Below, piece after piece: positions 1-36,540 of a stretch of 36,540 nt of DNA (positions are counted from its first letter, which is position 1; every line of letters starts with the position of its first letter). The DNA is from an uncultured Acidimicrobiales bacterium (GTDB taxonomy: Bacteria; Actinomycetota; Acidimicrobiia; Acidimicrobiales; SZUA-35), in contig CALIFY010000077.1 of the NCBI GenBank assembly GCA_938021675.1, positions 1 through 36,540 of the forward strand, written 5' to 3'. The notes beneath the pieces were generated by a model. The model was not told the DNA's origin, did not search any database, and worked only from the letters and a program-made list of their open reading frames with translations. A program made the translations under genes and the position numbers.

Positions 1-1
1 C

Positions 2-223
2 GCAGGTGCTCCACTTTCATGGGACCCGATGCCGAGTGCTCGGTCGGCGAAGATCATCCGCGAACTTCCCGACTGCCCCGGCTACTCAGCTGATCCTGAA
101 GAGTGGGAGACGATGATGCCGGAGATGGTTAGGGCTATGGAGCGCTTCCATCGAGCCATCGACCCCTACTTACGGGATCTGGACTTCACTGCGGAACAGG
201 TAGTTGTGGGAGTTCCCGACTAG
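2..223 (+). CDS. C-terminal end of an unidentified protein (partial at window edge)
   Basis: The frame is open from the first complete codon of the window to a TAG at 221-223, so this is probably the tail of a gene that begins before the window. An internal ATG at 29 has no convincing ribosome binding site. The 73 visible residues are acidic and helical in character (EEWETMMPEM, then AMERFHRAIDPYLRD) and contain no motif I recognise. A small hairpin followed by T residues lies about 30 bases downstream and could end its transcript. I cannot name a function. It could also be a short standalone ORF or a chance open frame. Confidence 0.4.
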   Translation, partial: AGAPLSWDPMPSARSAKIIRELPDCPGYSADPEEWETMMPEMVRAMERFHRAIDPYLRDLDFTAEQVVVGVPD

Positions 224-252
224 CAACTGGGCTAGCGCCTTGTCAGAGCGAG

Positions 253-285
253 GGGACCGGCGATGCCCGGACCCGCTGTTTTACT
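253..285 (+). terminator. Possible intrinsic terminator after the partial gene
   Basis: GGGACCGG and CCGGACCC flank a six-base loop (261-266), with one A-A mismatch in the stem, and a TTTT run follows at 279-282. The stem is short, so this is a weak candidate. Confidence 0.3.
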
Positions 286-287
286 TG

Positions 288-362
288 TCGGGATGGGGAG
301 ATTTGAACTCCCGACCCCCTGCTCCCAAAGCAGGTGCGCTAGCCAAACTGCGCCACATCCCG
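288..362 (-). tRNA. tRNA-Pro (anticodon UGG)
   Basis: Read on the minus strand, the 7-bp acceptor stem pairs CGGGATG with CATCCCG. The D arm has GCGC-AGTTTGGCTA-GCGC. The anticodon stem CCTGC/GCAGG carries the loop TTTGGGA, which places TGG at positions 34-36. The T arm has the GGAGTTTGAATCTCC form. The discriminator base is A, and no CCA is encoded after it (CAAGT follows). The gene is transcribed away from tig. Confidence 0.95.
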
Positions 363-370
363 GTGCCGGT

Positions 371-399
371 ACTCTACCGCCACCAGGCTTCGGTCGTAA
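371..399 (-). promoter_or_regulatory. Candidate promoter of tRNA-Pro
   Basis: On the minus strand, TTACGA (394-399) and TAGAGT (371-376) are separated by exactly 17 bases. The predicted start would be only about two bases before the mature tRNA 5' end. This is a pattern match only. Confidence 0.4.
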
Positions 400-470
400 C
401 CTAGTTTCCGAACCGCTTCGTGAACCGCCGACCGGCCGATCGGCTTAGCGCGGTGGCCTTCAGCGATCGG

Positions 471-476
471 TACACT
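471..476 (+). promoter_or_regulatory. Candidate -10 element placing the tig transcript start on its GTG
   Basis: TACACT fits the actinobacterial TAnnnT form. Six bases separate it from the GTG at 483, so transcription would begin on the start codon (leaderless). No Shine-Dalgarno sequence is visible upstream of the GTG. Confidence 0.5.
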
Positions 477-482
477 CGGACC

Positions 483-1868
483 GTGAAGTCCAGCGTCGAG
501 GCCCTCGAGGGCAACAAGGTAAAGGTCGTCGTCGAGGTCGAGGAGGCTGAGTTCGAGAAGGATCTCGATGCAGCTTTTTCTCGTCTTGCCGAGGAGGTCC
601 GCCTCCCCGGGTTCCGGCCCGGCAAAGTCCCTCGAAAGGTTCTCGAGGCGCGAATCGGTCAGGGCCACGCCCGCGAAGAGGCGTTTCGAGCATCGCTGCC
701 CAACTACTATTCAGAGGCAGTCCTGGAGCACGAGGTCGACGTCATCGCTCCGCCGGAGATCGACATCACGGCTGGCCAGGAAGATGGCGACGTTGCCTTC
801 GATGCCGTCGTGGAGGTCCGCCCGTCGGTCGAAGTGACCGGCTACGAGGGCCTTGAAGTCGAAATCGAACGCATCGACGTCAACGAAGACGACATCACCG
901 AGGCCGTCGACCGGATGCGCGGTCAGTTCTCCGAGCTTCAACCCGTCGATCGGGCCGCCGAGGCCGGTGATCATGTCACGATCAACATCGCCGCCACCCA
1001 TGCCGGTGAAGAGATCCCCGGCATGACGACCGACGGTTACGACTACGAGGTCGGCAGCGGAGCGACCGGCATCGATGAGTTCGACGAGAACCTGACCGGT
1101 GCGTCCACCGGAGACGAGCTCTCGTTCAGCGCCGAACATCCCGATCCCGATGAGGGTGAGGATGAGTCGATCGAGTTTTCGATAACCGTGACGGACGTCC
1201 AGGAACGGGTCTTGCCCGAACCGACCAATGAATGGGTGTCGGAAAACTCCGAGTTCGACGATCTCGAAGGCCTACAGGCCGACTACCGCTCGAAAATGGA
1301 AGAGTCACGACTCTCTCAAGCTGTCGTGATGCGACGAAACAAGGTGGCCGAGGCGGTGTCCGACCTCGTCGAAGATGACGCCGTACCAGCAGCCATGATC
1401 GACAGCGAGACCGAAAACCGTGTCCAGGACATGGCACTCCGTCTCCAGGCACAAGGCATGAGCTTCGAGCAGTTCCTCCAGTTCAGCGGCCAGAGCCAAG
1501 ACGACTTCATCACCGAGGTCCGAGCCCAAGCCGCAAACTCAGCCAAACTCGATCTCGCGCTGCGATCGATTGCTATCACCGAACGTATTGACGTCACCGA
1601 CGCCGAGTTCAACGATGAGCTAGAGAAGGTTTCGGTCCACCTCGAAAAACCGGTTGAGGAGGTTCGCGCCGAACTCACCGAGCATGGCCAGCTCCCTGCG
1701 GTACGCTCGGATCTGTTGAAGACGAAGACTCTCGACTGGTTAATCGAACGCACTACTGTCATCGACGAGGATGGCAAGACCATCCCTGCCGATGCGCTAC
1801 AACTACCTGACGAACCAACCGACGAAGAAGCGGAGTCGGGCGGCGGCTCCGAAGAGGACTCGAAGTGA
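483..1868 (+). CDS. tig: Trigger factor (ribosome-bound chaperone / peptidyl-prolyl isomerase)
   Basis: This 461-residue protein is the usual length for trigger factor, which docks at the ribosome exit tunnel and shields nascent chains. The N-terminal ribosome-binding domain carries the signature [11 protein letters not shown] near residues 43-53. An FKBP-like isomerase domain follows from about 150 to 245 (AGDHVTINI through ITVTDVQ). The remaining helical C-terminal domain forms the substrate cradle, and the tail is very acidic with GGGSEED. The open frame extends further up, but GTG 483 is chosen because trigger factor begins with this '[10 protein letters not shown]'-type strand and because a -10 element sits at leaderless spacing. 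It overlaps clpP by four bases, so chaperone and protease are co-transcribed. Confidence 0.95.
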
Positions 1869-2515
1869 CCCACCATCACCTGCCGGTCAGCAGCTACACG
1901 ATTCCAACTATCTACGAGGACACACCTCGTGGAGTGGTCGGTCGTGACCTGTTCTCAAGTCTGCTGAAGGACAACATTCTGTTCCTCGGCACACCGATCA
2001 ATGATGACGTAGCCAACCTGGTCTGCGCAAAGTTGCTCCACCTTGAGTCAGAGAATCCCGACCGGGACATCAGCCTCTACATCAACTCGCCGGGCGGTGA
2101 CGTCAACGCCATGTTCGCCATCTACGACACGATGACGTACATCAAGCCCGACGTGGCCACCATCTGCTTTGGACAGTCAGCGTCGGCTGCCGCCATTCTG
2201 TTGGCCGCAGGAGCACCCGGTAAGCGCCTCGCCCTGCCGAATGCCCGAATTCTTCTTCACCAGCCATACACGGGCGCCCAAGGCCAGGTGTCCGACCTGG
2301 AGATTGCCGCCAACGAGATCGAACGCCTCAAGACTGCGCTTGAGGAGGTTCTGGCTCGTCACAGCGGCCAGTCGATCGAGAAGATCGCCACCGATACAGA
2401 TCGAGATTTCGTGATGACTGCGCGTGAGGCCAAAGAATACGGCATCATTGATGAGGTGATCGCAGAGCGGGACGCCGTGGATTCGAGCGGGGCCATCCGG
2501 GCCGTCGACTCGTAG
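1865..2515 (+). CDS. clpP: ATP-dependent Clp protease proteolytic subunit (ClpP2-like)
   Basis: This is the serine peptidase subunit of the barrel-shaped Clp protease. It is 216 residues long. The catalytic triad is readable: Ser107 in GQSASAAA, His132 in LLHQP and Asp181 in [10 protein letters not shown]. The oxyanion region INSPGGDV lies at 73-80. The GTG start overlaps the tig stop codon (GTGA), so the pair is translationally coupled. The body ([27 protein letters not shown]) most resembles actinobacterial ClpP2. Many Actinobacteria carry clpP1 and clpP2 in tandem here, but only one copy is present. ClpX, its unfoldase partner, follows 44 bases downstream. Confidence 0.95.
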
Positions 2516-2559
2516 GTGAGCCGCATTCAGACCGCCGCCGAGCGATAGGGGACTCAAGC

Positions 2560-3825
<1,266 letters not shown>

Positions 3826-3879
3826 TCGTCACGCCGGCGCTCAGGTTCTGACACCCACAAAAGCTGGACGAATCGAATC

Positions 3880-5277
3880 GTGGAGTACCGAAGCGCGCTT
3901 GCCTACCTAGAGCGCCACACCAACCTTGAAGGTAACCGGAGCGGGCGTTTCTCGTCCCCCATGCCGACCGCAGGCCTGACCGGCGGGCTGAGCCTTGAGC
4001 CGATGAACGAGCTGTTGTCGGCCCTCGGTGACCCACACCGGGCATTCCGGTCGATACACCTCACCGGCACGAACGGTAAAGGTTCCACGGCACGAATGAT
4101 TGCTGCCGTGCTTCAGGCCATGGAGTTGTCCGTCGGTCTGTACACCAGCCCGAACCTCGACAAGGTCAACGAACGGCTCCGGTGGGACGGCAAGGACATC
4201 ACCGACGAGGATTTTGCCAGGGTGATCGGCCTGTTGGCCTCCGTCGAACCGCTGCTCAACCGTCCGCCGAGCAGATTCGAGCTGCTCACGGCGGCGGCAT
4301 TCGTATGGTTTGCCGAACAAGGAGTCGAAGTAGCCGTTATCGAAGTCGGTCTCCTCGGTCGGTTCGACGCCACCAACGTTGTAGATGCAGACGTCGCTGT
4401 CATCACCAACATCGGGAAAGATCACACCGCGGGTGAAGACGGATGGGCGGCCGAAGTAGCGGGAGAAAAAGCGGGAATCATCTCAGCCGGCAGCCACGTA
4501 ATTCTCGGGGCGCCCATGGGCGACCTGCGCCCGATCTTCGAATCGGAAATGGTTGCCGCCGCCGCATCGACCGATCAGAACAACGGCGAAGTCGACCACA
4601 ACGCCAGAACACCCACGATATGGGAAGCCGGAGCCGACTTCGAAGTCGAGTCGAACCAGCTGGCGTTCGGTGGCCGGGTCATCGACGTACGCACCCCGGA
4701 GAGCAATTACGAACAACTGTTTCTTCCAGTGCACGGCAGTCACCAAGGCGAAAATGCCGCGACGGCACTTGCCAGCCTCGAAGCGTTCTTTGGTCGACCC
4801 GTTCCCGAGGAACTCGTCGGTGCCGCCTGGGAAGGGCTCGAACTGCCCGGTCGTTTCGAGCTCGTCGGCCGCGAGCCGGCGGTCGTGCTCGACGGGGCCC
4901 ACAACCCCGACGGGGCCGAAGCGGCCTACCGCACTCTCACCGAGGAGTTCGCTCGCCTCGGCTCGTGGGTATTGGTCGTCGGAATGCTGAAAGGCAAAGA
5001 CCCGACCGAGATGCTCAAGGCTCTTGGCGCCGAAGACTTCGACGCCGTTATCTGTACCGCACCAGACTGGTCCCGGGCCGTGCCAGCCGACGAAATAGCC
5101 GCTGCCGCCGACGCGCTTGGGATTTCGGCCGAAGTTGTGCCCACCCCGGCCGAGGCCCTACAACGAGCCCGGGCCGTCACCGCCGCCGACGACCTCATCC
5201 TCGTGGCCGGCAGCCTCTATGTGGTTGGCGAAGCCCGTTCGGCCATCTTGGCCGAGGCCGAGGCTGCCGCCGGCTAA
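3880..5277 (+). CDS. folC: Bifunctional folylpolyglutamate synthase / dihydrofolate synthase
   Basis: FolC is a Mur-ligase-family enzyme that adds glutamate to dihydropteroate and to folates. The P-loop LTGTNGKGST lies at residues 61-70. The second conserved block GRFDATNV...ITNIGKDHT follows, then GEKAGII with the lysine that is carbamylated in this family. The C-terminal ligase domain has LDGAHNPDGAEA and ends after 465 residues, a normal length. The start is GTG at 3880; an upstream GCTGGA is a weak ribosome binding site. In many Actinobacteria valS precedes folC, but here clpX is directly upstream. The gene converges on the TadG-like gene with only seven bases between the stop codons. Confidence 0.95.
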   Translation: MEYRSALAYLERHTNLEGNRSGRFSSPMPTAGLTGGLSLEPMNELLSALGDPHRAFRSIHLTGTNGKGSTARMIAAVLQAMELSVGLYTSPNLDKVNERLRWDGKDITDEDFARVIGLLASVEPLLNRPPSRFELLTAAAFVWFAEQGVEVAVIEVGLLGRFDATNVVDADVAVITNIGKDHTAGEDGWAAEVAGEKAGIISAGSHVILGAPMGDLRPIFESEMVAAAASTDQNNGEVDHNARTPTIWEAGADFEVESNQLAFGGRVIDVRTPESNYEQLFLPVHGSHQGENAATALASLEAFFGRPVPEELVGAAWEGLELPGRFELVGREPAVVLDGAHNPDGAEAAYRTLTEEFARLGSWVLVVGMLKGKDPTEMLKALGAEDFDAVICTAPDWSRAVPADEIAAAADALGISAEVVPTPAEALQRARAVTAADDLILVAGSLYVVGEARSAILAEAEAAAG

Positions 5278-5284
5278 CCTCTCG

Positions 5285-6967
5285 CTATTCGACCAACCGG
5301 ACCGGGTCACCGAGCAGCTGAATGGCCCAACCGGAGCGGTCGCTTGGAGCGGCGAGCGTGTTGTAGCGAATCTTCCACCAACAGTCAGCCCCACAGGTGT
5401 AGCCGGGAGGAATATCGACCGCCATCTGGACCATGTGGTCGTTAAACCCATCACGGTCCGAGGTGTCGAGGCACGGGTTGCCACCGAGACCCTGCCAATC
5501 GCAGGTGTCGGTGTGTCCTGCCCAGGGAGTCTCCAAGTAGTCCATCGTTGCCGGGGCTGCGGCCATTTGCCCCAGCGAATCGTCGACGTAGCGCCACGAG
5601 AACGGCATCGCATCACCGTTCGAGTCCTCGATCTGGATGTTGTCGATGTTCTCGGCGGCGTCGAAGAAGGTCACGATCATCTGCTCGCCAGCGTGGTCTT
5701 CGTCGATTTCAGCCAGGAAGAACGCGTCCTGTGCTGATGGGATCTCCCGGTAGAGCGGTAGCCACTCCAAGGCGTAGACCTGGGGGCAGGTCGGGTTCGT
5801 GACTGAGAATGCGCACAGGCCCGTCGTGCCCGATGGCGTCGTACGGAGAGCGAAACGGTTGAGGCCAGACTCCTGCCAAAAGGAGTCGGCGGGATCGAGG
5901 TCGACCAGCGTCGGGTTCCGAGTACGAATCTTGACGTAATAGAACCCACCATTGACCCCTGGATTGGCCAACCCGGTTGCGAGGTTGGTCCAACCGCATT
6001 GGTTGCGGCCGGGCAGGATATGAGCGAACGGGGCATTGTTGGTCACGAAGGATCGGTGTGCGCTTGTGGTACTCGGACCGAAGATCTCGATGTCGAGTCT
6101 CGGTGGGATGCGGTTGTAACTTTGGTGTCGGTCACCGGTACTCGGCGTTACGCCGCCACAGTTGGTGCCAGGTTCGAAGATGCCGATGTCGACCGGACCC
6201 GACCCTGGCTGCACTTCCACAACGAACACGTAGGCATCGTCGTCAAAGTTGACGTTGGCAATCGACGTGGCATTCACCGCACCGTTTCCTGGACCACAGG
6301 TGCGATGCCAACCCTCGTTGAATGGCGCACCGAAGTCTGGTCCGTCATGGAACCCGGTGAGGAACTGGTCGCCCTGCTCCTTGTCCTGACAATACGCCGT
6401 GTTGGCCAGCCACATCTGGTCGCTGGGCAGACCTAGACCGGTCAGGTCGCCGGTCCCCAAGCCTGAGCTGGGGTTCCCGAGATAGACGGGTTGAATGTAC
6501 TCCGAGATGCTGTACCGCTCGATCTCGACCGAGTCGAGGACTAGACGGCCGAAGAACACGCCAGCTTCGTTCTTGATCTCGACCTCAAGGCTCTCGCTGT
6601 TCGGGTTGCTGACCCTGATCTGGGGGAGAGGACCGGAGTCGAAATCTGAATTGTCACCCGGAGTTGCGTCGGTATAGCCGTTTTTGGCGGCCACGTCGCG
6701 AGCCGCTATCTCAGCTGCCGAGAAGTCCGGGAGATAGACGACGCCGGCCAGCGCCGCCGCATCGGCCGCTCGTTGGGTCTTCTGCCCATCGAGATACCAC
6801 GAGCCGATATCGGTAGCGAAAGCGGCGAAGATCATCAACGGAACGAGCAGCAGCGCCGTCTGGGCGATCACGAACCCGGCTTGTCGCCGGTGGCGATCGG
6901 TGCCAGAGTCGTCCGGGTCGAGCGCGGCGCGGTCGTCGGTAGAGGAATGGTTTTGGGGCTCAGTCAT
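5285..6967 (-). CDS. TadG-like pilus assembly / surface protein
   Basis: The protein has a charged cytoplasmic N-terminus of about 31 residues, one membrane helix (about 33-58, VIAQTALLLVPLMIF) and a long outer domain. The block QRAADAAALAGV straight after the helix is the TadG signature. The roughly 500-residue outer part is rich in Gly, Asp and aromatic residues and holds over a dozen cysteines in pairs (for example TCGADCWW near the end), which suggests a disulfide-stabilised extracellular domain. TadG-family proteins are minor components of Flp/Tad pili. It is the last gene of a four-gene minus-strand module and has GAGGCGG before the ATG. Unlike its neighbours, the residue five after the glycine of the processing-like site is Gln, not Glu. 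The exact role of the outer domain is unknown. Confidence 0.75.
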   Translation of the reverse strand: MTEPQNHSSTDDRAALDPDDSGTDRHRRQAGFVIAQTALLLVPLMIFAAFATDIGSWYLDGQKTQRAADAAALAGVVYLPDFSAAEIAARDVAAKNGYTDATPGDNSDFDSGPLPQIRVSNPNSESLEVEIKNEAGVFFGRLVLDSVEIERYSISEYIQPVYLGNPSSGLGTGDLTGLGLPSDQMWLANTAYCQDKEQGDQFLTGFHDGPDFGAPFNEGWHRTCGPGNGAVNATSIANVNFDDDAYVFVVEVQPGSGPVDIGIFEPGTNCGGVTPSTGDRHQSYNRIPPRLDIEIFGPSTTSAHRSFVTNNAPFAHILPGRNQCGWTNLATGLANPGVNGGFYYVKIRTRNPTLVDLDPADSFWQESGLNRFALRTTPSGTTGLCAFSVTNPTCPQVYALEWLPLYREIPSAQDAFFLAEIDEDHAGEQMIVTFFDAAENIDNIQIEDSNGDAMPFSWRYVDDSLGQMAAAPATMDYLETPWAGHTDTCDWQGLGGNPCLDTSDRDGFNDHMVQMAVDIPPGYTCGADCWWKIRYNTLAAPSDRSGWAIQLLGDPVRLVE

Positions 6968-6980
6968 CGTTCCGCCTCGT

Positions 6981-7559
6981 TCAGTCGCCGGCGTTCGGTT
7001 CGATCCGCATCACGGCGGTGTCGACCATCGAAATATCTGTGTTGCCGAGAAAGCCGGTCACGAGCGGACGGGATACCTCGACACGCACGCCGACGTGATC
7101 AGAAGAGTTCAAATCGTTCAAGCGAGTCGCCGGCGGCCACGCCCCATCGACCCAAGTCCCGTAGGTGCCAAAGTAGGTGGCGTCGTACACGCTGCACTGG
7201 CCAGGTATCCCCGGAGGCGCCGCCGTCTCACATGCCGGAGGAATGGCGCCGTCCGGAGCGTTGGCCTTGTAGATCACTATGCGGTCGACGGCACCATCGA
7301 GATCTCCGACTGCGGCCTCGATCGATTGGACCGTGAACGAGTCGGTGCTGGTGTTGATCCCAAGCTGGGTCGACACCCGGGCGCCGCTTCGTGCCGCTTG
7401 GGTCACGAGTTGACTGTCACTCCAGGCCGTCCCCATCTCATAGGTGCCGAACCCCAAGGTCAATATCAAGCTGGCGACGATGGCGAACTCGACGAGGGCT
7501 GCGCCGCGCTCATCCGATCGATCGTCCGGTCGTAGTTTTTGGTGGCGACGTAGCATCAC
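6981..7559 (-). CDS. TadE-like pseudopilin
   Basis: This 192-residue protein has a short basic N-terminus, then RGAALVEFAIVASLILTLGF. That is the classic TadE processing site (Gly followed by xxxxE) joined to a hydrophobic helix. The outer part is about 140 residues and has one cysteine pair (CETAAPPGIPGQC). TadE proteins are minor pseudopilins cut by a prepilin peptidase and needed for Flp pilus assembly. The start is GTG 7559, or ATG three bases inside it, two bases after the upstream TGA, so coupling is likely. It lies between a second TadE-like gene and the TadG-like gene. Confidence 0.8.
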   Translation of the reverse strand: MMLRRHQKLRPDDRSDERGAALVEFAIVASLILTLGFGTYEMGTAWSDSQLVTQAARSGARVSTQLGINTSTDSFTVQSIEAAVGDLDGAVDRIVIYKANAPDGAIPPACETAAPPGIPGQCSVYDATYFGTYGTWVDGAWPPATRLNDLNSSDHVGVRVEVSRPLVTGFLGNTDISMVDTAVMRIEPNAGD

Positions 7560-7561
7560 GC

Positions 7562-8164
7562 TCAGTCTTCTTCCGGTTCCAGGCTCAAGATCGTGGTCTC
7601 CCCAAGCTGGTTTCCGCCGGGGATGAGGTTTGTCACGAAGTCGTGACGGGTCTCGACGTGGACGCCGACGAAGTCGGTCCCGCCTGAGAGAGTGGTGTCT
7701 CTAGTGGTCGGGCACCAGTTGCTGTCGAGGGTGCCGCACCGGAAGTTGCCGGTGTCGAAACCGCCGGCGTTGTCCAGCTCGGCAAAGAAGTCGGCGGCGG
7801 TGTAGTGATTGCACAACCCAGGCTGGGAGGCGCTGCGGCACGCTCCGGGAACGGAATCCCCCGGACCGGTCGCGTTGAACACCACGACGTACTCCAGGCG
7901 TTGTAGGCCCACCGCCTCCAGTCCATGTTCGACCGTGCGCAGAATGAAGTAGTCGGCGTCCGCCGCGTTTCCTCGAGTACTCGCGGCCCGCGCCCCTTCT
8001 CGGGACGCGTTATCCGTGGTGAGCGCATCTCGAAACAGCAAGCCCATCTCGAACACAAAGAAGACGAGCAGGAAAAATACCGGGGTGATTATCGCCGCCT
8101 CGACAAGCGCAGCGCCCCGTTCCCGTTCACGTCGTTGGCCTTCCCCATGCGTTGGGCGGTTCAT
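7562..8164 (-). CDS. TadE-like pseudopilin, second copy
   Basis: The architecture matches the next gene: a basic start (RRERERG), a Gly-AALVE processing site, one hydrophobic helix (FFLLVFFVFEMGLLF) and an outer domain that includes CRSASQPGLC. It is about 200 residues long. ATG 8164 is chosen because it overlaps the pilin stop (ATGA); a GTG nine bases upstream is also possible. The overlap indicates one transcript for the module. Sequence outside the N-terminal helix is only loosely similar to the other TadE copy, so the two probably have separate roles in one pilus-like structure. Confidence 0.78.
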   Translation of the reverse strand: MNRPTHGEGQRRERERGAALVEAAIITPVFFLLVFFVFEMGLLFRDALTTDNASREGARAASTRGNAADADYFILRTVEHGLEAVGLQRLEYVVVFNATGPGDSVPGACRSASQPGLCNHYTAADFFAELDNAGGFDTGNFRCGTLDSNWCPTTRDTTLSGGTDFVGVHVETRHDFVTNLIPGGNQLGETTILSLEPEED

Positions 8165-8382
8165 GGCAGCCACGCCGGCGGATCGGGCAGATCGGGATCC
8201 ATGTTGGCGATACGCTCCCGCGGTTCGCCGATGTCGTCACTGGTTTGGCTCAGATACGACCCCGAGGTGTCGGTCAGCTGATCGATTGCCAGTAGTGAGA
8301 CGACCACGACAAGAGCCATGAGGAGGGAGTACTCCACTAGGGTCGCTCCTCGCTGGCCTCGTCGGTCGTTCACGTGCTGCAT
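8161..8382 (-). CDS. Flp-family type IVb pilin
   Basis: This small protein (73 residues from ATG 8382) has the Flp signature: Gly followed by ATLVEY, then a hydrophobic stretch SLLMALVVVVSLLAIDQL. Prepilin peptidase would cut after that glycine, and Glu at position +5 and Tyr at +6 are the expected Flp residues. The mature tail is short and acidic/proline-rich (DPDLPDPPAW). The frame also has an ATG at 8448, but the shorter start gives a leader of normal length. It is the first gene of the minus-strand module, divergent from ndk across about 250 bases in which I could not find a confident promoter. No TadA ATPase, TadB/C or prepilin peptidase gene lies nearby. Confidence 0.78.
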   Translation of the reverse strand: MQHVNDRRGQRGATLVEYSLLMALVVVVSLLAIDQLTDTSGSYLSQTSDDIGEPRERIANMDPDLPDPPAWLP

Positions 8383-8632
8383 ATGGTGTTTGATCGGTCG
8401 CCAGCCCACCGGACTTGATGCGGTGGTGTAATCATCCCAAACCGGCATGTGCCGTAAGGCGCAGTCCGTTCGCTAGCAATGATCGCAATTCGGCTTGTTC
8501 TGGCCGTACCGTCCGGTCGGTCGAGCGGTACCCTCACCTGCCGGAGCACCTGCAATCATCGTGCCGAGTTGGGCACATACGTACGAACGTCGTATCGGTC
8601 GCAGGTACCGTCGACTGAACAGGAGAATGGCC

Positions 8633-9040
8633 GTGAGCCGTACATTCATCATCTGCAAGCCCGATGCCGTCGAGCGGGGATATGTCGGTGAGATCATCGG
8701 GCGCCTTGAGCGAAAGGGCCTCACGATGGTTGCCGCTGAACTGCGCCAACTCGATGCCGACGTCCTCTCGCAGCACTACGCCGAGCATCAGGGCAAGCCG
8801 TTCTACGATGATCTGGTGGCGTTCATGAGCCGTAGCCCGGCCTTTGTCGCCGTGTTTGAAGGTCCGGCTGAGACGTACTCCATCGTGCGGACAATGATGG
8901 GACCGACGAATCCTGCCGAGGCTCCTCCCGGCACTATCCGCGGAGATTTCGGTACCGAAATGACCGAAAATCTGGTTCACGGCTCCGATTCCGACGAGTC
9001 GGCAGCCCGCGAAATTGGGATATTCTTCCCCGGCCTCTAA
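8633..9040 (+). CDS. ndk: Nucleoside diphosphate kinase
   Basis: Ndk balances nucleoside triphosphate pools by passing phosphate through a histidine. The 135-residue product has Lys9 in the FIICKPDAVERG block and active-site His116 in NLVHGSDS, and ends with EIGIFF as usual. The open frame extends far upstream, but GTG 8633 is chosen because AGGAG lies seven bases before it and the family starts at this strand. An ATG six bases earlier sits too close to the AGGAG. In other Actinobacteria ndk lies soon after folC. Here a pilin module on the opposite strand separates them. Confidence 0.96.
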   Translation: MSRTFIICKPDAVERGYVGEIIGRLERKGLTMVAAELRQLDADVLSQHYAEHQGKPFYDDLVAFMSRSPAFVAVFEGPAETYSIVRTMMGPTNPAEAPPGTIRGDFGTEMTENLVHGSDSDESAAREIGIFFPGL

Positions 9041-9081
9041 CGCCGCAAGGCCGGATGCGTACCGGTTGGGGCCGATGACGA

Positions 9082-9087
9082 TAGGGT
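9082..9087 (+). promoter_or_regulatory. Candidate -10 element for the radical SAM gene
   Basis: TAGGGT lies four bases before GTG 9092 and ten before the in-frame ATG 9098, consistent with a transcript having little or no leader. There is no clear ribosome binding site. Confidence 0.35.
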
Positions 9088-9091
9088 TGAC

Positions 9092-11080
9092 GTGAAGATG
9101 TCAACGGTTTGGCCCCAGCTTGAGCCGCTCCTGCCGAGGGTACAAAAGCCCGCCCGCTACATCGGTTGCGAAGACGGCGCGCGATCCAAGACTCCCGACC
9201 CCGAACTCGTGAGCTGGTGTTTTACCTATCCAGACACCTACGAGGTCGGGTTGCCCAACCAGGGCCTGCAAATTCTCTACGAGATCGTGAACGAGCGTCT
9301 AGACGCTCGCGCCGACCGCAGCTACGCCCCCTGGGTAGATCTTGAAGCGCTCATGCGGGCCGAGGGGATTCCGCTGTTCTCGGTCGAACATCACACGCCG
9401 GGCCACGAGTTCGACGTACTGGCGTTCAACCTGTCCGCCGAACTCACCTACACCAATCTGCTGAACTGCGTTGACTTGGCCGGTGTGCCGATCCGTGCCG
9501 TCGAACGAGGCGACCATCACCCTTTGGTGATGGCGGGGGGGCACTGCACCTACAATCCCGAGCCGCTCGCCGACTTCCTCGACGCTGTCGTCATGGGCGA
9601 CGGCGAGGAGGTCGTTGGGGAGATAACCGACGTACTGGCTCGCTACAAGGGCGACAAGGTTGCCACCGGTGCGTGGGATCGGCATGCCATTCTTGCCGAC
9701 TTGGCACAGATCGACTCGGTCTATGTGCCGTCGCTTTATGAGATGGCCTATGACGGGCCCCGAGTGGCGTCGCTGCATCCGATCGCGTCGGCCGCTCCGC
9801 CTGAAATTGGGAAGCGGACTGTCGCCGATCTAGCCGATTGGCCATACCCGAAGCAACAGCTTGCGCCGCTCACCGAAGTGGTTCACGACCGACTCAACGT
9901 CGAGGTTTTCCGAGGCTGTACCCGTGGTTGCCGGTTCTGTCAGGCCGGTATGATCACCAGGCCGGTCAGGGAACGCCCAGCCGAGCAGGTTCGAACCATG
10001 GTCGCCGACGGGCTTGCCCGTACCGGCTACGACGAAGTCACCTTGACGTCGTTGTCGACGGCTGATTTCAGCGACATTGAGTCGGTGGTAACCGGCATCA
10101 TGGACGACGGCGAGAGCACCGACGGCGAAGACGCTGGATGCGGCCCAATCTCGGTCTCTTTGCCGAGTCTACGAGTAGACGCCTTCGGCGTCGGTATCGC
10201 CGCCCAGCTACAGCGGGCAAAGCGGAGTGGTCTGACCTTTGCTCCCGAAGCCGGTACCTGGCGGATGCGTCAGATCATCAACAAACTGATCCGGGAAGAA
10301 GACCTCTACTCGGCGGTCGAAGCGGCATACGAACAAGGGTGGAGCCGAGTCAAGCTGTATTTCTTGATCGGGCTACCATCGGAAACAGACGAGGACACCC
10401 TCGGAATCGCCGAGTTGGCGAAGAATTGCGCCGAGATAGGCCGTCGCTACACCAAACGGGCGAGCGTGACGGCGTCGGTCGGCGGGTTCGTGCCGAAGCC
10501 GTTCACCCCATTCCAGTGGTTTGGGCAAAACACTTCGGTAGAGCTACAGCGCAAGATCAATCTGTTGCGCGATACCACCCGAAAAATGAAGGGTGTCAAC
10601 CTCAAATGGCATGACCCGAAGGCCACCCTTGTCGAGGGTGTCGCTAGCCGTGGTGATCGCCGAATTGGAGCGGTCATCGAGCGCGTGTGGCGCAACGGGG
10701 GAACGTTCCAAGAATGGTCTGAACACTTCGATCTCGACCTGTGGCTCGATGCGCTTTCGGCCGAGGGCCTGACGGTAGAAGACACCGTCTATCGCCATCG
10801 CGCCGAGGCCGAAACCCTTCCCTGGGATCACATCTCAGCCGGGTTGCACAAGGATTTTCTGTGGCAAGACTGGCAGGACTCCTTGGCCGAGGTTGGGCTT
10901 GAGGACTGTCGCTGGACTCCCTGCTACGACTGTGGGGCGTGTACCGGGTACGGCATCGAGCATGTGGTAGCTTCGGCTACGCCTCCTGCCGGTGGTAGCC
11001 AAGGCACCGGGCAGGATCTCTCCTCGGGCGGCGCTGTTCCGGTCACCCTTCTTCCGAGCCGGAAAGCGGCGGAGGTATAA
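9092..11080 (+). CDS. Radical SAM protein with B12-binding-like N-terminus (TIGR03960 type)
   Basis: The 662-residue protein has the radical SAM iron-sulfur motif CTRGCRFC (Cys276, Cys280, Cys283) in the middle. An N-terminal region resembles a cobalamin-binding fold, opening with VQKPARYIGCE. A further cysteine cluster near the C-terminus (CYDCGACTGYG) could hold a second metal site. Members of this family are almost always followed by a DUF2344 protein, as here, and often sit next to RNase E/G, rplU and rpmA. This suggests a role in RNA or ribosome modification, but the substrate is not established to my knowledge. The start is GTG 9092, or ATG 9098 two codons later. Confidence 0.85.
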   Translation: MKMSTVWPQLEPLLPRVQKPARYIGCEDGARSKTPDPELVSWCFTYPDTYEVGLPNQGLQILYEIVNERLDARADRSYAPWVDLEALMRAEGIPLFSVEHHTPGHEFDVLAFNLSAELTYTNLLNCVDLAGVPIRAVERGDHHPLVMAGGHCTYNPEPLADFLDAVVMGDGEEVVGEITDVLARYKGDKVATGAWDRHAILADLAQIDSVYVPSLYEMAYDGPRVASLHPIASAAPPEIGKRTVADLADWPYPKQQLAPLTEVVHDRLNVEVFRGCTRGCRFCQAGMITRPVRERPAEQVRTMVADGLARTGYDEVTLTSLSTADFSDIESVVTGIMDDGESTDGEDAGCGPISVSLPSLRVDAFGVGIAAQLQRAKRSGLTFAPEAGTWRMRQIINKLIREEDLYSAVEAAYEQGWSRVKLYFLIGLPSETDEDTLGIAELAKNCAEIGRRYTKRASVTASVGGFVPKPFTPFQWFGQNTSVELQRKINLLRDTTRKMKGVNLKWHDPKATLVEGVASRGDRRIGAVIERVWRNGGTFQEWSEHFDLDLWLDALSAEGLTVEDTVYRHRAEAETLPWDHISAGLHKDFLWQDWQDSLAEVGLEDCRWTPCYDCGACTGYGIEHVVASATPPAGGSQGTGQDLSSGGAVPVTLLPSRKAAEV

Positions 11081-11179
11081 CGACGTGATTGCTACAACCA
11101 GCGAGTCATCGACCGTCGGTAATCGCCATGTCGTCTATTCTCGGCCGCCACCGGTCGGGCCAGACCCGACTGCTCCATC

Positions 11180-11905
11180 ATGACACCGCCTCGTAAGCCC
11201 AAAATTCGAATCAAGTTCAACAAGGCTGGCAAAGTTCGCTTTGTCAGCCATCGAGATGTGGCCCGACTCTTTGAGCGGGCCCTGCGAAAACTCCGGTTAC
11301 CTGTCGCATACTCTGAGGGTTTCTCACCGCGGCCGAAGCTCAGCTTCGGACTCGCCTTGAGTGTTGCGCACGAATCGGACGCCGAATACCTCGATGTCGA
11401 GCTCAACGAGCTACCCGACGTCGAGGATCTACCCCGATTGCTCAGCGAAGCGTTGCCAGACGGCCTCAACGTCGTCGCGGTACTTCCGCTCGAACCGGGA
11501 ACGGCATCATTACAACAAGCGATAACAAGCTGTACATGGCGCATCGAGGTACTCGGTGCGCCACAGGACGAGGTGACGGCAGCAGTAGCCGAAATCCTGT
11601 CCTCCTCCGAACTTCCGCAGGAGCGGGTTCGGAAAGGGAAGTCCACCGTGGCCGACGTCCGCCCCGCAATCCTCGATATCGAGGTCGAGGGGCCGACAGA
11701 TCACGGTGTGCAACTCGTGGCCAATCTGTCCACCGAGACCATCTCCCTACGACCGACCGAACTGGTGGGTCTACTCGGGATCGATGAACTCGAAGAGGGA
11801 CGGGTCCGCCGAACACACCAATGGATGACCGTCGACGGGATCCGGTGTCAACCGGTGAGCCCACCCGATTCCTCGACCAGGCACGAACTGCGGCGTGCCT
11901 CATGA
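11180..11905 (+). CDS. DUF2344 / TIGR03936 radical-SAM-associated protein
   Basis: This 241-residue protein has the family opening IRIKFNKAGKVRFVSHRD and the block AYSEGFSPRPKLSFG. The family is named for always accompanying, or being fused to, the upstream radical SAM protein, and both are thought to act on the same unknown substrate. About 100 bases separate the two genes. The start is ATG 11180 (ACACCGCC follows). Its stop TGA overlaps the region just before the RNase E/G start, consistent with one transcript. The function is not established; a link to tRNA or rRNA handling is inferred only from the neighbours. Confidence 0.82.
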   Translation: MTPPRKPKIRIKFNKAGKVRFVSHRDVARLFERALRKLRLPVAYSEGFSPRPKLSFGLALSVAHESDAEYLDVELNELPDVEDLPRLLSEALPDGLNVVAVLPLEPGTASLQQAITSCTWRIEVLGAPQDEVTAAVAEILSSSELPQERVRKGKSTVADVRPAILDIEVEGPTDHGVQLVANLSTETISLRPTELVGLLGIDELEEGRVRRTHQWMTVDGIRCQPVSPPDSSTRHELRRAS

Positions 11906-11921
11906 GAAGGGATCGACAACA

Positions 11922-13874
<1,953 letters not shown>

Positions 13875-13928
13875 CCATCGTTCTTCGTGGTCTCCTCAGC
13901 CAGGCGTCTGACCAGCGTGTCGAACCGA

Positions 13929-13934
13929 TAAGCT
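13929..13934 (+). promoter_or_regulatory. Candidate -10 element for rplU
   Basis: TAAGCT lies nine bases before ATG 13944, so the transcript would start a few bases before the start codon. No ribosome binding site is visible in between. Confidence 0.4.
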
Positions 13935-13943
13935 GACGCAGTT

Positions 13944-14252
13944 ATGTATGCGATCGTTGCCACCGGAGGCAAACAGTACCGGGTAGAAGAAGGTCAGAGG
14001 ATTAACGTCGAGCGGATCGGTGAGGTCGGTTCGGATGTCGAACTGCGGCCGGTCATGGTGGTCGATGGTGACGACGTGCGTGCGACGCCTTCAGAGTTGT
14101 CATCGGCACTCGTGTCCGCCCGCGTTCTCGAAGATCTGAAAGGTCGGAAGATCGACGGCTTCACCTACAAGCCGAAGTCGAACATCCGGCGCCGATACGG
14201 GCACCGTCAGCGGTTGTCAACCATCGAGATCACCGACATCACCAAGGGCTGA
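13944..14252 (+). CDS. rplU: 50S ribosomal protein L21
   Basis: L21 binds 23S rRNA in the large subunit. The 102-residue product has the family opening [18 protein letters not shown] and the C-terminal block [17 protein letters not shown], both diagnostic. The length is normal. It is followed after seven bases by rpmA, the standard L21-L27 pair, with obgE just downstream. Placement right after RNase E/G is conserved in Actinobacteria. A separate near-leaderless promoter may supplement read-through from upstream. Confidence 0.97.
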
Positions 14253-14259
14253 GGACAAC

Positions 14260-14511
14260 ATGTCGAAGACGAAGGGCGGCGGCTCCACTCGGAACGGCCG
14301 CGACTCAACAAGCAAGCGGCTGGGCGTGAAGGCCTACGACGGTGAGGCTCTCTCCGCCGGGGCGATCATCTTGCGTCAGCGTGGAACTAAGTTTCATCCA
14401 GGCCGGAACGTTGGCAAGGGTGGCGACGACACGTTGTTCGCCACAGCCCCCGGTCGGGTCAAGTTCGGTTTTCGTAAAGGGCGTCGACTCGTCGACGTCG
14501 TCCAGGACTAG
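14260..14511 (+). CDS. rpmA: 50S ribosomal protein L27
   Basis: L27 reaches towards the peptidyl-transferase centre. The 83-residue product has [11 protein letters not shown] near the N-terminus, then [15 protein letters not shown] and [11 protein letters not shown], all family signatures. The N-terminus is MSKTKGGG with no cleavable extension of the Firmicutes type. ATG 14260 has GAGGA five bases upstream, partly inside the rplU stop region, so the two genes are coupled. About 150 bases follow before obgE. Confidence 0.97.
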
Positions 14512-14660
14512 CGTCTGCTTCTCCTGTTGCGGTGTCGGTCCCGACGCCAGGCGAACTCCTTGAAGCTGGAGCTAGTCTGAGTCTCTAGCTACCACTGGAG
14601 TCGTCGTTTGTCTCGTCCCGCACAGCAGACTTCCCGCCGGTACATCGAGAGTTGTCTTTC

Positions 14661-15917
14661 GTGTCCAACTTTGTCGATGAGTGCAACATTTGCCTGAGGG
14701 GCGGGGACGGGGGCGCCGGATGCGTTTCGTTCCGCAGAGAGGCGCATGTTTCCCGCGGCGGTCCTGACGGGGGCGATGGCGGTCACGGCGGCTCCGTTTG
14801 GCTCATCGCAGACCGAAACGTGGCGTCGCTGCTGGCGTTCCGAGACCATCCCCACCGAATCGCCGGCAACGGCTCCCATGGCCAAGGAGCCAAGAAGCAC
14901 GGAAAACGCGGCGCCGATCAACTGGTGAGGGTCCCGGTTGGCACCACCGTTCACGACCATCTCACCGGCGATCTGTTAGTCGACTTGGCTCGCCACGGTG
15001 ATCGTTGGCTCGGAGCCCCGTGCGGTCAAGGAGGGCAAGGCAACGCCCGCTTCTTGTCGAACCGGCGACGAGCGCCGGCATTTGCCGAGCAGGGCGAAAA
15101 GTCGCACGATCTCTGGTACCGGCTCGAACTCAAACTGTTGGCCGACGTTGCCTTGGTCGGTTTCCCATCGGCCGGCAAGAGCACGTTGATCTCTGTCGTA
15201 TCGAGAGCAAAGCCAAAAATTGCCGATTACCCATTCACAACTCTGGAGCCAAATCTGGGTGTCGTGCGACTCGATTCAGAGAACGAGTTCGTTATGGCCG
15301 ACCTCCCAGGTCTGATCGAGGGAGCCAGCGAGGGTCACGGGTTAGGGCATCGGTTCTTGCGACACATCGAGCGGGCCGGCGTACTCGTCTATCTTCTCGA
15401 CCTCGCTTCGGTGGATGGGCCAAACCCGGCAGAACAGCTAACGGCCCTACGGCACGAACTCGAGGCCTATCGTCCGAGTTTGTTGGAGCGCCCGTCGTTG
15501 GTTGTCGGTTCGAAGCGGGATGTGTTGACCGCCGATGACTGGGGAGCAGATGCGCCAGTCGACCTGGAGATTTCGTCCGTTGCCAATAGCGGGTTGGACG
15601 AACTGAAGTGGCGTCTGATGTCGTTGGTATCGAAGTGGCGACAGTCGGAACCGACGGCCGAAGGCTTCGTCATCCACCGTCCCCAGCCCACCGGGGTTCA
15701 GGTTGCACGGGACGACGATGGCGTATGGAGAGTTCTCGGTCGTGAAGCGGAGCGGGCGGTCGCGCTGTCCGATCTCACCGACATTGGGGCTTTGGATTAC
15801 GCCCAGGCTCGTTTACGAAAGCTCGGGGTGGAGAAAGCACTTCGTAGGGCTGGCGTCAAAGAGGGCGATGAGGTGAGGATTGGAACTTTCGAGTTCGAAT
15901 ATGAAGAGGACCTGTGA
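14661..15917 (+). CDS. obgE: GTPase Obg (ribosome assembly / stress GTPase)
   Basis: Obg is a large-subunit assembly GTPase. The 418-residue protein shows all three domains: a glycine-rich Obg fold (RGGDGGAGCVSFRRE, then GPDGGDGGHGGSV), a G domain, and a C-terminal OCT domain of about 70 residues. In the G domain G1 is GFPSAGKST (about 167-175) and G3 is ADLPGLIEGA. The G4 position reads SKRD where NKxD is usual. GTG 14661 is chosen because the family starts M-S-x-FVD; a TTG nine bases upstream is in frame. The stop overlaps the proB start (GTGA). Confidence 0.94.
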   Translation: MSNFVDECNICLRGGDGGAGCVSFRREAHVSRGGPDGGDGGHGGSVWLIADRNVASLLAFRDHPHRIAGNGSHGQGAKKHGKRGADQLVRVPVGTTVHDHLTGDLLVDLARHGDRWLGAPCGQGGQGNARFLSNRRRAPAFAEQGEKSHDLWYRLELKLLADVALVGFPSAGKSTLISVVSRAKPKIADYPFTTLEPNLGVVRLDSENEFVMADLPGLIEGASEGHGLGHRFLRHIERAGVLVYLLDLASVDGPNPAEQLTALRHELEAYRPSLLERPSLVVGSKRDVLTADDWGADAPVDLEISSVANSGLDELKWRLMSLVSKWRQSEPTAEGFVIHRPQPTGVQVARDDDGVWRVLGREAERAVALSDLTDIGALDYAQARLRKLGVEKALRRAGVKEGDEVRIGTFEFEYEEDL

Positions 15918-17011
15918 AGATCGTAGTTAAAATCGGCTCGTCGTCGTTGACTACCGTCACCGGCGATATCGATCATTCTGCCATCGCCAAACTGTGTTTA
16001 GAGGTGGCGGAGCTTCGCAAAGAAGGTCACCAGGTCGTCGTGGTCACCAGCGCCGCCGTGAGCGTCGGCCTCGCCCCGCTCGGGTTCGGCCCGAAGAACC
16101 GGCCCCGCGACACCGAGCTGTTACGTGCGGCGTCGGCGGTTGGCCAGATAGCGCTCATGGCCACCTACAAGGGTCACCTCTCAAACAATGGGTTGACCGC
16201 CGGGCAAGTACTGCTGGCTCCCACCGATCTTTGGCATCGGGTTCGATACCTTAAGAGCCGCGGCACGATCGAGACCTTGATGGCTCAAGGAGTCATACCG
16301 GTTATCAACGAAAACGACGCGGTCGCCGACGACGAGATCCGGTTCGGTGACAACGACCGATTGGCGGCCCTTGTCGCTCACCTAGTCGACGCCGACAGCC
16401 TGGTGTTACTGACCGACACCGCCGGATTGTTCACCGCGGACCCTCGTCATGACGGAGAAGCGTCGTTGATCGAAGAGATCGTTGAGGTCGACCAAGAGTT
16501 AGAGAAGATGGCGGGCGGTCCAGGCTCCGCCGTCGGTAAAGGTGGCATGGCCTCCAAGCTCGCCGCGGCGAAGATTGCCGCCTGGTCGGGCGTGACGACA
16601 ACTATCGCCCAAGCCAACCGCCCGGACGTTCTTCGAGAAGCCGCCCACGGGGTAGCTGGTGTCGGAACGGTATTTCGCCCAAAGGAGCAGCGACTCCCGG
16701 CCCGAAAGCTTTGGATTGCCTTCGCGCTGCCGCCGGCCGGGCAAATCACGGTCGACTCCGGCGCTCGACACGCCCTTGAAAGAAATCAGAAGTCGTTACT
16801 TCCGGCAGGGGTTGTCGCTGCCGAAGGAACGTTTGACGCCGAGGATGCTGTCGAGTTGGTAGATCAAACAGGGACGGTGTTCGCCAAGGGTTTGACTCGC
16901 TGGTGCCGGAGCGATCTCGATATCCATCGCGGTCACCAGCTACGAGATTTGCCCGATGAGGTAGCAAAAGAGGTCGTCCACCGAGACGACCTCATCATGT
17001 TGCCGGGCTAG
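15914..17011 (+). CDS. proB: Glutamate 5-kinase (proline biosynthesis)
   Basis: ProB phosphorylates glutamate in the first step of proline synthesis. The 365-residue protein has the amino-acid kinase domain (VVKIGSSSLT at the start, NENDAVADDEIRFGDND for substrate binding, LLTDTAGLFTADPR, GKGGMASKLAAAKIA) and then a C-terminal PUA domain (about 275-350, RKLWIAFALPPAGQITVDSGA). The residues that are usually SSGAVAAG read SAAVSVG here. The GTG start overlaps the obgE stop. The usual next gene, proA, is missing, and the strand switches to pspA instead. Confidence 0.94.
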   Translation: MKIVVKIGSSSLTTVTGDIDHSAIAKLCLEVAELRKEGHQVVVVTSAAVSVGLAPLGFGPKNRPRDTELLRAASAVGQIALMATYKGHLSNNGLTAGQVLLAPTDLWHRVRYLKSRGTIETLMAQGVIPVINENDAVADDEIRFGDNDRLAALVAHLVDADSLVLLTDTAGLFTADPRHDGEASLIEEIVEVDQELEKMAGGPGSAVGKGGMASKLAAAKIAAWSGVTTTIAQANRPDVLREAAHGVAGVGTVFRPKEQRLPARKLWIAFALPPAGQITVDSGARHALERNQKSLLPAGVVAAEGTFDAEDAVELVDQTGTVFAKGLTRWCRSDLDIHRGHQLRDLPDEVAKEVVHRDDLIMLPG

Positions 17012-17039
17012 CGGCGGCTTGTCATCGTCGGCGAGAGGG

Positions 17040-17096
17040 ATCGCGGCCACAGGCGACGAACACGGTCGCTAACGGTGGCCGCGATGGTGTTCTTAA
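17040..17096 (+). terminator. Candidate terminator between proB and pspA
   Basis: A perfect 11-bp inverted repeat, ATCGCGGCCAC (17040-17050) and GTGGCCGCGAT (17075-17085), encloses a second 5-bp stem (GCGAC/GTCGC). GGTGTTCTTAAG follows on the plus strand. The U-tract is weak, but the location between convergent genes fits. Confidence 0.5.
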
Positions 17097-17926
17097 GCCG
17101 TCGTGCCTTCGCCATCCATGGGCATCTGTGCCGGAGCGGGAGCGCCATCTGCTCGAGTGTCCTGGGCTTGGCCCAGGGCCGCTTCGGTGGCGCCAGTCGA
17201 TCCGGACTCGAGACCAAGTTGAGTACGGATTTCGCTCAAACGGCCCTGGGCCTCGACGTTGAGGGAGGCTTGCTCGACCTCGAGCATCCGACCCTCGATC
17301 GACGACTCCTGGAGTTCGGCCGCCCCCTTAGCTTTGGCGTATCGCTGCTCGATTTTCGCTTGGACCTCGTTCAACGTCGGCACGTCTTGTCCGACCTGCT
17401 CGTTCAAGGAGACCATGGCCGTATTCAACTGCTCTTGCATCTTGGCCTGATCGAGCTGCGACAAGAGTTTTTGTCGTTCGCCAAGCTTCTTTTGGAGCAA
17501 CGATGAATTCTGGTTGACCGCCAATTTGGCTTTGTCCGACGCCTCGGATGCTTGAAGGTGTAACGATTTGAGGTCTTCGATTTCGCGTTCGAGGGCGATC
17601 ATCCGATTGGCAAACGATTCGGCCGTCTGGGTGTATTGCACCATCTTGCCCTCGTCGCCCTTTTTCTGAGAGTCGTCGGCCATCATGACGGCCTGCCGGG
17701 CGTTGGCGCTGACCTTCTCGTAGTCGTCCATCACCCGATTGAGCTTTATCTCAGTCTGTTTTTGGTGGGCGATGACGTTCGCCGCCTGCTCTTTGAGCTG
17801 GCGGTGCTGTTGTTGTGCCTCTTGAATGGCCTGCTCCAGCTGGATCTTCGGATCGGCTCGAGATTCGAAATCGCCGGACGCCTTGGCGACCATGTAATTC
17901 CACCAACGACGCATGAACTTGATCAT
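17093..17926 (-). CDS. pspA: PspA/IM30 family membrane-stress protein
   Basis: PspA-type proteins form membrane-bound assemblies that protect a damaged inner membrane. The 277-residue product starts MIKFMRRWWNYMVAKA, an amphipathic anchor, followed by PKIQLEQAIQEAQQQHRQL and a long coiled coil to about residue 240. The tail is low-complexity (Ala/Pro/Gly). ATG 17926 is chosen over longer in-frame starts because it matches the family N-terminus and lies ten bases after the murJ stop. It is the last gene of a minus-strand group after a CbxX-type ATPase and MurJ, which points to an envelope-maintenance operon. No pspF/pspC-type regulator is nearby. Confidence 0.88.
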   Translation of the reverse strand: MIKFMRRWWNYMVAKASGDFESRADPKIQLEQAIQEAQQQHRQLKEQAANVIAHQKQTEIKLNRVMDDYEKVSANARQAVMMADDSQKKGDEGKMVQYTQTAESFANRMIALEREIEDLKSLHLQASEASDKAKLAVNQNSSLLQKKLGERQKLLSQLDQAKMQEQLNTAMVSLNEQVGQDVPTLNEVQAKIEQRYAKAKGAAELQESSIEGRMLEVEQASLNVEAQGRLSEIRTQLGLESGSTGATEAALGQAQDTRADGAPAPAQMPMDGEGTTA

Positions 17927-17936
17927 GGGACAGATG

Positions 17937-19604
17937 CTACCCGCCGGGGCGACCGAAGGTGGGACGGACCCGCTGGATCCATAGCGCACCGGCATATACC
18001 GCAACGCCGAGCAAGCCGACGACAACAGCATCGATCGGTGACGGCACGTCGAGTCGGGCTACTACGGCCATGACAGCCGCCGCGCCAAGGCTGGCGATGG
18101 TGACCGGTCTGGTCCAGCCGGAGCTAAAGATACTTCCTCCCGATGGGCCCAAACGATGATGGAGTCTCCGCCGAAGTAACGCCCATTCGGTCCAGGCGGC
18201 CACCGAAGATCCGATGCCGAGTCCAACGAAACCAAGGTTCGGAATCTGGTCCTCTACGCGCTCGGCCAGCGGAACTCGTTCGAACGGTGGCCAGTGGGGG
18301 ACAGCCCCGAGGGTTCGTAACTCCTCGCCATCGAACGTAATCCAGTCGAGCTGAAGCATCATCGTCAGCCCGACCGTGGCGCCGATGAGAAAGCGGATGA
18401 GGGCGATGCGAGCTGGGCCCTTCACGTCGCCGAGGCTGTAGAGCGTATTCTGCGACACCCGAGCGGTCATTGTCGCCGGGAGCCCGATGGCGAACGCCGC
18501 AAGCACGAATGCCATGGTGGTTAGCGCCGCCGGGTCGCTGAGGCCGTCTCGGCCGAGAGCGCGAGCAGGGAAACCGTACAACGCTTCAAGGAAGACCCTG
18601 CCACCGGCGACGTAGGCCGCGGTGATGATGCCGGCCGGGAGCACGACCCGTTGGATGGCGGGGCGGAGTCGACGGGCAACGACGTCGAGCTCGTCGGACC
18701 GTCGAGACATCTCGGCGAGTTCGGTGGCGGCGACACTAAACCCGAACACCGAAATCGGTAACACGTAGAGCGGTTGAACGAACAAATTCCAGGTAAAGGC
18801 TCCGCTGGCCAGCAGCCCCGCCAGAGCAAGATCGACATAGCTCGACAGTTGAACGACGCCCCGAGCGCCGACAGCGGGAACGAACCGGCGAAGCACGTCA
18901 TGAAACGCGTCAGAGCGTCTCAGTCTCGGTCGGACCGTCGGGGCCAGGCGGCGGACTTTCGGTAACTGGACCAGCAGTTGGAATAGGCCGCCGGCCACCA
19001 TCGCCCAGGCCAGCACAACCGCCGATGTGTCGAGGTCCAGACTTATGGCGGTAGCGAACAGTAGCGCCACGATTTGGGTGACGTTCCAGATGACGGGTGC
19101 CACGTATGACAGAAAAAAGCTTCGGTGGCTGTTGAGGATGCCGAGGCACCAGGCGGAGATCACGAGAAAGCCGAGGCCGATCGTCGTGATTCGGGTGAGG
19201 GTTACCGCGAGCTCGAACGTCTCGGGGTTACCGGTTCCGCCGACGGTGAACAGCCAAACCACCGGGCGTGCGGCCAGAACGCCAACCAGGACGATGGCCG
19301 ACGTCACTATGGCCAGGGCGGTGACCACCACGCTGGCCAAATCGTCGGCCTCTCGCCGCTTCCCATCTTCGACCAGCTTGGCATAGGCGGGGATGAACGA
19401 TGCCGACAAGGATCCCTCGCCCAGCAGGTTCTGCAAGAGGTTTGGAGCCCGCATCGCCAGGCCAACCGCATCGGTGACTTGGGTACTCGTTCCCCCGAGC
19501 ACGGCGCCGAGCACCAGCGTACGGATCAGACCGGAGATGCGAGACAGCAAGATTCCCGCTGCCACCAAGTTCGGGCCGCGGGCCAATGAAGAAAACCGAC
19601 TCAT
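17937..19604 (-). CDS. murJ: MurJ-family lipid II flippase
   Basis: MurJ moves lipid II, the peptidoglycan precursor, across the cytoplasmic membrane. The 555-residue protein is highly hydrophobic with about 14 membrane helices. It begins with GILLSRISGLIRTLVLGAVLG and has the family block AMRAPNLLQNLLGEGSLSASFIPAY. ILNSHRSFFLSYVAPVIWN is the conserved cytoplasmic/helix junction. ATG 19604 is chosen because the residues upstream are hydrophilic and overlap the preceding gene. About 25 bases separate it from the upstream AAA ATPase gene. Actinobacterial homologues can carry long C-terminal extensions; this one ends soon after the last helix. Confidence 0.92.
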   Translation of the reverse strand: MSRFSSLARGPNLVAAGILLSRISGLIRTLVLGAVLGGTSTQVTDAVGLAMRAPNLLQNLLGEGSLSASFIPAYAKLVEDGKRREADDLASVVVTALAIVTSAIVLVGVLAARPVVWLFTVGGTGNPETFELAVTLTRITTIGLGFLVISAWCLGILNSHRSFFLSYVAPVIWNVTQIVALLFATAISLDLDTSAVVLAWAMVAGGLFQLLVQLPKVRRLAPTVRPRLRRSDAFHDVLRRFVPAVGARGVVQLSSYVDLALAGLLASGAFTWNLFVQPLYVLPISVFGFSVAATELAEMSRRSDELDVVARRLRPAIQRVVLPAGIITAAYVAGGRVFLEALYGFPARALGRDGLSDPAALTTMAFVLAAFAIGLPATMTARVSQNTLYSLGDVKGPARIALIRFLIGATVGLTMMLQLDWITFDGEELRTLGAVPHWPPFERVPLAERVEDQIPNLGFVGLGIGSSVAAWTEWALLRRRLHHRLGPSGGSIFSSGWTRPVTIASLGAAAVMAVVARLDVPSPIDAVVVGLLGVAVYAGALWIQRVRPTFGRPGG

Positions 19605-19629
19605 CTGGATTTCACGCCGCCGGGCCAGC

Positions 19630-21072
19630 TCACAATGCCGGGAGGTTTCCGTCCGCCGGCGTCCGGCTTTCCACATCGGCTTGTCGGTCGCCGTCGGTTG
19701 GGACCGACGCGATGTCGACCGCCTCCAGCGTGGTGAGGTCGTCGTCGCTTGGGTCGGCGAGGTCGACGAGCCGAGTGGCGTGGCGGCTCACCGCCGCCTC
19801 GAAGAGGTTTCTTGCCAAGCGTCCGTTGCCAAATCCTCGACCTCGAGGGTGGGCGGCGAACCATGCGGTTGCCGCCGCCTTCGCCTCGTCGGTCAGGTGG
19901 TATGTTCCGCTGCCAGCGATCAACTCCAAAATCGAGACGAGTGCGTCGTCGTCGTAGTCTGGGAAGTGGATGGTCTTTGGGAACCGACTTTGGAACCCAG
20001 GGTTTGTGGCAACCAGCTCCGCCATTTCCTTCGGATAGCCGGCCAAGATCACAACCATCGTTTCTCGTCGGTCCTCGACGTTCTTTACCACTGCGTCGAT
20101 CGCTTCACGACCGAAGTCTCGCTCGCCGCCTCTTGTGAGGGAGTAGGCCTCATCGATCAGCAGGACTCCGCCATCGCTTCGATCGAACACCGTGGCCACC
20201 TTATTTGCCGTCTGGCCGACGAAACCGGCGACAAGACCGCTGCGGTCGACCTCGATCAGCTGGCCTTTCTCGACGACCCCGAGAGACCGGTAGATGCGAG
20301 CCAGGAGTCGGCCGACCGTCGTCTTGCCAGTGCCGGGGTTCCCGCTAAAGATTAGATGTTTCGTGCTGTCGATTACCGGTAGTTGGCGCTCCTGACGAAG
20401 CTTCTGTACCCGGAGCATTGCTGAAAGTAGTCGTACCTCTTCCTTCACCGAGTCGAGACCGATCAGGGCATCGAGTTCGGCCAGCAGATCTTCCAGCGGT
20501 TCGGGTGGCGGCAGCGGCTCTTGGTCGACATCGGCGGTTTCGGTGTCACCATCGCCTTCGGTGGCCTTGGAGCCAGTTTCCTGCGGACGGCCGCTCGGGA
20601 GCGCGGTCAGCAACAGCCGTTGGAAGTCGACGATGGCTCGAAGTTCCTCCTCAGACGGGTAGTGGTCGAGCGACGCCACGGTATGGGCCAGGGTCATCGC
20701 CTCGTCGTAGTACCGGCGCGCGAGGCGGGTGTGTCGTGAGGCATCGACTTGGCGTAGCGTCTCGAATAGGTCGGACGGCTTTGCCAGCCATGATCGTTTT
20801 CCCTGCACCAGGTCGTTGCGGCGCATCGCCTGTGGCGTGACCATGCCCGGTAGCAGGTCGTGGTGGGCGAACGCCGCGACCAGGGCCCACAGCTCGTCGT
20901 CTGTGTGACGGTCGTCAACGTCGACGAAGGCCACACAGAGATTGAACGCCTCGACCAACGCATCGCGGTCCAGCTTGCCGACGTCTACCGACGTGCCGGA
21001 GGCAGCATCGCGAAGAGCATCGCCGATAGCGTCGACGAAACGATCGACCGCCTTGGTCAGCCCCCTATCCAC
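19630..21072 (-). CDS. CbxX/CfqX-family AAA ATPase
   Basis: This 480-residue protein has one AAA+ domain in its second half, with Walker A GNPGTGKT (244-251), Walker B VLLIDEA (303-309) and the arginine-rich sensor region GRGFGNGRLARNLFE. This subgroup includes the rubisco activase CbbX and mycobacterial EccA-like ATPases. The N-terminal 160 residues are helical, with DDRHTDDELWALVAAFAHHD, loosely reminiscent of TerB-like domains; I am not certain of that. An acidic/proline linker joins the halves. The GTG start has AGAGGAG only two bases upstream, so the true start is a little uncertain. It leads the murJ-pspA group and is divergent from moxR. Its substrate is unknown. Confidence 0.82.
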   Translation of the reverse strand: MDRGLTKAVDRFVDAIGDALRDAASGTSVDVGKLDRDALVEAFNLCVAFVDVDDRHTDDELWALVAAFAHHDLLPGMVTPQAMRRNDLVQGKRSWLAKPSDLFETLRQVDASRHTRLARRYYDEAMTLAHTVASLDHYPSEEELRAIVDFQRLLLTALPSGRPQETGSKATEGDGDTETADVDQEPLPPPEPLEDLLAELDALIGLDSVKEEVRLLSAMLRVQKLRQERQLPVIDSTKHLIFSGNPGTGKTTVGRLLARIYRSLGVVEKGQLIEVDRSGLVAGFVGQTANKVATVFDRSDGGVLLIDEAYSLTRGGERDFGREAIDAVVKNVEDRRETMVVILAGYPKEMAELVATNPGFQSRFPKTIHFPDYDDDALVSILELIAGSGTYHLTDEAKAAATAWFAAHPRGRGFGNGRLARNLFEAAVSRHATRLVDLADPSDDDLTTLEAVDIASVPTDGDRQADVESRTPADGNLPAL

Positions 21073-21192
21073 ATCTCCTCTTTCCGTTCTTCTTTACCTT
21101 CCACGGCGTCCATGTCGGGGTCGATCGTAGTCCGAGGTGACCCGTTGAGTTGGCCCAGTCGGCATTCTGCCTGTGATATCTCGTCGGTAAAT

Positions 21193-21210
21193 CTTGACCG
21201 TCCGGTCAAG
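21193..21210. promoter_or_regulatory. Perfect inverted repeat: candidate operator
   Basis: CTTGACCG and CGGTCAAG flank TC, giving an 8+2+8 palindrome that covers the TTGACC -35 candidate of the moxR gene. The size and form suit a dimeric repressor such as a TetR-type protein. No such regulator gene is in the window. Confidence 0.55.
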
Positions 21211-21224
21211 GGCCGTTGTACGGT
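21194..21224 (+). promoter_or_regulatory. Candidate moxR promoter
   Basis: TTGACC (21194-21199) and TACGGT (21219-21224) are 19 bases apart, longer than ideal. The -10 lies seven bases before ATG 21232, giving a leaderless or near-leaderless start. No ribosome binding site is visible. Confidence 0.45.
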
Positions 21225-21231
21225 TGTCTCC

Positions 21232-22125
21232 ATGACTCACCGATTCGACTCTGTCGACGCGGTCCGGGAGGGCCTCCGAAGCGTCGAGTATCTAGCCGAT
21301 GATTCCATCGCCGGGATTGCCTATCTTGCCGACCGCCTCGGAAAGCCTGTTCTCGTAGAGGGCCCAGCGGGAACAGGTAAGACTCAGCTGGCGAAGTCGA
21401 TGGCCGAGATGAGTGGGGCCAGGCTGATCCGGCTCCAGTGCTACGAGGGCATTGACGAATCGAAGGCGTTGTACGAGTGGAACTACAAGAAACAATTGCT
21501 TCGCATCCAGGCTGGCGGTGATGGACAAGCATGGACCGAGTTACAGGAAGACATCTTTTCCGACGAATTCCTCCTGCCTCGCCCGCTGCTCGAGGCCATT
21601 ACCGCCGACGACCCGGTGGTCCTGCTCATCGATGAGGTCGACCGCGTCGAGTTAGAGACCGAGGCGCTGCTGCTCGAAATCCTGTCCGACTATCAGGTGT
21701 CGATCCCCGAGTTGGGAACCATCGAATCCAAGCAAATTCCATTGGTCTTTCTTACCTCGAATAACACCCGGGAACTGTCCGAGGCCCTGAAACGCCGATG
21801 CCTCTTCCTTCACCTCGATTACCCGGCGCTTGAGCGCGAGAAAGAAATCGTGATGACCAAAGTGCCGGACATCACCGACGCTTTGGCCGACCAGGTCGCA
21901 CGGATCGTTCGATCCATTCGTCAACTCGAACTCAAGAAACATCCGTCGGTATCGGAAACGCTCGACTGGGCTCGAACTCTCGTCCTATTAGGTATCGAGA
22001 ACATCGACGAGAGCGATGCGGCCAACACCGCGAACATCTTGCTGAAATATCGGTCCGATATCGAGAAGGCGGTCAAAGACTTCAGCTCTAACGCCTCCAC
22101 CCACTTCGAGCCGACCAGCACCTGA
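21232..22125 (+). CDS. MoxR-family AAA ATPase
   Basis: MoxR-type ATPases act with a VWA-domain partner as chaperones that mature metal or membrane enzymes (CoxD/CoxE, NorQ/NorD and RavA/ViaA are known pairs). The 297-residue protein has Walker A GPAGTGKT (44-51), Walker B VVLLIDEV (129-136), the family block LQCYEGIDESKALYEWNY, and a sensor ALKRRCLFLHLDYP. The open frame runs far upstream, but ATG 21232 matches the family start and the promoter position. The VWA partner follows 14 bases later. No carbon monoxide dehydrogenase or nitric oxide reductase genes are near, so the client is unknown. Confidence 0.9.
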   Translation: MTHRFDSVDAVREGLRSVEYLADDSIAGIAYLADRLGKPVLVEGPAGTGKTQLAKSMAEMSGARLIRLQCYEGIDESKALYEWNYKKQLLRIQAGGDGQAWTELQEDIFSDEFLLPRPLLEAITADDPVVLLIDEVDRVELETEALLLEILSDYQVSIPELGTIESKQIPLVFLTSNNTRELSEALKRRCLFLHLDYPALEREKEIVMTKVPDITDALADQVARIVRSIRQLELKKHPSVSETLDWARTLVLLGIENIDESDAANTANILLKYRSDIEKAVKDFSSNASTHFEPTST

Positions 22126-22139
22126 TCGGGTTCGATGTC

Positions 22140-23633
22140 ATGACTTCTCCCACCGGTGTGACGGCGAACGAACCGGACGGAAGCCCGCTGTTCGATCTCC
22201 TGGAAGGCTTCGTGATGGAACTGCGGGCCGCTGGTCTGCCGGTGTCGCTCTCGGAGAACATCGATGCGGCTGAAGCGGTCAAGCACATCCCGTTGGAGGA
22301 CCGTCTGGCCTTCAAGTATGCGCTGGCGGCGACGCTGGTAAAGAACGACGCTCATTGGAAGACGTTCGAGACGCTGTTCGAGGTGTATTTTTCGTTTCGG
22401 GGTACGGAGTACTCGCTCGATGGTGACGCCGACGAGCTCGTAACCGATCTAGACGTCGACCCTGACGAGGGGGTCGAGCAGGCCGCCGGCGATGGCGGCC
22501 AGGGCGGCGGTGATGGTATGACGCCGGAGGAACTGGCCGAACTGTTGTACCAAGCGCTTTTAGGGGGCGATGAGAGCTTGATGCGGGCCATCGCCCGCCA
22601 AGCCGTCCGCCGCTTCGCCAGCATGGAACCAGGGCGACCGGTGGGCGGGACCTACTACCTGTACCGAACCCTCCGCAATCTTGATCTCGATGGTGTACTC
22701 GAACGTTTGATGGAACAGGCGAGGGACCGGGCAGGAGACGATGGTCAACCGCTGAGTTCGTTCGAGGAGCGCCTCGAGCGCGACGAGTATGAGAGCCGGG
22801 TCGACAAGCTTCGAAAGGAAATCGAGGCGGAGATCCGACGGCGATTAGTGGCCGATCGCGGTGCCGAAGCGATGGCAAAGACTCTCCGTAAACCGCTGCC
22901 CGAAGACGTCGATTTCATGCACGCCAGTCGCGAAGAGATGGTGATGTTGCGGCGGGCCATCTACCCGCTGACCCGCAAGTTAGCCGTCAGGCTGGCCCGC
23001 AAGCGCCGTCACAAGCGGAAAGGTAAGCTCGACTTTCGGAACACGGTTCGGCACTCGCTGAGCTACGGGGGAGTTCCGGCGGAGCCTAAGTTTCGTCACC
23101 CCAAGCCGGCAAAACCGGAGATTTTTGTAATCGCCGATATCTCGGGCTCTGTGGCTGCATTCGCCCGATTCACCCTTCATTTGGTCTATGCCATCTCCAG
23201 CCAGTTCAGCAAAGTTCGCTCGTTTGTGTTTATCGATGGGCTCGATGAGGTCACCGCGTACTTTGAGGGCGTGGACGACATCACCGAAGCGATCCACCGG
23301 GTCAACACCGAGGCCGACGTCGTCTGGGTCGATGGTCATTCGGATTATGGCCATGCCTTCGAGGTGTTCTGGGAACGGTTCGGCGACGAGGTCGGTCCGA
23401 AGACAACCGTGTTGGTGCTCGGTGATGCGAGAAACAATTACCATGCCGCCCAAGCGTGGATCATGAAGGAAGTGCAGCAAAAAGCGCGGAAACTGTTCTG
23501 GTTGAACCCTGAACCGAAGGCGTACTGGGACACCGGCGACTCAATCGTTGGTGAGTACGCCGTTCACTGCGACGGGGTGTTCGAGGTGAGGAATCTCCGC
23601 CAGCTGGATCGGTTCGTCGATAATCTCGCCTAG
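22140..23633 (+). CDS. VWA domain protein of the CoxE type
   Basis: This 497-residue protein is the expected partner of the MoxR ATPase. The N-terminal half is helical and charged, with an acidic Gly-rich insert (QAAGDGGQGGGDG) and a basic stretch (ARKRRHKRKGK) before the VWA domain. The metal-binding MIDAS motif DISGS starts near residue 333. Later MIDAS positions appear in VDGHSDYGHAF, and VLVLGDARNNY is typical of CoxE proteins. There is no signal peptide, so it is cytoplasmic. It is co-transcribed with moxR. The next gene has its own promoter candidate. Confidence 0.87.
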   Translation: MTSPTGVTANEPDGSPLFDLLEGFVMELRAAGLPVSLSENIDAAEAVKHIPLEDRLAFKYALAATLVKNDAHWKTFETLFEVYFSFRGTEYSLDGDADELVTDLDVDPDEGVEQAAGDGGQGGGDGMTPEELAELLYQALLGGDESLMRAIARQAVRRFASMEPGRPVGGTYYLYRTLRNLDLDGVLERLMEQARDRAGDDGQPLSSFEERLERDEYESRVDKLRKEIEAEIRRRLVADRGAEAMAKTLRKPLPEDVDFMHASREEMVMLRRAIYPLTRKLAVRLARKRRHKRKGKLDFRNTVRHSLSYGGVPAEPKFRHPKPAKPEIFVIADISGSVAAFARFTLHLVYAISSQFSKVRSFVFIDGLDEVTAYFEGVDDITEAIHRVNTEADVVWVDGHSDYGHAFEVFWERFGDEVGPKTTVLVLGDARNNYHAAQAWIMKEVQQKARKLFWLNPEPKAYWDTGDSIVGEYAVHCDGVFEVRNLRQLDRFVDNLA

Positions 23634-23766
23634 AGAAACAACCGGGGTGGTTGCATCCTCCGTCGAGGTTTGAGCGAAGAAGTAGACGATGAGCATTGTT
23701 GCGGTCGACCCCCAACAGAGTTTCCTGTGGATGATGGAGCAACCGATGTCACCGCGGATATCACGT

Positions 23767-23772
23767 TATCCT
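23767..23772 (+). promoter_or_regulatory. Candidate -10 element placing the sigma gene start on GTG 23779
   Basis: TATCCT lies exactly six bases before GTG 23779, the same spacing as for tig, leuS and DAHP synthase. This supports a leaderless transcript and the shorter protein start. Confidence 0.5.
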
Positions 23773-23778
23773 CGTACC

Positions 23779-24306
23779 GTGCTCGCAACCCTCGAAGACC
23801 GTTTGGTCATCGGTGATGAATCGGTCCTGCGAGATATTTTCGACGAGTACGGGCCACTCGTTTTCGGGATAGCCAGAAAACTGGTGGGCGCTGAAGCCGA
23901 AGATCTAGTTCAGCAGGTGTTTCTTGCCGCTTGGCGAGGTCGTGACCGGTTCGACCCGTCGAAGGGCAACCTTGCCGCCTGGCTGAGCGGTATCACCCGA
24001 TTCAAGGCCATCGATCATCTGCGGGCAATGAACCGCCGCCCGTCGACCCCGTCGGGTGAGATGGAGGACTTCGATCACGTGGAGCCCGTGGTCGATCAAG
24101 TCGTGGATCGCATGATCTTGGCCTCGGCGCTAAAGAGTTTGCCAGCTGCCCGTCGCGAAGTCGTCGAGCTCGGCTTCTTTGGGCAGTTGAGTCACCCGGA
24201 GATCGCCGACCAACTCGATCTTCCCCTGGGGACGGTCAAAAGCCACATGCGTCGGGGGCTTGAGGCCCTCCAACGAGAACTGCGGGGTAGCCGTGTCCAA
24301 CCCTGA
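23779..24306 (+). CDS. ECF-family RNA polymerase sigma factor (SigK-like)
   Basis: The 175-residue protein has sigma region 2 (DEYGPLVFGIARKL through RFKAIDHLRA) and region 4 (LPAARREVVELGFFGQLSHPEIADQL, then GTVKSHMRRGLEALQREL). There is no region 3, so it is an extracytoplasmic-function type. An in-frame ATG exists at 23689, but the residues before 23779 do not look like sigma region 2 and a -10 element points to GTG 23779. Its stop overlaps the following membrane anti-sigma gene, the standard pairing. The pair resembles mycobacterial SigK/RskA. Target genes cannot be read from the window. Confidence 0.88.
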   Translation: MLATLEDRLVIGDESVLRDIFDEYGPLVFGIARKLVGAEAEDLVQQVFLAAWRGRDRFDPSKGNLAAWLSGITRFKAIDHLRAMNRRPSTPSGEMEDFDHVEPVVDQVVDRMILASALKSLPAARREVVELGFFGQLSHPEIADQLDLPLGTVKSHMRRGLEALQRELRGSRVQP

Positions 24307-24964
24307 GTTTCCAAACGACCTGTCCGAACTGGAAGAAGAGTTCGGCGATGTCATGCGCATCTTGGCCAAGGGCCCGCTCCTCACCCCGACGGAGACGCCG
24401 GGGCCAAACGTCTGGAACGCTATCGCCAGCGAACTCGGTGGTCGGGTTGAACCGGTGGACGAAGAGCAACCACCGTCGGTGCTCGGCGCCGCTCCGGATG
24501 GGCCGGAGGTGGAGCGTGTCGTCTCGCTCGATGAGCGCCGGCCGCTCGGGCGTCGGGTCGCCATCGGTCTGGCTGCCGTGGCCGCCATCATCTTGGTTGC
24601 GGTACCGGTCGGTTTAGCCTTGCAGTCGAGCGACGTCGACCAGACGGCCGATCTGTTGGCCCTCGATGCGAACGTGAACGCCGAAGGCGAGGCTCAGCTC
24701 CGCGGCCGTGAGTTGACCGTGGACGTGAATGGCCTCGTTACTCGGTCCGATTCGTTCTACGAGTTGTGGCTTCTCGATCTCGACGGTGACGAACTCCAGG
24801 ATCTCGTGTCACTCGGTCCGGTCGAGGTAGGCGACGACGGCACGTTTGTCGTGCCGGGAGGCATCGATCTCGCTCGGTTTGACGTCGTCGACGTCTCGAT
24901 CGAAATCGACGACGGAAACCCTGACCACAGTGGTCAGAGCGTCCTACGTGGTGACCTGACCTAG
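24293..24964 (+). CDS. RskA-like membrane anti-sigma factor
   Basis: This 223-residue protein has an acidic cytoplasmic N-terminus of about 85 residues, one membrane helix (GLAAVAAIILVAVPVGLAL) and an outer domain that matches the RskA C-terminal domain (SFYELWLLDLDGDELQDLVSLG, then DVSIEIDDGNPDHSGQSVLRG). It should hold the adjacent sigma factor at the membrane until a signal, typically by regulated proteolysis. No His/Cys zinc-binding (ZAS) motif is present, which fits RskA rather than RsrA types. GTG 24293 overlaps the sigma gene by 14 bases, so the two are co-expressed. It converges on DAHP synthase with 12 bases between stops. Confidence 0.85.
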   Translation: MSNPEFPNDLSELEEEFGDVMRILAKGPLLTPTETPGPNVWNAIASELGGRVEPVDEEQPPSVLGAAPDGPEVERVVSLDERRPLGRRVAIGLAAVAAIILVAVPVGLALQSSDVDQTADLLALDANVNAEGEAQLRGRELTVDVNGLVTRSDSFYELWLLDLDGDELQDLVSLGPVEVGDDGTFVVPGGIDLARFDVVDVSIEIDDGNPDHSGQSVLRGDLT

Positions 24965-24976
24965 CGCCACCCCGAT

Positions 24977-26311
24977 CTACGGGGCGAGGAGTTCGGCGAC
25001 ACGAAACGACAGGTCGACCGCTTGACGGCCATTTAGCCGGGGGTCGCACATCGTCTCGTACCGCTTGCCGAGGTCTTTGGGCTGGACCTCTTCAGCGCCA
25101 CCTAGACACTCGGTGACGTTCTCGCCCGTCAATTCGATGTGGATACCCCCTGGCCATGTGCCCATCTCTCGGTGAGCGGCAAAGAAGCCGGTGACCTCGG
25201 CCAGTACGTCGTCGAAGTGACGTGTTTTGTGGCCAGACTCGGACGTGAAGGTGTTGCCGTGCATCGGGTCGCAGGCCCACACGACGGGGTGGCCGGACTG
25301 ACGGACAGCATCGAGCAGTGGGGGTAGACGGTCGGCTACTTGTTTGGCCCCCATCCGAGAGATCAGGGTTAACCGGCCCGCCTCCCGACCGGGGTCGAGA
25401 GCGTCACAGAGCCCCACCACGTCGTCCGGAGTCGCTGTCGGCCCTATCTTGCAGCCGATTGGGTTGTGGACGCCTCGGAGGAATTCTAGGTGCGCACCGT
25501 CGAGGTCACGGGTGCGTTCGCCGATCCATAGCATGTGGGCCGAGCAGTCGTACCATTCGCCGGTCAGGCTGTCGCGACGGGTCAAGGCCTCCTCGTACTG
25601 GAGGATGAGCGCCTCATGGCTTGTAAAGAACTCAGCTTCGTGGATCTCAGGATGCTGAGACGAGACGCCGGTCGCTTCCATGAATCGCAATGCTCTGTCG
25701 ATTTCTGAGGCGAGTTTGGCGTAGCGTTGGCCTTCGTTCGAGCTGCCGACGAATTCGTGATTCCAGGCCTGTACCCGGTGCAGGTCGGCGAAGCCGCCTT
25801 TGGTAAAGGCGCGGAGGAGATTGAGGGTTGAGGCCGACTGATGGTACGCCTGGAGCAGCCTGGCCGGGGTAGGGCGGCGGTCGTGTTCGGAGAACGGCAG
25901 GTCGTTGACCATGTGGCCGAGAAACGATGGTAGCTCCGTGCCATCAACCGTTTCGGTCGGTCGTGACCGCGGCTTGGCGAACTGGCCGGCGATACGCCCT
26001 ACCTTGATCGCCGGTACACCTGACGAGTACGTCAAGACGACCGCCATCTGCAGGATGACACGGAGTTTCTCTCTGATGGCGTCGGCGTTGAATCCATCGA
26101 AGGACTCGGCGCAATCTCCGGCCTGAAGCAGGAACGCTTCTCCGTTTGAGACCGAGGCTAGGCGCTGCCGCAGCTCGCGGGCTTCCCCAGCGAACACGAG
26201 GGGTGGTACGGACGCCAGTTCTTTCTCGACTTGTTCGAGTTCTGTGATATCTGGCCAGGTTGGCTGTTGAGCGGCCGTCTTGCTTCGCCAGGTTCCGGGG
26301 TTCCAAGTCAC
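24977..26311 (-). CDS. aroG: Class II 3-deoxy-7-phosphoheptulonate (DAHP) synthase
   Basis: This enzyme joins phosphoenolpyruvate and erythrose 4-phosphate, the first step of the shikimate pathway. The 444-residue product is the plant/actinobacterial class II type. It opens with TWNPGTWRSK and has FLLQAGDCAESF, KVGRIAGQFAKPRS, the NPIGCKIGPT block and WACDPMHGNT, with the metal and substrate residues expected of the class. The start is GTG 26311, which coincides with the predicted transcription start. It is a single-gene unit, with a terminator from the next gene upstream and a convergent neighbour downstream. No other aro gene is in the window. Confidence 0.95.
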   Translation of the reverse strand: MTWNPGTWRSKTAAQQPTWPDITELEQVEKELASVPPLVFAGEARELRQRLASVSNGEAFLLQAGDCAESFDGFNADAIREKLRVILQMAVVLTYSSGVPAIKVGRIAGQFAKPRSRPTETVDGTELPSFLGHMVNDLPFSEHDRRPTPARLLQAYHQSASTLNLLRAFTKGGFADLHRVQAWNHEFVGSSNEGQRYAKLASEIDRALRFMEATGVSSQHPEIHEAEFFTSHEALILQYEEALTRRDSLTGEWYDCSAHMLWIGERTRDLDGAHLEFLRGVHNPIGCKIGPTATPDDVVGLCDALDPGREAGRLTLISRMGAKQVADRLPPLLDAVRQSGHPVVWACDPMHGNTFTSESGHKTRHFDDVLAEVTGFFAAHREMGTWPGGIHIELTGENVTECLGGAEEVQPKDLGKRYETMCDPRLNGRQAVDLSFRVAELLAP

Positions 26312-26317
26312 GGCTGT

Positions 26318-26346
26318 AGTGTCACCTCTGCAGGGTCGACCCGCAA
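26318..26346 (-). promoter_or_regulatory. Candidate promoter of DAHP synthase
   Basis: On the minus strand, TTGCGG (26341-26346) and GACACT (26318-26323) are 17 bases apart, and six bases later comes GTG 26311. The spacing is ideal for a leaderless transcript, although the -10 lacks the usual first T. Confidence 0.5.
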
Positions 26347-26389
26347 CGCAATTTTGGCGGTTCTTGGTTCGGGCATCGGTTCGTGAGGA

Positions 26390-26433
26390 CGAAAACAGCG
26401 ATGGAGCCGCCCAGTTCGGGACGGCTCCATCGC
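26390..26433 (-). terminator. Intrinsic terminator after the sigma-70 gene
   Basis: A perfect 12-bp stem pairs GCGATGGAGCCG (26398-26409) with CGGCTCCATCGC (26422-26433) around a 12-base loop. On the minus strand the stem is followed by TGTTTTCG. It lies between the sigma gene and the DAHP synthase promoter, so it insulates the latter. Confidence 0.75.
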
Positions 26434-26479
26434 TAGATGAGCGGGTAGGCCGCTCCAGTTCATTGTGTACGGAAGGGAC

Positions 26480-27319
26480 TCACGCAGCGTCGAAGTCGCT
26501 GATGACGTCTCCCGCTTGATCGCGTACTGCGCTCACGGCTCGTTTCACCAGTCGACGAGCGGCTTCGGCGGTAACGCCAAGCTCTTCGCCAACTTCTCGG
26601 TAGCTGCGCTTGCGGCCGTCGTTGAGGCCGAACCGTTGCTCGACGGCGTATTTGGCCCGGGGGTCGAGTACTTCGAGAAGGCCGGTGACCATTGACTCTT
26701 CCGCTTTGGCCATCACCTCAAACTCGGGACCGGGCGTGGCATCGGGGAGAAGATCGACGAGTTCGTTCGAATCGTCGTCTCCGATGGTGCGATCGAGGGA
26801 GGTCGGGGTGGTCAGACGATGGAGTCGTGCGTGCTCGTCATCGAGCTCGTCCCCGTCACCCGAAACCTGGCGAAGGGCGGCCCGAAGGCTGGCCGAACGG
26901 TCGCCGGGGAGGCGAACCAGGCTGGCTTTTTGATCTAGTGCCCGTCCGATCGCTTGACGAATCCAGAATGTGGCATAGGTCGAGAACTTGAAACCTTTCC
27001 GCCAGTCGAACTTGTCGACGGCGTGTTCGAGGCCGAGATTGCCTTCCTGGATGAGGTCGAGCAGTTCCATCGATGGCGGGAGTGGGTAGCGGCGAGCGAC
27101 GCTTACGACGAGACGCAGGTTGGCTCGGATGAACCGATCCTTTGCCTGTGCAGCTTGGCGCACTGAGCGCTTGTTTGCTGCGTTTATCTCGTTGGCGTCG
27201 ATCAGCTCTTGGGCCTCCCGGCCCTTTTCGATGATCTGGCTCAGCTCACGCTCTTCATCTGCCGTCAGGAGAGGAACGAGGCCGATCTCGTTTAGGTACT
27301 GTCCAACTGAATCACTCAT
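26480..27319 (-). CDS. Group 2 sigma-70 RNA polymerase sigma factor
   Basis: The 279-residue protein has sigma region 1.2 (DSVGQYLNEIGLVPLLTADEE), region 2 (IRANLRLVVSVARRY, LLDLIQEGNLGLEHAVDKFDWRKG in two parts, FSTYATFWIRQAIGRAL), region 3 and region 4 (RKRSYREVGEELGVTAEAARRLVKRAV). It lacks the long region 1.1 of the main housekeeping sigma factor, so it is a SigB/HrdB-related alternative factor, probably for stress or stationary phase. The start is ATG 27319. About 230 bases separate it from divergent nadD, and this space contains a CRP-like site. A strong terminator follows. No anti-sigma gene is adjacent. Confidence 0.9.
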   Translation of the reverse strand: MSDSVGQYLNEIGLVPLLTADEERELSQIIEKGREAQELIDANEINAANKRSVRQAAQAKDRFIRANLRLVVSVARRYPLPPSMELLDLIQEGNLGLEHAVDKFDWRKGFKFSTYATFWIRQAIGRALDQKASLVRLPGDRSASLRAALRQVSGDGDELDDEHARLHRLTTPTSLDRTIGDDDSNELVDLLPDATPGPEFEVMAKAEESMVTGLLEVLDPRAKYAVEQRFGLNDGRKRSYREVGEELGVTAEAARRLVKRAVSAVRDQAGDVISDFDAA

Positions 27320-27513
27320 GGCGCGTGCTTCTTTATCGTTTGAGTTGCGGGGGGAGAGTTCGACACGGAGAGATTTCTCTTGTCGGTGGGACTTGGTAGG
27401 CTCAAGTTTCCGGTGGCTGTTCGGTCGAATGGTCCGAGGTAGTTGCGTCCGGGATAGGTCAAGAGCTCTACACGCCCAAACATCTGTTTTAGTACGAACC
27501 TTCCTCGAGTTAA

Positions 27514-27529
27514 AGTGACTTGCGTCACA
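27514..27529. promoter_or_regulatory. CRP/GlxR-type binding site between sigma gene and nadD
   Basis: AGTGA-CTTGCG-TCACA differs from the CRP/GlxR consensus TGTGA-N6-TCACA only at its first base. It lies six bases before the nadD -10 candidate, where binding would tend to block RNA polymerase. It may instead affect the divergent sigma gene. Confidence 0.6.
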
Positions 27530-27534
27530 TACAG

Positions 27535-27540
27535 TAAGGT
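27535..27540 (+). promoter_or_regulatory. Candidate -10 element for nadD
   Basis: TAAGGT lies ten bases before ATG 27551, so the leader would be about four bases. A poor -35 (TTAAAG, 27510-27515) overlaps the CRP-like site. Confidence 0.4.
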
Positions 27541-27550
27541 TTTTGCGCTA

Positions 27551-28177
27551 ATGACCGCTATGTCAACGACCCCGGACGGGCCCCCGAAAACGCCGCGACG
27601 CGTCGGAGTCCTCGGGGGGACCTTTGACCCTCCCCACCTGGGACATCTCGTTGCCGCCGACCAAGTCTTGCACGCGTTATCGCTCGACGAAGTCATCCTC
27701 GTCCCGGCCAACGAGCCATGGCAGAAACTGGGCAGTAGGCAAATCACCCCAGCGGAGAAACGATTGGCCATGACGGTGGCCGCAGTCGGTGATGTAGATG
27801 GGCTATCGGTTTCTGGCATAGAGGTCGAGATCGGTGGGCCAAGCTACACCTCAGTGACCCTTGACGCCCTCGCCGATCAACACCCGGATGCTGAATGGAT
27901 GGTAATCGTTGGTGCCGACGCGGCGGCCGGGCTCAACACGTGGCACGATACCGAACGTCTCCGAACCCAGGCGACGATCGTCGTCGTCAACCGTCCTGGC
28001 GCAGACTTTCAGCCCCCTTCAGGGTGGAGGTGGGAACTGGTCGAGATCCCTTCGATCGGTATCTCCGGTACCGGCTTGCGGCGCCGGGTTGCCCAAGGTC
28101 ACTCGATCCAGTTTCTCACCCCTTGTGCGGTGATCGAACACATCCGGGAGTGGGGCCTCTACCATTCGGATGGTTGA
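27551..28177 (+). CDS. nadD: Nicotinate-nucleotide adenylyltransferase
   Basis: NadD makes nicotinic acid adenine dinucleotide in NAD synthesis. The 208-residue product has the nucleotidyltransferase motif GGTFDPPHLGH near the N-terminus, and ISGTGLRRRV near the C-terminus, where ISSTxxR is usual. ATG 27551 is chosen because it fits the -10 position; ATG 27560 and GTG 27515 are also in frame, the last inside the CRP-like palindrome. The gene heads the nadD / LCP-like / rsfS group, an order common in Actinobacteria. Confidence 0.93.
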   Translation: MTAMSTTPDGPPKTPRRVGVLGGTFDPPHLGHLVAADQVLHALSLDEVILVPANEPWQKLGSRQITPAEKRLAMTVAAVGDVDGLSVSGIEVEIGGPSYTSVTLDALADQHPDAEWMVIVGADAAAGLNTWHDTERLRTQATIVVVNRPGADFQPPSGWRWELVEIPSIGISGTGLRRRVAQGHSIQFLTPCAVIEHIREWGLYHSDG

Positions 28178-28197
28178 GATCGCCCGCCGCCACTCTC

Positions 28198-29346
28198 ATG
28201 CGATTCGACCGTCCTGACCCGGTAACGTTCCGGCGTCTTTCGCTCGTTCGCAACCATGCCTCCCGTCGCCGGTGGCACTTTTTAGCGTTCGTCATCGGGG
28301 AGATTCTGTTGGTGATGGCGATTCCGTTTGTGGCGATCGAGGGGTACCACACCTTGCTCGACTCTCGGGCCGGCCGGTTGATCGAAGAGCCCACGAGAAC
28401 AGACCCTGGTTGGCGAGCGCTGGTAGATGCGACGACGGTCGTCGGCGTTGCCGAGGTCGACCGTGGGGCTGTCACCGGTGTGGCAATCATCGTCCACCAG
28501 GCCGAACAGCGATCTCCCGGCACGATTGTGCTCGTTCCCGCGTCGGTCGAGGTTGATGGGATCGCTCTCGCCGACCGCCCGCCTGACGACGCGGTGCGGG
28601 CCGTCGGCCGTGCCATCCGCCTAGCCATCGGGCGGGTCGAGGTGCTCGATCAGGCCGGATGGGGAGCTGTGCTCGGCGACGCGGTGTACTCGGTCGAGAG
28701 CCCAGACCCGGTCGTTGGCGACGATGGTGCCCCACTGTTCGATGTCGGCGTCGTAGAGGTCGACGGTGACTCCGCCGGTGCTTTCGTCGGTCGTCCGGTT
28801 CCCGGTGCGTCGGTCCTGTCGGTGTTACCTCGTCGGCACCTGTTGTGGAACGCGCTTCTGGCCGAGCCACCGGCCACCAATACCCCGTTGGCATCGGATC
28901 TTCGCGAGATCGATAGCGGCCAGGCCCAGGTGGTCGATCTGCCGGTCGGTCAGCTCGAACCGGCAACGGCCATCGACGACGCGGCCACCGAGTTGCTTGT
29001 CCGCGACATCGTGGCCTTTCCCGCCAGCGCAGCCCCCGGAGATCGGTTGCAGGTGAGGGTGCTCGACCGGACGGGCACCGCCGACCTTGAGGACATCGCT
29101 GCTGCCGTTGCCGCCAGGGGGATCGAGGTCATCGAAATAGGAAACGCCGGTGTGTTCGATGACGGGCCAACCGAGGTAATCGCTCCCTCGGCAGCGACCA
29201 CGGCCAACGAGTCATTGAAATCGCAGCTTGATGATCTGTCTCTCTCCCTGGGTGTGAAAAGTGTCATACTCGACGATGAGAGCGACGAGGACGGGGTGGT
29301 TACGGTCATCATTGGGACCAATTTCGACTTGGCAAACCTCTATTGA
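28198..29346 (+). CDS. Membrane protein with degenerate LCP-like and LytR_C domains
   Basis: This 382-residue protein has a basic cytoplasmic N-terminus, one membrane helix (about residues 23-45, FLAFVIGEILLVMAIPFVAI) and an outer part. The middle (IGRVEVLDQAGWGAVLGDAVYSVE) follows the pattern of LytR-CpsA-Psr domains but is shortened, and I do not see the usual catalytic arginine set. The end (LQVRVLDRTGTADLEDIAAAVAARG in two parts, then GVVTVIIGTNFD) looks like a LytR_C domain. Full LCP proteins attach polymers to the cell wall; this one may have lost that activity. An LCP gene between nadD and rsfS is common in Actinobacteria. ATG 28198 lies 20 bases after the nadD stop. Confidence 0.7.
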   Translation: MRFDRPDPVTFRRLSLVRNHASRRRWHFLAFVIGEILLVMAIPFVAIEGYHTLLDSRAGRLIEEPTRTDPGWRALVDATTVVGVAEVDRGAVTGVAIIVHQAEQRSPGTIVLVPASVEVDGIALADRPPDDAVRAVGRAIRLAIGRVEVLDQAGWGAVLGDAVYSVESPDPVVGDDGAPLFDVGVVEVDGDSAGAFVGRPVPGASVLSVLPRRHLLWNALLAEPPATNTPLASDLREIDSGQAQVVDLPVGQLEPATAIDDAATELLVRDIVAFPASAAPGDRLQVRVLDRTGTADLEDIAAAVAARGIEVIEIGNAGVFDDGPTEVIAPSAATTANESLKSQLDDLSLSLGVKSVILDDESDEDGVVTVIIGTNFDLANLY

Positions 29347-29442
29347 CGGGCTTTGATGGCTCTTATCCATTTGGCCACAACATCTGGTCGACCTGAGGAG
29401 CCACTTCTGAGAACGAACACAGAGAAAGAACCAGTCAGCCAC

Positions 29443-29805
29443 GTGCCTGTGGAGGACCCGGAGCTCGAATCCTGGGTACGGTTGGCGGCGACCGCAGCCG
29501 ACGAGAAACTCGGGCAGCGGACCGACGCCTTCTACGTTGGGGAGGTGCTTGGGATCACCGACTGGTTCGTGGTGACCTCAGGTAGGAATCAGCGACAGGT
29601 TCGAGCCATTGTCGACGCTGTCGAGGAAGCGGTAGCAAAGGGCGGCGGCCCGAAGCCGAACCGTATCGAAGGACGCGAAACCTTGAGTTGGGTGCTGATG
29701 GACTACGGCTTGTTCGTTGTCCACGTATTCACCGAGGAATCTCGTCTGCATTACGACCTGGAGCGCCTCTGGCAGGATGTGAGCCGTCTCGATCCGATCG
29801 CGTGA
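29443..29805 (+). CDS. rsfS: Ribosomal silencing factor RsfS
   Basis: RsfS binds ribosomal protein L14 and blocks subunit joining when nutrients are low. The product is about 120 residues and carries the family core: DAFYVGEVLGITDWFVVTSGRNQRQ in two parts, then DYGLFVVHVF and HYDLERLW near the end. The frame is open back to 29353 with an ATG at 29356. I prefer GTG 29443 because the family core begins right after it and the codons before it have few G/C third positions compared with the rest. The true start is therefore somewhat uncertain. It converges on leuS. Confidence 0.9.
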   Translation: MPVEDPELESWVRLAATAADEKLGQRTDAFYVGEVLGITDWFVVTSGRNQRQVRAIVDAVEEAVAKGGGPKPNRIEGRETLSWVLMDYGLFVVHVFTEESRLHYDLERLWQDVSRLDPIA

Positions 29806-29840
29806 CATCAGTCGGTCGGCGTTGGTGCCGCCGCTCGGGT

Positions 29841-32357
29841 TCAGACCACCAGGTTGACCAGTTTCGGTGCTCGCACGATCACCTTTTTCGGTTTTGCACC
29901 GTCGAGCTGCGACACAATTCGTGCCGAGGCCAGCGCGGCGGCTTCGGCATCGCTGTCGGAGATGTCGGGGCTGACCTCGATCCGGTCCCGAACCTTGCCG
30001 TTGAGCTGGACGACCATAGTGATGGAACTGACGGTCAGCTGCTCCGGGTCGGCCTCCGGCCACAGCAACTCGTGAATATGTTCGCCTTCGTGGCGTAGCG
30101 ACCACAGTTCGGCCGTTATGTGTGGCACGGCTGGCGCCATGAGCTGCAGCAAGGTGTCGACCGCCGAGGCCAGCGTCGGGCCGTGGGGTCCGTCATCCGA
30201 TTGGGCGTATTTGTAGAGCGTGTTGGTGAACTCCATGAATCCAGCCACGGCGGTGTTGTAGGCCCACCGCTCGTACTCGCCGCCGATCCGGTCGATCAAC
30301 CGGTGGGTAGCCGCACCGATCTCACGATCGTTTTCGGTCGGTTCGCCGTCACGGACCCCGTCGATCAGCGTGGGGTCTGCGGCGGCAAGACGCCACACTC
30401 TGTTCAGGAAACGTTCGCAGCCTTCGAGCTGGAAATCCTCCCAATCGACGTCTTCGGCCGGCGGTTTGGCCTGGAGAATGGCTAGGCGGAGGGCGTCGGC
30501 ACCGTGGGCGTCGACCCAAGCTTCGGGGCTCTCGGTGTTACCCTTCGACTTGCTCATCTTCGAGCCGCCCATCCGCACCATGCCTTGGGTGAAGAGCCGC
30601 TTGAATGGCTCGCGAAGGTCGTTCGGGGCGTAACCCAAATCCGACAACGCCATGGTGTAGAACCGGGCGTACATCAGGTGAAGGATCGCGTGTTCGATTC
30701 CGCCGATGTACTGATCGACCGGCAAGAACTTTTTGACCGCTTCCTGGTCGAACGGCTCGTCCTCGTTCCACGGATCGGCGAACCGAAGGAAGTACCACGA
30801 CGAGTCGACGAAGGTGTCGAGCGTGTCGGTCTCACGAGTGGCGGGACCGCCGCAGCCCGGGCAGGTCGTATGCAGGAACCCTTCGTGATACCGCAACGGT
30901 GACTCGCCGGTGGGTCGGAACTCCACGTCGTCTGGCGCGACGATCGGCAGGTCGCTCTCGGGTGCCGGCCGCATGCCGCAGTCGTCACAGTAGATGATAG
31001 GGATTGGGCAACCCCAGAAGCGTTGCCGGCTGGCCAGCCAGTCGCGGAGTCGAAAGTTGACCTTGCGAGAGCCAAGGCCCTCGGACTCGATCCACTCGAT
31101 GGCTTTGCTCTTCGCCTCGTCGATACCGAGCCCGTCCAACCACTGTGAGTTGATGGCGGGGCCTTCGCCGACGAATGCCTCGCCGTCGAAATCATCTGGT
31201 GGCTGGACCGTGCGAACGATGTCCAAGCCGTAGGCGGATGCGAAATCCCAGTCGCGCTGATCTTGACCGGGTACGGCCATGATGGCGCCGGTGCCGTAGG
31301 TCATCAGCACGTAGTCGGCCAGATACAACGGGATGGTGTTGCCGGTGAATGGGTTGACGACCGACGAGCCGGTGAACACGCCTCGTTTGTCGATCGCCCC
31401 GTCTGTCGAAAGCCGGTCTATCTCAGACCGATTTGCCACCTCGGCCTGGAACTTGGCCACGGCCTCAAGCTGCTCGCTGGTGGTCAGTTCTTGAACCCGT
31501 GGGTGTTCGGGGGACATGACGGCGAAGGTCATGCCGAAACTGGTGTCCGGTCGAGTTGTGTAGACCGGCAACGGATCGACGTCGGCCCGGGCGTTTCCGG
31601 TGTCGTCGGCGATTGGAAGCCCGAACTCGGCGCCTTCGGACCGGCCAATCCAGTTTCGCTGCATCAGTTTGACCCGTTGGGGCCAATCGAGGTCGTCAAG
31701 GTTGTCGAGAAGCTCTTGGGCGTAGTCGGTGATCTTGAAGAACCATTGCGCCATGTCTCGACGCTCAACCAGGTCGTCGGATCGTTCACAGCGGCCTTCG
31801 ATCACTTGCTCGTTTGCCAGAACGGTATGACAACCGGGGCACCAGTTGACGATCGCTGTCGAACGGTAGGCCAGACCAGCCTCATAGAACTTGAGGAAGA
31901 ACCATTGGTTCCACCGGATGTAGGCCGGGTCGTGGCTCTTTATGGTGCGGCGCAGATCGTAGACGGCGCCGATCCGTCGAAGCGAAGATGACAACTCGGC
32001 GATTCGTTCTTCGGTAAACGGCCGTGGGTGAACACCGCTCTTGATGGCAGCGTTCTCGGCAGGAAGACCGAAGCTGTCGAACCCGATGGGGGAGAGGACG
32101 CCTTTCCCCTGCATCGTGTGATACCGGACGAGCAGGTCGCCAAAGGTGTAGTTTCTGACGTGACCGATGTGGGCCGGCCCGGACGGGTATGGGTACATCG
32201 AGAGGACGAAACCGGCCTCCCTCGGGTCATCGTTGTCGATTTCGTATGTTCCTTCATCGGCCCATCGCTGTTGCCAGCGCGGCTCGATGTTGCCCGGTCG
32301 GTAGCGTGACGGTTCACTATCGGTGGTGGTGGCTTCCGGCGACGGGTGCTCGTCCAT
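29841..32357 (-). CDS. leuS: Leucyl-tRNA synthetase
   Basis: LeuS charges tRNA-Leu. The 838-residue protein is normal in length and has the class I signatures: HIGH at residues 63-66 ([11 protein letters not shown]) and KMSKS at 600-604. The editing (CP1) domain lies between them, with [12 protein letters not shown] and the [14 protein letters not shown] block. Zinc-type cysteines appear in CPGCHTVL and CPGCGG. The ATG start fits a -10 element at leaderless spacing. The gene is convergent with rsfS and divergent from the disordered membrane protein gene. Confidence 0.97.
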
Positions 32358-32363
32358 GGCTCC

Positions 32364-32369
32364 AGGCTA
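32364..32369 (-). promoter_or_regulatory. Candidate -10 element placing the leuS transcript start on its ATG
   Basis: On the minus strand TAGCCT is followed by six bases and then ATG 32357. No convincing -35 is present. This matches the leaderless spacing seen at tig and other genes here. Confidence 0.45.
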
Positions 32370-32489
32370 ACGAGGAACCACACATGGCGAGGGGCTATAT
32401 GTCGGGATCGTTCACCGCCCAGAACCCTAAAAATGAGCTGATCCGGTGGCGACGACCCATCGGCGGAGCATTTGGACAAGAATGAGGAC

Positions 32490-34859
32490 ATGAGTGATCA
32501 TCCAGCCGGCGGGCCGGTCGACGGGTCGGAGAGCACGGATATCGACGTAGACGCCGATATATCATCGTCTCGAGAAGGCGGCCGAAGCAGAGATCGAGCG
32601 GGTGATAGGGGCGGTGAAGACGCCACCTTCGATGCGCCTGGGCGAAATTATGATTCGGGGCGGTGGAAGCCGGTTGACGAATCGCCGGTCGACGACGGAG
32701 ATAGTTCGTCGATAGTAGCTGATGCGCTCAAGACGTCGGAGTGGACGCCAGGTGACTGGGCCGAGCCGACCGGACGATCGACCACCGATGGACGGTTCGC
32801 TCCCGTCGACCGCTCGGTCGGTCCGTCGCATGGTGAGGCCGTGGCGCCGTCGACCACGAGTCCGAGCGCCACCGAAGCCGGTCGACCGATCCAAATCGAT
32901 TCCGACGATGGCCAGGTCACTATCGAGTTCCAACCCGAACCACCCTCCGGGCAACCGTCGATGGCCGACGAGCCGTCGGTAGTCAAACAACCAGCCGTTG
33001 CCGGCCCGACCGACGTTGTTGATGATGATGTTGGCCAGAGCGACCAAACCCGTCACTCGCCGCCGGACGGTGGTGGGTCGGGGCCACCGAGCGATCCGCT
33101 AGGTCGACGGCAACCGCTGGGAAGCCCTCGTTCTGGGCGTGGAGTCGAGAAGGACGCTGTGCCGGGTCGACCGCCCGAGACGGGCGGTGCCGAGCCGCAG
33201 CGAGAAGTCGGCCAGCAGGGGCGGAGGCCGATGCCCGGGGAGCGGGATCACGATCCAGCACCGACCGGTGAGTTGACGCGCCCGACCGTTCAAGCTCCAC
33301 CACCCCCACCGTCTTCCCTAACACCAACACCCCCGCCACCAGGACCCGCAGGTCGGCGCCCCGGTCCGAGAGGTGACGATCAGCGGCCTGATGTCGAGTC
33401 GAGAATCAGCGGTCGGGCAGTGCCCACCACACCCGATGTAGATGGCCCAGTACCAGCACCGGGTTCGAGCAGCTCTTCCAGCAGAGGAGTCGAGTCACGA
33501 CCCGCCATTGTCGGCCGAGGGGAGCGGCCGGGCGCCACTCGCTCGGCAACGACACCACCTCCCGGTTCTCCAATCGGTTCGTCGGGCCGGCGGAAGGTGC
33601 TAGGAATGCCGCCGCCGCCCACCGGTCCGCCAACGGCAGGCAAAGAGACGGTCACGGCTGCCACCCCGTCGGCGGGGACCGATCCGGTCATGCCTGGACG
33701 ACCAGAAACGGTCGACACGTCGAACCCGAACGATCGGTCCGGCGGAGCACGATCCGCTTCGCCGCCGATGCCGCCTCCGGGTTTGGCAATTGGTTCTGGT
33801 GGAGCGGTGCCGCCAGCGCCGCCTGCGGGTCCGACCCTCTCTCCGCCGCCATCGGCACCACAGACTGATACGGCCACGACCTCGGGGTCAGAGTCCGACG
33901 TAGTGACCGACGAGCCCGGTGTCATGGCTGACGAGCCCGGTGTCATGGCCGACGAGGAGGTCTCGTTCCGATTTCCGACGTTGCTTGAGCCGTCATCGTC
34001 TCCGCTGCGGGTGCCGCTGATGTTGTTGGCCGGCGCCGCTGTCGTAGTCGTCATAGCCAACCTTGCCCTTGCAGCAGGGCTTGTTCGCGGGCTGGGAAGC
34101 CCGAGCGAGCTGTCGGCCTTTCTCCAAGGATTCAGCGTCTGGACCGGGATGCTCGCTGTTCTTGCTTCGGGCCTGATAGTCGTCCGGCCACCCGCTTCGG
34201 AGCGGGTTGTACTTGCAGTAACGGTCTTCGGGGCGCTCGTCATTGGCGGCGGCGCGCTTGGGTTCTTGTTATCGCTCCGCCTCAGCGGCCCCTCTGACCT
34301 GATTCGGATCGTGTTTGAGGGACTGACCGGCGCTCCCGGCGGTGCGGTGATGCTGGGCGGCCTGGCCATCGCCACCGCCCGCCAGACGGCAACCGGTGGG
34401 AAGCCGCCGGTCGAGCTACCCGTGTTTGGCATGCTGTTGGTTGCCGGCCTGCAATCATTGAGCGGCATAGCGTCGGGGTCTATTGGGTTTTTCGACTTCT
34501 TCGGACCGGGGGAGCGACTGGCGATTGCTCTTGGTGCGTTCGATTTGCGACCCGCGGCCCTGTTGCTCGCCAGTGCCGTTCTGTTGCTTCTGTCACCGTT
34601 TCCGACGGGCTCGCTCTCTCGAGTCGTGGCGATAGCAGCGGCCGGCGTCGCCAGCATGAGCCTGTTCGGTGCCCTCGTGTTCATCGTCGTTGGGCAAAGC
34701 GTGGGAGCCCAGGCGTCTGGGATTCTGTCAGCCCCGTCCACCGTTGCGATTGCGGCGGTGGCAGCCGTCTTGGCGTTGTTGGCTGATCAGTCGACGACGT
34801 CGGATAGTCGGCCAGACTCGACCACGCCCGATAGTGTCCCGACCCCGCCCGCTTCATGA
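32490..34859 (+). CDS. Large protein with disordered Pro/Gly/Ser-rich region and C-terminal membrane domain
   Basis: I do not recognise a family. Residues 1 to about 500 are low-complexity, rich in Asp, Ser, Pro, Gly and Arg, with proline runs (for example around 33299-33345) and a tandem DEPGVMA repeat near residue 475. The last 290 residues hold about eight hydrophobic helices (VPLMLLAGAAVVVVIANLAL is the first), then a short Ser/Thr/Pro tail. The shape suggests an integral membrane protein with a long cytoplasmic or wall-facing tail. ATG 32490 is chosen; a TTG at 32472 is also in frame. Its stop overlaps the next gene's start (ATGA), so the two are translated together. Function unknown. 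Confidence 0.75.
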   Translation: MSDHPAGGPVDGSESTDIDVDADISSSREGGRSRDRAGDRGGEDATFDAPGRNYDSGRWKPVDESPVDDGDSSSIVADALKTSEWTPGDWAEPTGRSTTDGRFAPVDRSVGPSHGEAVAPSTTSPSATEAGRPIQIDSDDGQVTIEFQPEPPSGQPSMADEPSVVKQPAVAGPTDVVDDDVGQSDQTRHSPPDGGGSGPPSDPLGRRQPLGSPRSGRGVEKDAVPGRPPETGGAEPQREVGQQGRRPMPGERDHDPAPTGELTRPTVQAPPPPPSSLTPTPPPPGPAGRRPGPRGDDQRPDVESRISGRAVPTTPDVDGPVPAPGSSSSSSRGVESRPAIVGRGERPGATRSATTPPPGSPIGSSGRRKVLGMPPPPTGPPTAGKETVTAATPSAGTDPVMPGRPETVDTSNPNDRSGGARSASPPMPPPGLAIGSGGAVPPAPPAGPTLSPPPSAPQTDTATTSGSESDVVTDEPGVMADEPGVMADEEVSFRFPTLLEPSSSPLRVPLMLLAGAAVVVVIANLALAAGLVRGLGSPSELSAFLQGFSVWTGMLAVLASGLIVVRPPASERVVLAVTVFGALVIGGGALGFLLSLRLSGPSDLIRIVFEGLTGAPGGAVMLGGLAIATARQTATGGKPPVELPVFGMLLVAGLQSLSGIASGSIGFFDFFGPGERLAIALGAFDLRPAALLLASAVLLLLSPFPTGSLSRVVAIAAAGVASMSLFGALVFIVVGQSVGAQASGILSAPSTVAIAAVAAVLALLADQSTTSDSRPDSTTPDSVPTPPAS
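33909..33950 (+). repeat. Two 21-bp tandem repeats inside the disordered protein gene
   Basis: Two copies of a 21-base unit (GACGAGCCCGG then TGTCATGGCY) differ only at the last base and encode DEPGVMA twice. The partial third copy diverges after GACGAG. The near identity suggests a recent duplication. Confidence 0.8.
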
Positions 34860-35551
34860 ATCATGACCTCACCGGATACGAGGAGATCGAGGATCCGATC
34901 GACGGGACGACGTGGCACGTCGACGTTTCGTTCACCGACTCGAACTGGACATGTGTTTGGGGATCGACCTGTGCCGGAATCCTCGACCACCCAGCGCCCG
35001 AACTCGGGCAGGGTTGCTGTTCGGTCGGGGCCCGCATGCTCGACGACGAGGAAGCGCTTCGGATCGGAGCGCTTGGGTTAACCCTCGACCCCGAGCGATT
35101 CCAATATCACGCCGTCGCCGTCGACAAGGGTGTGTTCACCGAGGGAAATCGGCAGGCGACAAGAGTGGTCGATGGGGCCTGTATTTTCCTCAACCGGCCG
35201 GGTTTCCCCGGTGGCGCTGGCTGTGCCCTTCATCTGGCAGCAGAAGACGAGGACGAATCGCCACTCGACTGGAAACCGGCCGTCTGCTGGCAGCTTCCGT
35301 TGAAGGTCGACGACCGTTCTGATGGCAGCCGAGTCCTGCGGCGATGGTCCCGGTCCGACTGGGGCGAAGGCGGCGCCTCGATGTCTTGGTGCTGCACTGA
35401 GCGGGAGGGGGTAACCGATAATCTTCCGTCCGCCTATGTCGGTGTTCAACCCGTCGCTGTGGCGCTGCAAGAGGAGCTCACCGCCCTCGTAGGTCGAGAG
35501 GTGGCGGTCGAACTTCGGCGACGTGTCGATCCATCCTTGGAGCGAACTTGA
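34856..35551 (+). CDS. Cysteine-rich protein resembling DUF3109/YkgJ metal-binding families
   Basis: This 231-residue soluble protein has cysteines in a regular pattern: TCVWGSTCAG, GQGCCSVGARM, GACIFLNRPG, GGAGCALH, KPAVCWQLPL and MSWCCTE. The run CC, then C-x-F-L, C-x-x-H and K-P-x-x-C-x-x-x-P-L is close to that of proteins thought to bind iron-sulfur or zinc (YkgJ and DUF3109). I can support the similarity in pattern but not a precise assignment. The start overlaps the previous gene's stop (ATGA), so it is coupled to the membrane protein. The end falls just before the tRNA-Ala promoter. Confidence 0.7.
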   Translation: MNHDLTGYEEIEDPIDGTTWHVDVSFTDSNWTCVWGSTCAGILDHPAPELGQGCCSVGARMLDDEEALRIGALGLTLDPERFQYHAVAVDKGVFTEGNRQATRVVDGACIFLNRPGFPGGAGCALHLAAEDEDESPLDWKPAVCWQLPLKVDDRSDGSRVLRRWSRSDWGEGGASMSWCCTEREGVTDNLPSAYVGVQPVAVALQEELTALVGREVAVELRRRVDPSLERT

Positions 35552-35580
35552 CAAAAGGCGTGTGGCGTCGACCCAGTCCT

Positions 35581-35589
35581 TGCTAGAAT
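35581..35589 (+). promoter_or_regulatory. Candidate promoter of tRNA-Ala (extended -10)
   Basis: TGC-TAGAAT is an extended -10 (TGN plus hexamer) about 14 bases before the tRNA. The -35 position is poor; TTGACA at 35548-35553 is too distant (30-base spacing) to belong to it. Confidence 0.5.
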
Positions 35590-35603
35590 CCAGCCGTCCC
35601 CAC

Positions 35604-35676
35604 GGGGCTATAGCTCAGTTGGTAGAGCGCTTCCATGGCATGGAAGAGGTCAGGAGTTCAATTCTCCTTAGCTCCA
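35604..35676 (+). tRNA. tRNA-Ala (anticodon GGC)
   Basis: The acceptor stem pairs GGGGCTA with TAGCTCC (one G-U), with discriminator A. The D arm is GCTC-AGTTGGTA-GAGC. The anticodon stem CTTCC/GGAAG carries the loop ATGGCAT, giving anticodon GGC. The T arm has GGAGTTCAATTCTCC. No CCA is encoded. Its 3' half probably served as the attachment site for the integrase downstream. Confidence 0.95.
35650..35676 (+). other. Putative attachment site (3' part of tRNA-Ala)
   Basis: An integrase C-terminus points towards this tRNA from 70 bases away, the usual arrangement at a tRNA attachment site, where the element's crossover lies in the T-arm/acceptor part. The matching far copy would be outside the window. 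Confidence 0.35.
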
Positions 35677-35687
35677 CTCCCCGGAAT

Positions 35688-35712
35688 CCCCGCTCCAGTA
35701 GCGGGGATTTTT
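35688..35712 (+). terminator. Intrinsic terminator after tRNA-Ala
   Basis: A perfect 7-bp GC-rich stem, CCCCGCT/AGCGGGG with a five-base loop, is followed by A and five T residues. It starts 12 bases after the tRNA. Confidence 0.88.
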
Positions 35713-35746
35713 CATACCCAGCCAGTGAACAGATGGCGTGCAAAAG

Positions 35747-36310
35747 TCACTTGGGACCCTTCGTTGGGACCCTACCGGTAGCGTCGAGGGGCAGCGGTGC
35801 GAGCCGAGACACTTGGCTCGTTCGATGGCGGTAGATTTGCTCGATCATTCGCTCGCTAGTACCTGCCCAGTCTGCGACCTCACAGATCTCGGCGTGATGG
35901 TCGAGTTGAAACGTGATGGCGGTGTGACGAAGTTCGTATGGCAGGTAACTGTCGAGACCCAATCCTTCGCAGCGCCTGGCGAGTGACCGGCGAAGGTTGT
36001 TCCGGTCGTGGGCCGTGCCATTGCGGGTTGTGATCACGAAATCATGGACGGCGGTCCATCTGGTGCCGGCCACTGACATTTCGTCGAGCTGCTCGACTCG
36101 CCACTTATCGAGGAGTGACATGGTGTCGTCGTCAATCGGAACGCGCCGTCGCGACCGACGTGTCTTTGGTGGAACTAGCTTGTTTTTGCTCGACATCTGC
36201 GCATCGACCCGAAGGGTCATCGCCTCAACATCAATTCGAGACCATCGAAGTGCCCGAGCCTCCGACGGTCGAAGGCCGCAACGGCCGCAAAGGTCGACCA
36301 CGAGCTGTAG
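35747..36310 (-). pseudogene. Tyrosine recombinase (integrase), N-terminal part missing
   Basis: Only the catalytic half of a phage/island integrase remains, about 185-188 residues. The active-site residues are readable: Arg in GLRPSEARALRW, Lys in VPPKTRRSRRRVPI, the Y-E-L-R-H block (Arg and His, with Tyr where His is common), Trp in VADWAGTS, and the nucleophile Tyr in EQIYRH. The SAM-like DNA-binding N-terminal domain that should precede LVVDLCGRCG is absent. The sequence changes character at about 36310-36340, where a transposase unit begins, so an insertion sequence probably interrupted the gene. A GTG at 36301 could start a short product, but it would be inactive or altered. It is convergent with tRNA-Ala. 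Confidence 0.8.
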
Positions 36311-36334
36311 CGGGCCAGTACTGGAAGTACCCTG

Positions 36335-36540
36335 GTTTGACGGACATCTAGTCTGAGGCGACGTTTGTTGTCTTGGAGGGGAAGTCCAGATGCCACGTGC
36401 ACATCCGCCTGAGTTCCGTTTGCGTGCTGTTGAGCTTGCCCGTTTAGGCGAGGCCCCGGTGTCCCAGATCGCGCAAGATTTAGGGATCTCTGATTCCTGT
36501 TTGCGTGGCTGGGTGAAACAGGCCGATCTCGATGAGGGCC
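36335..36540 (+). mobile_element. Left end of an IS3-type insertion sequence (incomplete)
   Basis: The integrase reading ends near 36310-36335, and a short non-coding stretch beginning about GGTTTGACGGACA leads into a transposase gene. The exact terminal repeat and target duplication cannot be defined, because the right end lies outside the window. Confidence 0.55.
36390..36540 (+). CDS. IS3-family transposase OrfA (partial at window end)
   Basis: The first 50 codons are visible. ATG 36390 has GGAGGG nine bases upstream. The product starts MPRAHPPEFRLRAVELARLG and continues with a helix-turn-helix (VSQIAQDLGISDSCLRGWV), the classic DNA-binding start of IS3-type OrfA proteins. The rest, and the OrfB integrase part expected by frameshift, fall beyond the window. 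Confidence 0.85.
   Translation, partial: MPRAHPPEFRLRAVELARLGEAPVSQIAQDLGISDSCLRGWVKQADLDEG

Follow-up and report, generated by a model that had tools for sequence, protein, structure and literature searches.

A probable integration site at tRNA-Ala(GGC) beside a broken tyrosine integrase gene in an uncultured Acidimicrobiales bacterium

Organization of the tRNA-Ala(GGC) end of contig C77

The window analysed here is the entire 36540-bp contig C77 of an uncultured Acidimicrobiales genome (G000; 4.45 Mb in 99 contigs). Near its right end, a tRNA-Ala(GGC) gene was identified on the forward strand at positions 35604–35676 (the last base may also be placed at 35677) by both ARAGORN and Rfam (RF00005, 68.3 bits), as the preliminary description had proposed, and the contig ends 864 bp past this gene. 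Element insertion at the end of a tRNA gene is a common event in bacteria, and the tRNA-Ala gene is regarded as the probable attachment site gene of the locus, with a predicted 43-bp att core in its 3' half (35635–35677, forward strand) that is exactly duplicated in a congener (G005). The left flank of the tRNA gene is occupied by a gene for a conserved 231-aa protein (34856–35551, forward strand), to which no function was assigned and for which Pfam gave no match. This gene has matches with E-values below 1e-70 in 10 of the 11 congeners, and its best named matches are Acidimicrobiales or Acidimicrobiia assemblies, most of them derived from metagenomes. When it was used as a query against genome contigs, 172 relatives were obtained and 80 were kept; ARAGORN found tRNA-Ala(GGC) in six of these 80, all on contigs of genomes already included in the comparison.

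A terminator-like hairpin lies 3' of the tRNA gene (35683–35711, forward strand; −18.4 kcal/mol, z = −4.19 compared with shuffled sequences), and its 3' arm leads into five Ts. The terminator suggested earlier is visible as a stable hairpin with a T run, but it was missed by a simple terminator scanner. Because similar hairpins are also found 3' of tRNA-Ala in congeners, the data do not fix the exact boundary of the putative element at the tRNA end (35676), where it had been placed, rather than past the hairpin (∼35712). Base composition gives no mark of the boundary either, the G + C content of the integrase fragment being 0.598 vs. 0.614 for the contig (SD 0.028).

A truncated tyrosine integrase gene convergent with the tRNA gene

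An open reading frame encoding the C-terminal catalytic part of a tyrosine integrase (35747–36321, reverse strand) is convergent with the tRNA gene at a distance of 70 bp. Its product matches PF00589 (Phage_integrase) at 35747–36301 (E = 5.8e-13), covering positions 27–169 of the 172-position profile. The integrase read earlier at this position was thus recovered with its catalytic domain and orientation, but only as a C-terminal fragment: the N-terminal DNA-binding domains are absent, and the open frame enters an insertion sequence at 36322. In an alignment with a 390-aa relative encoded in the same genome, the first residue of the 184-aa ORF falls opposite residue 200, and the window integrase therefore appears, by this comparison, to lack ∼190–200 N-terminal residues.

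The canonical residues of tyrosine recombinases are R-K-H-R-(H/W)-Y. The catalytic residues had been described as readable, which is true for R, K, R, and Y, but both histidine positions, two of the six canonical ones, differ and are occupied by Tyr (Tyr122) and Thr (Thr148). The same pattern is seen in an alignment of 25 rows made from fetched relatives, which is not a survey: among the 19 rows covering all sites, the first canonical His position is Tyr in every row and the H/W position is Thr in 18, whereas K is kept in 18 rows and both R and the Y are kept in all 19. In L100, one of six rows with partial coverage, the second His position is occupied by His. Judged from these aligned sequences, the integrase family appears to have both canonical active-site histidines replaced by Tyr and Thr.

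Two copies of TTGGGACCC with a 13-bp period (35751–35772) overlap the 3' end of the integrase gene and are the only occurrences of this motif in the window when both strands are searched. They may represent arm-binding sites of the integrase. Similar pairs with a period of ∼12 bp were seen by eye beside the integrases of L086 and L010 and those of the type found on contig C22 (see the next subsection). More generally, C-rich direct repeats of 6–9 bases with a period of ∼12–13 bp adjoin the integrase ends in L086, L010, L008 (∼2055–2078), L120, L122, and L124. Most of these repeats, which may be candidate arm-type integrase sites, were recognized by eye; a script requiring exact 8-mers picked up repeats only in the window and in L010, apart from a pair in L097 that is unrelated.

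An IS3-family element at the contig end and its relationship to contig C22

From ∼36322 onward, the integrase open frame changes to insertion-sequence DNA. The window holds 219 bp of this element, corresponding to its left end (36322–36540, forward strand), as defined by the terminal repeat and end mapping; the start of OrfA was read by eye at 36390, and OrfA is cut by the contig end. The preliminary description expected accessory cargo beyond the window; no cargo can be read here, where the integrase gene is interrupted by a transposable element within which the contig stops.

C77 ends with the same 141 bases with which contig C22 of the same genome begins, an exact overlap of which no further copy was located in the assembly. 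On C22, OrfA is followed by OrfB, which is split over two frames, by the right terminal repeat, and then by another integrase gene. The insertion-sequence pieces on C22 match HTH_Tnp_1, rve, and NF033516; the two pieces score 52.1 and 149.2 bits against NF033516, each below the cut-off of 160, which is set for the whole protein. At the two ends of the element, 22 of the first 26 bases agree in imperfect inverted repeats. These ends were confirmed by a full-length related copy of 76% identity (L246). CGA occurs on either side of it, indicating a 3-bp target duplication that rests on this one copy, as the left end of a further copy (L247) was not located. With OrfA/OrfB carrying HTH_Tnp_1 and rve, imperfect terminal inverted repeats, and a short duplication taken from the related copy, the element in the window can be assigned by sequence to the IS3 family, although it differs from typical members in that only 219 bp are present in the window and OrfB of the C22 copy is split over two frames.

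C22 was rejected as a plain continuation of C77, from which it differs in the integrase, in the hotspot occupied, and in the trinucleotide flanking the insertion sequence. The C22 integrase lacks its C-terminal part (Pfam profile positions 3–97 of 172). Because the first arginine motif is present in both the C77 and the C22 pieces, and blastp gave no match between them, they are not the halves of one gene. At L008 1183–3413, the C22 integrase gene adjoins an acyl-CoA dehydrogenase gene (named by eye), directly downstream of its 3' end, and in congeners integrase-like starts of this type lie on other contigs than tRNA-Ala. The corresponding site in G007 carries an integrase-like start that matches the C22 integrase at 41% in tblastn, and in G001 and G005 such starts were seen by eye in the DNA only; G011 is doubtful, the contig of G004 ends at the site, and a threonine dehydratase gene (by eye) comes next in G009. 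The 3' end of the acyl-CoA dehydrogenase gene thus appears as a second integration hotspot, where the integrase has been cut by the same insertion sequence. In addition, 24 bp on contig C55 of the same genome (L128 1735–1758) match, with 95.8% identity, the pair of repeats adjoining the C22 integrase and may mark the end of a further element of the C22 type.

The simplest reading of the two contigs is that two copies of the insertion sequence reside in two integrase genes at two hotspots and that the assembly was broken at this repeat. If C77 and C22 were instead true neighbours, the locus would be a hybrid of parts of two integrases, produced when two copies of the insertion sequence recombined. 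The exact 141-bp overlap, of which other copies were not found in the assembly, would fit such an arrangement; we nevertheless consider it improbable, because the two integrase pieces overlap within the catalytic domain, the C22 integrase occupies a hotspot that is separate from tRNA-Ala in congeners, and the flanking trinucleotides are TAC on C77 vs. GTC on C22, although the related copy shows a 3-bp duplication. It is also conceivable, with a very small probability, that the junction between the integrase and the insertion sequence (36321/36322) is an artefact of assembly. The contig does end in a repeat, the usual place of a misjoin, but it runs 219 bp beyond the junction, which is longer than the 141-bp overlap.

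Use of tRNA-Ala(GGC) as an integration site within the genus

The 3' half of the tRNA gene was searched for in 61 genomes, including the present one, using a 40-base pattern from the window and allowing up to three mismatches; 37 genomes matched. Extra copies were found in 5 of the 10 matched genomes of the genus (n = 12), whereas outside the genus each of the 27 genomes that matched (n = 49) contained a single copy; a pattern taken from the window itself may, however, overlook second copies that have diverged in distant genomes. G001 contains three copies and G002, G005, G007, and G010 contain two copies each, whereas G003, G008, G009, and G011 have a single copy. The copies are 848 bp apart in G002 and 1111 bp apart in G010, and the motif CGATTGAT precedes four of the six second copies, as expected for an arm shared by the elements.

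In most congeners, the tRNA gene has the same left neighbour as in the window. It lies within ∼100 bp after the 231-aa gene in G002, G003, G007, G008, and G011, and also in G010, the contig of which breaks inside tRNA-Ala. The distance is 2.4 kb in G005; the contig of G004 ends before tRNA-Ala, and in G001 and G009 the tRNA gene is located on a different contig. On the right side, a DDE transposase gene immediately follows tRNA-Ala in G007. G008 and G010 share a block of right-hand genes (oxygenase, P450, and DsbA-like; names by eye), which starts 10.4 kb past the tRNA gene in G008 and 3.7 kb past the second copy in G010, and the DNA between the tRNA and this block gave no protein match between the two genomes (ORFs of at least 120 aa, E 1e-15). 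G008 also carries a Rep-like fragment 1.4–1.7 kb after the tRNA gene, with 59% identity to the Rep of G005 over 118 aa. This piece of G008 and G005 was the only shared downstream protein found among the compared loci (without that side of G010), a comparison based on crude ORF picking in which antisense frames were chosen in places in G011 and G001.

In G005, an apparently complete 10.6-kb element (L051 3998–14687) is inserted at tRNA-Ala(GGC) between exact 43-bp repeats with a spacing of 10647 bp. Its genes include matches to PF00589, FtsK_SpoIIIE (46.6 bits), YaaC, and HTH families, together with a Rep_1 match of 28.8 bits, which is below the cut-off of 33.2. The integrase of this element shows 29% identity to that of the window in a poor multiple alignment and gave no tblastn match with the window fragment; by sequence, it belongs to a different type.

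These results support the use of tRNA-Ala(GGC) as an integration site in the genus. With regard to the comparison with relatives proposed in the preliminary description, the tRNA 3' half is indeed duplicated in congeners, but the window integrase was not found at tRNA-Ala in any of them: no match was obtained in the five congeners with >1 kb fetched past the tRNA (G002, G005, G007, G008, and G011), nor in the whole genome of G010. The congeners hence document the use of the site without showing its use by the window integrase, and the link between this integrase and the site, if correct, is one of position, orientation, and analogy.

Search for the far end of the element in the same genome

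In the 4.45-Mb genome, no second tRNA-Ala end was found in any of the 99 contigs using a 29-mer and a 40-mer with up to three mismatches and a 20-mer with up to two mismatches. The earlier reading of this region as the edge of an integrated element had named the lack of such a copy as one of two findings that would speak against it. That reading is favoured by the use of the same site in the genus (5/10 vs. 0/27, and the G005 element) but not by the own-genome search.

Three genes were tried as guides to the far flank and were rejected. The present genome gave no match to the carbonic-anhydrase-like gene (named by eye) that flanks the G005 element on the right. For the DsbA-like gene shared by G008 and G010, the best match is 70% on contig C23, and the other shared genes were not detected in the 19 kb fetched there. 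The threonine dehydratase gene, which lies to the right of the C22-type site in G009, was found on C55, the first 18 kb of which gave no match to the integrase queries.

It is possible, if somewhat less than an even chance, that the locus is a decayed relic, in which the integrase fragment is the sole remnant, the far end and the cargo have been lost, perhaps through a deletion caused by the insertion sequence, and the adjoining DNA is ordinary chromosome. The missing second tRNA end, the integrase that is already truncated, and the congeners with a single copy of the tRNA 3' half (G003, G008, G009, and G011), including G008 with its Rep-like fragment after the tRNA, would all be accounted for in this way. 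On the other hand, the far side may simply be unassembled, variable DNA probably being often lost from assemblies of this kind.

Relatives of the integrase and the probable type of the element

The nearest integrase relative found, with 52–53% identity, is located in G008, 88 bp from tRNA-Val(TAC) and in the same convergent layout. However, only 7 of the 26 matches among relatives (L063, L065, L066, L086, L097, L099, and L100) have a convergent tRNA gene whose end is no more than 700 bp from the 3' end of the integrase gene, a count in which some stretches end early and other integrases may use other sites. The neighbouring genes of four relatives were scanned with Pfam, and Rep or FtsK matches were obtained in all four, three of the seven matches being below the Pfam cut-offs. 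The full-length 390-aa relative in the same genome (L009, contig C28, 6079–9987) adjoins a Rep_1 gene (51.3 bits), shortly after which the contig ends; L093 is accompanied by FtsK (above the cut-off) and REP_ORF2-G2P, L088 by FtsK (above the cut-off) and Rep_1 (below it), and L086, with an integrase of 386 aa, by Rep_1 and FtsK, both below the cut-offs. For a fifth relative, which was listed only (L087), the contig ends shortly past the integrase. No phage structural genes were found among the scanned neighbours.

These Rep and FtsK matches point to AICE-like elements. A survey of AICEs (PMC3218068) describes a search for an integrase together with a Rep and an FtsK/SpoIIIE protein and states that the vast majority of AICEs with a tyrosine integrase reside in tRNA 3' ends; a word starting with Acidimicrob- occurs once in this survey. 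The window resembles AICEs of the pSAM2 type in having a tyrosine integrase beside a tRNA 3' end (PMC3218068), and Rep-like and FtsK/TraB-like genes, as in AICEs, are also present in the G005 element and beside the integrase relatives. AICE membership cannot, however, be claimed for the window itself, which differs from AICEs in showing no rep, tra, or far repeat and in carrying a truncated integrase.

Phage and plasmid integrases are more distant. The best-ranked phage matches are mycobacteriophage tyrosine integrases (at best, 35.5% identity over 97% of the fragment), and all were <60% identical among the best 8 of 169 records; they are less similar to the fragment than are integrases from within the genus (up to 53%). 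The best-ranked plasmid match shows 30.9% identity, and all were again <60% among the best 8 of 141 records. No further copies of the window integrase were found in genome contigs by pattern search or in viral contigs, and PDB sequences gave no match at E 0.01.

Taken together, we consider it likely that the right end of the window is the attL side of an immobilized, probably AICE-like island at tRNA-Ala, or of a relic of such an island. A tyrosine integrase would have inserted the element into the 3' half of tRNA-Ala(GGC). Integration of this kind leaves the tRNA gene intact, and a repeat of the tRNA 3' half is expected at the distal end of the insert; the window would represent the tRNA-proximal side. 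The element is most likely AICE-like, because relatives of its integrase adjoin Rep-like and FtsK/TraB-like genes. Later, the IS3-family element would have inserted into the integrase gene or, through an adjacent deletion, eliminated the 5' part of this gene. As the insertion sequence disrupted the integrase, the element is probably unable to excise on its own.

The site is thus an ordinary yet well-supported integration site with a broken integrase, the far end of which is unseen. A further integration hotspot is documented for uncultivated Acidimicrobiales, and one congener supplies an AICE-like element at it that is apparently complete; the integrase is to be read as truncated in the assembly, and the overlapping contig C22 is not to be taken as cargo of the island. 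A broader generalization is speculative, and we think it rather unlikely to hold as a whole: tRNA-Ala(GGC) would be a genus hotspot taken in turn by unrelated integrases, the resident integrases here and on C22 would have been cut by the same insertion sequence, insertion into integrases might recurrently fix islands in this lineage, and the integrase family would be one with both active-site histidines replaced.

Two further loci of the same genome carry related integrase sequences. A convergent integrase-like gene, with one stop in the match, is associated with tRNA-Pro(GGG) on contig C95 (L100, C95:18000–26000; 4140–7177), and a 37-bp direct repeat of the tRNA-Pro(GGG) 3' end is located 2958 bp away, forming a small element of which both ends are visible. 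On contig C32 (L010; 1–1005), a tRNA 3'-end-like fragment (recognized by eye) is followed by an integrase remnant with 52.7% identity to the window fragment over 91 aa, in which the second catalytic Arg position aligns with His.
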